64,000 bases of DNA from the NCBI RefSeq assembly GCF_022869805.1, contig NZ_CP094974.1:4402001-4466000 (forward strand), read 5' to 3'. Origin of the DNA: Halosolutus halophilus (lineage in GTDB: Archaea > Halobacteriota > Halobacteria > Halobacteriales > Natrialbaceae). Positions within the stretch are counted from its first letter, which is position 1; each line of letters opens with the position of its first letter. The position numbers and the translations under genes were made by a program. Of this stretch, positions 1 through 64,000 are shown piece by piece. The notes under the pieces are model-generated. The model had not been told where the DNA came from. It searched no databases and saw nothing but the letters and a program-made list of their open reading frames with translations.

Positions 1-107
1 TTGATCGTATACGAGAGCCCGACGTTCGCCTCGACCTCTTCACCCTCGTCCTGGATGGACTCCCCGTCCGAGGACGTGTCGTCGCGTTGGTGTTCCGTTA
101 CTGCCAT
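1..107 (-). CDS. dppC: ABC transporter permease, DppC-like (N-terminal fragment)
   Basis: Only the first 35 codons are in the window; the gene continues past the left edge. The visible protein begins MAVTEHQRDDTSS and is an acidic, hydrophilic N-terminal tail, as is usual for the second permease of haloarchaeal peptide transporters. Its start lies 28 bp after the stop of the DppB-like permease on the same strand, so it is the next operon gene. The DppC identity rests on gene order (binding protein, DppB, then DppC) because the permease domain itself is outside the window. Confidence 0.6.
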   Translation of the reverse strand, partial: MAVTEHQRDDTSSDGESIQDEGEEVEANVGLSYTI

Positions 108-135
108 CGTTTCTCACCTTCGTTGATTCGTGCCA

Positions 136-1152
136 TCATTCTTGGCCACCGTATTTGACTCGCGGATCGATGTACGCGTACGAGATGTCGGTAATGATGA
201 CGCCGACGAGGTACGTGAGACCGAACACGATAGTCGTTCCCATCACGACCGGGTAGTCCCGTTGATGGATCGCTTGGATGATCAACCGCCCCATACCGTT
301 TATCTCGAAAACAGTCTCGGTCAGCACCGCCCCACCGAGCGCCGTGCTCAGACCGAGCCCGATGATCGTGATGACCGGAAGCTGGGCGGGTCTGAACGCG
401 TGTTTGCGGATGATCGTACGCTCTGGAACGCCGTAAGCCCGGGCGAGTTTGATGTACTCGTCCTGTAACGTGTCGACCATCGTCGATCGTTCGATCCGCG
501 TTATCTGTGCCATTTGCAGCGTTCCCAGGGTGATCATCGGCAGGATCAGATGCCTGACCGAGAGAGCGATGACCTGTAGCTGGGTCTCAGTTCTGCGAGT
601 CACCCGGCTGCCGGTTCCCGGCTCGGTCCACGGCATGACGAGTCCCCGTGACGGGAACAGGTCGAGGTGGGTGGCGAAGACGATGATCAACATCAGCCCG
701 ATCCAGAACGACGGTGTGGAGACGCCGATCAACGAGACGATCCGTGCGACGTGATCGGTGGACTCGTTTCGTCGCTTGGCGGAGATGATCCCCAGCGGAA
801 CGGCGGTGGCGATCGCGAACGTGAACGCCGACACGGTCAGCAACAGCGTGATCGGAAGCCGATTCATGATGAGTTCAGCCACCGGCATTCCGGAGTTGAC
901 GTTGATACTCTCGCCGAGGTCACCCTGCGCGACGCTCCCGAGGTAATTGAGGTATCGCTCGTAGACCGGCTTGTCCAGTCCGTACTTGGCCTGCACCTCG
1001 GCGATCTGTTGTGCGCTCGGTGACGGACCGAGCATGATACTCACCGGGTCGCCGGGGATGGCGTTAACGAGGAAGAATACGATCGTTAAGATCCCGAGCA
1101 GTACCGGCACCGCTTGCACTATTCGCCACGCTGTGTACCGAAGTAAACTCAT
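136..1152 (-). CDS. dppB: ABC transporter permease, DppB-like
   Basis: Inner-membrane permease of a dipeptide/oligopeptide ABC importer, 338 aa, the normal length for DppB. It starts MSLLRYTAWRIVQAVPVLLG, the typical DppB opening with a first membrane helix, followed by about five more hydrophobic segments. The EAA-type loop is visible near residue 225 (DEYIKLARAYGVPERTII), the site that docks the ATPase. It sits 120 bp downstream of the dppA-like gene and just before the dppC fragment, all on the minus strand. No ATPase genes are in the window; they are expected beyond the left edge. Substrate specificity (peptide, nickel or sugar) cannot be read from the permease. Confidence 0.9.
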   Translation of the reverse strand: MSLLRYTAWRIVQAVPVLLGILTIVFFLVNAIPGDPVSIMLGPSPSAQQIAEVQAKYGLDKPVYERYLNYLGSVAQGDLGESINVNSGMPVAELIMNRLPITLLLTVSAFTFAIATAVPLGIISAKRRNESTDHVARIVSLIGVSTPSFWIGLMLIIVFATHLDLFPSRGLVMPWTEPGTGSRVTRRTETQLQVIALSVRHLILPMITLGTLQMAQITRIERSTMVDTLQDEYIKLARAYGVPERTIIRKHAFRPAQLPVITIIGLGLSTALGGAVLTETVFEINGMGRLIIQAIHQRDYPVVMGTTIVFGLTYLVGVIITDISYAYIDPRVKYGGQE

Positions 1153-1272
1153 GAATAATCACCCTCTCGTGTAATACTGTACTAATTCTACCGTCATTCT
1201 ACAGTCAAATCCTTAATATTCCGGGGAATCTTCCGCCGTCGACGAATACGTTTCTTTCCGGTCTCTGTCCGA

Positions 1273-2859
1273 TTACTCGACGCCGATGTTGTTGAAGTGC
1301 GTCGACAGCGGGATGATAGCGGAATCCGGATGCGACTGGAAGTCGCTGATGTAATCCGCTACGCCGTAGCTGTTTTTCATGTTGTAGGCGGGCAGGTGCA
1401 CGCGGTCCTCGAGGATCGTGTTCGTCGCCTCGACGTACATCTCGCGGCGCGTCTCCTGGTCGGGCTCTTCGCGCGCGTCCATGATCAGCTGGTCGACCTC
1501 GTCGTTGCCGTAGTACGTTCCGTTCGTGGAGCCCTCGAGTTCCTGCGCGAACAGGTAGTAGGTGAACGCTTCCGGATCGGGCGACCCGGACCACCCGAGG
1601 GTGTACATGTTGTAGTCGTCCTCGCTCCCCGTGGCGTACAGGTCGAGGAAGGTACCCCACTCGAGGCGCTCGAACGTGACATTGTTGAAGCCGACCTCCT
1701 TGAGACCGTTACTCACGGACTCGCCGATCGCTTCGCGCATGTCGTCCGGGGGAACGATGATGTTCCACTCGTAATCCATGCTGACGCCCGCGTCCTCGAA
1801 CAGCTGCGTGGCCTGGTCGATGTCGCGGTCGTGCGGGACCTCCGCCCACTCGTCCTGGGGGAAGTCCCAGGCGTCGACGATCGACTGCGGGAACGGGCTG
1901 TACTGGCGGACGCCGGCGGGCTCGACGAAGCTCTCGATCGCGTCGTCCATCGAGAACGCGTAGTCGACGGCCTCGCGCACCTGCGGATCGGCGGTCGGCC
2001 CTTCGTTACAGTTGAACGCCAGGTAGAAGTACCCGATGCCGAGGGTCGATTCGATCGACGCGCCGTCCATGTTCTTGACGTCCTCCCACAGCTGTGGTGG
2101 GACGGTCTCGATGATGTCGCTCTCGCCGGTCTCGAGTCCGGTCACGCGCGTGGACTGTTCCTCGACGAAGTCGAACTCGACCCCCGAGATGTTGGGGTCC
2201 TGTTCGCCCCAGTAGTCGTCCCAGCGCTCGAGCAGAACGTACTGTCCGTCCTCCCACTCGACCCACTGGAACGGGCCGCTACCGACCGGATCGTGACCGA
2301 ACTCTTCTTCGTTTCCTTCGCGTTCGGATTTCGGCACGATCGACGCGCCGATCGTGGTATTGAACGCCGCGTAGGGGTATTCGAGGTTGAACTCGACGGT
2401 CTTGTCGTCGACTACCTCGATGCTTTCGATCATGTTGACCTCGGCGGCGTTCTCCGTCTCCTCGTTGACCGGCGCCTCGAACGAGTACTTGACGTCCTCC
2501 GCGGTGACGCCGTCGCCGTTCTGGAACGTCGCTTCGTCTTTGATCTCGGCCGTCCAGGTCGTCCCGTCGTCGCTCACTTCCGGCTCGCCGTCCGCAAGCA
2601 CCGGGACGAGGGAGTCGGTCGCGTCCGCGTTGTACGTGTACAGACCCTCGTAGATCTGCTCGTTGACCTGCGCGGTCGGGACGCCGTTCGCGACGATGGG
2701 GTCGAAGCCGTACGCCCACCCTTTCTCCTGCGTGAACAAGAGTTCGTTATCGCCGCTGTCACTGCTCCCGCCGATGCACCCTGCGAATGTTACTGCGGAG
2801 GCAGCAGCGCCCGAGGCGAGGAGTCGCCGTCGGGACAGTTCTGACACGTGATGTGACAT
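1273..2859 (-). CDS. dppA: Peptide ABC transporter substrate-binding lipoprotein
   Basis: Extracellular solute-binding protein of family 5 (DppA/OppA type), 528 aa. I chose the ATG at 2859 because the protein then begins MSHHVSELSRRRLLASG, a Tat signal with an RRRLL core, followed by a hydrophobic stretch and the lipobox FAGC near residue 28. It is therefore exported folded and lipid-anchored, as is usual for haloarchaeal binding proteins. An in-frame upstream start at 2949 would add 30 residues that bury the signal. The body carries family features such as GDGVTAEDVKYSFE and HDPVGSGPFQWVEW. A TATA-like box 27-34 bp upstream of this start supports it. First gene of the dpp operon; the ligand is not predictable. 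Confidence 0.9.
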   Translation of the reverse strand: MSHHVSELSRRRLLASGAAASAVTFAGCIGGSSDSGDNELLFTQEKGWAYGFDPIVANGVPTAQVNEQIYEGLYTYNADATDSLVPVLADGEPEVSDDGTTWTAEIKDEATFQNGDGVTAEDVKYSFEAPVNEETENAAEVNMIESIEVVDDKTVEFNLEYPYAAFNTTIGASIVPKSEREGNEEEFGHDPVGSGPFQWVEWEDGQYVLLERWDDYWGEQDPNISGVEFDFVEEQSTRVTGLETGESDIIETVPPQLWEDVKNMDGASIESTLGIGYFYLAFNCNEGPTADPQVREAVDYAFSMDDAIESFVEPAGVRQYSPFPQSIVDAWDFPQDEWAEVPHDRDIDQATQLFEDAGVSMDYEWNIIVPPDDMREAIGESVSNGLKEVGFNNVTFERLEWGTFLDLYATGSEDDYNMYTLGWSGSPDPEAFTYYLFAQELEGSTNGTYYGNDEVDQLIMDAREEPDQETRREMYVEATNTILEDRVHLPAYNMKNSYGVADYISDFQSHPDSAIIPLSTHFNNIGVE

Positions 2860-2885
2860 ACCATGAAAAATGCCGTAACGCACCA

Positions 2886-2893
2886 CATATAAG
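2886..2893 (-). promoter_or_regulatory. TATA-like box of the dpp operon
   Basis: Read on the minus strand, ACTTATAT lies 27-34 bp before the dppA ATG, the spacing expected for a leaderless haloarchaeal transcript. The surrounding 2860-3127 segment is AT-rich and separates the dpp operon from the divergent PPC-domain gene. Confidence 0.55.
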
Positions 2894-3127
2894 TTTTGGT
2901 TCTGTCGCGATATATGCCGCAAAATCCGAATGGAATATATAAAAAACAAATCAATTAGATATGGTACATATCGGGAGCAGCCAAGCTAGGGACACTCCGA
3001 GAATGAAGAACCATCATTATTAATTCTTTCTGAACCGAAGTAATACAACAGCGAATTCATTCGTTCGTGCGCAGTCACTGGTAGACAAACGGAGAGCTTT
3101 TTCTATCGGCCGATACAGGTGTTCCGT

Positions 3128-3547
3128 ATGAACTACCGAGCCGTCGAAACCGCGGGTGAGTACGTCGCCCGCCTCGAGACCGGTGCCGACTGGCGGGCCG
3201 AGATCGAATCGCTCGCGGACGAGGTCGGAGCCGACGCGGCCTGGTTTACGGCCCTCGGCGCGGTACAGGATGCCGAACTGTGGTTCTACGATCAGGACGA
3301 CTGCGAGTACCGTCCGATCGAGTTCGACGAGCCACTCGAGGTGGCGAGTTGCGTGGGGAACGTGTCGTGGTTAGACGACGAACGGTTCGCGCACACGCAC
3401 GTCGTCCTCTCGGGCCCCGACGGTGACGCCGTCGCGGGCCACCTGAACGAGGCGACGGTCTGGGCTGGCGAAGTCCACATGCGGGTCTTCGAGCAGGGGC
3501 TCGAACGGGAACACGACGAGACGACCGATCTCGATCTCTGGCTCTGA
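3128..3547 (+). CDS. PPC (DUF296) domain protein
   Basis: 139-aa protein with the plant-and-prokaryote-conserved (PPC/DUF296) fold, often annotated as DNA-binding. The domain fills the protein: ETGADWRAEIESLADEVGADAAW near the start, then the core strand VASCVGNVSWLDDERFAHTHV and GHLNEATVWAGEVHM. H and E residues in these two segments are the typical metal-site positions of the family. ATG at 3128 gives MNYRAVETAGEY; a GTG at 3119 adds only three residues. The stop is one base before the polC ATG, so the two are almost certainly co-transcribed. Its biochemical role in archaea is unknown. Confidence 0.85.
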   Translation: MNYRAVETAGEYVARLETGADWRAEIESLADEVGADAAWFTALGAVQDAELWFYDQDDCEYRPIEFDEPLEVASCVGNVSWLDDERFAHTHVVLSGPDGDAVAGHLNEATVWAGEVHMRVFEQGLEREHDETTDLDLWL

Positions 3548-3548
3548 C

Positions 3549-6500
3549 ATGCGCGAGGCAGACCGGCAGTACTTCCAGCGGCTCGAAACCCAGCTCGACG
3601 AGGCGTTCGACGTCGCCGAACGGGCGAAGGAAGGTAGCGCGGATCCCCGTCCCGAGGTCGAGATTCCCGTCGCCAAGGACATGGCCGATCGGGTCGAGAA
3701 CATCCTCGGGATCGACGGCGTCGCCGAGCGCGTGCGCGAACTCGAGGGGGAGATGAGCCGCGAGGAGGCCGCGTTGGAACTCGCGAAGGACTTCGCGGAG
3801 GGCGAGGTCGGCGATTACGAGACGAAAGCCGGCAAGGTCGAGGGAGCGGTCCGGACTGCCGTCGCCCTCCTCACGGAGGGCGTCGTCGCCGCGCCGATCG
3901 AGGGGATCGACCGGGTCGAGATCCTCCAGAACGACGACGGAACGGAGTTCGTCAACGTCTACTACGCCGGGCCGATCCGATCGGCGGGCGGGACCGCACA
4001 GGCGCTCTCGGTGCTGGTCGCGGACTACACCCGCGCGCTGGTGGGGATCGAGCAGTACGAGCCTCGCCAGGAGGAGGTCGAGCGCTACGCCGAGGAGATC
4101 GGTCTCTACGACAAGGAGACCGGCCTCCAGTACACGCCGAAGGGAAAGGAGACGAAGTTCATCGCGAAGCACATGCCGATCATGCTGGACGGCGAAGCGA
4201 CGGGCGACGAGGAGGTCTCCGGCTTTCGCGACCTGGAACGGGTCGACACCAACAGCGCCCGCGGCGGGATGTGTCTGGTCATGGCCGAGGGGATCGCCCT
4301 CAAGGCCCCGAAGATCCAGCGCTACACCCGGAATCTGGACGAGGTCGACTGGCCGTGGCTCCAGGACCTGATCGACGGCAACTACGACGCGAGCGACGAG
4401 GGTGACGCGACCGACGACGAGGAAAGCGACGGCGGCGACGAGTCGGAGGACGAGGACTGGGAGACGGCCGAGGACGCTGACGAGGAAGACGCGACGGCAG
4501 ACGGCAACGATCCCGCGGCCGACGAACCGGCGGGTCCGCCGCGGGTCGACGAGTCGACGAAGTTCCTGCGGGACCTGATCGCCGGCCGTCCGGTCTTCTC
4601 CCATCCCTGTGCGCAGGGCGGTTTCCGCCTGCGCTACGGCCGGGCGCGGAACCACGGCTTCGCGACCGCCGGCGTCCACCCCGCCGCGATGCACCTCGTG
4701 GACGACTTCCTCGCGACGGGAACCCAGATCAAGACCGAACGCCCCGGCAAAGCCGCCGGCGTCGTCCCCGTCGACTCGATCGAGGGCCCGACCGTCAAAC
4801 TGGCCAACGGCGACGTCCGGCGGATCGACGACCCCGAGGACGCCCTCGAGATCAGAAACGGCGTCGAGAAGATCCTCGATCTCGGCGAGTACCTCGTCAA
4901 CTACGGCGAATTCGTCGAGAACAACCACCCGCTCGCCCCCGCCTCCTACACCTACGAGTGGTGGGTCCAGGACCTCGAGGCGGCCGGCTCGGACGTCCAG
5001 GCTCTCGAGGACGATCCCCACGTCGACCTCGAGTTCCCGACCGCCGATCGGGCCCTCGAGTGGGCCACGGAGTACGACGCGCCGCTCCACCCCGAGTACA
5101 CCTATCTCTGGCACGACCTCTCGGTCGACTCGTTCTGCTCGCTGGCCGAAACCGTCGCCGACGGCCGAGTCACGAACGACGGCGAGACGCTCGTGATCGA
5201 CCACACCGACGTCGCTCGCGACGCCCTCGAGACGATCGTCATCGAGCATCGCCAGCGCGAGGACCGCCTCGAGATCGACGACTGGGAGCCGTTCGTCCGA
5301 ACGCTCGGCTGTGAGATCCGTCACACCGCGACCGATGGGGCCAGCGTCCAGGGGAGCGATCCCGAGGGGCGGGCCGTCGAACTCGAACGGACCTGGTCCG
5401 ACGACGACCTCTCCGAGCGCGCCCGGAACTGGGGCCACGAAGAGGCCGGCGAGAACGCCATCGAGGCCGTCAACGAGGTGGCACCCTTCGCCGTCCGCGA
5501 ACGGGCCCCGACCCGGATCGGGAACCGGATGGGTCGCCCCGAGAAATCGGAGCGCCGCGATCTGAGCCCGCCGGTCCACACCCTGTTCCCGATCGGGGAG
5601 GCCGGCGGCGCACAGCGGGACGTCTCCAAGGCCGCCAAACACGCCGAGACGATGTCGGACACGCCCGGCGTCGTCGAAGTGCAGGTCGGCCGCAAGCGCT
5701 GTGCGAACTGCGGCACGGAGACGTTCACGAACCGCTGTCCCGACTGCGACGAGCGGACGACGCCCGACTACCGGTGTCCCGACTGCGACCAGCGGGTCGA
5801 CCCCGACGAGGCGGGTCGCGTCGAGTGCGATCGCTGCGAGATCGAGGCGACCTGCGTCGAGACCCGCGAGATCGACATCAACGAGGAGTACCGCGCCGCC
5901 CTGGAGTCGGTCGGCGAACGCGAGAACGCCTTCGAGATCCTCAAGGGCGTCAAGGGGCTGTCCTCGACGACCAAGATCCCCGAACCGATCGAGAAGGGGG
6001 TCCTGCGCGCGAAGCACGACGTCTCCTCGTTCAAGGACGGCACCGTCCGGTACGACATGACCGACCTCCCCGTGACGTCCGTCCGGGCGAGCGAACTCGA
6101 CGTCGACGTCGGCCAGTTGCGGGCGCTCGGCTACGAGGAGGACGTTCACGGCGAACCGCTGACCCACGAGGACCAACTGGTCGAACTCAAGGTCCAGGAC
6201 GTCGTCCTCTCGGACGGCGCGGCCGAGCACATGCTCCAGACCGCCGACTTCATCGACGACCTGCTGGAGCAGTACTACGGCCTCGAGCCGTTCTACGAAC
6301 TCGACGATCGGCAGGCCCTCGTGGGGGAACTCGTCTTCGGGATGGCACCGCACACGAGTGCGGCAACTGTCGGGAGGGTGATCGGTTTTACGAGCGCCGC
6401 AGTCGGATACGCGCATCCGTACTTTCACGCCGCGAAACGAAGGAATTGCGACGGAGACGAAGATTGCGTGATGCTCCTTCTGGACGGTCTATTGAACTTT

Positions 6501-7193
6501 AGTAAAACATTCCTGCCAGATCAACGCGGGGGGAAGATGGACGCGCCCCTCGTCATGTCCTCCCGGATCGACCCCTCCGAGATCGACGACGAGGCGCACA
6601 ACATGGACATCGTCACGCAGTACCCCCGCGAGTTCTACCTCGCCACGCGCGAGCAGGCCGACCCCGGCGAGGTCGACGTCCAGATCGCCGAGGACACGCT
6701 CGGCACCGACGGGGAGTACACCGGGTTCGAGCACACCCACGACACGACGGACATCGCGATGGGGCCCGACCTCTCGGCGTACAAGACGCTCGGCTCGATG
6801 ATGGACAAGATGGATGCCCAGCTCGAGCTCTCGCGGAAACTCGAAGCCGTCGACGAGACGGACGTCGCCGAGCGGGTCATCGAGTACCACTTCCTGCCGG
6901 ACCTGATCGGCAACCTCCGGGCGTTCTCCCGCCAGGAGACGCGCTGTCTCGACTGCGGCGAGAAGTTCCGCCGAATGCCGCTGACCGAGGACTGCCGGGA
7001 GTGTGGCGGCCGGGTCAACCTCACCGTCCACAAGGGCTCCGTGAACAAGTACATGCAGACGGCGATCGAGGTCGCCGAGGAGTACGACTGCCGGACTTAC
7101 ACGAAACAGCGGTTAGAGGTGCTCGAACGGGCGCTCGAGAGCATTTTCGAGAACGACAAGAACAAGCAGTCGGGGATCGAGGATTTCATGTGA
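3549..7193 (+). CDS. polC: DNA polymerase D large subunit DP2
   Basis: Catalytic large subunit of the archaeal replicative polymerase PolD, 1214 aa, intein-free. The catalytic motif NCDGDED is at about residues 966-972, inside the conserved block HPYFHAAKRRN and LLLDGLLNFSKTFLPD. By alignment with Pyrococcus DP2, D968 and D970 are the catalytic aspartates. Two zinc sites are visible: CANCGTET with CPDCDERT and CPDCDQRV (about 718-765), and CLDCGEKF with CRECGGRV (about 1131-1155). Residues about 276-333 form a very acidic insert typical of halophiles. The segment at 6346-6537, over the active site, uses clearly different codons from the rest of the gene (AGG, AAT, CTA, TTG, AGT, ACA). This is the site where inteins are found in other archaeal DP2 genes. 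The small subunit DP1 is not in the window. Confidence 0.97.
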   Translation: MREADRQYFQRLETQLDEAFDVAERAKEGSADPRPEVEIPVAKDMADRVENILGIDGVAERVRELEGEMSREEAALELAKDFAEGEVGDYETKAGKVEGAVRTAVALLTEGVVAAPIEGIDRVEILQNDDGTEFVNVYYAGPIRSAGGTAQALSVLVADYTRALVGIEQYEPRQEEVERYAEEIGLYDKETGLQYTPKGKETKFIAKHMPIMLDGEATGDEEVSGFRDLERVDTNSARGGMCLVMAEGIALKAPKIQRYTRNLDEVDWPWLQDLIDGNYDASDEGDATDDEESDGGDESEDEDWETAEDADEEDATADGNDPAADEPAGPPRVDESTKFLRDLIAGRPVFSHPCAQGGFRLRYGRARNHGFATAGVHPAAMHLVDDFLATGTQIKTERPGKAAGVVPVDSIEGPTVKLANGDVRRIDDPEDALEIRNGVEKILDLGEYLVNYGEFVENNHPLAPASYTYEWWVQDLEAAGSDVQALEDDPHVDLEFPTADRALEWATEYDAPLHPEYTYLWHDLSVDSFCSLAETVADGRVTNDGETLVIDHTDVARDALETIVIEHRQREDRLEIDDWEPFVRTLGCEIRHTATDGASVQGSDPEGRAVELERTWSDDDLSERARNWGHEEAGENAIEAVNEVAPFAVRERAPTRIGNRMGRPEKSERRDLSPPVHTLFPIGEAGGAQRDVSKAAKHAETMSDTPGVVEVQVGRKRCANCGTETFTNRCPDCDERTTPDYRCPDCDQRVDPDEAGRVECDRCEIEATCVETREIDINEEYRAALESVGERENAFEILKGVKGLSSTTKIPEPIEKGVLRAKHDVSSFKDGTVRYDMTDLPVTSVRASELDVDVGQLRALGYEEDVHGEPLTHEDQLVELKVQDVVLSDGAAEHMLQTADFIDDLLEQYYGLEPFYELDDRQALVGELVFGMAPHTSAATVGRVIGFTSAAVGYAHPYFHAAKRRNCDGDEDCVMLLLDGLLNFSKTFLPDQRGGKMDAPLVMSSRIDPSEIDDEAHNMDIVTQYPREFYLATREQADPGEVDVQIAEDTLGTDGEYTGFEHTHDTTDIAMGPDLSAYKTLGSMMDKMDAQLELSRKLEAVDETDVAERVIEYHFLPDLIGNLRAFSRQETRCLDCGEKFRRMPLTEDCRECGGRVNLTVHKGSVNKYMQTAIEVAEEYDCRTYTKQRLEVLERALESIFENDKNKQSGIEDFM

Positions 7194-7366
7194 ACCGACC
7201 GTTTGCGCTGCGCACGTCGCCTCGTCGCTCGGCAAAAGGTCGATCGAAAGGGCTCCTCCTTCCGTTCCGTGACCCTTCGCGTCACTCCACATCAGTCGTC
7301 GGCCCGCTCGAGAGCGCCTGCGGTGTTCTCTCGCGGTGAGTCCGGCGGACGCGTCCTCGTCGCCGG

Positions 7367-8275
7367 TCAGTCACCGACGCTGCCCAGTCCCGGCATCTCG
7401 GCGTCCGGATACTCGATCGTCGGCGCGCACCGCCGGCCCGGCAACCGCTCCAGCAGGGCGTCGTTGAATCGCTGCGGTCGTTCCCGTGGCGCCCAGTGCC
7501 CGCAGTCCTCGATGAGGTCCACTTCGGCGTCCGGGATTCGCCGTGCCGCACGGATCGACCACTCGACCGGGACGAGCGGATCCTGTTTCCCGTGGATGAG
7601 CGCCGTCGGCACGGCGAGCGAGTCGAGGTCGTCGACGAAGTTCGTCGCGACCCGGCCGCTGAAGGAGAGTTCGTTGCCCTGGAACTGTTTGAACGCCTGT
7701 AACGATCGCGGCGTCTTGAGTTTCGCCCTGACGTCGTCGACGAACTCGCGCGGGAGGTTGTCCGCATCCGCGACGAGACCGTCCAGGACGGCGCGAACGC
7801 TCCGGTTCGACACGCTCGCGGCGATCTTTCCGAACTCCGCGGCCCCCGGGATCTGTGACAGGTGCTTCCACGTCAGGGCCTCCGGCAGTCGCTCACCAAG
7901 CCCGTAGCTGCTGACGAGCGCCAGTCGATCGACGCGGCCGGGGCTGGCGAGCGCGTAACCGAGGGCTGCGCCGCCGCCCATGGAGATGCCGACGAGCGAG
8001 ACGCTGTCGTACGGCAGCGTCGCGAGGAAGCCGTCGAGGACGTCGACGTACGCGTCGATCGTGTGCTCGACGGAGCCGGTGCTGTTCCCGTACTCGGGCC
8101 AGTCGAGCGCGTAGACGCGGTACTCCTCCGCGAGGGCGTCGACGGTGTGACGCCACGAGACCGTCGCGTCGTCGATCCCTGCCCCGTGGAGTAACACGAC
8201 GGGCGGTCCGTCGGTTCCCGCGCGCCGGTAGGCGATGCGACAGTTCCCGACGGTGGCGACGCCGGTCCCGGTCAT
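7367..8275 (-). CDS. Alpha/beta-fold hydrolase
   Basis: 302-aa alpha/beta hydrolase. The oxyanion region VVLLHGAGIDDATVSW, the nucleophile elbow SLVGISMGGG (Ser in G-I-S-M-G), an acidic residue in LIHGKQDPLVPVEW and the histidine in EDCGHWAPRERP form the expected Ser-Asp-His triad. ATG at 8275 is preferred over a TTG at 8293, because MTGTGVATVGNCRIAYR leads straight into the first strand. It is convergent with polC and has no operon partner. The family includes esterases, lipases, haloperoxidase-like and C-C hydrolases; the substrate cannot be predicted. Confidence 0.85.
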   Translation of the reverse strand: MTGTGVATVGNCRIAYRRAGTDGPPVVLLHGAGIDDATVSWRHTVDALAEEYRVYALDWPEYGNSTGSVEHTIDAYVDVLDGFLATLPYDSVSLVGISMGGGAALGYALASPGRVDRLALVSSYGLGERLPEALTWKHLSQIPGAAEFGKIAASVSNRSVRAVLDGLVADADNLPREFVDDVRAKLKTPRSLQAFKQFQGNELSFSGRVATNFVDDLDSLAVPTALIHGKQDPLVPVEWSIRAARRIPDAEVDLIEDCGHWAPRERPQRFNDALLERLPGRRCAPTIEYPDAEMPGLGSVGD

Positions 8276-8714
8276 GGTCGCCGCCGATCGCAAGTGGGCC
8301 AGTTACCACCCGTGACGACGCCGCGTCGCTCGCCCGGGCAGACCGATACCGTCGCGCTTCCTTCCACGACGCCTCTTCCGGCCCGTGGGCTGGTCGGGCG
8401 GTCGTCGATCGTCGCCCCGATCCCGGCCGACGATGCCGTGATACCAGTTCTCATTCCTGCCTACTCGGGACGGTTACTAAATAATGTTTGTGGTCATTTT
8501 TATGTCCAATTTACATCGTTCATGCCGGCGTGACGACCGGCCGTCGGTGCCGAGTCGGGTCCCGCTACTACAGTCGATCCGGATCGATTTGATATAGCGA
8601 GATCTGGTTTATCTCTCGAATTTGATCGAAGATACCGAAATTCGCGGATCCTGAAGATTCTGCCGCGCTGGCCGCCCTCCCTCCTTTATACGGGTGCGCG
8701 GCGTGAAATCTCAT
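8276..8714. other. Intergenic region without a supported gene
   Basis: Open frames here lack recognisable domains and normal codon bias. The stretch around 8471-8525 is AT-rich (TTACTAAATAATG and CATTTTTATG), and 8571-8660 is also AT-rich with ATATAG. This suggests promoter DNA for the zinc-ribbon gene at 8715 and possibly an unannotated transcript. I see no tRNA or repeat. Confidence 0.5.
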
Positions 8715-9014
8715 ATGACCAACGAACAGCACCAACCGCGACTCGGCTTCGGAACGGAAGTTTACACCGAGGACGGAGCCAGGATCGGCCGGATTCGCGG
8801 CTTCGACGAGGAGGGGTTCTACGTCACCCTCCGGGACGGGATCCAGGGGATGAGCGTCGAACACGTCCGATCGGGTCACGAGTTCGGCGAAGCCGAACTG
8901 ATGTGGCGGTGTCTCGAGTGCGGCGAGATGGGGAGTCTCGATCGGGATCTGCCGGAGACCTGCCCGTCCTGTGGGAGCGACCGGGAGGACCTGTACTACT
9001 GGACCGAGGACTGA
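8715..9014 (+). CDS. Rubredoxin-like zinc-ribbon protein (DUF7130-type)
   Basis: 99-aa small protein. The N-terminal half (LGFGTEVYTEDGARIGRIRG) resembles a PRC-barrel-like beta module. The C-terminal half carries a rubredoxin-like zinc ribbon: CLECGEMG, then CPSCGSDRED about 20 residues later. The aromatic C-terminus LYYWTED is typical of a haloarchaeal family I recall as DUF7130. ATG at 8715 is chosen; an upstream GTG would add seven residues without a better signal. It stands alone between intergenic regions. Function is unknown; a structural zinc is likely from the two CxxC pairs. Confidence 0.8.
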   Translation: MTNEQHQPRLGFGTEVYTEDGARIGRIRGFDEEGFYVTLRDGIQGMSVEHVRSGHEFGEAELMWRCLECGEMGSLDRDLPETCPSCGSDREDLYYWTED

Positions 9015-9125
9015 GTGGGCCGACACCGCTCCGGCGACTTTTCGTGGGATCATCGACGATCCAGTGTTGGTCCCCCTGAAATCGGACCCGAACTGCCTTT
9101 GACGTCCAGGCGCGACGAGTGAAAT

Positions 9126-10073
9126 ATGGACATCGTCGTCTTCGGGGCCGGCAGTCTCGGGAGTCTCGTCGGCGGGGCGCTCGCCCGTCGGCACGACGTC
9201 ACGCTGGTCGCCCGGGCGGCTCACGCCAGTGCCGTCCGCGAGTCGGGGCTCCGGCTTACCGGTCAGTTCGACGATCGAGTCCGGCCAGCGGCGACGGCGG
9301 ACGGCCGGAATCTCGACGCTGACCTCGTGATCGTGACGGTCAAATCGTTCGACACGGTTGAGGCCGCCGAGACGCTCTCGACGGGATCGTTCGATGCCGT
9401 TCTCTCGTTGCAAAACGGGATGGGAAACGAGACGACGCTCGCCGATCGGCTCGACTGCCCGGTTCTGGCTGGAACTGCTTCCTACGGCGCGATTCTGCGG
9501 GATTCAGCCGTCGTCGAGTGTACGGGGATCGGAGAGATCGTCCTCGGGCCGCGTGAGGGCGGCGAGTCCCGGATTGCCGATCGGGTCGGCGAGGCCTTCG
9601 ATCGGGCGGGTCTCGAGACGGTCGTCGCCGGGGACATGCCCCTGCGGCTGTGGGAGAAACTCGCCGTCAACGCCGGAATCAACGCCGTGACGGCCCTGAC
9701 GAGGACCGAAAACGGGGCCGTCCTCGACGCCGACGCGAACGCGCTCGCCCGGGCAGCGACCCGGGAGACGGCACGGGTCGCCCGGGCGTCCGACGTTCGT
9801 CTCTCGAACCGGGCGGCACTCGCTGCGATGGACGACGTGGCCGCGGCGACCGCGGCGAACACCTCCTCGATGCACCAGGATCTTCGCGCCGATCGGCGCA
9901 CCGAGATCGACGCCATCAACGGCTACGTGGTCGATCGGGCGGCCGAACGGAGAATCGACGTGCCGACGAACCGGGTGCTGACGGGACTGGTGCGGACGTG
10001 GGAGCGGGGTCGCGGCCTCCGGGCGGAGACCGGCAACTCGGGGTCGGGAAAAACGTCCGGAACGACGCCGTGA
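9126..10073 (+). CDS. panE: 2-dehydropantoate 2-reductase
   Basis: Cytoplasmic NADPH-dependent ketopantoate reductase, 315 aa, making pantoate for coenzyme A synthesis. It begins MDIVVFGAGSLGSLVGGAL, with the GxGxxG Rossmann loop at residues 7-12 and a following basic HDVTLVARAAH that fits NADPH. The middle holds the family segments VKSFDT and LQNGMGNE. The C-terminal helical domain has the catalytic lysine in LWEKLAVNAGINAVTALT and the SSMHQDL motif. Archaea make CoA through a modified pathway (pantoate kinase and phosphopantothenate synthetase) that still needs this step. Gene order gives no further hint; the next gene is convergent. Confidence 0.9.
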   Translation: MDIVVFGAGSLGSLVGGALARRHDVTLVARAAHASAVRESGLRLTGQFDDRVRPAATADGRNLDADLVIVTVKSFDTVEAAETLSTGSFDAVLSLQNGMGNETTLADRLDCPVLAGTASYGAILRDSAVVECTGIGEIVLGPREGGESRIADRVGEAFDRAGLETVVAGDMPLRLWEKLAVNAGINAVTALTRTENGAVLDADANALARAATRETARVARASDVRLSNRAALAAMDDVAAATAANTSSMHQDLRADRRTEIDAINGYVVDRAAERRIDVPTNRVLTGLVRTWERGRGLRAETGNSGSGKTSGTTP

Positions 10074-10083
10074 CGGTGACGGG

Positions 10084-10443
10084 TTAGAACGGTGCTTCGG
10101 GGCCTTCGTCGGCGCTGCCGTCGTCGTCGACGGTTTCGCCGGGGAAGGAGGGGCTCATGCCGCCGCCCATGTCGTCGCCGCCGTCCATTCCGGTAGTAGC
10201 GTTGACTTTCTCGATCTCGGGAATCTCCTTGACCATGCGGCTCTTGATCGCCTGGATCGTCATCGGCGAGATACCGCAACCGCTGCAGGCGCCGCCGAGG
10301 GCGATGGAGACCTCGCCGGTCTCACGGTCGAGGTCCTGGATCGCCGCGCTGCCGCCGTGCATCTGGATCTGCGGGAAGTTCCGTCGCAGGAAGTTCGCGA
10401 CGCGGTCTTCGAGGTCGTCCCCGTCCTGGGTCTCGGTGCTCAT
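10084..10443 (-). CDS. nfu: NifU C-terminal-domain (Nfu) Fe-S protein
   Basis: 119-aa protein that carries or transfers an Fe-S cluster. The NFU domain is complete: NFLRRNFPQIQMHGGSAAI, then the cluster ligands in GACSGCGISPMT (CxxC, residues about 61-64), and MVKEIPEIEKV. The C-terminal tail is rich in Gly, Met, Asp and Ser. The start at 10443 (MSTETQDGDDLED) gives a normal Nfu length; the longer in-frame start at 10650 overlaps the next gene and encodes an arginine/serine-rich stretch. It probably acts with the SufU- and SufS-type proteins encoded near 58-61 kb, although they are not linked. Confidence 0.88.
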   Translation of the reverse strand: MSTETQDGDDLEDRVANFLRRNFPQIQMHGGSAAIQDLDRETGEVSIALGGACSGCGISPMTIQAIKSRMVKEIPEIEKVNATTGMDGGDDMGGGMSPSFPGETVDDDGSADEGPEAPF

Positions 10444-10501
10444 AGACGCCCTTTCGGTATCGGAGACCCTAAACCTTCCGTCCCTTCTGTGGACCTTGGA
10501 G

Positions 10502-10819
10502 TTACGCGAATCCGAAGACGCGCTGGAGTTCGCGCTCGATTTCTTCGACGTGGATCTCGAGGACCTCCTCGAACCGATCCTCTTCGACGAGAACGCCAGT
10601 GACCCGATCGTACGGGTCCTCGGGCAGTTCGACGCGGAACTCGCCGTCACCCTCGTAGAACGGTTCGCTCTCGTTTAACACCTGCTGGTCGATCGCGTGC
10701 ACGAGTTGGGAGTCGTACTGGTCGTTCATCCGGTTGAACGCGTTCTTGTACGCCTGCTGGAGTTCGGGGAAGTAGTTGGCGTACTTGTCCTCGAACTTCT
10801 CGGGATCGAAGTCGGCCAT
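10502..10819 (-). CDS. Haloarchaeal DUF5783 family protein
   Basis: 105-aa acidic protein beginning MADFDPEKFEDKYANYFPEL, with NESEPFYEGDGEFRVELPED in the middle and the C-terminus ELQRVFGFA. This pattern matches the haloarchaeal family DUF5783. No catalytic motif, signal or membrane segment is visible; the protein looks like a soluble alpha-rich cytoplasmic protein. It lies 58 bp upstream of nfu on the same strand, so the pair may be co-transcribed, but no functional link is known. Confidence 0.8.
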   Translation of the reverse strand: MADFDPEKFEDKYANYFPELQQAYKNAFNRMNDQYDSQLVHAIDQQVLNESEPFYEGDGEFRVELPEDPYDRVTGVLVEEDRFEEVLEIHVEEIERELQRVFGFA

Positions 10820-10985
10820 GGTGGATACGAACGCGAGCGAAGACAAAAGTGGGACGATCACCGGGTCGCAGCGGTTCACTGCGAACGGACAGTTCCCCCG
10901 ATTGATGCGGTAGGGGTGTCCTACATACGGAGGAGGCGTACGCAAGCGGAATCGACACCCACTCCCGTCGTGGATATCAAGCACC

Positions 10986-11369
10986 ATGCCCACCGACCAG
11001 CACCCTATCCCACGCGAAGCGTTGCCACCGGGGTGGGGTCCCGCCGAGTCGGGTGACGATTACGTTTCGTATCGTCACACGCAATCCCCGCTCGAACTGA
11101 TCGCGGACCGCACGCTCCCCGATCAGTCGCACCCGGGGCTCGGTCTGAGCCGCTGCTGGGAACTCAGGTACAGCTACACGCTCAACGACCGATCGATCAC
11201 CGAGGCGATCGGTCGCGTCTCGACGCGTCGGGCCGCAGTCGATGGTCTGTTGGAGTGTATGGGCCGGATTCACGACGAGATCGAGGATTCGGCCGACGTG
11301 AGCGAGATCCAGGCCGTTCTCGAGGAGGTCTCGCTCGCGGGCGTGGTCCCGGACAACCCGTCCGTCTAG
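10986..11369 (+). CDS. Conserved haloarchaeal protein of unknown function
   Basis: 127-aa soluble protein starting MPTDQHPIPREALPPGWGP. The N-terminal half reads like a beta sheet domain (DDYVSYRHTQSPLELIADRT, WELRYSYTLNDRS), followed by a helical C-terminus (AAVDGLLECMGRIHDEIED). There are no metal clusters, transmembrane segments or nucleotide loops. Codon usage is that of a normal haloarchaeal gene. It is transcribed divergently from the DUF5783 gene. I do not recognise a named family. Confidence 0.75.
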   Translation: MPTDQHPIPREALPPGWGPAESGDDYVSYRHTQSPLELIADRTLPDQSHPGLGLSRCWELRYSYTLNDRSITEAIGRVSTRRAAVDGLLECMGRIHDEIEDSADVSEIQAVLEEVSLAGVVPDNPSV

Positions 11370-11677
11370 TAATCCGATCGCCGTCAGCCGACCGACTCGA
11401 TTCTATTCCCGTCGTCCGTTCCAGTCGCTGTCCGCAAACCCGAACGACTCCCCTCGATAAATCCTATGTTACGATATGAAATAGTCGCGTTTCGGTGGCC
11501 GGCTGACCCTCGAACCGCCCCGGTGTACAGTACTCTCGACGCAGACGTGCTCGCCACCGCTCTCATCGATCGAGTCGCAGCCGATGCCGGTACTCGATCC
11601 GCCGTCCGCTCCTGGCAGGTTCGGAGTACTTATACTGGCGACGAAAGTAGGTAGGTATCAGCACGGGTCGATCGCCG
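11370..11677. other. Intergenic region upstream of the PHP gene
   Basis: A 62-codon open frame at 11466-11654 (MLRYEIVAFRWPADPRTAP) is possible, but its third positions are not clearly G/C-biased and no family is recognised, so it is not called. CTTATAC near 11628 is a possible TATA element for the PHP gene that starts at 11678. Confidence 0.4.
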
Positions 11678-12433
11678 ATGACATCTCATCTCTCCTTCGC
11701 TATCGATTTTCACGTCCACTCGGACGAGTCCTACGACGGGCACGAACCGATCGAACTCGTCCTGGAACACGCGGCCGACATCGGACTCGACGGCATCGTG
11801 ATCACCGACCACGACGAGATCGATGAATCCCTGCGCGCCGCCGACCTCGCGCCGGAGTACGGCCTGGTCGGCATCCCCGGCGTCGAGGTGTCGACCCGTC
11901 ACGGTCACCTGCTCGCGATCGGCGTCGAGGAACGGCCCGACCCCGGACAGCCGTTCGTGGAGACCGTCGAGGCCGTCCGCGAACTCGGCGGGATCGCGAT
12001 CGTTCCCCACCCGTTCCAGCGAAGTCGCCACGGCGTCCGAAAACGGCACATCGACGACGCCGACGCGATCGAGACGTACAACTCGATGCTCTTCACTGGC
12101 TACCGGAATCGCCGTGCACGAACGTTCGCCCGTCGACGCGGCTACCCCGAGATCGGCGCGAGCGACGCCCACTACCTGCCGAACGTCGGTAAGGCCTACA
12201 CCGAAATCCGCGTAGAACCCGGCGCCGAGACCCCGACGAAGGCGGAAATCAACGGCGACGACCTCGTCGACGCGATCCTCGAGGGCCGAACGCAGATCCA
12301 CGGCAAACGGACCCCGGTCCACAAGAGCACCGTCCAGTACGCGAAAGGGGCGGTTCGCAAGTCGACCTACCTGCTGACGTCGCGAGCGCCGCTGGTGCCG
12401 ACGATACCGGCGTCGATGGATCGATCGGGATAG
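11678..12433 (+). CDS. PHP-domain metal-dependent phosphoesterase
   Basis: 251-aa PHP-domain hydrolase. All metal-site motifs of the short PHP class are visible: DFHVHSDESYDG near the start, TDHDEIDE around residue 48, GVEVSTRHGHLLAIG around residue 70, the HPF motif around residue 111 and GASDAHYLPNVG around residue 160. These bind a di- or trinuclear metal centre that cleaves phosphoesters. The last 60 residues (GKRTPVHKSTVQYAKGA onward) are a basic haloarchaeal extension. Substrate unknown; nucleoside 3',5'-bisphosphate or small phosphoesters are possible by family. It is convergent with the RecJ-like gene 25 bp away. Confidence 0.88.
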   Translation: MTSHLSFAIDFHVHSDESYDGHEPIELVLEHAADIGLDGIVITDHDEIDESLRAADLAPEYGLVGIPGVEVSTRHGHLLAIGVEERPDPGQPFVETVEAVRELGGIAIVPHPFQRSRHGVRKRHIDDADAIETYNSMLFTGYRNRRARTFARRRGYPEIGASDAHYLPNVGKAYTEIRVEPGAETPTKAEINGDDLVDAILEGRTQIHGKRTPVHKSTVQYAKGAVRKSTYLLTSRAPLVPTIPASMDRSG

Positions 12434-12458
12434 CTCGTCAGGTCGACGGTGGCACTCG

Positions 12459-13970
12459 TCAGGACAGTTGCTCGCCGACGATCTCGTCGGCGTGTGCGAT
12501 GAACGCTTCTTCGCGTCCCTTCGGGACCGTCGCCCCCGCCGCGACGTCGTGGCCCCCACCGTCGCCGTCGACGGCCCGGGAGGCCTCTCCCATGACGACC
12601 GAGAGATCGAGTCCCTGCCGGACGAGCGAGTGAGTGCCGCGCGCCGAGACCTTGATCTCGTCGTCGTTCTTGGCTGCAAAGGCGACGATCGGCTTCGATC
12701 GGCTGATGCCCTCGTTGCCCATCGCCATCCCGGCGACGATACCGACGATCGTCTCGCGGATGCGATCGCCGGCGTGGAACCACTGGACGTGTTCCTCGTG
12801 AGTGACGCCTTCCCGGGTGACGAGATCGATCCCGTTCGAGAGGTTTCGGCGGTGGTTCCGCAGGAGTTTCCGGGCGCGTTCGAGGGCCCCGTCGCGATCG
12901 CCGAGACAGACGGCGAGACCGACGTCGGCCCGCTCGTACCGGGCGGTCGCGTTGAGCAGCGTCGAGAACTCGCTTGCGTCCCGGAGTTCGGTACCGATCG
13001 GTTCCTCGGGAAGGACGTACGCCGTCCCGACCAGCCCGTCGATCTTCGTCGCGGGGACGCCACTCGAAACGGCTCGTTTGACGAGTGCGCTGGTGACAGT
13101 CCGTTTCTCGTCGTTCGTGAGCCCGGACCAGCGCCGCCACTCCCCGTCCCGTTTCAACTCGAGGTCGAGGTCGCTGAGAAAGCGCAGCGCACCCTGCTGG
13201 TCGTTCGAGATGCCGGGAACGTGGACGTCCGTGGCGTACTCGAGCAGTTTCGGGAGGGGTCGAGTCTGTTTCCCGTAGAGGGCGAGATCTTTTCCGGTCT
13301 CGACGACGCCGGCCGCGACACCCTCCTCGACGATCGCCTGATTCGCGCCGTGAAGTTCCCCGCCCGAGGCCTGCATGTCGCCGACGGCGCCGACGACGGC
13401 GAGGGCGGCGAGGTCACGGTTGTCGGCGCGGGCGTTCGCGGCCGTCGATGCGGCGACGGTGCCACCGTCGGAGCGCAGTCCGACGGTTCGTTCACCTCCA
13501 TCCGCTGCGACGGAGGGGTCTTCATTCGAAACGTCGGCGAGCGCTCGCGCGAGGACGTAACTCGCACCGGCCCCCGACAGCTCTGCGGCCCCGTCGATTC
13601 CGACCAGGAGCGGGTTGAGGTGGTACTCGGTCTCCCGATCGGCGGGCTGATGATGATCCGCGATGACGGGCGTGAAATCGCCCGCGTCTTCGTGCTCGCC
13701 GATGCAATCGAGCTGGCCGCTCCCGAAGTCGGTAAACAGGACCGTTTCGTAGTCGGTCGCCGCGATGTCCGCGACGGCGTCCTCGTCGAGTTGTTTCTCG
13801 AAGACCGTCTCGAACGGAATCGCCGCCCGCTCGAGTGCGCTCGCGGCGATCGCCGCGCTGGTGAGTCCGTCGGCGTCGATGTGTGACGCGAGCAACACGC
13901 GATCGGCGTCACACAGCCGCTGGGCGCATGCTACCGCGCGATCCTCGAGTTCGGGAACCGGCCCTGCCAT
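12459..13970 (-). CDS. RecJ-like DHH/DHHA1 single-strand exonuclease
   Basis: 503-aa DHH-superfamily nuclease. The DHH domain has LLASHIDADGLTSAAIAAS (residues about 26-45), LFTDFGSGQLD, and the DHH signature IADHHQPADRE near residue 100, which together build the Mn/Mg site. The DHHA1 domain ends with GGGHDVAAGATVPKGREEAF. Archaeal members (GAN/RecJ type) degrade single-stranded DNA or RNA and can associate with the replisome; haloarchaea usually carry several RecJ paralogs, so which one this is remains open. The start at 13970 places the first helix MAGPVPELEDRAVACAQRL properly. Its 5' end abuts a truncated membrane-protein gene on the other strand. Confidence 0.88.
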   Translation of the reverse strand: MAGPVPELEDRAVACAQRLCDADRVLLASHIDADGLTSAAIAASALERAAIPFETVFEKQLDEDAVADIAATDYETVLFTDFGSGQLDCIGEHEDAGDFTPVIADHHQPADRETEYHLNPLLVGIDGAAELSGAGASYVLARALADVSNEDPSVAADGGERTVGLRSDGGTVAASTAANARADNRDLAALAVVGAVGDMQASGGELHGANQAIVEEGVAAGVVETGKDLALYGKQTRPLPKLLEYATDVHVPGISNDQQGALRFLSDLDLELKRDGEWRRWSGLTNDEKRTVTSALVKRAVSSGVPATKIDGLVGTAYVLPEEPIGTELRDASEFSTLLNATARYERADVGLAVCLGDRDGALERARKLLRNHRRNLSNGIDLVTREGVTHEEHVQWFHAGDRIRETIVGIVAGMAMGNEGISRSKPIVAFAAKNDDEIKVSARGTHSLVRQGLDLSVVMGEASRAVDGDGGGHDVAAGATVPKGREEAFIAHADEIVGEQLS

Positions 13971-14005
13971 CGAGAAACTGTGGGACGGCTTCGTTCATAA
14001 ACCCG

Positions 14006-14515
14006 TGGATCGTCCCTGTACGGCTCTACGCTGGATTCGTCCTTCCGCTCGTCGCGGGGCTGGTCGGTCGGCACGTGGCCGCCGCCGACGGCAGGTTCGC
14101 GCCGACGATCACGGGATCGGCGGCGGCCGGGACGACGGCCGTGATCGTCCTCGGGATCCTCCTGATCGCGATCGGGATCGCGTTCTCTCCCCTGGTCGAG
14201 GCCGTCGCGGTCGCGCTGTTCACGGCCGGCGTCGCCGGCTTCGCGACGCTCGTGCTCCGCGACGTCGTGCCGGCGGTTCCGCGACTCCCGGGTACGCTTC
14301 TCGCTATCGCCACGCTGTCGCTCTTCTGGACGATGACACTGGCGCTCGCGTTCGCCTCTTCCGCGCTCGCGGACGCGTCCCCGATCGTCACGATCCCGGC
14401 GATGATCCGCTGGCACGGGAGCGTCAACGCCTTCGGCTTCGCCCTCCCGGCCGTCCTCGCGCTCCGACTGCTCGAGGGCGGCGCCACGGCCTCGCCGAGC
14501 GACCCGCGGGCGTAA
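14006..14515 (+). pseudogene. 5'-truncated YndJ-like membrane protein gene
   Basis: About 170 codons of a membrane protein with four to five hydrophobic segments (LYAGFVLPLVAGLVG, AVIVLGILLIAIGIAFSPL, LLAIATLSLFWTMTLALAF). It ends with the YndJ-type motif MIRWHGSVNAFGFALPA. YndJ-family proteins are much longer, so the N-terminal part is missing. No suitable start codon precedes the first helix; the frame stays open upstream only by running antisense through the start of the RecJ-like gene, where the residues are arginine-rich noise. It is either a remnant cut off at a rearrangement junction or a gene with an unusual start. Family assignment is from the C-terminal motif. Confidence 0.5.
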
Positions 14516-14543
14516 TTCTCGGGTACTCGGATCGACCCCCTTC

Positions 14544-14903
14544 TCATATCCCGAGCAGTTCCGGCACCGGGTTGCGAAAGAGGAGCAAGAGGAGATTGTT
14601 CGCTACCAGTGCGAGGTAGACGACGACCACGGTGGCCACGAACCGCCCGTCGATCGGATCCGAGAGGACGTGGCCGATCGCAACCACGATTGCGGCGTAA
14701 CACAGCGCGGCGAGCGCGACGCCGGGTAATCCGAATATGCCGTAAAAGAAGACGGTAACGGGATTGAGTTCGGTCGCGTACGGAACGAGGAAGAACATCG
14801 TCGCGGCGACCATGTCGATACCCCAGAGCGTGACAAATGCGAGTCGGAGCCCGACGGTGCCCGGCGGATCCAGGTGGCTCTCGAGAGTCCGTGCTGCTGT
14901 CAT
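14544..14903 (-). CDS. Small haloarchaeal membrane protein
   Basis: 119-aa integral membrane protein with about three helices: FVTLWGIDMVAATMFFLVPY, FGLPGVALAALCYAAIVVAI and FVATVVVVYLALVANNLLLL. The short loop ATELNPVTVF between helices one and two resembles the E-x-N-P motif of the DUF5658 family, which I suggest with low certainty. No charged catalytic residues are seen in the membrane. It is convergent with the truncated YndJ-like gene and precedes the hem operon end; function unknown. Confidence 0.7.
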   Translation of the reverse strand: MTAARTLESHLDPPGTVGLRLAFVTLWGIDMVAATMFFLVPYATELNPVTVFFYGIFGLPGVALAALCYAAIVVAIGHVLSDPIDGRFVATVVVVYLALVANNLLLLLFRNPVPELLGI

Positions 14904-15010
14904 CGTACCCCCGAATAGCGGCCCGAGAGGGGTAGCGATTGACCTTGCTCATTCCGGTCGTCCCGAACGCACGCGGCGTTTCAGCCCCGCTCGATCGACT
15001 CACGTGATCG

Positions 15011-15898
15011 TTATTCGTGGGGTTCTCGAACGGCCGCGATCGTCTCGCGGGCCAGCGCGTCGAACGTCGCCTCCGCCGGTACCACGTCGACGTCTATCCC
15101 CCGCGACTCGGCGGTCCGCTTCGTCGGGTCGCCGATCGCGCCGACGGTCGCGCCCCGGAGGCCCGCGAGGGCCGATTCGCGGACCCCGCGCACGTCGGCG
15201 GCCTCGAGGAAGTGATCGACCGTCAGCGACGAGGTGAAACAGGCGGCGTCGAGTTCGTTCTCGGCCGCGAGTTCGGCCGACTCGCCGCTCCCCTCGGGTC
15301 GGACCAGCCGGTAGAGGATCGTCTCGTGGACGTACGCGCCCGCGCTCTCGAGTCCCTCGAGCAGGACGTCGCTGCCGTGATCGCTCCGGGCGACCTCGAT
15401 GCGGACACCGTCGACCCCGGCTCGCGGCTCCGCCGTCTGCTCGCGGTCTGACGGACCGCTCGCATGGTCCGAGGGACTCGGAGAGTCCCTCGCTACTCGA
15501 CTGTCCGCGGAACGGAGTTCCGCGCTACTCGCTCGTTCCCCGGAGCCACGCTCCGCGCTCCCGTCGAGCGCCGCGACGAGGCCGCTCGACGTGAACTCCT
15601 CGGGGACGAGATCGACCTCGTAGCCCACGTCGCGGAGGGCGTCGGCCGTCGCGGGCCCGATCGCACAGACGGTCGCGTCGCCGGGGTCCCAGCCGGCGTC
15701 GGCGGCGAGTTCCGCGCCGGTCTTGCTCGTCAAAATCACGTAGTCGGCGTCGGTCCGTGGGGCGGCGTCGGTCGGTTCGACGGCGAGCATGGGGTCCGGA
15801 ACGGGGTCCGCACCGAGTGATTCGAGCAGGTCGGCGGCGTCCGCGAGCCGATCGTCGTCGGGGCGAAAGACGGCGACCGTGGGGGTGTCGTCACTCAT
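15011..15898 (-). CDS. hemD: Uroporphyrinogen-III synthase
   Basis: 295-aa HemD, which closes hydroxymethylbilane to uroporphyrinogen III. The two-domain HemD fold is visible: VAVFRPDDDRLADAADLLESLG, YVILTSKTGAELAADAGWD, then CAIGPATADALRDVGYEVDLVP. The second half has DAACFTSSLTVDHFLEAA and GATVGAIGDPTKRTAESRG. Residues about 110-160 are an Arg/Ser/Glu-rich linker not seen in compact HemD proteins; it is encoded by three GC-rich hairpins inserted in frame (15471-15555). Last gene of the hemC-cobA-hemD operon; its ATG lies six bases after the cobA stop. Confidence 0.92.
   Translation of the reverse strand: MSDDTPTVAVFRPDDDRLADAADLLESLGADPVPDPMLAVEPTDAAPRTDADYVILTSKTGAELAADAGWDPGDATVCAIGPATADALRDVGYEVDLVPEEFTSSGLVAALDGSAERGSGERASSAELRSADSRVARDSPSPSDHASGPSDREQTAEPRAGVDGVRIEVARSDHGSDVLLEGLESAGAYVHETILYRLVRPEGSGESAELAAENELDAACFTSSLTVDHFLEAADVRGVRESALAGLRGATVGAIGDPTKRTAESRGIDVDVVPAEATFDALARETIAAVREPHE
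15471..15555. repeat. Three in-frame hairpin elements inside hemD
   Basis: Three perfect hairpins, each with a 3-nt loop. GAGGGACTC/GAGTCCCTC is at 15471-15491, CGCGGAAC/GTTCCGCG at 15506-15524, and CGGAGC/GCTCCG at 15541-15555. The first two are each followed by GCTACTCG or CTACTCG on the plus strand. They keep the hemD frame and encode a low-complexity linker. The middle one is the same 19-bp palindrome found in pspAB at 54353-54371. Confidence 0.75.
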
Positions 15899-15904
15899 CG
15901 TACG

Positions 15905-16711
15905 TCACGCCTCCTCGTTCGGAGTGCCGTAGTCGTTCTGCAGGAACTCCACGACCGAGTCGCGCGTGCCGGCGACGTCGCCGATCACCGTCACGGCGGG
16001 CGGCGAGACGTCGGCCTCGTCGCGGGCGTCGACGATCGTCTCGAGGGTGCCGGTCGCGACCTGCTGGCCGGGCCAGGTGCCGCGTTCGACGAGCGCGACC
16101 GGCGTCTCTGGGTCCATTCCGGCCTCGCGCAGCGCCGTCGTGTAGTCCGGGAGCCGACCGACGCCCATGAGGACGACGATCGTGCCGCCGGTCGCGGCCA
16201 GGGCCTCCCAGTCGACCGCCGATTCCTCCTTGGTGGGATCCTCGTGGCCGGTGACGAACGAGACGGAGGACGCGTGATTGCGGTGCGTGACCGGAATCCC
16301 AGCGACGGCGGGCGCGGCGATCGCGGACGTAACTGCGGGGACGACCTCGAAGGGCACTTCGTGGGCGGCGAGGTACTCGGCCTCCTCGCCACCGCGGCCG
16401 AAGACGAACGAGTCGCCGCCCTTGAGCCGAACCACGGACTTCCCCTCGCGGGCGAGTTCGACCAGCCGCTCGTTGATCTCGGACTGGGGCGTGCGATCGC
16501 CGTCGGCGCGCTTGCCGACGTCCTCCCGGCGGTCCTCCGGCAGCAGGTCGATGATTTCGGGACCGGGGAGTTTGTCGTGGAGCACGACGTCGGCGTCCTC
16601 GAGCAGCCGTTTCGCCCTGACGGTCAGCAGGTCCGGATCGCCGGGGCCGCTGCCGACGAGGTAGACGGTGCCCGGCTGTGGGCCGTTCGAGTCGGTCGAC
16701 CCGCCCGCCAT
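15905..16711 (-). CDS. cobA: Uroporphyrinogen-III C-methyltransferase
   Basis: 268-aa SUMT. It methylates uroporphyrinogen III at C2 and C7 with SAM, giving precorrin-2 for siroheme, cobalamin and the alternative (siroheme-derived) heme route used by archaea. Motifs are textbook: VYLVGSGPGDPDLLTVRA at residues 16-33, DVVLHDKL, the RLKGGDSFVFGRGGEEAEYL loop, PAVTSAIAAPAVAGIPVTHR, and GTIVVLMGVGRL. The start ATG directly follows the hemC stop codon and the stop is six bases before hemD, so the three genes form a tight operon placing SUMT at the uroporphyrinogen III branch point. Confidence 0.95.
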   Translation of the reverse strand: MAGGSTDSNGPQPGTVYLVGSGPGDPDLLTVRAKRLLEDADVVLHDKLPGPEIIDLLPEDRREDVGKRADGDRTPQSEINERLVELAREGKSVVRLKGGDSFVFGRGGEEAEYLAAHEVPFEVVPAVTSAIAAPAVAGIPVTHRNHASSVSFVTGHEDPTKEESAVDWEALAATGGTIVVLMGVGRLPDYTTALREAGMDPETPVALVERGTWPGQQVATGTLETIVDARDEADVSPPAVTVIGDVAGTRDSVVEFLQNDYGTPNEEA

Positions 16712-17848
16712 CTACTTCCCCTCCGGCTGGTCTTCCGGGGCCGGATCGTCGTCGCTCTCGGCGTCCTCGCGCGCGGATTCGATCAGTTCCGCGGCACCGC
16801 GATCGGCGAGGTCGTTCGCGAACTCGCGGGCGGCCTCGACGTGGGTCTCGACCGGGAGGTCGCGGCTCGCGGTCACCGACTCCTCGCCCTCCCGGTCGGA
16901 GACGTGGACGGACGCGTGGACGTACTCCCCCTGGACGACGGCGTAGATGCCGATCGGCGCGATACAGCCGCCGCCGAGTTCCGCGAGGAGGGTGCGCTCG
17001 ACCGTCGTCTCGACCCGGGTTCGCGGGTGGTCGATCGCGGACTGGATCTCGCGGGCGGTCTCGCCGTCCGTCGCGGTCACCGCGAGCGCGCCCTGACCCG
17101 GCGCGGGCACGAACGTCCCCGTCGGGAGTTGCTGGTAGTCGACGTAGTGCGCGAGGCCGCTGCGTTCGAGGCCCGCCTCCGCGAGGACGATCGCGTCGTA
17201 GGCGGTCTCGACCTCGCGACCCAGGGCCTGCTTTTCGAGTTCCGAGAGGTCGTCGAACCACTCGTCGACGGTGCGGTCGTACTCGGGTTCGAAGTCGTCG
17301 TTTCCGGTGTTTCCTTTGCGCTCCTTGTCCGCCTCCGATCGCTCCTGGTGTTCCGCCTGGAGCGCGGGCGCGAGCAACTTCTCGAGGCGCGTGTCCACGT
17401 TCCCGCGCAGCGGCTCGACCTCCAGGTCCGCCCGCTCCGAGAGCAACTGTGCGCGCCGGCGCAGGCTCGACGTGCCGACGATCGCGCCGTCCGGCAGATC
17501 ATCGAGCGTCGTTCCCTCGGGCGTGACGAGGACGTCGCCCGGTCGGCCGCGTTCCGGGATCGCGGCCGTGATGAGTTCCTCGGGCTGTTCGGTCGGCATG
17601 TCCTTCATCGAGTGGATCGCGCCGTCGACGTCCCCTTCGAGGACGCGCTCGTCGAGTTCGCGGACGAACGCGCCCGTCTTCCCCAGTCGGTGGATCAACT
17701 CGTCCCTGATCTGGTCGCCCGTCGTCTCGACGGTCACGAGTTCGACCTCGTACCGCCGGTCTTCGAGGGCCTCCTTTACGAGTGAGGCCTGCCGCCGGGC
17801 GAGTGCAGAGCCCCGTGTCGCCAGTCGCAACGTCCCGCGCGTTCTCAT
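16712..17848 (-). CDS. hemC: Hydroxymethylbilane synthase
   Basis: 378-aa porphobilinogen deaminase, joining four porphobilinogens into hydroxymethylbilane. It begins MRTRGTLRLATRGSALARRQ and has HSMKDMPTE, the GTSSLRRRAQLL segment and the cofactor cysteine in AELGGGCIAPIG, which carries dipyrromethane. A hydrophilic insert at residues about 185-230 (ERSEADKERKGNTGNDDFE) is longer than in bacterial HemC, as in other halophiles. The ATG at 17848 is chosen; upstream in-frame codons encode non-conserved sequence. CTTTTCATAC on the minus strand, about 27 bp upstream, is a plausible TATA element. First gene of the hemC-cobA-hemD operon. Confidence 0.95.
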   Translation of the reverse strand: MRTRGTLRLATRGSALARRQASLVKEALEDRRYEVELVTVETTGDQIRDELIHRLGKTGAFVRELDERVLEGDVDGAIHSMKDMPTEQPEELITAAIPERGRPGDVLVTPEGTTLDDLPDGAIVGTSSLRRRAQLLSERADLEVEPLRGNVDTRLEKLLAPALQAEHQERSEADKERKGNTGNDDFEPEYDRTVDEWFDDLSELEKQALGREVETAYDAIVLAEAGLERSGLAHYVDYQQLPTGTFVPAPGQGALAVTATDGETAREIQSAIDHPRTRVETTVERTLLAELGGGCIAPIGIYAVVQGEYVHASVHVSDREGEESVTASRDLPVETHVEAAREFANDLADRGAAELIESAREDAESDDDPAPEDQPEGK

Positions 17849-18045
17849 AGGCGGTAGTGGTCGCCTCGAGTATGAAAAGCGCACGCTTGTCCGCCGGGCC
17901 GGGCGACGGATCGATCGCCGGGCCCCGCTTGTCGTCCCGCCGGACGATCGGTCCGACGACTGGATCGCGGCAGCGGTCCGACGATCGGGGTCACGGCGGC
18001 GGACCACGACGACGAACGACGTCGTCGGCGAGCGCAACCGCGGAT

Positions 18046-18080
18046 CGTGTTGATGCGTATCAACACGATGATAAATATTA
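18046..18080 (+). promoter_or_regulatory. Operator-like palindrome and TATA region of the first EamA gene
   Basis: CGTGTTGAT at 18046-18054 and ATCAACACG at 18059-18067 form a perfect 9-bp inverted repeat with a 4-bp spacer. It lies directly upstream of the AT-rich GATAAATATTATC element (18070-18082), which sits about 26-38 bp before the ATG at 18108 and is the likely TATA box. The position fits a transcription-factor operator covering the BRE/TATA region. The cognate regulator is unknown. Confidence 0.7.
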
Positions 18081-18107
18081 TCGGACCCCATCCCGTTGCT
18101 GGAGTGT

Positions 18108-19058
18108 ATGCGATACGGTACCGCCGGACTGTTCGTCCTGCTCGCAGCCGTCTGGGGGCTGTCGTTCGTCGCGGCGCGCGCCGCGCTGCCGTACATTCCG
18201 CCCGTTCCGCTCGCAGCCCTCCGGTTCGATATCGTGGCCGTGGCGACGCTCGCGTACGCGAGCGTCACGACCGATCGGTGGTATCCCGAAACGATCGACG
18301 AGTGGCGCGTCGTCGTTCTCGGCGGGACGCTGTTCGTCGCCGTCCACCACGCGCTGCTGTTCGCGGGCCAGCAGCACGTCACGAGCGCCGTCGCGAGCGT
18401 CGTCATGAGCCTCGACCCGGTGCTCGCCGCCGGATTCGCGTGGGCGCTGCTGGCCGACGAGCGACTCGATCTCGTCGGCGTTCTCGGCCTCTGTACGGGA
18501 CTGGTCGGCGTCGTGATCGTCGCGAATCCGACGTTCGACGGCGCGGACGCGGCGACGATGCTCGGCGTCCTGCTCGTCTTCTTGTCGGCCGCCGCGTTCG
18601 CGCTGGGCGCCGTCCTGACGCGTCGCTATCGAACCGCCCTCCCCGTGCGATCGATGCAGGCGTGGATGATGGTCGTCGGGGCGCCGCTGTTGCACGTCGC
18701 GGCGATCGCGCTCCCGCTTCCCGGATTCGGTGCGATCGAGTGGACGACGCCGGCGCTGCTCGGACTCGCGTACCTCGCCCTCGTCGCCGGCGTCTTCGGG
18801 TACTTGCTCTACTTCGAACTGCTGGACCGGATCGGGGCGATCGAGATCAATCTGATCGGGTACGCCGCACCCGTCTTCGCAGCGATCGGCGGCTGGGCGG
18901 TTCTCGACGAACCGATCGCGGCGCGTACCGTCGCCGGGTTCGCCGTCATCGTCTGCGGATTCGTCCTGATAACGCGCGACTCGATCCGAACGGAACTCGC
19001 GGGCCGGGGATCCCGCGCGGTCGAAACGAGCGGTTCGGACCGACGACGCGATCGCTAG
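18108..19058 (+). CDS. EamA (DMT) family transporter
   Basis: 316-aa drug/metabolite-transporter protein with ten hydrophobic helices in two EamA repeats. The first repeat begins LFVLLAAVWGLSFVAARAAL; the second contains LGVLLVFLSAAAFALGAVLTRRY and IGAIEINLIGYAAPVFAAIGGW with the typical EPIAARTVAGFAVI end. The tail after residue 290 is charged and disordered. ATG at 18108 (MRYGTAG) is preferred over an upstream TTG at 18096, as it fits the TATA spacing. It is a paralog of the gene at 24455, with near-identical segments such as HHALLFAGQQ. Substrate unknown (amino acids or other metabolites). Confidence 0.88.
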   Translation: MRYGTAGLFVLLAAVWGLSFVAARAALPYIPPVPLAALRFDIVAVATLAYASVTTDRWYPETIDEWRVVVLGGTLFVAVHHALLFAGQQHVTSAVASVVMSLDPVLAAGFAWALLADERLDLVGVLGLCTGLVGVVIVANPTFDGADAATMLGVLLVFLSAAAFALGAVLTRRYRTALPVRSMQAWMMVVGAPLLHVAAIALPLPGFGAIEWTTPALLGLAYLALVAGVFGYLLYFELLDRIGAIEINLIGYAAPVFAAIGGWAVLDEPIAARTVAGFAVIVCGFVLITRDSIRTELAGRGSRAVETSGSDRRRDR

Positions 19059-19157
19059 GGATCTTCGACGTCGAATCTCGCCGCCGGTACGGGTCCGTTC
19101 CCAGCTTCCGGGAATCCGGCCCGGCTTTTATCCGCGTTAATTCCATATCTGGGCTCG

Positions 19158-19526
19158 ATGAGCGAAACGATCTACGAACGGCTCGGCGGCGAGGACGCAA
19201 TCGCCGCTGTCGTCGATCGATTCTACGAACGGCTGCTCGAAGACGACCGCGTCGCCCACTTCTTCGAGGACGTCGACATGCGGAGACAGCGCGCCCACCA
19301 GACGCAGTTTCTCAGTTCGGTCGCCGGCGGCCCGGTGGAGTACTCCGGCGAGGACATGCAGTCTGCGCACGACCACCTCGATATCACGCCGTCCGACTTC
19401 GACGTGATCGCGACGCATCTGGCGGAGACGCTGGTCGAGTTCGAGGTCGAGGAGGCCGATCGCGCGGCCGTGATGGAGGCGGTCGCCGGCTACGAGGACG
19501 ACGTCGTCACCGTCGCCGCCGACTGA
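19158..19526 (+). CDS. glbN: Group 1 truncated hemoglobin
   Basis: 122-aa truncated globin that binds heme and O2/NO. It starts MSETIYERLGGEDAIAAVVD, the typical group 1 opening with the GG turn, then VVDRFYERLLEDDRV holds the B10 tyrosine. The distal Q pair is in AHQTQFLSSVAGGP and the proximal histidine in MQSAHDHLDI. A likely TATA element CTTTTATCC (19125-19133) stands 25-33 bp upstream. It lies 218 bp before a quinol NO reductase gene on the same strand, so NO binding or dioxygenation is a likely role. Heme synthesis genes lie on both sides. Confidence 0.92.
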   Translation: MSETIYERLGGEDAIAAVVDRFYERLLEDDRVAHFFEDVDMRRQRAHQTQFLSSVAGGPVEYSGEDMQSAHDHLDITPSDFDVIATHLAETLVEFEVEEADRAAVMEAVAGYEDDVVTVAAD

Positions 19527-19664
19527 TTCTTCCGCGATCGGACGATCGAGGTGGGAATGGAGAGCGACGCGTCCGATCGACCTCCTCGATCGGGTCGACG
19601 GCAACCGTTCGTCGCCCTCGCCGGTCCGACGAAACTCCACCCCGGTCACCCCTAATCCCTGTCG

Positions 19665-19702
19665 CGAACTCGTTCGGGTCCTTTTCCAGCCGGTAGGAAA
19701 AG
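19665..19702 (+). promoter_or_regulatory. NarO-type CGAA-N4-TTCG site and inverted repeat before norZ
   Basis: CGAA-CTCG-TTCG at 19665-19676 matches the motif reported for the haloarchaeal denitrification regulator NarO. Immediately after it, CTTTTCC (19681-19687) and GGAAAAG (19696-19702) form a perfect 7-bp inverted repeat around AGCCGGTA. Both lie 43-80 bp before the norZ ATG, where a promoter would be. The match is by eye and a site of eight fixed bases can occur by chance. Confidence 0.5.
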
Positions 19703-19744
19703 CCGGGCCGTTTGACGGGTCTTGCACGTCGACATCCGACTGTA

Positions 19745-22063
19745 ATGAAGGTAAACAGAAAGCAACTCGCCGCGTTCCTCGCGGTGATCTTCTTCGTGAA
19801 CCTCGTCGTCATGGGCGGCGGGGCGTGGCTTTCCTACGAGAACGAACCGGAGATTCCCGAGACGATCGTCGGCCCGGACGGCGAGACCGTCGCGACGAGC
19901 GACGACGTCCAGTCGGGGAAGGCGGTCTTCCAGGAGAACGGCCTGATGAATCAGGGGTCGGCCCTGGGCCGTGGTAGTTACTACGACGTCGACTACACTG
20001 CCGACGCCCTCGAGTCGAAGACCGACCACATGCGCGACTATTACGCGCAAGAAGAGTACGAGACGGCCTACGAGGACCTCGAGGCGTCCGAACAGGCCGC
20101 GATCGACGAGACGGTCCGGCAGGAACTCCAGTCGAGCAGCCACGGCGAACGGGTCGAGTACTCCGCCGCGGAAGCGTACGCCCACCAGCAGGTTCGCGAG
20201 GAGTACGTCGAGCGCTACCACGAGGGCGACCGCGAGCGCGGCATCCAGGAGGGACTGATCCCGACCGAGGAGGAAGCCGAGCAGTTCGCCGACTTCGCGC
20301 TGTGGACCGCCTGGATCTCCCACACCGATCGCCCCGGCTCCGACGCCTCGTTCACCAACGACTTCCCGTACTCGCCCGCCGCGGGCAACGACGCCGGCGG
20401 GCCCGTGATGACGTGGAGCGTCATCGCGATGGTGTTACTGGTCGCCGGCGCCGGGGTCGCGATCTGGCTCTACCAGGCCGTCGAACTCCCCGAGCCCGAA
20501 GCGAACGGCGTCTCGATCCCCCACCCGAAGGAGATCGATCTCACCCCGAGTCAGCTCCTGAGCACCAGATTCATCCTCATCGGGGCGCTGTTGTTCGTCT
20601 TCCAGACGTTCCTGGGCGGCTTGCTCGCCCACTACTACGTCGAGCGCGACGACTTCTTCGGCCTCCACGAGGCCGTCGGGTTCGACGTCCTCGAGTACCT
20701 ACCGTGGACGATCGTCCGAACCTGGCACGTCGACCTGGGGATCCTCTGGATCGCCACGATGTGGCTCGGAGCCGGACTCTTCCTCGCCCCGCTGTTGACC
20801 GGCCGCGAACCCCGCAAGCAGGCGCTGTACGTGAAGGGGCTGCTCGGCGCGTTGCTCGTCGTCGCCGTCGGCGGCCTCGCCGGCATCTGGCTCGGCGTCA
20901 ACAACTTCTTCGGCGGCGAGTGGTGGTGGCTCCTGGGTAACGAGGGGCTGGAGTACGTCGAGATCGGTCGCGTCTGGCAGGCCGGCCTGCTGGTCGGCTT
21001 CCTCGGCTGGACCGCCCTCGTGGCGCGCGGGTTCAAGCCCTTGCTCGATCGCGAGCCCCGGTACGGGCTGGCCCACATGATCGTGTACGCGGGCGGTTCG
21101 ATCGGCCTGCTGTTCACGGCCGGCTTCCTCTACACGCCCGACACGAACTTCGTCATAACCGAGTTCTGGCGCTGGTGGGTCGTCCACATGTGGGTCGAGG
21201 GCGTCTTCGAGTTCTTCATCCTCGTCGTCATCGCGCTGACGCTGGTCTCGATGAACCTCCTGACAAAGAAGTCCGCCGAGAAGGCCGTCATCTTTCAGGC
21301 CGCACTCGTCATGGGGAGCGGCATCATCGGCGTCTCCCACCACTACTGGTGGGCCGGCCTCCCCGAGGTGTGGCTGCCGATCGGCAGCGTCTTTTCCACC
21401 CTCGAGTTCATTCCCCTGCTGTTCATCCTCTACGAGGCGCTGGGCCAGTACCGCGCGATGGCCGCCGCCGGGACGGACTTCCCCTACCGGACGGCCTTCT
21501 ACTTCATCGTCGCCTCGTCCGTCTGGAACTTCTTCGGGGCCGGCGTCATCGGCTTCTTCATCAACCTCCCGGTCATCAGCTACTTCGAGAGCGGGACCTA
21601 CCTCACCGTCGCTCACGCCCACGGCGCGATGTTCGGGGCCTTCGGCTTCCTCGCGATGGGGATGGCCGTCTACATCCTCCGGGTGACCACCCGCCCCGAG
21701 AAGTGGTCCGCGAAACGGCTGCGCTGGTCGTTCTGGCTGTGCAACGCCGGCCTCGCGCTCATGTTGTTCCTCTCCCTACTCCCGGTCGGCTTCCTCCAAC
21801 TCGAGGTCGCGTTCACGGAGGGGTACGCCGCCTCGCGCAGCCTCGCGTTCTACGACAGCGGGATCGTCCAGACCCTGTTCTGGCTGCGCATGCCCGGTGA
21901 CACGCTGTTGATCCTGGGGGCGATCGTCTTCGCCTGGGACGTCGTCGCGAAATTGCTCTTCCAGCGAAAGCCGACCGTGAGCGAGGAGTCGACCACTCAC
22001 TCGCACGTCATCGCCGATCGGCTCGTCGCCGACGGCGTCGAATCGGTGAGCGACGACGACTGA
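19745..22063 (+). CDS. norZ: Quinol-dependent nitric oxide reductase (qNOR)
   Basis: 772-aa single-subunit NO reductase that reduces 2 NO to N2O with electrons from quinol. The N-terminal 220 residues form the extracytoplasmic cytochrome-c-like domain without heme ligands, after one signal-anchor helix (LAAFLAVIFFVNLVVMGGG) and including FQENGLMNQGSALGRGSY. The C-terminal part has about twelve helices of the heme-copper superfamily, with metal-ligand histidines in FWRWWVVHMWVEGVFEFF, GVSHHYWWAGLPE and LTVAHAHGAMFG. The ATG at 19745 gives the standard start MKVNRKQLAAFLAV. It lies downstream of the truncated hemoglobin and a NarO-like site, consistent with denitrification or NO defence. Confidence 0.95.
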   Translation: MKVNRKQLAAFLAVIFFVNLVVMGGGAWLSYENEPEIPETIVGPDGETVATSDDVQSGKAVFQENGLMNQGSALGRGSYYDVDYTADALESKTDHMRDYYAQEEYETAYEDLEASEQAAIDETVRQELQSSSHGERVEYSAAEAYAHQQVREEYVERYHEGDRERGIQEGLIPTEEEAEQFADFALWTAWISHTDRPGSDASFTNDFPYSPAAGNDAGGPVMTWSVIAMVLLVAGAGVAIWLYQAVELPEPEANGVSIPHPKEIDLTPSQLLSTRFILIGALLFVFQTFLGGLLAHYYVERDDFFGLHEAVGFDVLEYLPWTIVRTWHVDLGILWIATMWLGAGLFLAPLLTGREPRKQALYVKGLLGALLVVAVGGLAGIWLGVNNFFGGEWWWLLGNEGLEYVEIGRVWQAGLLVGFLGWTALVARGFKPLLDREPRYGLAHMIVYAGGSIGLLFTAGFLYTPDTNFVITEFWRWWVVHMWVEGVFEFFILVVIALTLVSMNLLTKKSAEKAVIFQAALVMGSGIIGVSHHYWWAGLPEVWLPIGSVFSTLEFIPLLFILYEALGQYRAMAAAGTDFPYRTAFYFIVASSVWNFFGAGVIGFFINLPVISYFESGTYLTVAHAHGAMFGAFGFLAMGMAVYILRVTTRPEKWSAKRLRWSFWLCNAGLALMLFLSLLPVGFLQLEVAFTEGYAASRSLAFYDSGIVQTLFWLRMPGDTLLILGAIVFAWDVVAKLLFQRKPTVSEESTTHSHVIADRLVADGVESVSDDD

Positions 22064-22140
22064 CGGCGGTCGTCTCCCGCCGGCCCCGCATCCGATCCAC
22101 GACCCGGCCGGTCCACCGCGTCCCCACCGGGACCGGGTCT

Positions 22141-22815
22141 TTAGGTGATTTCAACCGCCTTGCGTCGCCTGGTGAGGTAGTAGCCCGCCACGATCGGCTG
22201 TAACGGGGGGACGGAGAGGCTCGTGAACGCGATCCCGAGGTACAGTCCCGGATTCGGCCGCCAGTCGTCACCGTAGGTACAGACGTAGGCGGCGTCCTGG
22301 TGAATCGCGACCGGAAACGCGCCGAAGGCGATCGCGCCGGCCAGCCCGACCGCGGTCGAGAGCAGTCCCGGAAGCGCGAAGACGAACGCGACGATCGCGA
22401 TCACGGCCCCGATCACCGTCGCTCCGAACGAGGCCGCCACGACGAGCCACCAGCCCGACCACCCCGGTTTCGTCCCGAACCGCTTGTGCCGCCGGTAGAG
22501 GTAGAATACGCCCGCGATCGGGGCCCAGACGGCCGCGAACGCGGCGTTGAGCCACGGGCTCGGTTTCCAGTGGCTGCTGACGCCGCCCCGGCGACGAATC
22601 CGGCGGGCGTCGACGACGAGCGCGCCGACGAGCGCGATCGTCAGGAGCGTGTAGCCGAACGTACTGACCAGCACCAGTCCGCGTTCGAGGAACGGCACGC
22701 CGGGATCGGCCTCCCGGACGACGCCGATCAGGCCGACGCCGACCACCGGCGGGAACAGAAAGCAGAGTCGCTCGATGGCCCGCCCCCAGTCGATCGCGTC
22801 GAGGCTCGTCGTCAT
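22141..22815 (-). CDS. Haloarchaeal membrane protein of unknown function
   Basis: 224-aa integral membrane protein with about six helices, for example LCFLFPPVVGVGLIGVV, GYTLLTIALVGALVVD, WLNAAFAAVWAPIAGVFYLY and VVAASFGATVIGAVIAI. A cytosolic basic loop (RRIRRRGGVSSHWKP) and the short tail TRRRKAVEIT are the only hydrophilic parts. No transporter or enzyme motif is recognised. It is convergent with norZ, so no operon link is implied. Confidence 0.75.
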   Translation of the reverse strand: MTTSLDAIDWGRAIERLCFLFPPVVGVGLIGVVREADPGVPFLERGLVLVSTFGYTLLTIALVGALVVDARRIRRRGGVSSHWKPSPWLNAAFAAVWAPIAGVFYLYRRHKRFGTKPGWSGWWLVVAASFGATVIGAVIAIVAFVFALPGLLSTAVGLAGAIAFGAFPVAIHQDAAYVCTYGDDWRPNPGLYLGIAFTSLSVPPLQPIVAGYYLTRRRKAVEIT

Positions 22816-22951
22816 TGCAATATCAGCCGACGTGACGTTTCGACCGCCGTCGGTTACGTGTATCGGACACAGCGATCCCGTTTCAATTCGGGCCGTTCGA
22901 TCGCGGGTCGACCCTGGCTCGATCGCTACGCGTGTTCGCGTACGGCGTCCG

Positions 22952-24298
<1,347 letters not shown>

Positions 24299-24454
24299 GC
24301 GCGGGCCTTTGCGATGGGACGGCAAAGTAGTACCGAGGTTCGATCGCCGTCGCGGGATCGGAGCCCGATCGACATCGCGGCGCGAGGGTCGATCGCCGTC
24401 GCGCGATCAGTGCGGTTAAACCCGTGCTTCGCCGATCCGCAGGATACTGTCCGT

Positions 24455-25375
24455 ATGCGCTATCGAATGCCCGTTCTGTTCCTGCTCGTCGCTGCGATCT
24501 GGGGATCGACGTTTCCGGCCGTCCGCGTCGCCGTCGACGTCGTTCCCCCGGTCCTGTTCGCTGCCCTTCGATTCGACGCCGTGGCGATCCTCGTGCTGGG
24601 GTACGCCGCCGTCCGTGGCCATCGCATCCGTCCCCGTCGCGGGGAGTGGGCCGGAGTCCTCGCCGGCGGCGTGTTCCTGATCGCGCTCCATCACGCGCTG
24701 CTGTTCGCCGGCCAGCAGTACGTCACGAGCGCCGTCGCCGCCGTCGTCGTCGCGACGGTGCCGATCCTCACCGCGGGGCTCTCGCGCGCGCTGCTCCCGA
24801 GTACCGGCCTCGGCGTCGTCGGTACCGTCGGTCTCGGGCTGGGTTTCCTCGGGACGGCGATCGTGTCCGATCCGGACCCGGCGGCGCTGTACACGGCCGA
24901 ATCGCTCGGCGTCCTCCTCGTTTTCGCCGCCGCCATCGCGTTCGCGCTCGGGTCGGTCGTTACCCAGCGAACCCGGACCGGACTCCCGATCGCCTCCCTC
25001 CAGGGGTGGATGATGCTCGTCGGCGCACCGGTCCTGCACGGTGCGAGCGTCTCACTGGGGGAACCGCAGTCGATCGACTGGACGCCGGCCGCGGCGGTCG
25101 CGTTCGTCTACCTCGTTCCCGTCGCCGGCGGCCTCGGCTACCTGCTGTACTTCGACCTGCTCGATCGACTCGGCTCGATCGAGATCAACCTCGTCACGTA
25201 CCTGTTACCGGTCTTCGCCGCGATCGTCGGCTGGCTCGTCCTTCGAGAACCGCTCGCGCCGTCGACGGTCGTCGGATTCGTCGTCGTCGCCGTCGGCTTC
25301 GCCCTGGTCAAGCGGCGGGCGCTCGCGCGACTCGTCTCGAGGGGGCCGCGGGCGGGCCACGAAGTGGATCGGTGA
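24455..25375 (+). CDS. EamA (DMT) family transporter, second paralog
   Basis: 306-aa ten-helix EamA transporter. It begins MRYRMPVLFLLVAAIWGSTF and shares segments with the protein at 18108 (HHALLFAGQQ, TSAVAAVVV, and SIEINLVTYLLPVFAAIVGW), so the two arose by duplication. The ATG at 24455 is chosen because in-frame upstream codons to 24314 lie within non-conserved sequence containing repeats of GATCGCCGTCGCG. It does not share the palindromic operator of the first copy, so the two may be regulated differently. Substrate unknown. Confidence 0.88.
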   Translation: MRYRMPVLFLLVAAIWGSTFPAVRVAVDVVPPVLFAALRFDAVAILVLGYAAVRGHRIRPRRGEWAGVLAGGVFLIALHHALLFAGQQYVTSAVAAVVVATVPILTAGLSRALLPSTGLGVVGTVGLGLGFLGTAIVSDPDPAALYTAESLGVLLVFAAAIAFALGSVVTQRTRTGLPIASLQGWMMLVGAPVLHGASVSLGEPQSIDWTPAAAVAFVYLVPVAGGLGYLLYFDLLDRLGSIEINLVTYLLPVFAAIVGWLVLREPLAPSTVVGFVVVAVGFALVKRRALARLVSRGPRAGHEVDR

Positions 25376-25381
25376 CGCGCG

Positions 25382-25420
25382 AAAAAGAGCGACGGTAGAT
25401 TCGCGACGAGGATCGTCGCG
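25382..25420 (-). terminator. Terminator of the amt-glnK fusion gene
   Basis: Read on the minus strand after the stop at 25426, the perfect hairpin CGCGACGA-TCC-TCGTCGCG (25420-25402) is followed 15 bases later by TTTTT (25386-25382). A hairpin plus T-run is a plausible archaeal terminator here. Confidence 0.5.
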
Positions 25421-25425
25421 TTCGA

Positions 25426-27081
25426 TCAGACCGCGTCCGTGCCGGTTTTGCCGGTCCGGATCTGGTACGCGCTTTCGACGGGCGTGACGAAGATTTTCCC
25501 GTCGCCTGGCTCACCGGTGTGTGCGCCCTCGCTGATCGCGTCGACGACGTCCTCCGCGGGGATGTCCGCGACGACGCACTCGATCTTGACCTTCTGGTGG
25601 AGATCGACCGTGTACTCCTCGCCGCGCCACTGCCCCTTTTTCGCGGGCTGGGAGCCGCGCCCGGAGACGTTCGTGACGGTCAGCGAGGGGGCTCCGGCGT
25701 CCGCCAGCGCCGTCTTGATCGCGCCGAGGCGATCGGGACGGACGATGGCGGTGACCATCTTGATCTCGCCGCCGTTCGGGTTGCCGCCGTCGGGACGGAG
25801 CACCTCGGTTCCGGCCGTCCCGCCGTCGGTCGCGACCTCTGGCTTACCGAACTCGGGGTAGGTGTCGACGCCGTGTTCGGAGACGTCGAGTCCGTCGCGT
25901 TCGTGTTCGGGCGTGACGCGAGCCTGTCCGACAGCTTTGAAGGCGAACCAGATGAGAGCGGTCGCACCGACCGTCCACGCGGTGATGATGAGGACGCCGG
26001 CGACCTGCGCGACGAACGCGTTCGCGACGCTGTCCACGACGCCGGGTGCGGCGACGAACGGGAACAGCAACGTCCCGAGAATCCCGGCCGAGCCGTGGAC
26101 GGGGAACACCGCACAGACGTCGTCGATCTTCAGTTTCTGTTCGACGAACTCGAAGACGATCGGGAGTTGCGCACCGGCGAGCCCGCCGACGACGAACGCG
26201 CCCCACCAGGCGGCGGTGTCGGGAATCGCGGTGATGCCGACGAGACCGGCCAGCAGTCCGTTCGCGACGTACAGCGTGTCGACCTTGCCGGTCTTGAGCC
26301 AGGCGACGAATCCGGCCCCCATCGCACCGCAGGCCATCGAAATCGTGGTGGTCATGGCGACGCGGCCGAGCTGGTCGCCGAGGAACGCGCCCTCGCCGAC
26401 GATGGCGGAGGTGCCGACGTTGAAGCCATACCAGCCGAACGCGAGGATCAGCGTGCCGAGGACGGCGAAGGTCAGCGAGTGACCGGGGATGACGTTCGCG
26501 GAGCCGTCGTCGTTGTAGCGGTCCATGCGCGGGCCGAGCACCCACGCGGCGGTGAGACCGGCGATGCCGCCCATGCCGTGGACGATCATCCCGCCCGCGA
26601 AGTCGGCGAAGGGCGTCCCGGTGAGCGTCTCGATGTGTCCGCCGGCCCACGTGATCCCGGTGACGACCGGGTAGATGACCGCGGCCAGCAGGAAGGTGTA
26701 GGTGACGTACGCGCGGAGCTTCGCGCGACCGGCGACCGCCCCGGAGACGATCGTCGCCGCAGTCATGGCGAAGACGGCACCGTACAGCCAGCCGATCCAG
26801 CTGCTGGCGTCACCGGTGAACGCGGGTTCGAAGCTACCGCCGGCGACGACGCTCTCGACCCCGACGCCGATCAGGAAGAACACCGTCACGCCGACGCTCC
26901 AGGTCAGCAGGTTCTTCGTCAGCTGGTTCGCCACGTTCTTCGAGCGCACCTGCCCCGCCTCGAGCATGGCGAAGCCGGCGTGCATGAAGAAGATCAGGAA
27001 CGTGGCGACCAGGATCCACGTGTTGTTGATCGCCTCGATCAGCATCTCCGGATCCGACTGCAAGAGCGTCGACTCCATCAC
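25426..27081 (-). CDS. amt: Ammonium transporter Amt fused to a PII (GlnK) domain
   Basis: 551-aa fusion. Residues about 10-415 are an Amt/Mep/Rh channel with eleven helices: [20 protein letters not shown], and the pore twin histidines in [12 protein letters not shown] and [12 protein letters not shown]. Residues about 416-445 are an acidic and glycine-rich linker. Residues about 446-551 are a full PII domain: [20 protein letters not shown], the T-loop tyrosine in [15 protein letters not shown], and the C-loop in [20 protein letters not shown]. In most prokaryotes Amt and GlnK are separate proteins; here the regulator is tethered to the channel it blocks. A TATA-like CTTATATTAG lies about 135 bp upstream. 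Confidence 0.95.
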
Positions 27082-27703
27082 CCGCTCACCTCCGTCGTGT
27101 CCGTTCTGCGATCGATCGCAGAACGATCGAACGTTTGTAGACGCACGTCCATCTCTGGGCTACTCGACTCCATGGATGTCTTCTGATTCACGTATAGCTC
27201 CGATGAACTTGTCTAATATAAGGGTTAGCGTTGACAAACGCATAATTATCTCGATGTAATAGGGTCAACCGACCAGATCTAGAGGTAGTGTAATGTGTAT
27301 AAGGGTGTTGAATTTTGTGTATTTTTCGATTCGTTGGTATATATTCCTCGTTTGTAAACCCATTTTCGGAGTATACTGCCACGAAACGGCCTCGATCTGG
27401 TTTCAAAGGATGCGATTCGGCTCTCGCGCGGTAGATGTTGCCGCCCGCGAGGCACCGCCGATCGGCCGCTGGACGTTCGTCCGAATTCGCGATCGAGTCG
27501 TGCTCGATCAGCGATCGAACGAGGTCCGATCACCGACCGAGATCGGCCGATCGATCGTCGAGAGGGCTCCGGCCGCGTCGCTGACGGAGAGATCGGCGAC
27601 AGTTTCGGCGGCCTCGTAGACGGTAGGCCTCACCATCGAGCACCTGTAGGGCTGAACTCGGTCCGATCGGGCGGGACGATAGTGGTGATCGATGGCCGCC
27701 CCG
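27082..27703. other. 622-bp intergenic region with AT-rich promoter DNA
   Basis: 27200-27400 is markedly AT-rich. On the minus strand CCTTATATTAGAC (27223-27211) is a likely TATA box for amt, leaving a leader of about 100 nt. On the plus strand GGTATATATTCC (27336-27347) is a second strong TATA-like site. The only frame after it (ATG 27410, 69 codons, MRFGSRAVDVAAREAPP) has weak codon bias and no known domain, so it is not called. No repeat or tRNA is seen. Confidence 0.5.
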
Positions 27704-28717
27704 TCAGGACAGTTGCTCGGCGACGTCCTCGGCGAAGTAGGTCAGAATCAGGTCCGCACCCGCGCGTTTGATCGACAGCAGCGATTCGATCGCCACCTCT
27801 TCCAGGTCGAGCCACCCCTTCTCGGCGGCGGCGTGGAGCATCGCGTACTCGCCGGAGACGTTGTACGCCGCCACGGGGTGATCGAACTCGCGGCGGACCG
27901 CGCCGACGATATCGAGGTACGGCAGCGCGGGTTTGACCATCAGCACGTCCGCCCCCTGTTCGGCGTCGAGTCGGACCTCTCGCATCGCTTCGCGGGCGTT
28001 CGCGGGGTCCATCTGGTAGTGTCGGCGGTTCCCGAAGGCGGGTGCGCCGTCGGCGGCGTCCCGGAACGGGCCGTAGAAGGCGCTCTCGTACTTGGCCGCG
28101 TAGCTCATGATCGGCACGTGCTCGTGCCCCTCGCGATCGAGGGCGGCGCGAATGGCGGCGACCATCCCGTCCATCATCCCGCTCGGCGCGATCATGTCCG
28201 CACCCGCCTCGGCGTGGGAGACGGCGATCTTCTCGAGGGACGCGAGGGTGGCGTCGTTGTCGACCGTCAGCGTCGGCTCGCAGGCGGGGCCGCCTTCCGC
28301 GACGGCCTCGCCCCGAAGTTCCTCCTCGAGCGGTCCGCAGTGGCCGTGATCGGTGTACTCGCAGAGACAGGCGTCCGTGATCACGTAGGCGTCCGTCTCC
28401 CGGCTGATCCGTCGCGTCGCCTCCTGGACGACTCCGTCTTCGGCCCAGGCACGCGTCCCTTCGGGATCCTTGGACTCCGGGATGCCGAAGAGCATCACCG
28501 CCTCCACGCCCGTCTCGCGGACTTCCTCGACGCGGGAGACGCTCTCCTCGATCGGCACCCGATCGTGGCCGGGCATCGACTCGATCGGGACCCGTTCGTC
28601 GGTCGTCGCGTCGACGAACACCGGTGCGATCAGATCCGAGGGATCGACGCTCGTCTCGCTGACGAGGCCGCGAACCCGGTCCTGTCGAAGCCGCCGGGGA
28701 CGATGTGTGAGATCCAT
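27704..28717 (-). CDS. hemB: Delta-aminolevulinic acid dehydratase
   Basis: 337-aa porphobilinogen synthase joining two aminolevulinates. It is of the zinc type: the cysteine triad is in [14 protein letters not shown] (residues about 117-130). The Schiff-base lysines are in [14 protein letters not shown] and [12 protein letters not shown]. The [18 protein letters not shown] block and the end [20 protein letters not shown] are typical. It lies between the amt gene and the spermidine-synthase-like gene and is transcribed with its own upstream region. The step follows HemL and feeds HemC. Confidence 0.96.
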
Positions 28718-28762
28718 ACGCGAGCATTCGTCGGTGGGCGCAAAAACGCCTCGCTCGCGGAC

Positions 28763-29044
28763 TCACTCGAAGGTGGCAACCAAACTCCCCCCTGATCGAG
28801 CGGGTCGGGCGCCCGAGACTCGAACTCGCCCCGCTCCAGGGCGTGTGCTTCGTCGAAGTCGACTCCGGTCACGCCGGTCTCGTCGACCGCGTAAACGACT
28901 CCGTCGTCGCCCAGGTCTGCCTCCCAGGCGTGGCCCGAACCCGGCCTGTCTCAGCGTGGTTCGCCGGCGCCTTCTCGAACGCTTCGACGTATTCGACGAA
29001 CGGCGAGGACGCGGACCGGTGGGACGGAACGCCTCGTCGTTCAT
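28763..29044 (-). pseudogene. Probable frameshifted small gene downstream of the spermidine-synthase-like gene
   Basis: The ATG at 29044 overlaps the TGA of the upstream gene (ATGA), the classic coupling of a real operon gene. It begins MNDEAFRPTGPR but soon becomes arginine-rich. In the second frame the sequence reads SPFVEYVEAFEKAPANHAET and in the third GHAWEADLGDDGVVYAVDET followed by GVDFDEAHALERGEF, both with normal haloarchaeal acidic composition. Joining the three needs two frameshifts. The original protein family is not recognised. Decay is likelier than an assembly error, but both are possible. Confidence 0.45.
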
Positions 29045-30633
29045 CCTGCTGCGGCCTCGGCGTCCTCGTCGGCAGCCTCACCGTCGTCCGGCGTCTCCTC
29101 GACGACGTACCGCTGACCGACCATCGGATCGAGCAGACTGTCGACCGGCGCGTGGTCGTCGCGGAGGAGCGGGACGTCGTCCGTTTCGGCCGAGCGTTCG
29201 TAGTTGCCGACCTCGTCGCGCAGGTCGATGCCGATGTCGCGGCGCTCGTTGCGCTCGCGGAGTTCGTCCTCCGTGAGAAGCGTCTCGTCTTTCGTCGCGA
29301 GCACCTCGATGTTCTGGACGACGATCGACCCCGAGGTCGGGAAACTGTAGACCTGTGGAAAGACCCGGTTCATCGTCTTGTATTCGGCGCGGTAGAACCG
29401 GGAGGCGGGGCCGCGAGGCGCCGAGATGACGTTCGCGAGGAACATACCCTGTGGCGAGAGCCGATCGCTGGCGAGTTGCATGAACTCCTCGGTGGTCATC
29501 TGGAAGGGGACCTTGTCCTTCTTGTAGGCGTCGAGGACGATCAGATCGTAGGTCTCGTCGGTGTTCCGGAGGAACTGCCGGCCGTCCCCGTTGTGGATGG
29601 TCAGGTTCTCGGACTCCTCGACGCCGAAGTACTCCTTGCCCGCGTCGATCACGTCGGGGTCGATCTCGACGACGTCGACGGTCACGTCGTACTCGTCGGC
29701 GAAGTGCTTCGGGCCGGTGAACCCGCCGCCGCCGATGAACAGCACGCGATCGATGTCGTCGGGATCGTCGGCCGCCAGGAACGGGAGGTGGAAGTACCGC
29801 GTGTAGTCGAAGACGTGGCGGTCGGGGTCGTCCAGATCCATCGCGCTGTGGCGGTGGCCGTCGAGGTAGAGCGTCCGCGTGTCGCCCCGATCGACGACCT
29901 GTAGCTCCTGGTAGGGCGTCTGGGTCTGGTGGACGATCCGGCCCTCGACGGCGATCCCGGCCGGACCGCTGACGACGGCCCCGACGAGCAGCACGGTGAC
30001 GCCGGCGACGGCGACCGCCGGCCGCCACTCCATCTCGGGGAGCGTAAGCGCCAGCGCCGTGCCCACCAGGAGGAGCCCGAAGACGAGCCCGATCTGATCG
30101 ACCGTCAGCGTCGGGATCAGGAAGTACGTCGTCCCGAAGGCCCCGAGGATGCTGCCGACGGTGCCGACGGCGTAGACGTGTCCCGACGCCTCGCCGATAT
30201 CCTCCTTCCGGGAGAGTTCGGCGCCGTACGGGCTGATGAACCCCAGCAGGTACGTCGGCGGACCGAACAGGATCGTGACGGCCGGCAGGGACGCGAGCCG
30301 ACTCGGCAGCGGGTACCCCGCCATCGATCGCAACAGCAGGTCGCCCGCGAAGATCAACACGGCGACGTACGCGGCGGTGCCGAGCATGAGCACGGCCAGC
30401 CGCTCGTTCGACGCGTTCACGGCCGCCTGCTTCCCGCCGCGATGATAGCCCAGGCTGAGCGCGGCGAGGAAGACGCCGATGATCGTTCCCCACGTGTAGA
30501 TGCTGCTGCCGAACTGTGGCGCGACGATGCGGCCGGCCAGGATCTCCAGTCCCATGCTGGCGACGCCGGAGACGAAAACCGCCACCTCGGCTCTGGTCAG
30601 CGAGAACCGCTCCCGGGTGTTGAATGCGGCCAT
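29041..30633 (-). CDS. Membrane-anchored spermidine-synthase-like protein
   Basis: 530-aa fusion of a membrane domain and a polyamine-synthase-like domain. Residues about 10-215 hold six to seven helices (VAVFVSGVASMGLEILAGRIV, WGTIIGVFLAALSLGYH, GSILGAFGTTYFLIPTL). Residues about 240-460 are the Rossmann SpeE domain with VLFIGGGGFTGPKHFADEY, VVEIDPDVIDAGKEYFGV, the GDGRQFLRNTDETYDLIVLDAY region and PFQMTTEEFM. A charged 70-residue tail follows. Such fused proteins are widespread; their substrate is not settled, and aminopropyl transfer is inferred only. ATG at 30633 is supported by ACTAAAG (30661-30667, minus strand CTTTAGT) about 28-34 bp upstream. Confidence 0.88.
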   Translation of the reverse strand: MAAFNTRERFSLTRAEVAVFVSGVASMGLEILAGRIVAPQFGSSIYTWGTIIGVFLAALSLGYHRGGKQAAVNASNERLAVLMLGTAAYVAVLIFAGDLLLRSMAGYPLPSRLASLPAVTILFGPPTYLLGFISPYGAELSRKEDIGEASGHVYAVGTVGSILGAFGTTYFLIPTLTVDQIGLVFGLLLVGTALALTLPEMEWRPAVAVAGVTVLLVGAVVSGPAGIAVEGRIVHQTQTPYQELQVVDRGDTRTLYLDGHRHSAMDLDDPDRHVFDYTRYFHLPFLAADDPDDIDRVLFIGGGGFTGPKHFADEYDVTVDVVEIDPDVIDAGKEYFGVEESENLTIHNGDGRQFLRNTDETYDLIVLDAYKKDKVPFQMTTEEFMQLASDRLSPQGMFLANVISAPRGPASRFYRAEYKTMNRVFPQVYSFPTSGSIVVQNIEVLATKDETLLTEDELRERNERRDIGIDLRDEVGNYERSAETDDVPLLRDDHAPVDSLLDPMVGQRYVVEETPDDGEAADEDAEAAAG

Positions 30634-30770
30634 TCGGTCGGTACAAATGGAGAGTGGATTACTAAAGCTACGGGCGATACTCCCGCCCGTCCGTCGACCG
30701 ACGAAGGGGTGGCGTTCGTGGCGGTTCGAGATCCGCGACCGATCGACTCCCGTCGATCGCAATCGCGCCG

Positions 30771-31148
30771 TCAGACCATCGCTTCGTCGCCGATATTCGG
30801 ATTCTCGCGGACGAACGCGACCAGGTCGTCGACGTAGGACTCGAACGTCGGACACTCGATCCCGGTGCCCGCGAGCGCCCGACGGGTGTTCGGACAGGCG
30901 TAGCGCGTCGGGTGATCGAGGTAGTCGATCGTCGCCGGGTCGGCCGGAATCCCCCGCGTCGCGGCGGCCGCCAGCAGGCGCTTCGCGATCGGTTTCGTCC
31001 CGGGCACCGACACGGCGCGGTGGCCCGCGGCGTCGGCGATCGCGTCGGTACTGTCGGAACGAACCCGCCCGGAGAGGGCCGCGACCCGATCGGGTGCGAG
31101 GCTGGTCTCCGCGAGGAGGGCGGGTGTGGACTCCGTGTCGAGTGCCAT
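30771..31148 (-). CDS. Conserved haloarchaeal protein of unknown function
   Basis: 125-aa soluble, mostly helical protein starting MALDTESTPALLAETSLAPD. Two cysteines in YACPNTRRALAG and GIECPTFESYVDD and a histidine in DYLDHPTRY could form a metal site, but this is only suggestive. It lies between the spermidine-synthase-like gene and the asparaginase gene on the same strand, 75 bp downstream of the asparaginase stop, so asparaginase and this gene may be one transcript. I do not recognise a family. Confidence 0.7.
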   Translation of the reverse strand: MALDTESTPALLAETSLAPDRVAALSGRVRSDSTDAIADAAGHRAVSVPGTKPIAKRLLAAAATRGIPADPATIDYLDHPTRYACPNTRRALAGTGIECPTFESYVDDLVAFVRENPNIGDEAMV

Positions 31149-31223
31149 GCTGTCCTCTCGTTCGCCACGAATGTACGGCTATTGATGTGTCTTTGCGTCA
31201 CGGTGGGTCTACCGGGTCGCGGC

Positions 31224-32234
31224 TCAGGCGATCGACTCGACGCCCTCGAACGCCACCCGGACCCGTTCGGTGACGCTCGTCCCGGTATCGGTCGTCGATA
31301 CCGCAAGTGCAGCCCTGATTCGGGCCTTCCACGGCGGGAGATCGCCGCCCGCGATCGCGCCCGCCTCGAGCAGGGTCTTCGCGCCGCCGGGGCCGCCGTA
31401 CAGCCCGGCCGTCGCCCCGGCGTGACAGCGCGACGTGAGCACGACCGGAACGCCCGCGCCGATCGCGTCTTCGAGCGCCGAGCCGAGTTCGCCGGTCGCG
31501 TTCCCGAGGCCGGTTCCGGCGACGACGACGGCGTCGACGCCGTCCTCGAGCGCGCGCTCGACCCGTCGTCCGTCGACGCCCATCGCGTTCGTGACGAGTT
31601 CGACCCGGACGTCGGGGTCGATTCGCGCGCCCGGGATCGGATCGACGTCGCGTCCTGGCTCGCGGAGGAACCGGAACCCGTCCGGGGTGAGTTCCGCAAC
31701 CGGGCCCGCGTCGGGCGACTGGAAGGTCTCGAGTTTGCTCGTGTGCGATTTCACGACCCAGCGGGCGGCGTGGACGGCGTCGTTGAACGCGAGGTAACTC
31801 CCGCCAGCGTCTCGAAACCGATCGTGACCGGCGGCTCGAACCGCCGCGAGGAGGTTCGTCGGGCCGTCGGTTCCCAGCCGATCGAAGGGTCGCTGTGCGC
31901 CCGTGAAGACGACGGGGACGTCTGTCTCGGCGACCAGCGAGCAGTAGTAGGCCGACTCGGCCATCGTGTCGGTGCCGTGGGTGACGACGACGCCGTCCGC
32001 GCCCTCGTCCGCGGCGCGTTCGGCCGCGTCGACGATCCGTCCGGCGTTCTCGAAGCCCATCTGGAAGCCCGAGACCTGACAGACGTCGTCGACGTCGATC
32101 GTGGCGTGGTCGCCCAGTTCCGGAACGGCCTCGACGAGGTCGTCTCCCGACTCCGAGGGGGTCTTCCCCGTATCGTCCCCGCTCGAGGTGCTCGCGATCG
32201 TTCCGCCCGTGCTGACGACTCGAACGTGTGGCAT
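31224..32234 (-). CDS. ansA: L-asparaginase
   Basis: 336-aa asparaginase/glutaminase-family amidohydrolase releasing ammonia from asparagine. Both active-site motifs are present: VVSTGGTIASTSSG at residues 5-18 with the first catalytic threonine, and GVVVTHGTDTMAESAYY near residue 85 with the T-D pair. The C-terminal domain has GTGLGNATGELGSALEDA and VVLTSRCHAG. ATG at 32234 (MPHVRVVSTGG) is chosen; the longer frame upstream is arginine-rich and antisense to the start region of the next gene. Divergent from the APH-type kinase gene. A GatD-type role is unlikely because GatE is absent here. Confidence 0.9.
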   Translation of the reverse strand: MPHVRVVSTGGTIASTSSGDDTGKTPSESGDDLVEAVPELGDHATIDVDDVCQVSGFQMGFENAGRIVDAAERAADEGADGVVVTHGTDTMAESAYYCSLVAETDVPVVFTGAQRPFDRLGTDGPTNLLAAVRAAGHDRFRDAGGSYLAFNDAVHAARWVVKSHTSKLETFQSPDAGPVAELTPDGFRFLREPGRDVDPIPGARIDPDVRVELVTNAMGVDGRRVERALEDGVDAVVVAGTGLGNATGELGSALEDAIGAGVPVVLTSRCHAGATAGLYGGPGGAKTLLEAGAIAGGDLPPWKARIRAALAVSTTDTGTSVTERVRVAFEGVESIA

Positions 32235-32393
32235 ACCCGTTCCTCTCGTCCCGAGGCAGTAAGTCGCTACGCGATGGGGCGGACCACGTGGATTTTTGTC
32301 GCGTCTCCCCGTAGGTTCGACGCGTCGCTTTCTCCGGCCGGAGCTGCGGCACCGTTCTCCGGCCGATCGTCGCACGTCACGCGGCGAACTGCT

Positions 32394-33344
32394 ATGACAC
32401 GAGACGTTCACCGCGCGCTCGAATCGATCGCTGACGACTACGCCGTCGTTCGTGAACTACACGCCGTCCCGCCACACGCAGTTTACGAGGTCACCCTCGA
32501 CGGACGGCGAGCAGTCTGCAAACTCGCTCGCGGCCCTGACGCGGATCCGGCGACGGAGGCCCGCGTCATCCAGTACGTCGACCGGGCGACGTCGATTCCC
32601 GTCCCGTCGGTGATCGACGACGGTCCTCGTCACTTCGTCGCCGAGTGGCACGACGGCGCGCCGGGCGGCGCGGCTGGCGAACCCGCCGATCCGACGCTCG
32701 ACCCGGCAACTGCTCGAGCGATGGGCGAGGGTCTCGCGACGCTCCACGCGGAAACCGCGTTCGCGTCACACGGCGTCTTCGGGTCCGACGCGGACGGACT
32801 CGACCTCGAGGCGTCCGGTAGCTGGGCCGATACCCTGTGTACGCTACTCGCGGAGTGTCGGGCGTTCCTCGACCCGTACGGATACGCAGACGTCGCGACC
32901 GAGGTCCAGCGATTTCTTCGCGATCGACCCGACGCCCTCGCGGGTGCTGGCGACCCGGTTCTCGTCCACGGCAACTATCTGCCCGAACACGTCGGCGTGA
33001 GCGAGGGCGAGATCGCCTGCGTGATCGACTTCGAACACGCGCTCGTCGGTGCGGCCGAGTACGACTACTGGGCGACCGCGATGCCGACGTTCGAGAATCC
33101 CGACCGGACGGTACCGGAGGGGTCACGCCGTGCCTTCCGGGAGGGGTACGAATCAGTTCGCTCGCTGCCGGACGGATTCTCCCGTCGCGGCGACGTCTAC
33201 CGGGCCGTGCTTGCCGTAACCTACCTGCGATCGCTGTACTGCCAGCAGCAGTGGGCGACGCGAGCGACCGCCGATCGACGGGCCGAATCCCTCGCCAGCG
33301 CGGCCCGGTCCGAACTCGAGTCGCTTCGCAATCGACTCGAGTAG
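32394..33344 (+). CDS. APH/ChoK-type phosphotransferase family protein
   Basis: 316-aa protein with the aminoglycoside phosphotransferase/choline kinase fold. The N-lobe has YEVTLDGRRAVCKLA with the ATP-binding lysine. The catalytic loop reads VLVHGNYLPEHVGV where the usual form is HGDxxxxN: the catalytic Asp is Asn and the metal-binding Asn is His. The second metal motif is kept as CVIDFEHALVG. The protein may therefore be an atypical kinase, an adenylyl- or AMP-transferring enzyme, or a non-catalytic binder. ATG at 32394 follows a normal spacing. It lies alone, divergent from ansA. No resistance function should be assumed. Confidence 0.82.
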   Translation: MTRDVHRALESIADDYAVVRELHAVPPHAVYEVTLDGRRAVCKLARGPDADPATEARVIQYVDRATSIPVPSVIDDGPRHFVAEWHDGAPGGAAGEPADPTLDPATARAMGEGLATLHAETAFASHGVFGSDADGLDLEASGSWADTLCTLLAECRAFLDPYGYADVATEVQRFLRDRPDALAGAGDPVLVHGNYLPEHVGVSEGEIACVIDFEHALVGAAEYDYWATAMPTFENPDRTVPEGSRRAFREGYESVRSLPDGFSRRGDVYRAVLAVTYLRSLYCQQQWATRATADRRAESLASAARSELESLRNRLE

Positions 33345-33479
33345 GTGCTGTCGCCGGGGAGTGGCTCCACTCAGGGGCGACCGGCGAATCAATACCCTCA
33401 TTGGTCGGCGTCGGTGACTGAGAGACGAACGCGTGTACCGACTGGAAGGTGACGACGAGACGAGGGCACTCGAACGCGA

Positions 33480-34655
33480 ATGATCCGCTGGCGATATCGC
33501 GAGACCGTCCTGACGCTGTGTACGCTCGCGTTCTTCGCGACGATGGTCGGTCGGCTGTCGATCAGTCCGGTCGTCCCGCTGATCACCGACGAGTTCGGCG
33601 TCTCGAACTCGGTGATCGGCGTCGCGCTCACGGGCATGTGGATGGCCTACTTCGCCGCCCAGTTCCCGAGCGGCGTCCTCGCGGATCGCTTCGGAGAGCG
33701 CCCGGTGATCCTCGTCGCCGTCGGCGGGACCGCGATCGCGAGCCTCTTCCTCTCGCGCGCGCCGCTGTTCGCGCTCTTCGTGGTCGGCACGATCGCCCTC
33801 GGCGGCGTCGCCGGACTCCACTACAGCGTCGCGACGACGCTGCTGGCCCGGACCTACGACGAACTCGGAACCGCGATCGGCGTCCACAACAGCGGCGGTC
33901 CCGCGGCCGGCCTGATCGCCCCGCCGATCGCGGCCTGGATCGGCGTCCGGTACGGCTGGCGGCCGGCGGTCGCGATCGGTGCCGTGATGGCCGTTCCGGT
34001 CGCCGTGCTGTTCGCGTGGCGGATCCGCCCGACGAAGCCGCGCCGGCCCGACCAGCCCATGCGCGACCGGTTCGAACTCGGGCCCGTCGTCGCGTTGCTC
34101 TCCCGCCCGGAGATCGCCTTCCCCGTCGTGCTCGCGACCCTCGGGGCGTTCGTCTGGCAGGCGACCTCCTCGTTCCTGCCGACGTTCCTGGTCGCCCACC
34201 GCGGCCAGTCGACCGAACTCGCCGGCGTGGTTTTCGCGGGCTACTTCGTCGTGCAGGCGATCACGCAGGTCGGCGTCGGGGCGGCCTCCGATCGGTACGG
34301 GCGCGACGTCACCACGGCTGGCTGTATGGTCCTCGCCGCGTCCGGGTTCGCCCTGCTGGTCGCCGTCCCGGGACCGATCGCGCTCGGCGCGGCGGTCCTG
34401 CTGATCGGCACCGGCCTCGGCTGGGGTGCGGCCCTGCTGCCGCGGTTCATGGACGCGCTCTCGGAGGCCGAACGGGGTGCCGGCTTCGGCCTCGTCAGGA
34501 GCGTCTACGGCTTCGTCGGCGCACTGGGCTCGGTCGTGACCGGCGTGCTGGCCGACGTCTTCGGCTGGGGCGTCGCCTTCGCCGTGCTCGCGGCACTGCT
34601 CGCGCTCGTGTTCTGTGCGCTCGCCGTCAACTGGGCGCTGTCGCTCGGCTACTGA
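33480..34655 (+). CDS. Major facilitator superfamily transporter
   Basis: 391-aa MFS permease with twelve predicted helices in two six-helix halves. The loop between helices two and three shows the MFS motif GVLADRFGERPVI, and the matching loop in the second half reads GAASDRYGRDVTT. Helix segments such as VILVAVGGTAIASLFLSRAPLF and LVRSVYGFVGALGSVVTGV are clear. It starts with a short cytosolic MIRWRYRETVL. Neighbours give no substrate hint, and it could be an efflux or uptake carrier. Confidence 0.88.
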   Translation: MIRWRYRETVLTLCTLAFFATMVGRLSISPVVPLITDEFGVSNSVIGVALTGMWMAYFAAQFPSGVLADRFGERPVILVAVGGTAIASLFLSRAPLFALFVVGTIALGGVAGLHYSVATTLLARTYDELGTAIGVHNSGGPAAGLIAPPIAAWIGVRYGWRPAVAIGAVMAVPVAVLFAWRIRPTKPRRPDQPMRDRFELGPVVALLSRPEIAFPVVLATLGAFVWQATSSFLPTFLVAHRGQSTELAGVVFAGYFVVQAITQVGVGAASDRYGRDVTTAGCMVLAASGFALLVAVPGPIALGAAVLLIGTGLGWGAALLPRFMDALSEAERGAGFGLVRSVYGFVGALGSVVTGVLADVFGWGVAFAVLAALLALVFCALAVNWALSLGY

Positions 34656-34754
34656 TCCCGACTCTGACGCCGTTGTTTCGACTGGAACAACGGGCCGCGT
34701 GTTCCGCTCGTAGTCACGAACGCGTTATGTACGCTACCGGGGTATCCCTCGGCG

Positions 34755-34907
34755 ATGGCCACGAAGCAACGACCGAGAGGGGCTGCGCGGTGTACGGACT
34801 GCGGCCGGGCGATGGCAGTCTGGCTCTCGGCGGATGACGCCGTCCATTCGATCGGGTGTACCGACGGCTGTCCCTGTGGCGGAACGGAGTTTCGCGTGCT
34901 CGCGTAA
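34755..34907 (+). CDS. Small CxxC zinc-finger protein (50 aa)
   Basis: Short frame of 50 codons, MATKQRPRGAARCTDCGRAM then AVWLSADDAVHSIGCTDGCP and CGGTEFRVLA. It holds five cysteines in C-T-D-C and C-T-D-G-C-P-C arrangement, the pattern of the many haloarchaeal one-domain zinc microproteins. The acidic and Ala/Gly-rich composition is normal. It sits between the MFS gene and the TrmB regulator, on the same strand as both. No function can be assigned; zinc binding is inferred from the cysteine spacing. Confidence 0.72.
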   Translation: MATKQRPRGAARCTDCGRAMAVWLSADDAVHSIGCTDGCPCGGTEFRVLA

Positions 34908-34995
34908 CGTGAAAATCGACCCACTGCGCCGGACTCCAGGGTTCCACGTCGCCTGAAAACCCTGGTCTTTAGCCGTCCGGGGCCGTGAACGTGGT

Positions 34996-35820
34996 GTGTC
35001 AAAGATCGAGAAAGCGGTCCGGACGTTATCCGATCTCGGGCTCACGGAGTACGAGGCGCGCTGTTTCGTCGCACTGACACGCATCTCCACCGGGACGGCG
35101 AGAGAGGTCAGCGAGGTCGCCGACGTTCCCCGGTCGCGGGTCTACGACACGATCGAGCGCCTCGAACGGAAGGGACTCGTCAGCGTACAGCAGTCCAATC
35201 CGCGCCAGTATCAGGCCGTCTCGGTCGACGCGGCGTGTGAGCGTCTTCGCGACGATTACAGTTCGCGGATCGACGCCGCCGAGAACGCACTCCAGCAGGT
35301 CGATCGTCCCGACACCGTAGCGAACGAGGGGATGTGGTCGATCTCGCGAAGCGAGTACGTCACCGACCGGGTCGTCACATTCCTCGATGACGCCGCCGAC
35401 TCGATCCACCTCCTCGTCGCCGCCGACGAGGTGATCGGCGACCGAGTCCGCCACCACCTCCGCGACGCCGTCGATCGGGATGTAAACGTGTTCGTCGAAG
35501 TGCCCTCGGACGAACACCGGGACGAGTTCGAAGACGCACTCCCGGGTGCGACCGTCGTCACCGCGCCGGATCTCGGCACGACGAATTCGGTCTACGGCGA
35601 GTTTCCGGCGAAGCTCCTGCTGGTCGACGGGGAATCGGTCGTCGCGACGGGAATCAAAGAGCGCGACCCTCCGGACGTCGTCCGGGAGACGGCGGTCTGG
35701 ACCTACGGTCGCGATCACGGGTTCGCCGTCTGGACGCGCGAACTGCTGGACAACCGGATCGAGGGCGGGACGGCGGATCGAGAGACGGATCGAGCGAACG
35801 CTCGAGATGGGGATCGATGA
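34996..35820 (+). CDS. TrmB family transcriptional regulator
   Basis: 274-aa sugar- or metabolite-responsive type regulator. It starts at a GTG (MSKIEKAVRTLSDLGLTEYE), with a winged helix at residues about 8-75 (TAREVSEVADVPRSRVYDTIERLERKGLV with the recognition helix). A coiled linker follows (about 85-105), then an effector-binding PLD-like C-terminal region, residues about 115-255, with AVWTYGRDHGFAVWTREL. This is the TrmB arrangement without the extra sugar-binding domain. Targets unknown; the adjacent MFS transporter is a candidate by neighbourhood. The C-terminal tail is polar. A 21-bp-period direct repeat follows the stop. Confidence 0.85.
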   Translation: MSKIEKAVRTLSDLGLTEYEARCFVALTRISTGTAREVSEVADVPRSRVYDTIERLERKGLVSVQQSNPRQYQAVSVDAACERLRDDYSSRIDAAENALQQVDRPDTVANEGMWSISRSEYVTDRVVTFLDDAADSIHLLVAADEVIGDRVRHHLRDAVDRDVNVFVEVPSDEHRDEFEDALPGATVVTAPDLGTTNSVYGEFPAKLLLVDGESVVATGIKERDPPDVVRETAVWTYGRDHGFAVWTRELLDNRIEGGTADRETDRANARDGDR

Positions 35821-35824
35821 TCGG

Positions 35825-35858
35825 GGCCCAGTCGTGACCAGTCGAGGCCCAGTCGTGA
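35825..35858 (+). repeat. Short direct repeat after the TrmB gene
   Basis: GGCCCAGTCGTGA occurs at 35825-35837 and again at 35846-35858, a 13-bp exact direct repeat with 21-bp period. It is five bases after the TrmB stop codon. No hairpin; role unknown. Confidence 0.6.
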
Positions 35859-35938
35859 TCATCCGATTGACCGATCGATCGCGTGTCAGTCCCGTCTCGT
35901 CCCCGCGGGCGATCGACCTTCACGGCGGCCAGCAGGAG

Positions 35939-36051
35939 TATATAAAACCTCGGTCGTACACGTTCGTCGACGTGTCACCGCAACGGTCGTTCCCGGTCGC
36001 TCGTGGCGGTTTTAGGCCGTCCTAGCTCCATCGACCCCCGCCACTGCGGGG
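35939..36051 (+). other. Orphan TATA box and hairpin, candidate small RNA
   Basis: TATATAAAA at 35939-35947 is the best TATA match in the region, yet the next gene (ferredoxin) has its own TTTAAG element at 36067-36072. A transcript from about 35970 would contain no gene beyond a 17-codon frame, and would meet the hairpin CCCCGC-CACT-GCGGGG at 36036-36051. This is the outline of a small RNA of about 85 nt, or the upstream promoter of the ferredoxin gene. Confidence 0.35.
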
Positions 36052-36071
36052 ATCTCGGCACATACCTTTAA

Positions 36072-36425
<354 letters not shown>

Positions 36426-36542
36426 TACTGTCGTCTGTACCGATTTCCGTGGATTCGCCGACACGGTTCGGCGAATTCGTTCGACGGCTTCCAGTCGACA
36501 GTCTGCCCAGTGGGCGCGATCGAATCGGCGCGAAAATCCTCG

Positions 36543-36707
36543 TTATTCGGCGCGGTCGACGTCGACTTGCTCTTTGAGCGTCTCGAGCCCGTCGGCCTCG
36601 GCGAGTTCCTGCAACCGCTCGCGGAAGTGTTCCTCGCAGAGGCCGACTTTGAGCCCTTCGGATTCGGCGGCGAAGGCGGCCTCGCGGTCGCAGTAGTGGC
36701 AGTTCAT
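36543..36707 (-). CDS. Small CxxC protein (DUF6757-like, 54 aa)
   Basis: 54-aa protein MNCHYCDREAAFAAESEGLK then VGLCEEHFRERLQELAEADG and so on to VDVDRAE. The CHYC pair with CEEHF downstream can bind one zinc (C-x2-C...C-x2-H). The remaining 30 residues form a helix. I recall this as a haloarchaeal family (DUF6757). The start at 36707 is chosen because the longer frame includes non-conserved, aromatic-rich residues. It lies 56 bp upstream of the PHP gene stop region, in the intergenic space with the ferredoxin gene on the other strand. Confidence 0.78.
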   Translation of the reverse strand: MNCHYCDREAAFAAESEGLKVGLCEEHFRERLQELAEADGLETLKEQVDVDRAE

Positions 36708-36763
36708 AGGTGGCCATTGGAACCACGATGCATTGAACCCTCCGCAATCGGCCCACAATTCCG

Positions 36764-37576
36764 TCACGGATCTGCCAGTCCGAGCCGTCGATACTCGTCG
36801 GCGGCGAGTCCCGCGAGGCCGAGTTGATCGTCGTGGGCGTCGCTCCCGCCGGTCGCGAGGAGCCCCTCCCGTTCGATCGTCCGCTCGACCGGACGCAGGT
36901 CGACGTCGCGGCCGTAGGGATACTGCAACTCGACGGCGTCGAGGGCCGCTGCACGGGCGAGCGCCCGCTCCGGGTCGTTGTACCGGAGGGGATGGGCCAG
37001 CGACACGATCGAACAGGCGTCGGCGAGAACCCGCCGTCCCCGATCGAACGACGGGATCTCCCGTGGCACGTAACAGGGATCGCCGTCGCCGATGAGGCCG
37101 TCGAAGGCGTCCCGGTAGTCGTACTCGACGTCGGGATGAGCCGCGATCGCGCGAGCCACGTGGGGCCGGCCGAATCCCTCGTGGACCGTCACGCCGAGGT
37201 CGACGCCGAGTCGATCCTCGACGCAGTCGACGATCGCTCGGCCCCGCTCCCGGCGGTTCTCCTGGACGTCCTCGACGAGCGACGCGAGTTCGTCGGTCGG
37301 TTCGACCCCGTACCCCAGCAGATCGACGCGCTGAGTATCGTCACCGTGCCGATCGGTCGCCGCGGTCGCGTCCGCCAGTTCGACACGCAGTTCGATCCCG
37401 TGGACGAGCGTTACCCCCTCGCGTTCGATGGCGGGGTCGTCGAACGGCTGTAACCGGTCGTGGTCGGTGAGAGCGACGACGTCCACGCCGGCGTCCCGGG
37501 CCGCGGCCGGGACCGCTTCGAGTTCGAGTTGCCCGTCGGAGCGCGTCGTGTGGACGTGCAGATCGGCGTACGGCAT
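36764..37576 (-). CDS. PHP-domain phosphoesterase
   Basis: 270-aa PHP metallohydrolase, the second in this window. It begins MPYADLHVHTTRSDGQLELE and shows VVALTDHDRLQPF, the HGIEL motif near residue 62, FGRPHVARAIAAHPD near residue 123, SLAHPL near residue 190 and TGGSDAHDDQ near residue 245. This set is the class that includes the 3',5'-nucleoside bisphosphate phosphatase YciV (TrpH-like), so RNA turnover is a plausible role, inferred only. It is longer than the protein at 11678 by 20 residues and not an obvious close paralog. Confidence 0.88.
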   Translation of the reverse strand: MPYADLHVHTTRSDGQLELEAVPAAARDAGVDVVALTDHDRLQPFDDPAIEREGVTLVHGIELRVELADATAATDRHGDDTQRVDLLGYGVEPTDELASLVEDVQENRRERGRAIVDCVEDRLGVDLGVTVHEGFGRPHVARAIAAHPDVEYDYRDAFDGLIGDGDPCYVPREIPSFDRGRRVLADACSIVSLAHPLRYNDPERALARAAALDAVELQYPYGRDVDLRPVERTIEREGLLATGGSDAHDDQLGLAGLAADEYRRLGLADP

Positions 37577-37835
37577 ACCGTACCCGAGTCACGCCCGTCG
37601 GAAAGACGTTTCTCATACTGTCGTCCGAATCGAGTCACACCGATCGTGCGTGCGGGGCTATCGATACGAGCGACTGGCCGCGCAACGCGACCGCCTGTTA
37701 CCACCGCCGATCGACGCTATCGGGCCCGATCGCCGGACGTCTCGAAGGCCCCTCTAGCAGTATTAGGTATAGGTGGACGCTAGAGAATGTATATGGACAA
37801 TGTTTATAATTATCGTTCACGCAGGTTCGCGTGTA

Positions 37836-38123
37836 ATGCTGCTCAATGGCACTGGCGAAGTCATCGACGACTACGAGTACCCCGCGACCACCGAGGAACT
37901 GATCGCAGAACACGGCGACCGCACCCTCGAACTCCCGAACGGCAGCGAGACGGTCGCCGAGGTACTCGCCCGTCTCGAGTCCGAAACCTTCGAAAATCCG
38001 GAGGACGCCCGCTTCGCCGTCTACTCTGCAGTGAGCGACAAGGCGATCGGTCGCGTCGGCTACAGCGATCGCGATCCGACGCCGGTCGGCAGTCCGTACG
38101 CGCCGGACGCCGTCTCGTTCTAA
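37836..38123 (+). CDS. Haloarchaeal DUF5789 family protein
   Basis: 95-aa acidic protein, MLLNGTGEVIDDYEYPATTE, with ELIAEHGDRTLELPNGSET and the C-terminus DPTPVGSPYAPDAVSF. This matches the haloarchaeal DUF5789 family. ATG at 37836 is supported by TTTATAAT at 37803-37810, 26-33 bp upstream, which implies a leaderless mRNA. No catalytic motif or membrane helix is present. Longer in-frame starts to 37773 run through AT-rich promoter sequence and are rejected. Confidence 0.82.
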   Translation: MLLNGTGEVIDDYEYPATTEELIAEHGDRTLELPNGSETVAEVLARLESETFENPEDARFAVYSAVSDKAIGRVGYSDRDPTPVGSPYAPDAVSF

Positions 38124-38186
38124 GGAACGAACTTTTCACCGTGGACATCGCGACCGGCCTTCGGTTGGTCGCTCAATCCCAGTCAA

Positions 38187-38226
38187 AAAACTTCGATGAA
38201 AAACGCCGGGAGAGCTTGTTCTCCCG
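38187..38226 (-). terminator. Terminator after the DUF5784 gene
   Basis: Downstream of the stop at 38309 on the minus strand, the perfect hairpin CGGGAGA-ACAAGC-TCTCCCG (38226-38207) is followed by TTTTT and, 10 bases later, TTTTTT. This is a strong T-rich terminator for the minus-strand gene. Confidence 0.6.
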
Positions 38227-38308
38227 AATCATCGTTCGGTCCTTCGGAACTCACGAGAAAGCCCGATTGCGAAGCGATCGGTACGCCTGACTCCCGTCTC
38301 GAACTCGG

Positions 38309-39319
38309 TTAGTCCAAAAACTCGATCGCGTCCGTCAGATCGAGCGGGACCGATCCCTTCCGGTAGCCCTCGACGTGGCCGTCCGGGCGAGCGCGGTAGA
38401 CGACCGCCGGCCGGTGGCGGACGTCGGGTTGCTCCCCGCGAACGGCGTTCCATGCGTCGTCACGGAAACTCGAACAGTCGACGAACAGGGTCGCGCCGCC
38501 GCCGTGTTCGGCGAGTTGGCCGTTGGTCTTGGTCTCGGCGGTGTCGCGGACGGCGGCGACGGGGCCGGACGCGGCGCGGTTCTTCGGGGGCTGCGGACGG
38601 GTGACCTCGACGAGGACGTTGGTTTCGGCGTCTCTGGCGCGGAAATCCAGCGAGTGACCCGTCGTCACCTCGATCTCGGGGACGACGTCGTAGCCGGCGT
38701 CGACGAGGATCTTCGCGGCAATGAACTCGGCCATCGCGGCGCTCATCCGGACCCGATCGACGTGGTCGCTGGTGCCGAGCTTTCCTGACATGACGTGTCG
38801 GTACTCGTCCAGCGCGCCCGTCTCGAGGAAGTCCTCGAAGAAGCGCGTCGTCTCGCGACGGCCGGCGTCGGGGAAGCCGGCGGCGTGTTCGCGGAAGAAC
38901 GCCCGCGTCGATTCGCGGCCGTCCTTGGACATGAAGACGGGGAGGAAGAACCACGAGATGTGCGGATAGTCCGCGAGCCACGGGTCCTCCTCGTGGAGCG
39001 TCGAGAGCAGTTCCCGCTGTGTCCACCGCGCGACGTGGTAGGGAACCTCGCGCCAGTCGAACTTTTCGGTGCGCCACAGCGACGACGGCGTCTCGGTGTT
39101 GCCCATCCAGTAGGCGCCGTCCTCGTCGTTGTGCGCGAAGAGTGCGACGTCGCCGTTTTGCATCTCGAAGCGGTGTGTCGTCCAGTCGGCACCGATCTCG
39201 TGTCGCGGCGCGACGGCGGTGGCCCCGATATTCGATCGGAGCGGCTGGAGAATGTCGTGTCGAACGCGTTGCTCGCTCCACGTCTCGGGCGAGTATCGAA
39301 AGCGAAGGGGCCGTGCCAC
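38309..39319 (-). CDS. DUF5784 family protein with PD-(D/E)xK-like nuclease motif
   Basis: 336-aa soluble protein. It begins MARPLRFRYSPETWSEQRVR, a pattern of the haloarchaeal DUF5784 family. Residues about 215-265 carry a likely restriction-endonuclease-like core: AGYDVVPEIEVTTGHSLDFRA with a conserved glutamate and aspartate, followed 11 residues later by VLVEVTRPQPP (E-x-T in place of E-x-K). A following strand reads GATLFVDCSSFRDD. The order E...D-x(10-11)-E-x-T on consecutive strands is the PD-(D/E)xK signature; assignment is inference. No neighbouring methyltransferase or helicase is present, so it is not an obvious restriction enzyme. Confidence 0.82.
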   Translation of the reverse strand: MARPLRFRYSPETWSEQRVRHDILQPLRSNIGATAVAPRHEIGADWTTHRFEMQNGDVALFAHNDEDGAYWMGNTETPSSLWRTEKFDWREVPYHVARWTQRELLSTLHEEDPWLADYPHISWFFLPVFMSKDGRESTRAFFREHAAGFPDAGRRETTRFFEDFLETGALDEYRHVMSGKLGTSDHVDRVRMSAAMAEFIAAKILVDAGYDVVPEIEVTTGHSLDFRARDAETNVLVEVTRPQPPKNRAASGPVAAVRDTAETKTNGQLAEHGGGATLFVDCSSFRDDAWNAVRGEQPDVRHRPAVVYRARPDGHVEGYRKGSVPLDLTDAIEFLD

Positions 39320-39420
39320 ACCCTCCCTACGGCTCCGGGGTGCATACGTTTTACGCGCTGGCTTGGTGTTAACGACCGTTACATTGATGTACGCCAGCTA
39401 CCAACATGAGTATACTTACC

Positions 39421-39594
39421 ATGTCAATGGGTGCCTATGACGAGGACGAGCACGAGCGCCGCGAACAGCAAGCCTCGAAGGTCGACGCCGATTTCGACGA
39501 CGAGCGGACGATCTATCACGGCGAGGTCGAGTACGACTCCGGCGACTCGGCCGAAGCACTGCTGAACAAGTTCGAGGAAATCAAGTCGAACTAG
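39421..39594 (+). CDS. Haloarchaeal DUF5786 family protein
   Basis: 57-aa acidic protein, MSMGAYDEDEHERREQQASK, then a DFDDERT segment and the end FEEIKSN. The sequence matches DUF5786, a nearly invariant short haloarchaeal protein. I used ATG 39421, which gives the family start MSMGAYDEDE; an in-frame ATG at 39406 adds MSILT. No domain is known. It is divergent from the DUF5784 gene and its stop overlaps the stop of the next gene on the other strand. Confidence 0.82.
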   Translation: MSMGAYDEDEHERREQQASKVDADFDDERTIYHGEVEYDSGDSAEALLNKFEEIKSN

Positions 39595-40331
39595 TGCCGG
39601 TCGCCTCCTGCGACTTCCTCTTCTCGGGTTCGTGATCCACGCTGGAGTCGTCCGGAGAGCGTCGCGACCGTCGCGACCGCGATCACGTGGCCGACGAGCA
39701 CCCCGAACAGGAGCGGATGGCCGAGTACGAACGGGACCAACAGCAGTTGTCCGCCGGCGAAGGCCACGTTGATCCCGTCGGCACGCGCGTAGCGACGGCT
39801 CGTTTCCGGGTCGAACTCGTAGGTGAGCGACCGCCAGAGGCCGGCGACGCTCGCCCACCAGCACGTTCCGATCCGGTAGACCACGTCCCAGCAGACGAGC
39901 AGCGCCAGCGCGACCGCCGGCGCTGGCGGGTCGGGTCCGAGCCACGCGACCAGCAATGACTGGTCGGTCGTCCGCGGATCGGTGACGAACAGGTACGTAA
40001 CCAGTAGGACGAACGCGATCACGCCGAGCACGACCTCGACGCTCGAACCGAACAGGGCCCGCCGGTAGCCGTCCGGCATCGGGAGCCCTCGAACGGTACG
40101 GCTGAACCGGAGCATGAGCCAGCTTCCACCCGTCGCGACGATCACGGCGACCGTCCCCGGCACCACTGCCTCCCAGAGGCCGTAGCCGGCCGCGACCGCG
40201 AGGACCGCCAGTTCGAACGCGCAGAACTGGACGACGATCGCGGCCCGATCGGAGAGATCGAGACCCGGCAGTGCGCCGACGAGGCTCTCGTAGACCCACG
40301 TCTCGCCGTACTCCGGTGACCGGGCCGTCAC
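39591..40331 (-). CDS. Haloarchaeal polytopic membrane protein
   Basis: 246-aa membrane protein with five to six helices (VQFCAFELAVLAVAAGYGLW, VVLGVIAFVLLVTYLFV, AVALALLVCWDVVYRIGTCW, and two near the end). The stretch WASVAGLWRSLTYEFDPET is typical of a haloarchaeal family without known function. I chose GTG at 40331, giving VTARSPEYGETWVYESL; longer in-frame starts to 40760 run antisense through the epimerase gene. The GTG overlaps the TGA of the upstream gene (GTGA), so the two are translationally coupled. Confidence 0.75.
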   Translation of the reverse strand: MTARSPEYGETWVYESLVGALPGLDLSDRAAIVVQFCAFELAVLAVAAGYGLWEAVVPGTVAVIVATGGSWLMLRFSRTVRGLPMPDGYRRALFGSSVEVVLGVIAFVLLVTYLFVTDPRTTDQSLLVAWLGPDPPAPAVALALLVCWDVVYRIGTCWWASVAGLWRSLTYEFDPETSRRYARADGINVAFAGGQLLLVPFVLGHPLLFGVLVGHVIAVATVATLSGRLQRGSRTREEEVAGGDRH

Positions 40332-41269
40332 TCGGTGCCTCGCGTCGCTACTCGCTTCCGATCGACTCCCTCCTCTCCCGTCTCTGCCCCGATCGCGTCG
40401 CGGACGGCGGTCTCGAACGGCGTCAACTCGAGGTCGACGAGTCGCTGGAACCGATCGTCGGTCACCACGACGGGGTTCCGAACGCCTTCGATCAGCGGAT
40501 GGGCCAGGTCCGCCGGCACGTCGGTGACGAGGTCGACCCAGTACGCCGACAGCCGCGGGCTCAGGACCGGAACGGGAACGATGACCGGTTCGCGACCGGT
40601 CGCCACGTCGGCGGTCTGCGTCAAGAGGTCTCGATACGTGAGCGCCTCCGGGCCGCCGATTTCGTAGACCTCGCCGGCCGTTTCCGGCAGGTCGAGGACC
40701 GCGAGCAGGTACGCGATCACGTCGTCGATCGCGATCGGCTGGCAGGCGACGCGGACCCACTGGGGCGTCACCATGACCGGCAGCCGGGTCGCGAGCTGGA
40801 AGATCATCCTGAAGCTCGCGCTCCCGGCCCCGACGATGATGGCCGCACGAAGGACGGTCACGTCGGCCGTTCCGTCGGCGAGGGTCGACTCGACCGCACG
40901 ACGCGAGGCGAGGTGGGGCGACAGGTCGTCGCCGTCGTCACCGAGGCCGCTGAGATAGACGATCCGATCGACGCCGGCGGCACTCGCCGCGCGTTCGAAA
41001 TTCCGTGCCGCTCTCCGATCCCGATCGACGAAATCGCCGCGGTCGTCCATGGCGTGGATCAGGTAGTACGCGACGTCGACCCCGTCGAGACTCGGCTCGA
41101 AGCTGCCCGGTTCGAGCACGTCGCCCTCGACGACGGTCACGCCGGGGGCCGGGTCGTACGTGCTGGCGTCCCGGACCAGGACGGTAACGTCGTGATCGGT
41201 GGTTTCCCGAAGGGCAGCGACGAGCCGTCGGCCGACGAACCCGCTGGCCCCGGTCACCAGAACGTGCAT
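40328..41269 (-). CDS. NAD(P)-binding epimerase-like protein (NDUFA9/NmrA type)
   Basis: 313-aa atypical short-chain dehydrogenase. It begins MHVLVTGASGFVGRRLVAAL with the GxxGxxG dinucleotide loop at residues 7-13, then VTVVEGDVLEPGSFEPSL and VDRIVYLSGLGD. The catalytic Tyr-Lys pair of classical SDRs is absent, as in the NDUFA9/NmrA-like subfamily. The second half includes VYEIGGPEALTYRDLL, also typical. Related haloarchaeal genes are annotated as NAD-dependent epimerases or complex I NDUFA9-like proteins; activity unknown. Its stop overlaps the start of the membrane protein gene. Confidence 0.87.
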   Translation of the reverse strand: MHVLVTGASGFVGRRLVAALRETTDHDVTVLVRDASTYDPAPGVTVVEGDVLEPGSFEPSLDGVDVAYYLIHAMDDRGDFVDRDRRAARNFERAASAAGVDRIVYLSGLGDDGDDLSPHLASRRAVESTLADGTADVTVLRAAIIVGAGSASFRMIFQLATRLPVMVTPQWVRVACQPIAIDDVIAYLLAVLDLPETAGEVYEIGGPEALTYRDLLTQTADVATGREPVIVPVPVLSPRLSAYWVDLVTDVPADLAHPLIEGVRNPVVVTDDRFQRLVDLELTPFETAVRDAIGAETGEEGVDRKRVATRGTE

Positions 41270-41350
41270 GGGTCCCGTAGGCGGGATGCGGGCTTAAGAC
41301 TCGTGCCGCGACGGTTCGGTATCCGTCTCGATCGTCGTCTTCCGGGGGGG

Positions 41351-42343
41351 TCAGTCGACGGCGTCCCAGCCCGGCGTCTCCGGTGCGCCTCGCGCGTCTT
41401 CGATCGTCTTCGCGATGGCCGATCGCGGGACCGTCCCGTCCGCTCGCCGGCGACGCTCGGTCCACTCGCGGATGGCGGGGCCGATCCAGTCCCCGTCGGA
41501 CCCGGTCTCTTCGATCGCGCCTCCGTCGGCCCTGCCCTCCTCGGGGTCGTCCGCACTGTTCGTTGCGAGTGCTCGCGCTTTCGCGCGGTCGTAGTGGTGC
41601 TCGGACACGGCGAGCGTGCCCGGACTGGAGGCCGCGGCGACGGCGACGAGTTCCGCGCGGTCCGCCGCCGTGAGGTCGCCGCTCGCAGCCCTGTCGACGA
41701 TTCCCTCGAGCCGTTCCGGCTCGGGGTGACAGAAGAGCTTCGCCCCGACCGCCTGCGACCCGAGCAGCAGGCCGTCGGGTTCGTCGTGGCTGTCGTCGAC
41801 CAGCCGATCGCCGCCGAAGGCCGCCTCGACGCGCTCGCACTCGGTCTCCTGGTCCAGCGCGAGGTTGTGCTCGGGATAGGCCCCGCACTCCCCGGGAAAG
41901 AGATCGCCGTCGTCGTGGATCCGACACTGGAGCGTCGTGGGGTCGAGGAAGACGCAGGCCGGCAGCCACGTCTCCTCGTCTCGCCCGAACGGGGCGACCG
42001 GCTTCGGCGGTTTCCGGAGGCCGACGAAGAACGCCGGCCGGCCCGCGACGGCGGCGACCGTGTGCCCGTCGATCTCGACGCCCTCGCTCTCGTCGGCGGC
42101 GTGCCAGAACCGGGGCGTCGCGGCCGCGGCCATCCCGCGCTCGAGGAACGTTCGCACCTCGTCGCGGGTCAGCGGGACGAAGGTCGGGTCGTCGTCGAGG
42201 GGCTCCCTGCGGGGCCCACCCGAACCCGATTTTCGGGGGCCGCGACGGTCGTGCTGGCTCCCGCTCCCGTCGTGGTCGTCGGAGTCGAGCAGCGATCGCC
42301 AGTCCAGACAACAGCCGGCACAGCCCTCACAGTGCACCTCCAT
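41351..42343 (-). CDS. YkgJ-type Fe-S/Zn cysteine-cluster protein
   Basis: 330-aa protein with the YkgJ cysteine cluster. It begins MEVHCEGCAGCCLDWRSLLD, the C-x2-C-x2-CC motif, and adds CVFLDPTTLQCRIHDDGDLFPGE with a further conserved pair (C...C-x-IH) and ECGAYPEHN. The ligands suit a metal or Fe-S cluster. A linker at 30-50 and the C-terminal 100 residues are hydrophilic. The start at 42343 is chosen because the upstream frame to 42610 is antisense to the next gene. Haloarchaea have several such proteins; none has an assigned function. Confidence 0.83.
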   Translation of the reverse strand: MEVHCEGCAGCCLDWRSLLDSDDHDGSGSQHDRRGPRKSGSGGPRREPLDDDPTFVPLTRDEVRTFLERGMAAAATPRFWHAADESEGVEIDGHTVAAVAGRPAFFVGLRKPPKPVAPFGRDEETWLPACVFLDPTTLQCRIHDDGDLFPGECGAYPEHNLALDQETECERVEAAFGGDRLVDDSHDEPDGLLLGSQAVGAKLFCHPEPERLEGIVDRAASGDLTAADRAELVAVAAASSPGTLAVSEHHYDRAKARALATNSADDPEEGRADGGAIEETGSDGDWIGPAIREWTERRRRADGTVPRSAIAKTIEDARGAPETPGWDAVD

Positions 42344-42433
42344 GCGCGGCGGTACCACGGCGTCGCCTATAACCACTCGGTCGGGCCGTGCGGGTGGGGA
42401 ACGACTTTCAGCGTTCGGGATCGATTTGATCGT

Positions 42434-42673
42434 ATGGGACGGGACTCCTGTGACGGCTGTGGTCGAACGGTCACGGCCGCCGGTAGCACGGCCAACCTCT
42501 GGACGTTCGGCGAGGGGGACGGCAGCGAGGGGACGGCGATGACGCTGGAATTCGAGGACGGAACGGAACACCTGCTCTGTTATCCCTGTATCGAGGTATT
42601 GCCCGACCATCCGACGGCGGCCGACGTCGAGAAGCTAGCGCAAGTCGACGCGGAGACGTCGCGATTGCGGTAA
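42434..42673 (+). CDS. Small zinc-ribbon protein (79 aa)
   Basis: 79-aa protein, MGRDSCDGCGRTVTAAGSTA, with FEDGTEHLLCYPCIEVLPDH in the middle. CDGC and CYPC are the two halves of a zinc ribbon, linked by about 42 residues including the beta segment NLWTFGEGD. The C-terminal helix (DVEKLAQVDAETSRL) is acidic. It is divergent from the YkgJ-type gene with 90 bp between them. A haloarchaeal DUF (possibly DUF7561); function unknown. Confidence 0.78.
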   Translation: MGRDSCDGCGRTVTAAGSTANLWTFGEGDGSEGTAMTLEFEDGTEHLLCYPCIEVLPDHPTAADVEKLAQVDAETSRLR

Positions 42674-42807
42674 AGAACGGGGAGCGCCGCGAGCGGGTGA
42701 GCGAACCGCCGCGGCGAATGTAACCCAACCGGAACCTGGACTGTACCTGAACTACGATCGCGCCGTCAGCACGTCGCAATCGCCCGACTCCGAATCACGA
42801 TCGCATC

Positions 42808-42833
42808 GCAACTGCACCGCAACTGCACCGCAA
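42808..42833 (+). repeat. 11-bp tandem repeat next to the tRNA-like element
   Basis: GCAACTGCACC is repeated twice in tandem (42808-42829) with a partial third GCAA. It lies immediately after the 3' end of the tRNA-like element. Role unknown. Confidence 0.6.
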
Positions 42834-42925
42834 GCGGAAGGGGTGGGATTCGAACGCCACGAGGCACGATGGCCGCCGCGGGGCCAGAGGCACCGCGGTG
42901 CTCTTCCGCTGAGCGACCCTTCCGC
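42834..42925 (-). tRNA. tRNA-like element with an abnormal anticodon arm
   Basis: On the minus strand the ends pair perfectly over nine bases, GCGGAAGGG with CCCTTCCGC. A canonical D-arm follows (GCTC-AGCGGAA-GAGC, with A14, GG and A21 positions) and a T-loop G-TTCGAAT-C. Three things are wrong for a normal tRNA. The T-stem GTGG/CCAC has an unpaired C before the closing G-C. The anticodon arm is an extended CCGCGG/CCGCGG helix with an 11-nt loop. About 15 nt separate it from the T-arm. The best-fitting anticodon, UCU (Arg), has C instead of U at position 33. It may be a decayed tRNA, a tRNA with a small unusual intron or a long variable arm, or a tRNA-like RNA. Confidence 0.5.
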
Positions 42926-43035
42926 ACGTGGGTTCGATGGCCGAGTTCGTATTCGTAATCCGTCGGCTACCGGCCGGTAACGGCCGCCTACGGACGAACG
43001 TCACCGTCAGGAAGCGCACGCCAACGGAACGTCGA

Positions 43036-43749
43036 TCACGCGGACGAGCCCGGATCGGGCGACTCGACCTGCGTCGCTCGCGCCGCGGTCGCCTTGAACG
43101 AGGCGACGACGTCCCGGCCCGGCTCGAGCGCGAGCCGATCGAGGCTCGCCCGCGTGATGAGCGCCTGCAGTTCGGCGTCGGCGTCCAGAGCGAGGGTCAC
43201 TCTGACGATCGCGTCGCCCTCCTCGATGCCGGCGACGGTGCCCGTGAACCGGTTCCGGAGGCTGGTTCGATCCGAGTCGGGTGCCTCCCCGGGATCGGTC
43301 AGCACGACCGCGTCGGATCGAACGTTGACCTGGACCGCGGTCGCGTCCGGCGGAACGAGTGCCAGAATCGAGCCGATCGGTGTGTCGACGGTCGCCAGTT
43401 CTCCCGTCCGGTCCCGAACGGTTCCCGTAAAGACGGATTCCGTCACCTGTGCGACGCCGCCGAGTTCGGCGTCGTGTCGATCGAATCGCTGCCGGAGCGA
43501 CCGCGCCGTCGGGGTCAGTTCGGTTCCACCGCCGTCGCTCCCGCCCCGGCGACGCTCGGTGATCGGACCGACGGCGTCTTCGATCTCGACGATCCGGTTC
43601 TGCAGTCGTGCGTACGATCGTCCCAGTTCGTCGGCTGCCCGGTGCATCGAGCCGTACTGGTCGATCGCGTCGAGCATCTCCATGTCCCGTCGATCGATCG
43701 TGACGTCGTCGACGGCCAGTTTCGTGGTGTACTCCTTTTCGATCGTCAT
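43036..43749 (-). CDS. HTH-TOBE molybdate/tungstate-responsive regulator (ModE-like)
   Basis: 237-aa regulator. Residues about 10-100 form a LysR/ModE-type winged helix (MEMLDAIDQYGSMHRAADEL, then SYARLQNRIVEIEDAVGP). The region 100-235 has two TOBE-type beta modules (VFTGTVRDRTGELATVDTP and FTGTVAGIEEGDAIVRVTLA), the fold that binds molybdate or tungstate in ModE and Mop proteins. It lies 70 bp downstream of the tup ABC operon on the same strand and probably represses it when oxyanion is plentiful. Which of Mo or W it senses is unknown. Confidence 0.85.
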   Translation of the reverse strand: MTIEKEYTTKLAVDDVTIDRRDMEMLDAIDQYGSMHRAADELGRSYARLQNRIVEIEDAVGPITERRRGGSDGGGTELTPTARSLRQRFDRHDAELGGVAQVTESVFTGTVRDRTGELATVDTPIGSILALVPPDATAVQVNVRSDAVVLTDPGEAPDSDRTSLRNRFTGTVAGIEEGDAIVRVTLALDADAELQALITRASLDRLALEPGRDVVASFKATAARATQVESPDPGSSA

Positions 43750-43819
43750 TGGTCTTTCGTCGGTCTCGTGTCGCGTTCCGTGCGCACCGTCGGGTGGCGA
43801 CGGTCCCCGTCCTCGGTGC

Positions 43820-44587
43820 TCAGTATATCAGTTCTCCCTCGATAAATTTCCGGGTGCGATCGTCGCTCGGGTTCTCGAACACCCGATCGGCGGGGCCGAC
43901 CTCGAGAATCCGGTTCCCGAGGAGGACGGCGACCCGATCCGCGATTCGCTCGGCCTGGTTCATGTCGTGGGTCGCGACGACGACGCCGATCCCGCGGTCG
44001 CGCGCCTTGCGAACGGCGTCCTCGATGACCGACGTGTTTCGCGGATCCAGGTCGGACGTCGGTTCGTCGAGCAGGAGCAGGTCGGGATCGTACGCGAGCG
44101 CACGGGCGAACGCGACCCGCTGGGCCTCGCCGCCGGAGAGCGACGTCGCGTCCTGGTCGGCGTACTCGCGTAACCCGACGACGTCGAGCGCGTCGAGCGC
44201 GTCGCCGGTTCCGTTGGCCCGGCCGACGATACTCGCGAGTTCGTGACGAACCCGATCGGGCCACGACTGGCGAACCCGGATGCCGTACGCGGCGTTCCGG
44301 CGGACGCTCGTGTCGAAGAGGCTCGCGTCCTGGAAGACCATCCCGATCCGCCGCCGGTACTCGAGGCGTCGCTGTTCGGACACCCGCCAGACGTCGACGC
44401 CGTCGAACTCGATCGACCCGCGATCCGGGGGGTCGAAGAGTGCGAGCAATCGGAGCAGGGTGGACTTCCCGACGCCCGAGGGGCCGATGATCGCGACGAC
44501 CTCGCCGGGAGTGACCGACAGGGAAACGCCCTCGAAGACGGGGTCGGTGCCGTAGCCGTGGTGCACGTCCGTCGCGTCGAGCGTCAT
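43820..44587 (-). CDS. tupC: Tungstate-type ABC transporter ATP-binding protein
   Basis: 255-aa ATPase of an oxyanion importer. Walker A is [19 protein letters not shown] at residues about 32-50, the Q-loop [11 protein letters not shown] at about 84-94, the signature [19 protein letters not shown] at about 140-158, and Walker [19 protein letters not shown]. The His switch is in [15 protein letters not shown]. Its ATG overlaps the permease stop by four bases. Assignment to tungstate rather than phosphate rests on the binding protein encoded in the same operon. Confidence 0.9.
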
Positions 44588-45330
44588 CGGTACCCCCCGT
44601 CGTCGCTTCCGAGCCGAATCACGATCGCGTTGACGATCAGGACGAGCACGACGAGGATCCCGCCGAGGAGCAACGCGGTGTCGAACCGGCCCTGGCGGGC
44701 CTCTAGCTGGATCGCGGTCGTGAGCGTCCGCGTCTTCGAGGTGCCATTCGGGCCGGCGATGTTGCCGCCGACGATGAGGACGGACCCGACCTCGCTGATC
44801 GCGCGGCCGAACCCTGCCAGGACCGCCGTCGCGATCCCGTACCGCGCTTCCTTGATCGTTACGAGGGCGACGTCGACCCGCGTCCCGCCGACAGCGTACG
44901 CCGCGTCGCGGACGGTCTCCTCGACGCTGCTCACTGCGGCGACGCTCACCCCGGTGATAACCGGCGTCGCGAGGACGAACTGCGACATGATCATCGCCTC
45001 CGGAGTGAACACGAGGTCGAGCGAGCCGAGCGGTCCCTGGCTGGACACCAGAAACAGGACGAGGAGTCCGACGACGACGCTCGGGAACCCCATGCCGGTG
45101 TTGATGACCGAGGTGACCAGCCCCTTCCCGCGAAACTCCGCGAATCCGACGAGGAGCGCGATCGGGACGCTACAGACGGTGCTCAGCGTGACCGCGAGGA
45201 GACTGACGTACAGCGAGACGCGGACGATGCTTCGCACGTAGTTCCACTCGAAGGGGAACTCCGCGAGCGGCGACGCGATCGCAATGCCCTCGGCGAACGC
45301 CGGCACGGTCGCAATGCTTTCCGCTATCAT
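44584..45330 (-). CDS. tupB: Tungstate-type ABC transporter permease
   Basis: 248-aa permease with five to six helices. The segment [21 protein letters not shown] and the EAA-type loop in [23 protein letters not shown] (residues about 150-172) are the ATPase docking site. [17 protein letters not shown] is typical of TupB. It overlaps the tupA stop by four bases (ATGA) and the tupC start by four bases, so translation is coupled along the operon. Confidence 0.9.
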
Positions 45331-46283
45331 TCCGACTCCGAATCACCGTCCGGGCTACCGCCGTCCTCCCAGTTCCACTCCTCGGGGACGTACTGTCGGA
45401 AGTTCGGGTCCTCCGACAGGGCCTCCGGGAAGAACAACTGTTCGCCCTCGACGGTGTAGTTCTCGATGATCGACTGTCCCTCGGGGCCCGTGATGTAGCC
45501 GATGTACGCCAGCGCGAGGTCGTAGTTCACGTCGTGGACGGCCGGGTTGACGGCGACGATCCCGTACGGGTTCATCAGCAGTTCCGGCCCGCCCTCGACG
45601 GGCCCCTGAACGTGAATCTCGAGGTCGATGTTGCTCTGCATCGACAGGTAGGTTCCGCGATCGGCCAGCGTGTAGGCCCCCTGCTCGTTGGCCTGGACGA
45701 GTACCTCGCCCATGCCCTGTCCGGCCTCCATGTACCACTCGCCGAAGCTCTCACGATCGAGCCCCGATTCCTCCCAGAGCGCGAGTTCCTTCGTGTGCGT
45801 CCCGGAGTTGTCGCCACGGGAGACGAACATCGACTCCGAGTCGGCGATCGCCTGGAACGCGGTCGTCACCTCCTCGCTCCCCGCGATGCCCGCCGGATCG
45901 TCGGTTCCGCCGACGACGACGAAGTCGTTGAACATGAGGTCGCGTCGGTTGACGCCGTAGCCTTCTTCCATGAACTCGTCCTCGAGCGATCGGGCGTGGA
46001 CCATCACGACGTCCGAGTCCCCGTTCCGGGCGGTTTTGAGCGCTGCGCCCGTCCCCTGCGCGACGGTGTCGACGGTGACGCCGTACCGGTCCTCGAAGGG
46101 CGCGTTCAGTTCGTCGAGTAGCCCCGTGTCGTCGGTGCTCGTCGTCGTCGTCAGCGTGAGCGTCTCACCGCTGATACCCGGCCCGTCGTCGGATTCGTCG
46201 CTGGTGAGCGACGTACAGCCGGCGACTCCGATCGCGGCGGCGCTTCCGACCGCGGCCACGAACGTCCGCCGTTGTATCGACAT
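45327..46283 (-). CDS. tupA: Tungstate-type substrate-binding lipoprotein
   Basis: 318-aa secreted oxyanion-binding protein. The ATG at 46283 gives [20 protein letters not shown] with a Tat-type RR, a hydrophobic core and the lipobox VAGC. The mature part starts acidic. The TupA-like binding motif [19 protein letters not shown] is at about residues 42-60, and [20 protein letters not shown] and [19 protein letters not shown] follow; TTTS is the hallmark of tungstate-binding TupA. The preference over molybdate is inferred from this motif. First gene of tupABC; 46284-46491 holds its promoter. Confidence 0.9.
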
Positions 46284-46503
46284 AGATACTACGACTGACC
46301 GGACGAGCAAATAGCTTTGGGTACTCGAGCAATGACATTCGGTTGCAGGGGATCGCGTACCGAAATCGATCGGTTTCAGACACGGCGGTTTCGCACGGCG
46401 GAACGCGACGATAGTAACTGGATACGGTTACGCTCCGGGTGTCGCGATCACTGCCCGAGACGGTCCGTAGCCTTTAGGACGCGGCCCCGCGGTGAATCGA
46501 ACG

Positions 46504-48306
46504 GTGAACCCCGATCGGATCTTCGAGGCGTTCCCCGCGCCGAGCTATCGCGGGGCCCAGGAGCAGGCCCTCCGTGACATCCGCGACGCCTTCGCTGCGG
46601 GCAACGACGTCGTGCTCGTCCGTGCGCCGACGGGAAGCGGCAAGTCCCTGCTCGCGCGGTCGATCGCGGGCTGTGCCCGGACGATCGACGAGGCCGACCC
46701 GAGCGAGGCCTCGGGGGCCTACTACACGACCCCGCAAGTGTCGCAACTCGACGACGTCGCGGCCGACGAACTGCTCGCCGATCTGAACGTCATCCGCGGG
46801 AAGTCCAACTACACCTGCATCCTGCCGGACGAACGCGACACGCCGGTCAACCAGGCCCCCTGCGTCCGCGAGCGCGGCTACGACTGTTCGGTCAAGCACC
46901 GCTGTCCGTACTTCTCCGATCGCGCGATCGCCTCTAATCGGGAAATAGCGGCGATGACGCTCGCCTATTTCATGCAGACCGCGGGCAGCGAGGTCTTTCG
47001 CAAGCGCGACGTCGTGGTCGTCGACGAGGCTCACGGGCTCGCCGAGTGGGCGGAGATGTACGCGACCATCCAGCTGGGGCCCCGAACGGTGCCCTTCTGG
47101 GACGAGTTGCGCGTCCCCGCGGTCGACAGCGTCGATCGGGCCGCCCGCTACGCGGAGGCGCTCGCCCAGCAGTGCGAGCGCCGGAAGGACGACCTCCTCG
47201 CCAGCGAGTCGCTGACGCCCGCAGAGGTGCGCGAACGCGATCGGTTGCAGGAACTCGTCGGGGAACTCGACTGGTTCGTCTCGGACTACCGCGACCCGGG
47301 GAGCCCGACGACGTGGCTGGTCGACCAGTCCGAATCCGGCTCCGACGACGCCGGCGACGACGGTGACGAACCGAAGGGCGGCCCGCTGACGATCAAGCCG
47401 ATGAACCCCGAGAAGTACCTCCAGCACACGGTCTGGGACCGCGGGAACAGGTTCGCGCTGCTGTCGGCGACGATTCTCAACAAGGAGGCGTTCTGCCGAC
47501 AGGTCGGCCTCGATCCCGCGGTCGTCGCGCTCGTCGACGTCCCGCACACGTTCCCCGTCGAGAACCGCCCGCTGTACGACGTCACGCAGGGGAAGATGAC
47601 CTACGAGCACCGGTCGGAGACGACGCCGAAGATCGCCCGCACGATCGTCCGGATCATGCAGGCCCATCCCGACGAGAAGGGGCTGGTCCACGCCCACTCC
47701 TACGACATCCAGGAGCGACTCGCCGACCTCCTCGCCGATTTCGGCGTCGGCGATCGGGTCCGGACCCACAGCCGGGAGGACCGCGACGCCGACCTCGAGG
47801 CGTGGAAGGCGGCCGACGACCCCGACGTCTTCCTCTCGGTCAAGATGGAGGAGGCGCTGGACCTCAAGGGAGACTTCTGCCGTTGGCAGGTGCTGTGCAA
47901 GGCTCCGTTCCTCAACACGAGCGACTCCCGGGTGGCCCACCGACTCGAGGAGGGCCAGTGGGCGTGGTACTTCCGGACCGCGCTGCGGACCGTGATCCAG
48001 GGTTGTGGCCGGGTCGTTCGCGCGCCGGACGATCACGGCGCGACGTACCTCGCGGACGCGAGTCTGCTCGATCTGTTCGATCGCGCCCGGTCGGACATGC
48101 CGGACTGGTTCGCCGCGCAGGTCGATCGGATGGACGAACCGGAACTGCCGGCGTTCGAGCCGCAGGCTGCACTCGCGGACGAATCGACGTCGGGGGTGTC
48201 CACGGGCCGGGACCGGACCGATCGCGACACCGCGCCGTCGCGGGGTCGATCCGGACGAACGTCACGTTCGAGCCCGCTCGCCGACGTCTGGAACACGGAC
48301 GAATAG
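46504..48306 (+). CDS. ATP-dependent DNA helicase, XPD/DinG type
   Basis: 600-aa superfamily 2 helicase. Walker A is VLVRAPTGSGKSLLAR near residue 45 and the DEAH box VVVVDEAHGLAEW near residue 165. Between them are the four Fe-S cysteines, in NYTCILPDER, NQAPC, GYDCSVKHRCPYF, as in XPD and DinG. The second helicase domain has KGLVHAHSYDIQERL and the arginine finger in VIQGCGRVVRAPDDHG. The start is a GTG at 46504 or 46492; the first fits the TTTAGG element about 26 bp upstream. It probably unwinds damaged DNA or R-loops; the exact ortholog is not clear. The C-terminal tail is Arg/Ser-rich. Confidence 0.88.
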   Translation: MNPDRIFEAFPAPSYRGAQEQALRDIRDAFAAGNDVVLVRAPTGSGKSLLARSIAGCARTIDEADPSEASGAYYTTPQVSQLDDVAADELLADLNVIRGKSNYTCILPDERDTPVNQAPCVRERGYDCSVKHRCPYFSDRAIASNREIAAMTLAYFMQTAGSEVFRKRDVVVVDEAHGLAEWAEMYATIQLGPRTVPFWDELRVPAVDSVDRAARYAEALAQQCERRKDDLLASESLTPAEVRERDRLQELVGELDWFVSDYRDPGSPTTWLVDQSESGSDDAGDDGDEPKGGPLTIKPMNPEKYLQHTVWDRGNRFALLSATILNKEAFCRQVGLDPAVVALVDVPHTFPVENRPLYDVTQGKMTYEHRSETTPKIARTIVRIMQAHPDEKGLVHAHSYDIQERLADLLADFGVGDRVRTHSREDRDADLEAWKAADDPDVFLSVKMEEALDLKGDFCRWQVLCKAPFLNTSDSRVAHRLEEGQWAWYFRTALRTVIQGCGRVVRAPDDHGATYLADASLLDLFDRARSDMPDWFAAQVDRMDEPELPAFEPQAALADESTSGVSTGRDRTDRDTAPSRGRSGRTSRSSPLADVWNTDE

Positions 48307-48602
48307 CAGCCGAAACGCGGCGGATCGGAACTGGTTCCGAGTACTGGCATGACCTCGAATTCGATCCACCGACCGAGACAGCACTCGGCGAAAGGAACGC
48401 GCGGATAAACTATCTATCTCTCGAAACGTGTTACACAGTGTGAAACACGTTGCATTCTACAGGACATCTTGTTGCGTACCGTCGGACGTCTTGCACGGCG
48501 AGTCGCTGACGCCCGCAGCGGTGTCGGCCACGCGTCCTCGTTCGGAGTTCGGGGCGCGTCGTCCCGCCTCGCCGTCGCCGGTGTCGACGCCGCTCGATCG
48601 GC
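48307..48602. other. Convergent intergenic region with a palindrome and AT-rich DNA
   Basis: The region separates the helicase and regulator stops. AACGTGTT (48425-48432) and AACACGTT (48444-48451) form an 8-bp inverted repeat around ACACAGTGTGA, itself partly palindromic. GATAAACTATCTATC lies just upstream (48403-48417) and could be a TATA region. No gene is visible on either strand. Such operator-like sequence is odd between two gene ends; it may serve an unrecognised transcript. Confidence 0.45.
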
Positions 48603-49418
48603 TCACTCACCTCGAACCGGGCCGTCGATCGCTACCGAGTCGATCCGGCGCGCGTTCGTCTTCCGCCACCGGTAGCGACAGGTCGCCCACTCCCGGAGTC
48701 GGGGGTTCGTACTCTCGACGGCGACGACCAGGTGGCCGCTGTCGTCGCAGGCACCGAGAAACACCGTCTCCCCGACGAGCGCGAGTCCCATCGACGGGGA
48801 CTCCTCGGTGACGTACAGTTCGTAGCGGTCGAGCGAGAGCGACTGCCGGAACCGATCGGCGTAGCGCTCCGTCGCGACCTCGAACGTCGATTCGCCGAGC
48901 ACGAGCGTCGTCGACGTCCCGGAGCGGATGATCGGCGCGTGGATCGTCAGGAACTGGCGATTGATGACGGGCGAGATGCCACGGAGTCTATCGCCGTTCC
49001 CCACCGCGGCCGCGAGCCGATCGGCGTACCACTCGATCGGCCGGTGTGGGTTCGTTTCGGTCGCGACCGCCAGTTCGGCCGTCCGAAACCAGTCGACCTC
49101 GAGTTCGGCGGCGCCGACGTCGACTCGGGAGAGAAACGGCTCGACCCGTTCGAGCGTCCTGAATCGTCTCCGTGTGCGCTGGTAGGATTCGAGGGCCAGT
49201 TCGCCGGTCGTGGTGGCCACGTAGCCGCCGTCGACGCGGGCCACCCAACCGCGATCGGTTAGCTCGCCCAGTGTTCGGTGGACCGTCGTCCGGGAGACGT
49301 CGGCGAACGAGACGAGGTCGGCGGGCTGGGCGGGACCGTCGGTCAGTCGATCGAGAACGTCGACGCGGGCGGGCGACCCCGAGAGATAACCGATCCCCCG
49401 GTCCTGCTCGTCGGTCAT
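48603..49418 (-). CDS. Winged-helix regulator with FilR1-type C-terminal domain
   Basis: 271-aa transcription factor. Residues 5-80 form a winged helix (GSPARVDVLDRLTDGPAQPAD, then the recognition helix SFADVSRTTVHRTLGEL). The C-terminal half, residues about 120-260, resembles the FilR1 middle domain (VNRQFLTIHAPIIRSGTSTT style segment and FLGACDDSGHLVVAVESTNP). Haloarchaea have dozens of such regulators. No neighbour is an obvious target; the next gene upstream encodes a tiny membrane protein. Ligand unknown. Confidence 0.82.
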   Translation of the reverse strand: MTDEQDRGIGYLSGSPARVDVLDRLTDGPAQPADLVSFADVSRTTVHRTLGELTDRGWVARVDGGYVATTTGELALESYQRTRRRFRTLERVEPFLSRVDVGAAELEVDWFRTAELAVATETNPHRPIEWYADRLAAAVGNGDRLRGISPVINRQFLTIHAPIIRSGTSTTLVLGESTFEVATERYADRFRQSLSLDRYELYVTEESPSMGLALVGETVFLGACDDSGHLVVAVESTNPRLREWATCRYRWRKTNARRIDSVAIDGPVRGE

Positions 49419-49520
49419 ATACGTTCTCGCTCACTCGCGGCACAGTAAACAGTTTTGTCCGACGAACGGGGGTACTAATTGAACGGGAGCGAGAAACGGC
49501 GCGATCGTTGCCGAGACCGG

Positions 49521-49607
49521 TCAGAACAGTGACATTGCGCCCCAGGCGACCATCGAGGTCACCATGAGAACGGCGAACAGCAGCGCGATGATCTGGTTCT
49601 TGTCCAT
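49521..49607 (-). CDS. Single-helix membrane microprotein (28 aa)
   Basis: Tiny frame encoding MDKNQIIALLFAVLMVTSMV then AWGAMSLF. After a charged MDKN the rest is one membrane helix, the form of the conserved single-pass microproteins found in haloarchaeal genomes. Codons are normal. It lies between the regulator start and the methyltransferase gene, on the same strand. Homology search is needed to prove that it is conserved. Confidence 0.55.
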   Translation of the reverse strand: MDKNQIIALLFAVLMVTSMVAWGAMSLF

Positions 49608-49712
49608 ACTCGGACGAATTCGTCCCGAAGTCATGAATTTGACGACCGCCGCACGGTCGCGTCGCGACCGGCACCCCTTCTCGGCGACGATCCGAAGCGG
49701 TCGTTCCGGTGA

Positions 49713-50993
49713 CTACCCGAACCGGGCGTCGACGACGACGTGATCCACGCCGGCGCTGTGACTCTTGACCCGGCGGCGATCGAGCACCGTGAGGTCCCGG
49801 TCGGCGTCCTCGGCCGCCCGTTCGAGTCGCTCGATCGGCCGGTCCCAGAGCCGCGGTTCGGGCGTCGCCTCGTGGTAGTGGACGACGCCGCCCGGGCGGA
49901 GTGCGGCGAGGGCGTCGTCGAGGAACGTGTAGGCCTCGTCGTCGCGCGCGCGGTCGTCCCGTTCGTCCCGATCGCGGTCCTCCTCGTCGGGCGCGTCGGC
50001 CGCGCTCCCGTAGTACCCCATCACGACCCGATCGACCGCGAGGTCGCCGGCGAGGTCCCGGCAGTCGGTCATGTAGGCATCGACCCGATCGGCCACGTCG
50101 TTGAGCATCGCGTTCTCGACGAGATAGCGGAACGCGGTCGGATTACGTTCCGTCGCCGTCACCCGCGCGCCGGCGCGGGCCATCGGGAGCGTGAAGTAGC
50201 CGATGCCGGCGAACATGTCGAAGACGTGCTCGTCCGCCGCGACGAGGTCACCCATTCGCGCCCGTTCGGCCTGGTTGCCCGGCGAGAACATCACCGTCGC
50301 GGGGTCGAGGCCGTACCGGGTGCCGTGTTCGACGTGGACGGTCTCGGTGTCCCGCTCGCCCGCGACGTGGCGGGTCCGGGGCTCGCGGTAGGTGCCCGCC
50401 GCGCCGTCGTTCGCGATCCCCTCGTCGGCCAGCACGCTGTCGGCCTCGCCGTGCAGTTCGAGCAGCGCCTCGCCGAGGTCCTCTTCGTCGGGACAGTCCT
50501 CGGGCACCGTCACGAGAACGACGGAGCCGACGACGGCCCACGAACCCGGCGCGGCCCCGATCTCGGCCTCGCTCCAGCCTCGATCGGCGAGCAGGTCCGC
50601 CAGGTCCCGCGTCCGGGGCTCGGGATCGACCTGTCGGACGACCTCAAGTACCTGCGTCTCCGTCGGCGGCTCCGTTACCGGGAGCGCGATCCGATCGGGT
50701 CCACCCTCGCGATCCCCGCGCTCACGGGTCGCTTTGTTCTCCGTCTGCTCACGGGCCCCTTGCTCCCGTTCGCACGGTTCGCGGGACCAGAGGTCCCGCG
50801 CTATTCGCGTATCCGAGGGCTTCGCTCCGCTCACCCCTCTCACCCGCCGCGAGTCGTCGTAGACGCCCTCGTCGCGCAGCGACTCGATCGCGGTCTCCGT
50901 CCGCGATTTCTCGACGATCGCGGCCAGCGGGGCGGCGTCCGGGCCGGGGAGCGACGGTTCGAGCGACTCGCTCGCGTCGGGGTCCTCAGTCAT
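49713..50993 (-). CDS. tRNA (guanine/wyosine) methyltransferase, Trm5/Taw2-like
   Basis: 426-aa class I SAM-dependent enzyme of the Trm5/Taw2 group. Residues about 200-320 carry RTRHVAGERDTETVHVEHG, the conserved FSPGNQAERARMGDLV and motif I HVFDMFAGIGYFTLPMA, then TATERNPTAFRYLVENA. The C-terminus ends HSAGVDHVVVDARFG. Group members methylate G37 (Trm5) or transfer the aminocarboxypropyl group in wyosine synthesis (Taw2); I cannot separate them by eye. After GVYDDSRRV (residues about 45-55) there is a 40-residue Arg/Glu-rich insert encoded partly by a hairpin (50780-50800). The start overlaps the nmd3 stop by eight bases, so the two genes are coupled. Confidence 0.85.
   Translation of the reverse strand: MTEDPDASESLEPSLPGPDAAPLAAIVEKSRTETAIESLRDEGVYDDSRRVRGVSGAKPSDTRIARDLWSREPCEREQGAREQTENKATRERGDREGGPDRIALPVTEPPTETQVLEVVRQVDPEPRTRDLADLLADRGWSEAEIGAAPGSWAVVGSVVLVTVPEDCPDEEDLGEALLELHGEADSVLADEGIANDGAAGTYREPRTRHVAGERDTETVHVEHGTRYGLDPATVMFSPGNQAERARMGDLVAADEHVFDMFAGIGYFTLPMARAGARVTATERNPTAFRYLVENAMLNDVADRVDAYMTDCRDLAGDLAVDRVVMGYYGSAADAPDEEDRDRDERDDRARDDEAYTFLDDALAALRPGGVVHYHEATPEPRLWDRPIERLERAAEDADRDLTVLDRRRVKSHSAGVDHVVVDARFG
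50780..50800. repeat. In-frame hairpin element inside the Trm5/Taw2-like gene
   Basis: CGCGGGACC (50780-50788), loop AGA, and GGTCCCGCG (50792-50800) form a perfect 9-bp hairpin with a 3-nt loop. On the coding strand it is preceded by AATAG and followed by AACCGTGCGA, matching the flanks (GTAG before, GACNGT-CGA after) of the copies in hemD and pspAB. Confidence 0.7.
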
Positions 50994-52212
50994 CGCTCTC
51001 GCCGTTCGCGTATGGATCGTACCGTTCCGATTCGTCGGCGTCGTCGCCCGTGTCCGGATCGGGATCGGGGAGGATGTGGAGGCCGGCACGGCTCTTCAGC
51101 ACGGGAACCGTCTCGGCGTCGGGATCGAAGTAGTTGGGTCGGGAGACGGTCTCCGCCCGGTAGGTATCGGGGTCGAGGACCTGGACTGCGTGTTCGTCCT
51201 CGACGGTGACGACCGTCGTCTCGACGGCGTCGTCGCGCTCGCCGAGTTTCCGCGCGTCGGGGGCCGCGCCCTCCTCGTAGTCGGCTTCGTACCGATCGCC
51301 GGTCGTCACCCGGATCCCCTTGAGGTTCCCGTGGGCGCTCCGGACGAGGACGGGGCCGCCCTCGTCGTCGGCGAGGTCGATCACGTCGCCGGGGGTGTAC
51401 GGCGGCAGGCGGACGGCGAAGGTCACCCGGTAAACCTCGTTGCCGTCCTCGTCCTCCGTGACGAGAGTCTCCGCGTCGTTCACGGTGCCGCCGAACTCCT
51501 CGACCATCTTGTTCGCGATCTTCTTCCCGATCTTGTTGGTCGAGACCTTGATGTTCAGCCCGTCGTCGACCTCGCCCATCTCGGTGACGAAGGCGTTCCG
51601 ATCGCCGGTGGCCTCCATGTCGGCGACGACAGCGTTCGCGATCTCTTTCGCCCGGTCCATCTCCTCGCTCGTCGGCGTCCGATCGTCGGCGCGGATCTGG
51701 ACGATGCTGGCGTAGTAGTCGCCGGCGATCCGGCCGCACCGGGTGCAGGTCTGGCGGGCGATCCTGACCGGGACCGTCACCTGCTCTTCGACCGGCGTCC
51801 CCCGCACGACCCCGGTGAAGTAGGCGTGCATCCGAATCGTGTTCTCGTCGACCTGTTCGGGTTCGACCTGCCAGGCGACGTCGTCGACGTCGACGTGGAC
51901 GCCGAGCGACTCGCTGACCTCCTCGATCGCGATGTCGGTGTAATCCTCCGCGCCGACGTCCACCCACCGGTTCCCGCGGTAGACCGCGCCACACTGGGCA
52001 CAGACCCGGACGTCGATCCGGTCCGGCGCGTCCACGAAGTCGAAGTCCTCGAAGTAGCACTCGTCGCAGAGTTCGACCTCGGTGCCGGGACGGAGCGGAT
52101 CGGTAGCGTGCCCGCCGGCACGTTCGGCCTCGGGATCGCCGTCCGCGTCGCTGGCCGATCGATCGGGCACCGGGTCCCCACACCGGGGACAGAACGCACG
52201 CGACTCGCTCAT
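50986..52212 (-). CDS. nmd3: NMD3-like ribosome export/assembly protein
   Basis: 408-aa archaeal NMD3 homolog, a 50S/60S-subunit assembly factor. The N-terminal zinc sites are AFCPRCGDPVP and ELCDECYFEDFD, then VRVCAQCGAVY and a further QTCTRCGRIAG; NMD3 has such a Cx2C array. Residues about 90-260 form the core (KIGKKIANKMVEEFGGTVND), and a beta domain follows. In eukaryotes NMD3 bridges to nuclear export; in archaea only the ribosome-binding part is expected. The start at 52212 gives MSESRAFCPRCG. The C-terminus is acidic. Confidence 0.9.
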   Translation of the reverse strand: MSESRAFCPRCGDPVPDRSASDADGDPEAERAGGHATDPLRPGTEVELCDECYFEDFDFVDAPDRIDVRVCAQCGAVYRGNRWVDVGAEDYTDIAIEEVSESLGVHVDVDDVAWQVEPEQVDENTIRMHAYFTGVVRGTPVEEQVTVPVRIARQTCTRCGRIAGDYYASIVQIRADDRTPTSEEMDRAKEIANAVVADMEATGDRNAFVTEMGEVDDGLNIKVSTNKIGKKIANKMVEEFGGTVNDAETLVTEDEDGNEVYRVTFAVRLPPYTPGDVIDLADDEGGPVLVRSAHGNLKGIRVTTGDRYEADYEEGAAPDARKLGERDDAVETTVVTVEDEHAVQVLDPDTYRAETVSRPNYFDPDAETVPVLKSRAGLHILPDPDPDTGDDADESERYDPYANGESDD

Positions 52213-52575
52213 TATCCCCGATTGGTGGCTGACGGAGTTAAACGGCCCGCTCTCGCCGTCGGGTGGCCGATCGCGATCGACTGGAGCACCTCGAGGGGGC
52301 GACGATCGATCAATAATTCTCACTCTCTGATAACTCTACACGAAACGAGGGGGTCGGATGTCGCCGATAGCCGCGTCAGACGGCGGTCTGACGGGACGAA
52401 TCGAGACGTGTCAGACGAGGTTACGTAACGGGGTCTCCACGTGAAACGAAGGGGTTCGTCGCGTCGATCGGCGATCGGTCCCGTGACCGAGACGTCCGCT
52501 TCGACTCCATCGACCGATCGCGTCCGCGGGGCACACGACAGGGTACTTATTTCTCCGGAGCACCTACGAGTCGAT
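52213..52575. other. Divergent promoter region between nmd3 and htpX
   Basis: About 360 bp with no gene. TACTTATTT (52544-52552) lies 24-32 bp before the htpX ATG and is its likely TATA box. ATCAATAATTCTC at 52308-52320 is an AT-rich patch on the nmd3 side. The in-frame extension of htpX back to 52441 is arginine/serine-rich and not real. Confidence 0.5.
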
Positions 52576-53451
52576 ATGGATTGGCAGCCCGACTGGGGTC
52601 TTCGCGCGCGGATGTTCCTAACGATGTTTCTGCTGTTCGCGCTGTACATCGTGTTCGCGGGCGTGATCGCCGCGTACCTGGGGGGGAGTATCGTCATCTT
52701 CGCCGTGCTGTTCGGTGGGATGTCGGTGGTGCAGTACTACTTCAGCGACACGCTCACCCTCCGGAGCATGGGCGCGAAAGAGGTCTCCCGCGATGAGTAC
52801 CCGCAACTGCACGCCTCGATCGACCGACTCTCACAGCAGGCCGACCTCCCGAAACCGTCGGTGGCCGTCGTCGACTCGAAGGTACCGAACGCGTTCGCGA
52901 CCGGCCGGAACCAGAAGAACGCCGCCGTCGCCGTGACGACCGGCCTCCTGCGGACCCTCGACAGCGACGAACTCGACGGGGTCCTCGCCCACGAACTCGC
53001 CCACGTCAAGAACAGGGACATGATGGTGATGACGTTCGCTTCCCTGCTCGCGACGATCGCGTTCATGGTCGTCCGCTGGGGCGCGTTCTTCGGTGGCGGT
53101 CGCAACAGACAGCAGGGCGGGGTCGTCGTCGCGATCGTCGTCTCGCTGCTGGTCTGGATCGTGAGCTACGTCCTGATGCGGGCGCTCTCGCGCTACCGCG
53201 AGTTCGCCGCCGATCGGGGCGCGGCGACGATCACCGGCAAGCCGTCGGCGCTCGCGTCGGCGCTCCTCAAGATCTCCGGCGAGGTCGACAAGGTCCCGGA
53301 CGAGGACTTGCGCGAGGAGGCCGAGATGAACGCCTTCTTCATCATCCCGATCAAGTCCGGCATCGTCGGTCGCCTCTTCAGCACGCACCCGTCGACGGAA
53401 CGCCGCATCGAACGGCTCCGGGATCTCGAACGGGAGATGGAGGCGTTCTGA
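52576..53451 (+). CDS. htpX: HtpX-type M48 zinc metalloprotease
   Basis: 291-aa membrane protease that clears damaged membrane proteins. Two N-terminal helices (MFLTMFLLFALYIVFAGVIA and VIFAVLFGGMSVVQYYF) precede the soluble domain. The zinc motif is AHELAHVKNRD (HExxH) near residue 140, with the third ligand glutamate in RYREFAADRGAA. Two further helices flank (ATIAFMVVRWGAFFGG and VAIVVSLLVWIVSYVL). It is 460 bp from pspAB with one small membrane gene between; the HtpX-PspAB pairing is also seen in actinobacteria and supports a membrane-stress role. Confidence 0.95.
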   Translation: MDWQPDWGLRARMFLTMFLLFALYIVFAGVIAAYLGGSIVIFAVLFGGMSVVQYYFSDTLTLRSMGAKEVSRDEYPQLHASIDRLSQQADLPKPSVAVVDSKVPNAFATGRNQKNAAVAVTTGLLRTLDSDELDGVLAHELAHVKNRDMMVMTFASLLATIAFMVVRWGAFFGGGRNRQQGGVVVAIVVSLLVWIVSYVLMRALSRYREFAADRGAATITGKPSALASALLKISGEVDKVPDEDLREEAEMNAFFIIPIKSGIVGRLFSTHPSTERRIERLRDLEREMEAF

Positions 53452-53500
53452 ATCGACCGCCGATCCCGACGTCCGACGATCGAATTGCCGGCGACCGTCG

Positions 53501-53740
53501 TCACTCCGGGGGGATGCCGTACGGCCGGGGTCGTCGCGGAGGTCGCTTCCCCACGTAGAACGCGAAGACGACGATCCCGCCGATAACGGGCAGGAGAAAG
53601 AACCCGACGACGAACCCGACGGCCCACATATCCGCGGTATCCATGGCTCGCGCTCTCGCGTCGCGATAGATCAACGCCGCTCCGAGGAGCGCGAGCACCG
53701 CGGCGACGGGGAATCCGACGTCGATGCTGATGCCGACCAT
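53501..53740 (-). CDS. Small two-helix membrane protein (79 aa)
   Basis: 79-aa protein with two membrane helices: VGFPVAAVLALLGAALIYRD and WAVGFVVGFFLLPVIGGIVV, and a proline/arginine-rich C-terminus (GKRPPRRPRPYGIPPE). It faces the htpX gene and diverges from pspAB. A membrane-stress role by neighbourhood is only inference. No family recognised. Confidence 0.65.
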   Translation of the reverse strand: MVGISIDVGFPVAAVLALLGAALIYRDARARAMDTADMWAVGFVVGFFLLPVIGGIVVFAFYVGKRPPRRPRPYGIPPE

Positions 53741-53912
53741 ACCGGACGTTCAGACGACACTGTGATACCGTTTCCGGAGGACGACGGCCGGCCGGATCGA
53801 CCCGGCCGAACGATCCGCTCCCGATCGGTCCTGCCGTCGGCCACTCGAACGGAGTTCGTTCCCGTGCAGACGAATAGAACCCTTTGAAAGGATCGCCCCC
53901 GTTGCCCCACGT

Positions 53913-54620
53913 ATGGGACTGCTCGACGGACTCCGTGCCGTCCTCGGGTTGCGCGCCGAGGCCGACGCGAAACGGGACGCCGACCCCGACGACCTCTTCG
54001 GGATGAGTACCGCCTACCTCACGATGGAAGCCGATCTCGGCTACGAGTCGCTCGACGTCGGGGCGCTGTGTTTCTCCGGCGTCGATTCGAGTAGCTTCCG
54101 TGACGCCGTCGACGAGGTCGAGGCTATCCTCGAGGCCGGCCAGGAGGAGACCGGAACGGAGTTCTCGGTCTCCGCGGACGACCACGGCTACCACTGGGTC
54201 GTCCTCCGGGACGAGGATCCGGAGGATCTCGTCACGAGTCTGCACTTCGCCGCGGACACGTTCATCGAGCACGGCTACGGATCGCGCCTGCTCGCGGCCG
54301 TCTTCGCCTACGAGAAAGGCGATGCCGCGATGCGGCATCGAGACGGGGGTAGCGCGGAACGGAGTTCCGCGGACCGTTCGAGCGGACAACGTCCGCGAGA
54401 AGACGGCGAAGCCGCCGACGGGAACGGTCGCGTCTACTGGATCTACTCCTTCCGCCGCGGCCGGTTCTACCCCTTCGCGCCCCGCTCCGGCCGCGAGCGC
54501 GACTCGAGCGCGGAGTTCAAACTCGAGGCGGCGCTGGACGGCGAACTCGAGATCGAACGCGAGAAGGAGTACTGGTACCCGCTGTGGCCGAGTCAGGGCG
54601 GCCGCCACCCCTGGGAGTGA
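53913..54620 (+). CDS. pspAB: PspA-associated protein PspAB
   Basis: 235-aa soluble protein of the PspAB family, linked in archaea and actinobacteria to PspA-type membrane stress and HtpX. It begins MGLLDGLRAVLGLRAEADAK, with AYLTMEADLGYESLDVGALC and GYHWVVLRDEDPEDLVTSLH. The C-terminus RVYWIYSFRRGRFYPFAPRS and EYWYPLWPSQG is conserved. Residues about 137-165 (RHRDGGSAERSSADRSSGQR) are low complexity and come from three in-frame hairpins (54321-54396). The htpX gene lies upstream on the same strand. Confidence 0.88.
   Translation: MGLLDGLRAVLGLRAEADAKRDADPDDLFGMSTAYLTMEADLGYESLDVGALCFSGVDSSSFRDAVDEVEAILEAGQEETGTEFSVSADDHGYHWVVLRDEDPEDLVTSLHFAADTFIEHGYGSRLLAAVFAYEKGDAAMRHRDGGSAERSSADRSSGQRPREDGEAADGNGRVYWIYSFRRGRFYPFAPRSGRERDSSAEFKLEAALDGELEIEREKEYWYPLWPSQGGRHPWE
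54321..54396. repeat. Three in-frame hairpin elements inside pspAB
   Basis: Perfect hairpins with 3-nt loops: GATGCCGC/GCGGCATC (54321-54339), CGCGGAAC/GTTCCGCG (54353-54371) and GCGGAC/GTCCGC (54382-54396). The middle one matches the hemD copy base for base on the plus strand, CGCGGAACGGAGTTCCGCG, in an unrelated gene 39 kb away. All keep the pspAB frame. Confidence 0.75.
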
Positions 54621-54711
54621 GCGCGGCGATCGGCACGCCAGTCCGCTTCCGTCACATTCGCGACCGTCCGTCGACCGACCGGCCTCCGATCGACCGATCC
54701 CAAACTGTGTT

Positions 54712-54835
54712 GGAGACACTGGTATGTCCGTCTCCCCGTTACGGAGGAGTACGGCAGGACGGCCCCACGCCACATCATCCCCCCACACCCATCACACAAC
54801 TGCGCCATACACCAGTTGTCCCGTCCTGCCTGTAC
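54712..54835. ncRNA. Candidate structured RNA between pspAB and the PQQ-type gene
   Basis: Nested helices are visible. GGAGAC/GTCTCC (54712-54735) is followed by the small hairpin CCG-TTA-CGG. Then GTACGGCAGGACGG (54749-54762) pairs with CCGTCCTGCCTGTAC (54821-54835), 14 bp with one bulged T. Inside that helix ACAACTG (54796-54802) pairs with CAGTTGT (54813-54819) around a 10-nt loop. The single-stranded part is C/A-rich on the plus strand. A minus-strand frame (MAQLCDGCGGMMWRGAVLPY) overlaps it but has poor codon bias. Strand and family are unknown; no known RNA family is recognised. Confidence 0.45.
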
Positions 54836-55016
54836 CCCCTACCCGTTCCGTGGACTCACGACCCACCAGCGGCGAGTCCGTCGGCCGGTTCGGACCCGAC
54901 TGACCTCGCCGTTCGGAGATCCGCGCGTCGCGTCCGCGTCTCCTCCGCGCGATTCTTCGCGAACGGGGATCGACTTTCAGTGGCTACTATAGGGTCGCGT
55001 TCGGTACGCCTCACCA

Positions 55017-56102
55017 GTGACAGAGTGGAACCAGTTTAAGGGTGATCGCGCGAACGCGGGCGTCCGACGCGACCTCGAGGGACCGTACCGGGTCGAGGAG
55101 GCCTGGACCGCCGACCTCTCCGGCCCGGTCCGATCGTCGCCGGTTCTCGATCGCGATACGGTCTACGTCGGCACGAGTTACGGCAACCTGTTCGCGTTCG
55201 ACCGGGAGACGGGCCGCCGGCGCTGGGTGTTCGAGACCGCGTCTGCGATCGACGCGACGCCGATCGTTACCGACGACGTTGTCTACTGTGGGACGGCCGA
55301 CGGCACGATTCACGCGCTCGATCCCGGCACCGGCGACGAGGTCTGGGAGACCGCGCTCGCCGGCGACCTCACGACCTCGCCGTCGCTGTCCGACGGCCGA
55401 CTCTTCGCTGGTCACGCCGACGCGCCGGGGCTATCGGCGATCGACGCCGACACGGGTGACGTGCTCTGGAGCCACGAGACGGAGGGGTCGGTGGTCGGCT
55501 GTCCGGCGATCGACGACGATCGGGTCTACGTCGGGACGAGCGAGGCGACGGTGTACGGCCTCGCGGTCGACACCGGCGAGGTCGAGTGGGACGTGCCGGC
55601 CGACGGTGCGATCACCGACGGCCCGACCCTCGCCGACGGGAGAGCGTACGTCGGCGACGACGACGGCACGCTACTCGCGCTGGACGTCGAGACCGGCCAG
55701 TCGTGGTTCACCTACGAGATCCGGGACGCGTTCACCTCGTCGGCGACGGTACTGCCCGAGGTCGAGACCACCTTCGTCGGCGCGGCCGACGGCTACCTCC
55801 ACGTCACCGACACCACCTTCGGCCGGCGCAAGGTCCGGGGCTGGCTGTTCTCGAAGCAGGGAGTCGCCCTCGACGGCGACGTTCGCTCGAGTCCGGTCGT
55901 CGCCGGCGACGTCTGTCTCGTCGGCGATTCGTCGGGGTCGCTCTACGGCATCGACGTCACGGAATTCGACGTGCTCTGGCACTTCGGGGCCGACGGCGCG
56001 ATCACGAGCACGCCCGCGATCGCCGCGGAGCGCCTCTACGTCGGCAGCGACGACGAACGGCTCTACTGTCTCGAGTGGGACTCCGACGAGCCGATGCCCT
56101 GA
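55017..56102 (+). CDS. PQQ-binding-like beta-propeller protein
   Basis: 361-aa protein made of about seven to eight PQQ/BamB-type blades. Each repeat has the shape VYVGTSYGNLFAFDRETGRR, VYCGTADGTIHALDPGTGDE, VYVGTSEATVYGLAVDTGEV and so on, ending with LYVGSDDERLYCLEWDSDE. No signal peptide is visible: it starts at a GTG with MTEWNQFKGDRANAGVRRD, so it is likely cytoplasmic. It is a protein-binding scaffold or a quinoprotein-like fold without the catalytic residues of dehydrogenases. CTATAGG about 30 bp upstream is a TATA candidate. Upstream 54621-55016 holds no gene apart from the candidate RNA. Confidence 0.85.
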   Translation: MTEWNQFKGDRANAGVRRDLEGPYRVEEAWTADLSGPVRSSPVLDRDTVYVGTSYGNLFAFDRETGRRRWVFETASAIDATPIVTDDVVYCGTADGTIHALDPGTGDEVWETALAGDLTTSPSLSDGRLFAGHADAPGLSAIDADTGDVLWSHETEGSVVGCPAIDDDRVYVGTSEATVYGLAVDTGEVEWDVPADGAITDGPTLADGRAYVGDDDGTLLALDVETGQSWFTYEIRDAFTSSATVLPEVETTFVGAADGYLHVTDTTFGRRKVRGWLFSKQGVALDGDVRSSPVVAGDVCLVGDSSGSLYGIDVTEFDVLWHFGADGAITSTPAIAAERLYVGSDDERLYCLEWDSDEPMP

Positions 56103-56257
56103 GACGCGATCGGCGATCGGGTCCGCTCGCCCACCGTTCGATCACCGAGCCGCGTCTCCGATCGTCTCCGGTCGATGCGTCCCGCTGCCTGCCCCCACTT
56201 TCACTTTCACTCCCCTGTTAACGAGGGTTTATGGGGGGTCCGGCACAACGCGTTGGT

Positions 56258-57289
56258 ATGGCAGACGCAGACCTCGAGACGCTCCCCGGCGTCGGACCGG
56301 CAACCGCAGACAAACTCCACGACGCAGGCTTCGACTCCTTCCAGAGCCTCGCCGTCGCCTCGCCCTCCGAACTGTCGAACACGGCCGACGTCGGCGAGTC
56401 CACCGCGGCGGACATCGTCAACGCCGCCCGCGACGCCGCCGACGTCGGCGGCTTCGAGACCGGCTCTACGGTACTGGAGCGACGAAACGAGATCGGGAAA
56501 CTGAGCTGGCACATCGACGAGGTCGACGACCTCCTCGGCGGCGGGATCGAGACCCAGTCGATCACCGAAGTCTACGGCGAGTTCGGCTCCGGCAAGTCCC
56601 AGGTCACCCACCAGATGGCCGTCAACGTCCAGCTTCCCAAGGAGGTCGGCGGCCTCCACGGCAGCGCGATGTTCATCGACAGCGAGGACACGTTCCGCCC
56701 CGAACGGATCGACGACATGGTCCGCGGGCTGCCGGACGAGGCCATCGAGGCCGCCCTCGAGGACCGCGAGATCGAGGGCTCGCCCGGCGACGAGGACGCA
56801 CTGGAGGCGCTCGTCGAGGACATGCTCGAGAAGATTCACGTGGCGAAGGCGTTCAACTCCAACCACCAGATGCTGCTCGCGGAGAAGGCCAAGGAACTCG
56901 CGGGCGAACACGAGGACGGCGAGTACCCGATTCGGCTGCTCTGTGTCGACTCGCTGACCGCCCACTTCCGCGCGGAGTACGTCGGCCGTGGCGAACTCGC
57001 CGATCGCCAGCAGAAACTCAACAAGCACCTCCACGACCTCGACAAGGTCGGCAACCTCTACAACACCGCCGTCATCGTCACGAACCAGGTCGCCTCGAAC
57101 CCCGACTCGTTCTTCGGCGACCCGACCCAGCCGATCGGTGGCAACATCCTGGGCCACAAGTCGACGTTCCGGATCTACCTCCGCAAGTCCAAGGGCGACA
57201 AGCGGATCGTCCGCCTCGTCGACGCCCCGAACCTCGCCGACGGCGAGGCCGTCATGCGCGTCCAGGACGAAGGCCTGAAGCCCGAGTAG
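56258..57289 (+). CDS. radA: DNA repair and recombination protein RadA
   Basis: 343-aa archaeal recombinase. The N-terminal helix-hairpin-helix domain has [20 protein letters not shown] (residues 6-25). The ATPase core has Walker [18 protein letters not shown] at about 102-118, Walker [18 protein letters not shown] and the L2-side motif [18 protein letters not shown]. It forms filaments on ssDNA and drives homologous pairing. ATG at 56258 follows TTTATG (56228-56233) by 25-30 bp; the start at 56231 is rejected. No intein is present. Confidence 0.97.
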
Positions 57290-57313
57290 CGTCCGCAGAA
57301 TTCAGTTTCGCGG

Positions 57314-57592
57314 TCAGTCGCTCCGCGGCTCGATCGAAACGTCGATCGAGTCGGCGCACGTGACGGTAACGTCGTAGCCGCAGTAGCCGAACTCGACGCG
57401 TCCGCCGCGGCGCTGCCGTCGATCGTGGTCGGTCGGTGCGAACACCTCTTCGAGTGCCTCGGGATCGATCACGTCCCACAGCGGCGGCAACGCGAGGACG
57501 TCGACGCCCTTCGCGTCCGCGACCGCGGCGACGATCGCGTCGGTGATCGGCTCCCGCTGTCTGCTCCCTTTCGACGTGCCGGTGATAATCAT
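57314..57592 (-). CDS. HalOD1 output domain protein (92 aa)
   Basis: 92-aa single HalOD1 domain, the haloarchaeal output module seen in many signalling proteins. The ATG at 57592 gives MIITGTSKGSRQREPITDAI. The hallmark stretches are VDVLALPPLWDVIDPEALEE and VEFGYCGYDVTVTCADSIDV. It has no receiver or sensor domain. It is convergent with radA. Ligand or partner unknown. Confidence 0.85.
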   Translation of the reverse strand: MIITGTSKGSRQREPITDAIVAAVADAKGVDVLALPPLWDVIDPEALEEVFAPTDHDRRQRRGGRVEFGYCGYDVTVTCADSIDVSIEPRSD

Positions 57593-57668
57593 CGAACTCC
57601 GTATGCGACAGAGTGGCAAAAACTTATCTCCGAACGGCGGTGTGTCGTCGGGAACCGGGGACGTCCCA

Positions 57669-58088
57669 TCAGTCTTCGGTCGTCGTCTTCTCGACGTCGA
57701 GTTCGCCGCGGTAGATCTCCGCGCCGTCCTGTGCGACCTTCTCCGCGAGGACCGCGCACTTGACGCGCATCGGCGAGATGTCGACACCGAGCATCTCGAT
57801 GACGTCGTCCCGGTCCATCGCGAGCAGTTCGTCGATCGTCTTCCCGGCGAGGTTACCCGAGAGCATGCTCGCGGAGGCCTGGCTGATCGCACAGCCGTCG
57901 CCGGAGAAGGCCACCCGCTCGATCGTCTCCCCGTCCTCGTCGAGGCGGACGTCCATGCGAATCTCGTCGCCACACATCGGATTCTCGCCGATGTGAGTGA
58001 AGGTTGGATCCTCGAGTTCCCCGTAGTTCCGGGGATTCTTGTAGTGGTCGAGGATCTGCTGTCTGTACATATCGGATCCCAGTCCCAT
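57669..58088 (-). CDS. sufU: Fe-S cluster assembly scaffold SufU/IscU-like
   Basis: 139-aa scaffold that receives sulfur from the cysteine desulfurase. The three ligand cysteines are in IGENPMCGDEIRM, FSGDGCAISQASASML and MRVKCAVLAEKVA, with the aspartates of the SufU/NifU-N family. It begins MGLGSDMYRQQILDHYKNPR, the standard opening. The SufS-type gene is 2 kb away (60178-61422) on the same strand, separated by the HD and amidohydrolase genes. The Nfu protein at 10084 may accept its clusters. Confidence 0.93.
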   Translation of the reverse strand: MGLGSDMYRQQILDHYKNPRNYGELEDPTFTHIGENPMCGDEIRMDVRLDEDGETIERVAFSGDGCAISQASASMLSGNLAGKTIDELLAMDRDDVIEMLGVDISPMRVKCAVLAEKVAQDGAEIYRGELDVEKTTTED

Positions 58089-58172
58089 CGTTGGATACGG
58101 GTAGGCCAGTGAGTTGTAAAAGGGTTCCGGGGCCCCGTACGGCGACGGTATCGAAGTCGGTCCGATCGCCGA

Positions 58173-58805
58173 CTACCGCTCGCCCGCCGTCTCCGCGTCG
58201 AACTGGTCGACGAACTCGCGAACGAACGCCGCACGATCGGCCGCGATCTCGCGTCCGACGTCGGTGTACATCCGCGCCGGCAGGTCGAGGATCTTCTTGT
58301 GCAGGTGGTTGTACTGGCTCCGTCCGTCGGGGGACCCGTCGTCGGCGGGCGGGATCGACGGATCGTGAATCGGCAAGCCCAATTCACCGCCGTAGGCGAA
58401 CACGCGGGCGATCCCGACCGCGCCGAGGGCGTCGAGGTTGTCCGCGTCGGTGAGGAGTTTCGCCTCGATCGTCTCGGGTTCGACGGCGTTCGAGTACCGG
58501 TGGGCCCGGATGCAGTGTTGAACCGCGTCGATCGTCGCCTCGTCGGCACCCTCGTCTCGCAGAATTTCGCCCCCTTTCCGGGCACCCCAGACCGCGTGGT
58601 CGTCGATCTCGCCGCGATCCTCACGCGATCGACCGACGTCGTGGAGGGCGACGGCGAGGTACAGGACGGTCTCGTCGACCGGGGTCGGGTGCCGATCGAC
58701 GAGGGTCTCGGCGAGCGCGTCGACGCGCTGGACGTGGTGCCAGTCGTGGGCCGGCGGGGCAGCGTCGAAGTAGCGGCGGGCGCGATCGCGAACGGCGTCG
58801 AGCAT
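58173..58805 (-). CDS. HD-domain phosphohydrolase
   Basis: 210-aa HD hydrolase (YedJ-like class). It begins MLDAVRDRARRYFDAAPPAH, with HDWHHVQRVDALAETLV and the HD motif LAVALHDVGRSRED (residues about 50-62). Further metal ligands lie in CIRAHRYSNAVEPETIEAK and LLTDADNLDALGAVGIARV. A phosphodiesterase or nucleotidase activity is expected, but the substrate is unknown. The start at 58805 gives the right N-terminal helix; the longer frame to 59309 is antisense noise. It lies next to sufU on the same strand. Confidence 0.87.
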   Translation of the reverse strand: MLDAVRDRARRYFDAAPPAHDWHHVQRVDALAETLVDRHPTPVDETVLYLAVALHDVGRSREDRGEIDDHAVWGARKGGEILRDEGADEATIDAVQHCIRAHRYSNAVEPETIEAKLLTDADNLDALGAVGIARVFAYGGELGLPIHDPSIPPADDGSPDGRSQYNHLHKKILDLPARMYTDVGREIAADRAAFVREFVDQFDAETAGER

Positions 58806-58920
58806 GCGGCGTTCGTCGCACGGACACGGTAAAAAAGCCTCGTTCGCCGGCGGAAACCGAGGTCGATCGCGTTCGTCCGGTTCACCAATAGCTATACGGT
58901 CCCTCGACAACCGTGCTCGC

Positions 58921-60138
58921 ATGCGAGTTATCGACTCGGACCGGCTCGTTACCGGTCGGGACGAGCGACCGATCGAGGACGGACGCGTCGTGCTCGACGA
59001 CGACGGAACGATCGCGGCCGTCGGCACCCGGGAGGACGTCGACGCCCCGGACGACGCCGAGATCGAGGCGTACGCCGCGACCGTTCCGGGACTCGTCGAC
59101 GCGCACCTGCACCTCCAGGGAGTTCGCGAGATGGATCCGATGACGTGGATCACGGAATCGTCGGAACTGGGGACCGCGCGGGCGACGGCGGACCTCCGGT
59201 CGCTCCTCGAGGCGGGGTTCACGACGGTCCGGGACGTCGGGTCGACGACGGGCCTCGGGCTCCGCGGAGCCGTCGCAGAGGGGACGATTCCGGGGCCGCG
59301 GATCTTCACGAGCGGCCGGACGATCAGCCAGACCGCGGGCCACGGCGACGATCACTTCCTCCCCTACGAGTGGGTATCGGAGGGTGGTGGTGCGATATCG
59401 ACCCTGGCGGACGGCCCCGACGAGTGTCGCAAGGAAGCCCGCAAACGGATCCGAAACGGCGTCGACGTGCTCAAGATCATGACCACCGGGGGCGTGCTCA
59501 GCGAGAAGGACGCCCCGGACCAGAGCCAGTTCACCGACGCCGAGGTGCGGGCGCTCGTCGAGGAGGCCCACCGGGTCGGAATTCCGGTGGCATCCCACGC
59601 GCAGGGTGCCCCCGGAATCAAGACCGCCCTCCGAAACGGCGTCGACACGATCGAGCACGGCTTCTACCTCGACGAGGAGTGTCTCGACCTGTTCCACGAG
59701 ACGGACGCCGTCTTCGTCCCGACGCTCGCGATCATGCACCGACTCGTCGAAAACGGTGCGGACCACGGCGTTCCCGAGTACGGCCTCGAGAAGGCTCGAA
59801 AGGCCCGCGAGGCGCACTTCGAGTCCGTCGAACGCGCCTACGAGGCCGGGATCCCGATCGCGACCGGGACGGACTTCCTCGGCCCCGAACTCATTCCGCA
59901 CGGCGAGAACGCGCTCGAACTGGAACTGCTCGTCGAGGCGGTCGGCATGGACGAACACGAGGTGCTCCAGTCGGCGACCCGCGTCGCTTCCCGGACGATT
60001 CCCGCCGATGACGTCGGTACGCTCGAAGCGGGGAACCGGGCCGACCTCCTCGCGCTCGGGCGCGATCCGATCGCGGATATCACTGCGGTTCGTGACGTGG
60101 AGGCGGTCTACAAGGGGGGAGAACTCGTTTCCGTGTGA
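58921..60138 (+). CDS. Metal-dependent amidohydrolase (imidazolonepropionase/prolidase-like)
   Basis: 405-aa amidohydrolase-superfamily enzyme. The HxH pair is in VPGLVDAHLHLQGVREM (residues about 60-68), the lysine-type bridge in DVLKIMTTGGVLSEKDAP, further metal ligands in VASHAQGAPGIKTALRNGVD and TIEHGFYLDEE, and the last aspartate in GIPIATGTDFLGPEL. The C-terminal NRADLLALGRDPIADI segment is the usual composite-domain strand. It could hydrolyse dipeptides, imidazolones or lactams; the subclass is uncertain. ATG at 58921. Confidence 0.88.
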   Translation: MRVIDSDRLVTGRDERPIEDGRVVLDDDGTIAAVGTREDVDAPDDAEIEAYAATVPGLVDAHLHLQGVREMDPMTWITESSELGTARATADLRSLLEAGFTTVRDVGSTTGLGLRGAVAEGTIPGPRIFTSGRTISQTAGHGDDHFLPYEWVSEGGGAISTLADGPDECRKEARKRIRNGVDVLKIMTTGGVLSEKDAPDQSQFTDAEVRALVEEAHRVGIPVASHAQGAPGIKTALRNGVDTIEHGFYLDEECLDLFHETDAVFVPTLAIMHRLVENGADHGVPEYGLEKARKAREAHFESVERAYEAGIPIATGTDFLGPELIPHGENALELELLVEAVGMDEHEVLQSATRVASRTIPADDVGTLEAGNRADLLALGRDPIADITAVRDVEAVYKGGELVSV

Positions 60139-60177
60139 CTTTGCCGTCGGAAAATCGTTCGTGGTAGTCAGCGATCG

Positions 60178-61422
60178 TTACGCGAACAACTGTCGCGCAT
60201 CGTCCAGCGCCGCGATCAGCTTGTCGACCTCCTCGCGCGTGTTGTAGACGTAGAAGGATGCGCGAGCGGAGGCCGCGATGCCAAGCTTGTCGTGCAGCGG
60301 CTGGGTACAGTGATCGCCGGCCCGGATCGCGATCGTGTGGTCGTTCAGGATCGAGGTCAGGTCGTGGGCGTGGACGCCGTCGACGTTGAAGCTGACCAGC
60401 CCGCCCCGATCGGGGCCGCCCTCGGGGCCGTAGATCTCGACGTCGTCTTCGGCCGCGAGCTGATCGCAGGCGTAGGCCGCCAGTTTCTCCTCGTGGGCGC
60501 GGATGCGGTCCATCCCGACGTCTTCGAGCCAGTCGATCGCGGCGTGGAGGCCGACGGCTTCGGCGATCGGCGGCGTGCCGGGTTCGAACTTCCAGGGGAG
60601 GTCGCCCCAGGTGGAGTCCTCGAAGGTGACCTTGCGGATCATGCCGCCGCCGTAGAGGTAGGGATTCATCTCCTCGAGCAGGTGCTCCTTGCCGTAGAGG
60701 ACGCCGATCCCGGTGGGACCGGCCATCTTGTGCCCCGAGAAGGCGTAGAAGTCGGCGTCGATTTCCTCGACGTCGACCGGACGATTCGGGACGGCCTGCG
60801 CGCCGTCGATGAACGAGAACGCGCCGTGTTCGTGCGCGAGGTCGGTCAACTCCGAGACGGGGTTGACGGTACCGAGCGTGTTCGAGACGTGGACCGCCGA
60901 GACGATCGCGGTGTCGTCGGTGAGCAACTCGCGGGCGTGGTCCATGTCCAGTCGGCCGGTCTCGTCGATCCGGATGTACTTCACGTCGGCCCCGGTCCGC
61001 TTGCCGATCTGTTGCCACGTGACCAGCGAGGCGTGGTGTTCCATCTCCGTCAGGACGATTTCGTCGCCGGGACCGAGTTCGTCCAGCCCCCACGAGTAGG
61101 CGATCAGGTTCTCGCCCTCGGTCGTGTTCTTGGTGAAGATGATTTCCTCGCGGCCGTCGGCGTTGATGAACTCCGCGACGCGATCGTGGGCCTCCTCGTA
61201 GCGAATCGACGCCTCCTGGCTGAGGTGGTGGATCCCGCGGTGGACGTTCGCGTTGGACTGCCGGTAGTAGTCGCTCATCGCGTCGACGACCGGATCGGGC
61301 GTCTGGGTCGTCGCCGCGTTGTCGAGGTAGACGACCTGCTGGCCGTCGAACTCCCGCTCCAGAATGGGGAACTCCTCGCGGATGGCTCCGACGTCGAGCG
61401 GTTCGAGTTCCTGGTGACTCAT
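60178..61422 (-). CDS. sufS: Cysteine desulfurase, SufS type
   Basis: 414-aa PLP enzyme providing sulfur for Fe-S clusters. The PLP lysine is in YAFSGHKMAGPTGIGVLYGK (residues about 222-241) and the catalytic cysteine in IRAGDHCTQPLHDKLG (near residue 376). Other family segments are VYLDNAATTQTPDPVVDAM at about 30-48, IIFTKNTTEGENLIA and VSNTLGTVNPVSELTDLA. The short SufS-type loop at the active site distinguishes it from IscS. It pairs with the SufU-type scaffold at 57.7-58.1 kb. Confidence 0.94.
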   Translation of the reverse strand: MSHQELEPLDVGAIREEFPILEREFDGQQVVYLDNAATTQTPDPVVDAMSDYYRQSNANVHRGIHHLSQEASIRYEEAHDRVAEFINADGREEIIFTKNTTEGENLIAYSWGLDELGPGDEIVLTEMEHHASLVTWQQIGKRTGADVKYIRIDETGRLDMDHARELLTDDTAIVSAVHVSNTLGTVNPVSELTDLAHEHGAFSFIDGAQAVPNRPVDVEEIDADFYAFSGHKMAGPTGIGVLYGKEHLLEEMNPYLYGGGMIRKVTFEDSTWGDLPWKFEPGTPPIAEAVGLHAAIDWLEDVGMDRIRAHEEKLAAYACDQLAAEDDVEIYGPEGGPDRGGLVSFNVDGVHAHDLTSILNDHTIAIRAGDHCTQPLHDKLGIAASARASFYVYNTREEVDKLIAALDDARQLFA

Positions 61423-61629
61423 TACTAACTAGGAGGGGCGCCAGACAAAACACTCCTTCGGTCCGCGGCCCGTTCTGCCGGTCTCGCGGTCGACTGACGA
61501 ATCACGAACGCAGAAACCGGGTAGGGGTATCCGGCAGGTGCCGTCACACGCTGCCGTGCGTCCGTGTATCACACCCGTGTATATACGTGTGTCGTCGATC
61601 GGGGGTCCGCGAGAGCCCGCGGCGATCGG

Positions 61630-62478
61630 TTACTGTTGCACTTCGAGGACTCGCGCCCCGCAGTCGTCGCAGGTGATCGCGTACACTTCGTGGGAGCGAC
61701 AGCAGGATTCGACGGTTTCCGCGTCGATCGAGATCGGGCCTCCACAGGCCGGACACTGTTCGACGAACGCGCGAAGCCCGCTGGCTAGCTGGCTGCGCTG
61801 TTCGAGCGGGCGCGACTCCCAGTCGGGCAGGTGCTCGTCGAGCACCCGCGAACTCGCCAGGTCGGCCACCAGCGCGGCGTCGGACTCCCACTGGGCGGCC
61901 AGCCGACCGTCGACGCGGGCGACCGCGTTGCCGCTCGACTCGCTGACCGTCACCGTCTCCGGGTCGGTTTCGAGGAAGTCGGCGACCTGTGATTCGCGAT
62001 CGGCGTCGCGCATCTCGTCGATCTCCGCCCGCCACGCGGTCTGGAGGTCGTCGTCGAGACAGAGGTCCTCCTCGCCGTTCGCGGTCGTACAGGGGGTGAC
62101 CACGCCGTGTTCGAGGAAGAACGACTCGGGTTCGACCGGTTCGAACTGGTCGGACGCCCCGTCGGTTTCGTGCCCCGTCTCGCCGGTCTCGACGGCCGGA
62201 GCGCCCGGTTCGGGGGCCTTGTCGAATTTCGCGAGCAGCCAGTCGGGGAAGTACTGCTTGGTCACCGTCGGCGTTCCCGGTACCAGGTACCCCCGGAAGT
62301 AGATCGCTGCCAGCGAGACGAGGAGCACGACGGGGGCGATCGGCGGCGAGATCGCGGCGACGGCCGCCGCGAGCACGGCCGCGATCACGACGTTGACGAT
62401 CGTACACGGAGTGCAGCGGTTCTCACCCGTGTACTCCGGTTGTCGGAGGCGATCGAGAGCGAGCGAACTGTCTGCCAT
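61630..62478 (-). CDS. Membrane protein with C-terminal zinc ribbon
   Basis: 282-aa protein. Two or three helices near the N-terminus (IVNVVIAAVLAAAVAAISPP and IAPVVLLVSLAAIYFRGYLV) follow a CTPCT element. The rest is cytosolic: an acidic 100-residue middle, then helices, and a C-terminal zinc ribbon, EQCPACGGPISID and ITCDDCGARVLEV, with an extra SCCRSH between. No known enzyme motif is visible. It lies upstream of the sufS region on the same strand. Function unknown. Confidence 0.75.
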   Translation of the reverse strand: MADSSLALDRLRQPEYTGENRCTPCTIVNVVIAAVLAAAVAAISPPIAPVVLLVSLAAIYFRGYLVPGTPTVTKQYFPDWLLAKFDKAPEPGAPAVETGETGHETDGASDQFEPVEPESFFLEHGVVTPCTTANGEEDLCLDDDLQTAWRAEIDEMRDADRESQVADFLETDPETVTVSESSGNAVARVDGRLAAQWESDAALVADLASSRVLDEHLPDWESRPLEQRSQLASGLRAFVEQCPACGGPISIDAETVESCCRSHEVYAITCDDCGARVLEVQQ

Positions 62479-62542
62479 ACCGATTCAGTGCGCGGCGGTT
62501 TGCAAAAAGGTTGGTATCGATCGTCCACGCGATGTCAGGAGG

Positions 62543-62836
62543 CTAGTACATCCGAAGCAACTGGGCGTGTCGCGTCGCGCCTACCTCGAGGACGTTCGCC
62601 TCATCGACGAACCCTTCCTCGACGGCGAGTTCTACGGCGCGGGTGCCGACGATGTTGGCGACGGTGGCCCGTGCGAGGCTGTCGATCACGGCGCTTTCGT
62701 CGACCGCGTTACCGCCGTAGAACTCCTCGGTGACGGTCAGCGAGAGGTCGCCCTCCTCGAACGTCTCGCCGAGGACGTCCTCGTCACAGACCGCGACCAG
62801 CAGCCCCTCCTGTGTCTCGCGTTCGTTGACGATCAT
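62543..62836 (-). CDS. DUF424 family protein
   Basis: 97-aa protein of the archaeal DUF424 family. It has MIVNERETQEGLLVAVCDED, GETFEEGDLSLTVTEEFYGG and ATVANIVGTRAVELAVEEGF, the conserved pattern. ATG at 62836 is preferred over a GTG at 62845 which directly follows the TPR gene stop. It is co-transcribed with the TPR gene. Archaeal DUF424 proteins are widespread and their function is unknown; a tRNA or ribosome role has been suggested from gene neighbourhoods, which I cannot support here. Confidence 0.88.
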   Translation of the reverse strand: MIVNERETQEGLLVAVCDEDVLGETFEEGDLSLTVTEEFYGGNAVDESAVIDSLARATVANIVGTRAVELAVEEGFVDEANVLEVGATRHAQLLRMY

Positions 62837-62845
62837 GCCTGCCAC

Positions 62846-63694
62846 TTATTCCAGTCTCCACTCGTCGTCGCCCTCGCCCTCCCGGACGCGATCGACCCGT
62901 TCGATATCGCTCTCGCCCATCGCGCCGGGCTGACCGCCCTGGCCCTGCATCTCCTGGCGTTCCTCGACGAGGCGCTGTTCGGCCCGCTCGCGCATCTCGT
63001 TGGCCTCGTCGGCGATCTCTTCGGCCTCGTCGTACTCGCCCAGTTCCTCGAGGATGCGGGCCTTCTCCTCCAGGACCTGGGCGTTGCGCATGCCGAGGCG
63101 AACCGCGTTGTCGATACAGTGCAGCGCTTCCTCTGCCAGGCCCCGCTCGGAGAGGAAAAAGGCGCGGTTGAACCAGCCCTCGGCGAACCGCTCGTCGATT
63201 TCGACGGCGCGTTCGGCGTGTTCGAGGGCCTGCGCGGTCTCGCCGAACTCCCAGAGCGCGTACGCGAGGTTCGTCTCCGCCGTCGCGGCGTGCTCGCTCG
63301 AATCGTCGATCCGCAGCGCTTCGCGGTGGGCTCCGATCGCCTCGTCGTACTCCTCGAGTTCGGCGTGGGCGACGCCCTTGTTGACCCACGCCTCCTGTTC
63401 GACGCGATCGTCCTCGGCGAACCGGGCGGCCCGCTCGAAGGCGTCGGTGGCCTGCTCGTAGCGGTTGATCTGCATGTAGTTCAGGCCGACGTCGAGCAAC
63501 TCGTCCGCGTCGACCTCCGCCTGGTCGATGTTGTGCTCGTCGAGCGTGTCGGTGACCACGCGCGAGTCGACGGGATCGACCTTCGAGGGGTCGACGCCCA
63601 GTTCCGGCGGATCGAGGTCGAACTCCTCGTAGGGATCGTCGAAGCCCTCCCCTTCGGAGAAGGGGTGATCGCGATCGCCCTCTCGGTCAGTCAT
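62846..63694 (-). CDS. TPR-repeat protein
   Basis: 282-aa protein with five tetratricopeptide repeats at residues about 65-245. Typical repeat starts are LLDVGLNYMQINRYEQATDA, AWVNKGVAHAELEEYDEAIG, ETNLAYALWEFGETAQALEH and GWFNRAFFLSERGLAEEALH. The N-terminal 60 residues are acidic and disordered, and the C-terminal tail has a glutamine/glycine stretch. TPRs mediate protein-protein binding; no partner is known. It is followed directly by the DUF424 gene. Confidence 0.88.
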   Translation of the reverse strand: MTDREGDRDHPFSEGEGFDDPYEEFDLDPPELGVDPSKVDPVDSRVVTDTLDEHNIDQAEVDADELLDVGLNYMQINRYEQATDAFERAARFAEDDRVEQEAWVNKGVAHAELEEYDEAIGAHREALRIDDSSEHAATAETNLAYALWEFGETAQALEHAERAVEIDERFAEGWFNRAFFLSERGLAEEALHCIDNAVRLGMRNAQVLEEKARILEELGEYDEAEEIADEANEMRERAEQRLVEERQEMQGQGGQPGAMGESDIERVDRVREGEGDDEWRLE

Positions 63695-63774
63695 GAGCGG
63701 AATGTGGCGGCGACGACTGTTAAGGGCTGCGACCCGGGTTTCGGCGGCGCCGTACGCCGCGTCGAACGCGGTTC

Positions 63775-64000
63775 TCAGGCGTTCCCGCCGAGGCGTCTGG
63801 TGGCCGTCCGGAGCGACTGTGTCACCGCTCCCGGGTGCGGCAGTCCGAGGCGGTACCGGACCCGGTCCTGGCGTTTGAACGGGTCGAACACGGCGGGCTC
63901 CTCGAGGTCCCAGATCCGTGCGCGGGTGTCCCGGCTCCCGCGTCGATCGCAGATCGCGTTCGCTGCGCGCCGGCCGGCCTCGTTGGCCGACTCCATCGAG
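63775..64000 (-). CDS. FAD-dependent oxidoreductase (C-terminal fragment)
   Basis: The C-terminal 74 codons of a gene that starts beyond the right edge. SMESANEAGRRAANAICDRR is the closing FAD-binding helix of amine-oxidase/phytoene-desaturase type flavoproteins, where the substrate-side residues precede A-N-E-A-G-x-x-A-A. A haloarchaeal tail follows (PAVFDPFKRQDRVRYRLGLP). Without the rest, the substrate (carotenoid, squalene or other) cannot be told. It runs toward the TPR gene with the same strand. Confidence 0.65.
   Translation of the reverse strand, partial: SMESANEAGRRAANAICDRRGSRDTRARIWDLEEPAVFDPFKRQDRVRYRLGLPHPGAVTQSLRTATRRLGGNA

Follow-up and report, generated by a model that had tools for sequence, protein, structure and literature searches.

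A short palindromic DNA element dispersed through Halobacteria, probably inserted inside protein-coding genes and read in one frame

We describe here a short palindromic DNA element that, with a probability of about 85%, is dispersed through Halobacteria, integrates within protein-coding genes and persists at those sites where one particular frame is read. It was noticed in a window of 64,000 nt of Halosolutus halophilus (NZ_CP094974.1:4402001-4466000; genome G000, a single contig of 5.06 Mb), in which the 19-nt palindrome CGCGGAACGGAGTTCCGCG is present, base for base identical, in hemD and in pspAB (Table 1). The flanks had been called similar, and both copies indeed read GTAG, the 19-mer and then GAC in the coding direction of the respective gene; the 3-nt loop is inverted between them. 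The original prediction was that such identity marks a repeated element rather than convergent coding sequence, and this is what we find, since throughout the order dozens of proteins unrelated to one another contain the same element in the same frame. A genome-wide count, set beforehand as one refuting test, came out far above chance. The exact 19-mer has two copies in the whole genome, those in hemD and pspAB, where base composition predicts about 0.0002 and 5 Mb of 6th-order Markov sequence contained none. With the loop left free there are four copies against about 0.006 expected, and this free-loop pattern occurs in 80 of 125 family genomes, while the same pattern read backwards occurs in 0 of 125. 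Counting exact 19-mers is too narrow because the stems vary in pairs, and it understates an element that is larger and more structured. Neither a general excess of hairpins nor k-mer over-representation revealed the family.

The 19-mer is the first hairpin of an element of about 51 nt (51-62), which consists of two hairpins and conserved linkers in the order AGC-(8-bp hairpin)-GAC-linker-(4-6-bp hairpin)-CGAGAA, and whose predicted peptide is SAERSSADRSSGxxPRED. In the alignment of free-loop-pattern copies, the consensus of the first hairpin (H2) is CGCGGAAC-NNN-GTTCCGCG, that of the second (H3) is GCGGGC-NNN-GCCCGC, and the linkers are GAC...TCGAG and CGAGAAGACGG. The stems covary: in an alignment of 102 copies, 95 of them distinct, pairing is intact in 98.6% of cells, and both sides have changed in 7 of the 14 stem pairs, with 56 such cells against 10.8 after shuffling, a signal beyond 500 shuffles and all slid controls. 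The seed copies of our covariance model share the H2 stem, and the conservation of H2 is partly by construction. As a protein domain the peptide drew no NCBIfam match for the two peptides tested, up to an E-value of 10, and a Pfam scan of host proteins reported only the host families.

Table 1. Coordinates in the window of the pspAB, hemD and third copies of the element, with their host features
Feature	Position	Strand	Basis or detail
pspAB CDS (PspA-associated protein B, PF22742), 235 aa	53913..54617	+	Pfam E 1.9e-70, 189-position profile
Expanded PspAB loop, residues 134-174, 41 aa	54312..54434	+	loop comparison with orthologs
Older-insertion hairpin GATGCCGC-GAT-GCGGCATC	54321..54339	+	shared with 23-aa-loop relatives, paired changes there
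Element, 18-codon in-frame insertion SAERSSADRSSGQRPRED, residues 147-164	54351..54404	+	missing from sampled orthologs
Hairpin H2 (19-mer), 8-bp arms, 3-nt loop	54353..54371	+	
Hairpin H3, GCGGAC-AAC-GTCCGC	54382..54396	+	
hemD (uroporphyrinogen-III synthase), 295 aa	15011..15898	-	PF02602 E 1.8e-43; NF004587
HemD insertion, residues 114-161, multi-hairpin version of the element	15416..15559	-	ortholog loop comparison
hemD copy of H2, its loop the inverse of that in pspAB, encodes SAELRSAD	15506..15524	-	
Further hairpin of the hemD insertion, 10-bp arms	15470..15492	-	
Third copy, subtype B linkers	50738..50805	-	covariance model, 48.5 bits

Homologs of pspAB are present in 122 of 125 family genomes. 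Among the roughly thirty homologs whose loops we compared, most short forms have a turn of 7 aa, the base state, and other relatives have roughly 12-24 aa; the loop measures about 23 aa (22-24) in several genera and in the congener G015, and 15 in the congener G016, against 41 here. The 23-aa state already contains two hairpins, the arms of which change together in situ. All sampled orthologs, both congeners included, are without the 18-codon insertion. Thus the expectation that orthologs would lack the segment held for those sampled, although its extent did not: residues 137-165 had been proposed, and the recent insertion is shorter (Table 1). Similarly, the hairpins proposed to flank the palindrome, with arms of 8 and 6 bp, are found as described in pspAB but not in hemD, where one neighbour has longer arms (Table 1) and the other has arms of about 6 bp. 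The covariance model matches pspAB at 54348-54409 with 84.1 bits. An alignment-based structure model of moderate quality (pLDDT 61; the single-sequence model was poor, at 50) places residues 139-170, with pLDDT below 50, between strands 126-135 and 173-179, and the insert is predicted to form a disordered turn.

The HemD loop is about 57 aa long here against 9-13 aa in most aligned orthologs and 34 in G038; at this position G068, a genome from another genus, has a copy of the element of its own. In argB, orthologs contain the element at two different sites, each of them empty in the others. At the first site, the filled gene of G111 reads GGGGAG/AGC...GAA/GACGT (slashes mark the edges of the insert), versus GGAGAGGACGT in the empty ortholog L225; this is a clean insertion of 51 nt, and target duplication, one of the hallmarks of a MITE, is not evident. 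The insertion in argB of G089 is a separate one, which lies a few codons off. In-frame insertion together with an empty ortholog site is therefore seen in pspAB, hemD and argB. The window also holds a third copy, within a Trm5/TYW2-like methyltransferase gene (49713-51089, minus strand; PF02475/PF25133), and this one is read in frame +1, not frame 0.

Beyond the window, 99 copies of the element fall into 53 unrelated host-gene clusters, as defined by BLAST with the element masked. In the genome under study, the hosts include a histidine kinase, a HerA-like helicase, a member of the glycosyl transferase 3 family, an FAD oxidase, an M29 peptidase, a class I tRNA synthetase and a GATase. The presence among the hosts of core enzymes with recognisable domains suggests that the host proteins stay functional. 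To assign frames, a codon model derived from the H. halophilus genome was applied to all six frames of the DNA flanking the 99 copies. Both flanks agree in 37 clusters, 35 of which read frame 0, on the element's own strand, with 2 in frame +1 and none antisense, a preference for frame 0 with p about 3e-25 against 1/6. Support for frame 0 is absent in 5 of the 53 clusters, two of which read frame +1, and the core length belongs to one mod-3 class in 80 of 84. At least one flank is coding in 48 of 53 clusters; these genomes are gene-dense, so coding location alone represents no clear enrichment.

The consensus is free of stop codons in all six frames. Only in the frame that is used, frame 0, is the encoded peptide net acidic and devoid of hydrophobic residues, and selection would therefore purge insertions in other frames. 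We propose that copies arise through a copy-and-insert process acting on hairpin DNA, and that selection in the salt-adapted, acidic proteome would remove other-frame insertions and leave those in surface turns. The host protein would tolerate the peptide as a linker, with no benefit required. The arms may stay perfect for one of two reasons: the hairpin may be required for mobility, or template switching may repair each arm against its partner.

The element is a feature of one order. At E-values up to 1e-3, the covariance model finds 12 copies in the H. halophilus genome, the third window copy included. It matches 124 of 125 family genomes, in which the copy number reaches 35, and at the level of the order 234 of 293 genomes; outside the order, matches are confined to one genome and are marginal (E about 1e-4), the E-values of the model being rough. 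Searched across 84,980 prokaryote species, an exact 35-mer pattern had 38 matches, every one of them haloarchaeal by record title or by the placement of the host genome among haloarchaeal records. For carriage by phages or viruses, tblastn against 50,697 phage records was negative, as was an exact pattern search of IMG/VR. Two further observations concern the edges of this distribution. In G485, a genome of the same phylum but of another family, outside the order, two loci (L325, L326) contain hairpin arrays with the similar stems CGCGGAAC and CGTGGAGC and weak model matches. On the haloarchaeal plasmids NZ_CP100403.1, NZ_CP100003.1 and NZ_CP147842.1, the peptide appears, with weak E-values, inside an annotated mercuric reductase (merA).

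How could such an element move? It is possible, although we favour it less than not, that the right-end (omega-RNA) hairpin of tnpB transposons of the IS605 type gave rise to the elements or carries them along, which would make them akin to the palindrome-associated elements (PATEs) of Haloquadratum; this is a sub-hypothesis, compatible with a dispersed element kept in one frame. Different genera have full copies at the 3' end of tnpB, within or adjoining the right-end hairpin (L381, L388, L390), where related tnpB copies have just a 4-nt loop (for example ACGGC-TTTA-GCCGT). Moreover, the coding copies at L195 and L371 share the tnpB flank for 10-12 nt upstream and 18 nt downstream, and others share less. 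These tnpB-end copies and shared flanks suggest a link to IS605-type transposons. However, most coding copies have no tnpB flank, the element may merely have inserted into tnpB ends, and G006, with six copies of the element, has no tnpB match. That the right-end hairpin is itself the source or vehicle of the coding palindromes we consider somewhat doubtful. If it were, the RNA scaffold of an RNA-guided nuclease system would seed in-frame peptide insertions in housekeeping proteins throughout Halobacteria.

A different mobiliser would be a RAYT (Y1/IS200-type) transposase, moving the elements as GTAG-tagged REPs in the way known from gammaproteobacteria. The base before AGC is T in 44 of 53 clusters, the foot of the hairpin has the tetranucleotide GTAG in 25 of 53 and ATAG in another 14, and a 3-nt GAC tail follows in 33; GTAG REPs, too, are short hairpins whose stems carry alternative but complementary residues, at times with a 3-bp tail, and some of them lie inside genes (PMC3733652). 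This reading is nonetheless unlikely. No Y1_Tnp (PF01797) match was found in the H. halophilus genome or in the element-rich genomes G016, G011 and G073, the loci of Y1 genes elsewhere have only weak matches nearby and no strong copy, and the clean argB insertions carry no tag (GAG-AGC, GGA-AGC). As a separate observation, IS200-type tnpA genes at L353 and L354 (around 1440-1540) and L350 (1808-1869) contain what appear to be two different in-frame palindromes (VPK-SGGTEGPADLAEQGSAQ-YRR).

One could also imagine that a hydrophilic linker peptide useful to proteins is what selection maintains, the palindrome being a by-product. One frame and one peptide do dominate, and the paired change seen most often, GGAAC/GTTCC to GGAGC/GCTCC, leaves the amino acids of both sides unaltered. 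Yet other paired changes alter the peptide while the palindrome survives (SEGRSPSD, RVERSSTD), and copies with the peptide intact but the palindrome gone are rare. Some copies, at tnpB ends and away from long reading frames in G198, are non-coding, and the peptide is found in unrelated enzymes, all of which makes a selected linker quite improbable. Less probable still is removal of the segment at the RNA level, intron-like or bypassed, which would make the frame irrelevant. Strong hairpins are predicted in the transcript, and yeast mitochondria offer a precedent for palindromic elements that are bypassed (PMC6649704), but frame, strand and length are constrained here, which removal would not require, and the used frame is without stop codons. 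Finally, chance palindromes favoured by the GC-rich codon composition can be set aside almost completely. In their favour, hairpins with arms of at least 8 bp exceed the Markov expectation for the H. halophilus genome by a factor of no more than about 1.4, but this specific element lies far above expectation and is confined to one order.

The closest kinds of known element are the Rickettsia palindromic elements (RPEs) and the intragenic REPs. RPEs (Ogata 2000, 2002) are described in PMC10969869 and PMC3733652 as in-frame palindromic insertions in functional genes. As in RPEs, a dispersed palindrome recurs here in frame in unrelated functional genes, as the RPE-like class is defined, and encodes a recurrent peptide; another likeness is to the CGTC-tagged kind, which has no known dedicated transposase. 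In contrast, RPEs are about 150 bp long and their families were described from Rickettsia, while the haloarchaeal element measures 51-62 nt, with two hairpins and conserved linkers, extends across an order and is nearly always read in one frame. Homology to an RPE family was not found in NCBIfam or among the exact pattern matches, all haloarchaeal, and it is by their descriptions that the two are set apart. The GTAG and CGTC intragenic REPs (Di Nocera 2013, PMC3733652) resemble the element in being short hairpins with alternative, mutually complementary residues in the stem that may lie within genes, and the GTAG kind also in its 3-nt tail and in the GTAG-like foot, seen in about half of the host clusters here. 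They differ in that REPs are reported from bacterial phyla and are tied to RAYT genes, whereas the H. halophilus genome has no Y1 transposase match, and in that the coding copies described here share one frame.

The nearest haloarchaeal elements are the PATEs of Haloquadratum (PMC3119063). PATEs and IS605-type ends are, like our element, haloarchaeal, transposase-free and palindromic, with no target duplication seen, and terminal-only versions of 52 bp are reported; the right ends of tnpB hold some of our copies. The PATE descriptions considered here do not mention coding copies that are in frame and share a conserved peptide, and most of our copies have no tnpB flank. In nematomorph mitochondria, palindromy is also kept inside coding sequence, and template switching has been proposed to keep the arms identical (PMC6649704), but there the arms are conserved host sequence and not a dispersed inserted element. 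Searches of the open-access literature, with subscription journals mostly outside their coverage, returned no account of coding palindromes in archaea. Rickettsia and certain bacterial REPs provide the best-known coding palindromes, and here we would add a family that spans an archaeal order and occupies many core genes. The filled and empty ortholog sites allow tests of the way in which proteins gain peptide from selfish hairpin DNA, of the reason for the success of a single frame and of the identity of the mobiliser. For annotation, such inserts would explain lineage-specific loops in haloarchaeal enzymes.

Some repeats lie outside clear or long reading frames. In G198, four loci (L290-L293), each about 160 bp long and almost identical to one another, lie outside long reading frames and are built as hairpin arrays ending in GACGAGAAAAAAGG; their terminal hairpin recurs at many other sites of that genome. 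In G075, subtype B copies (L310-L313) lie outside clear coding frames and are followed by a common GGCTGGGGAGGGCGTGGC-like stretch.
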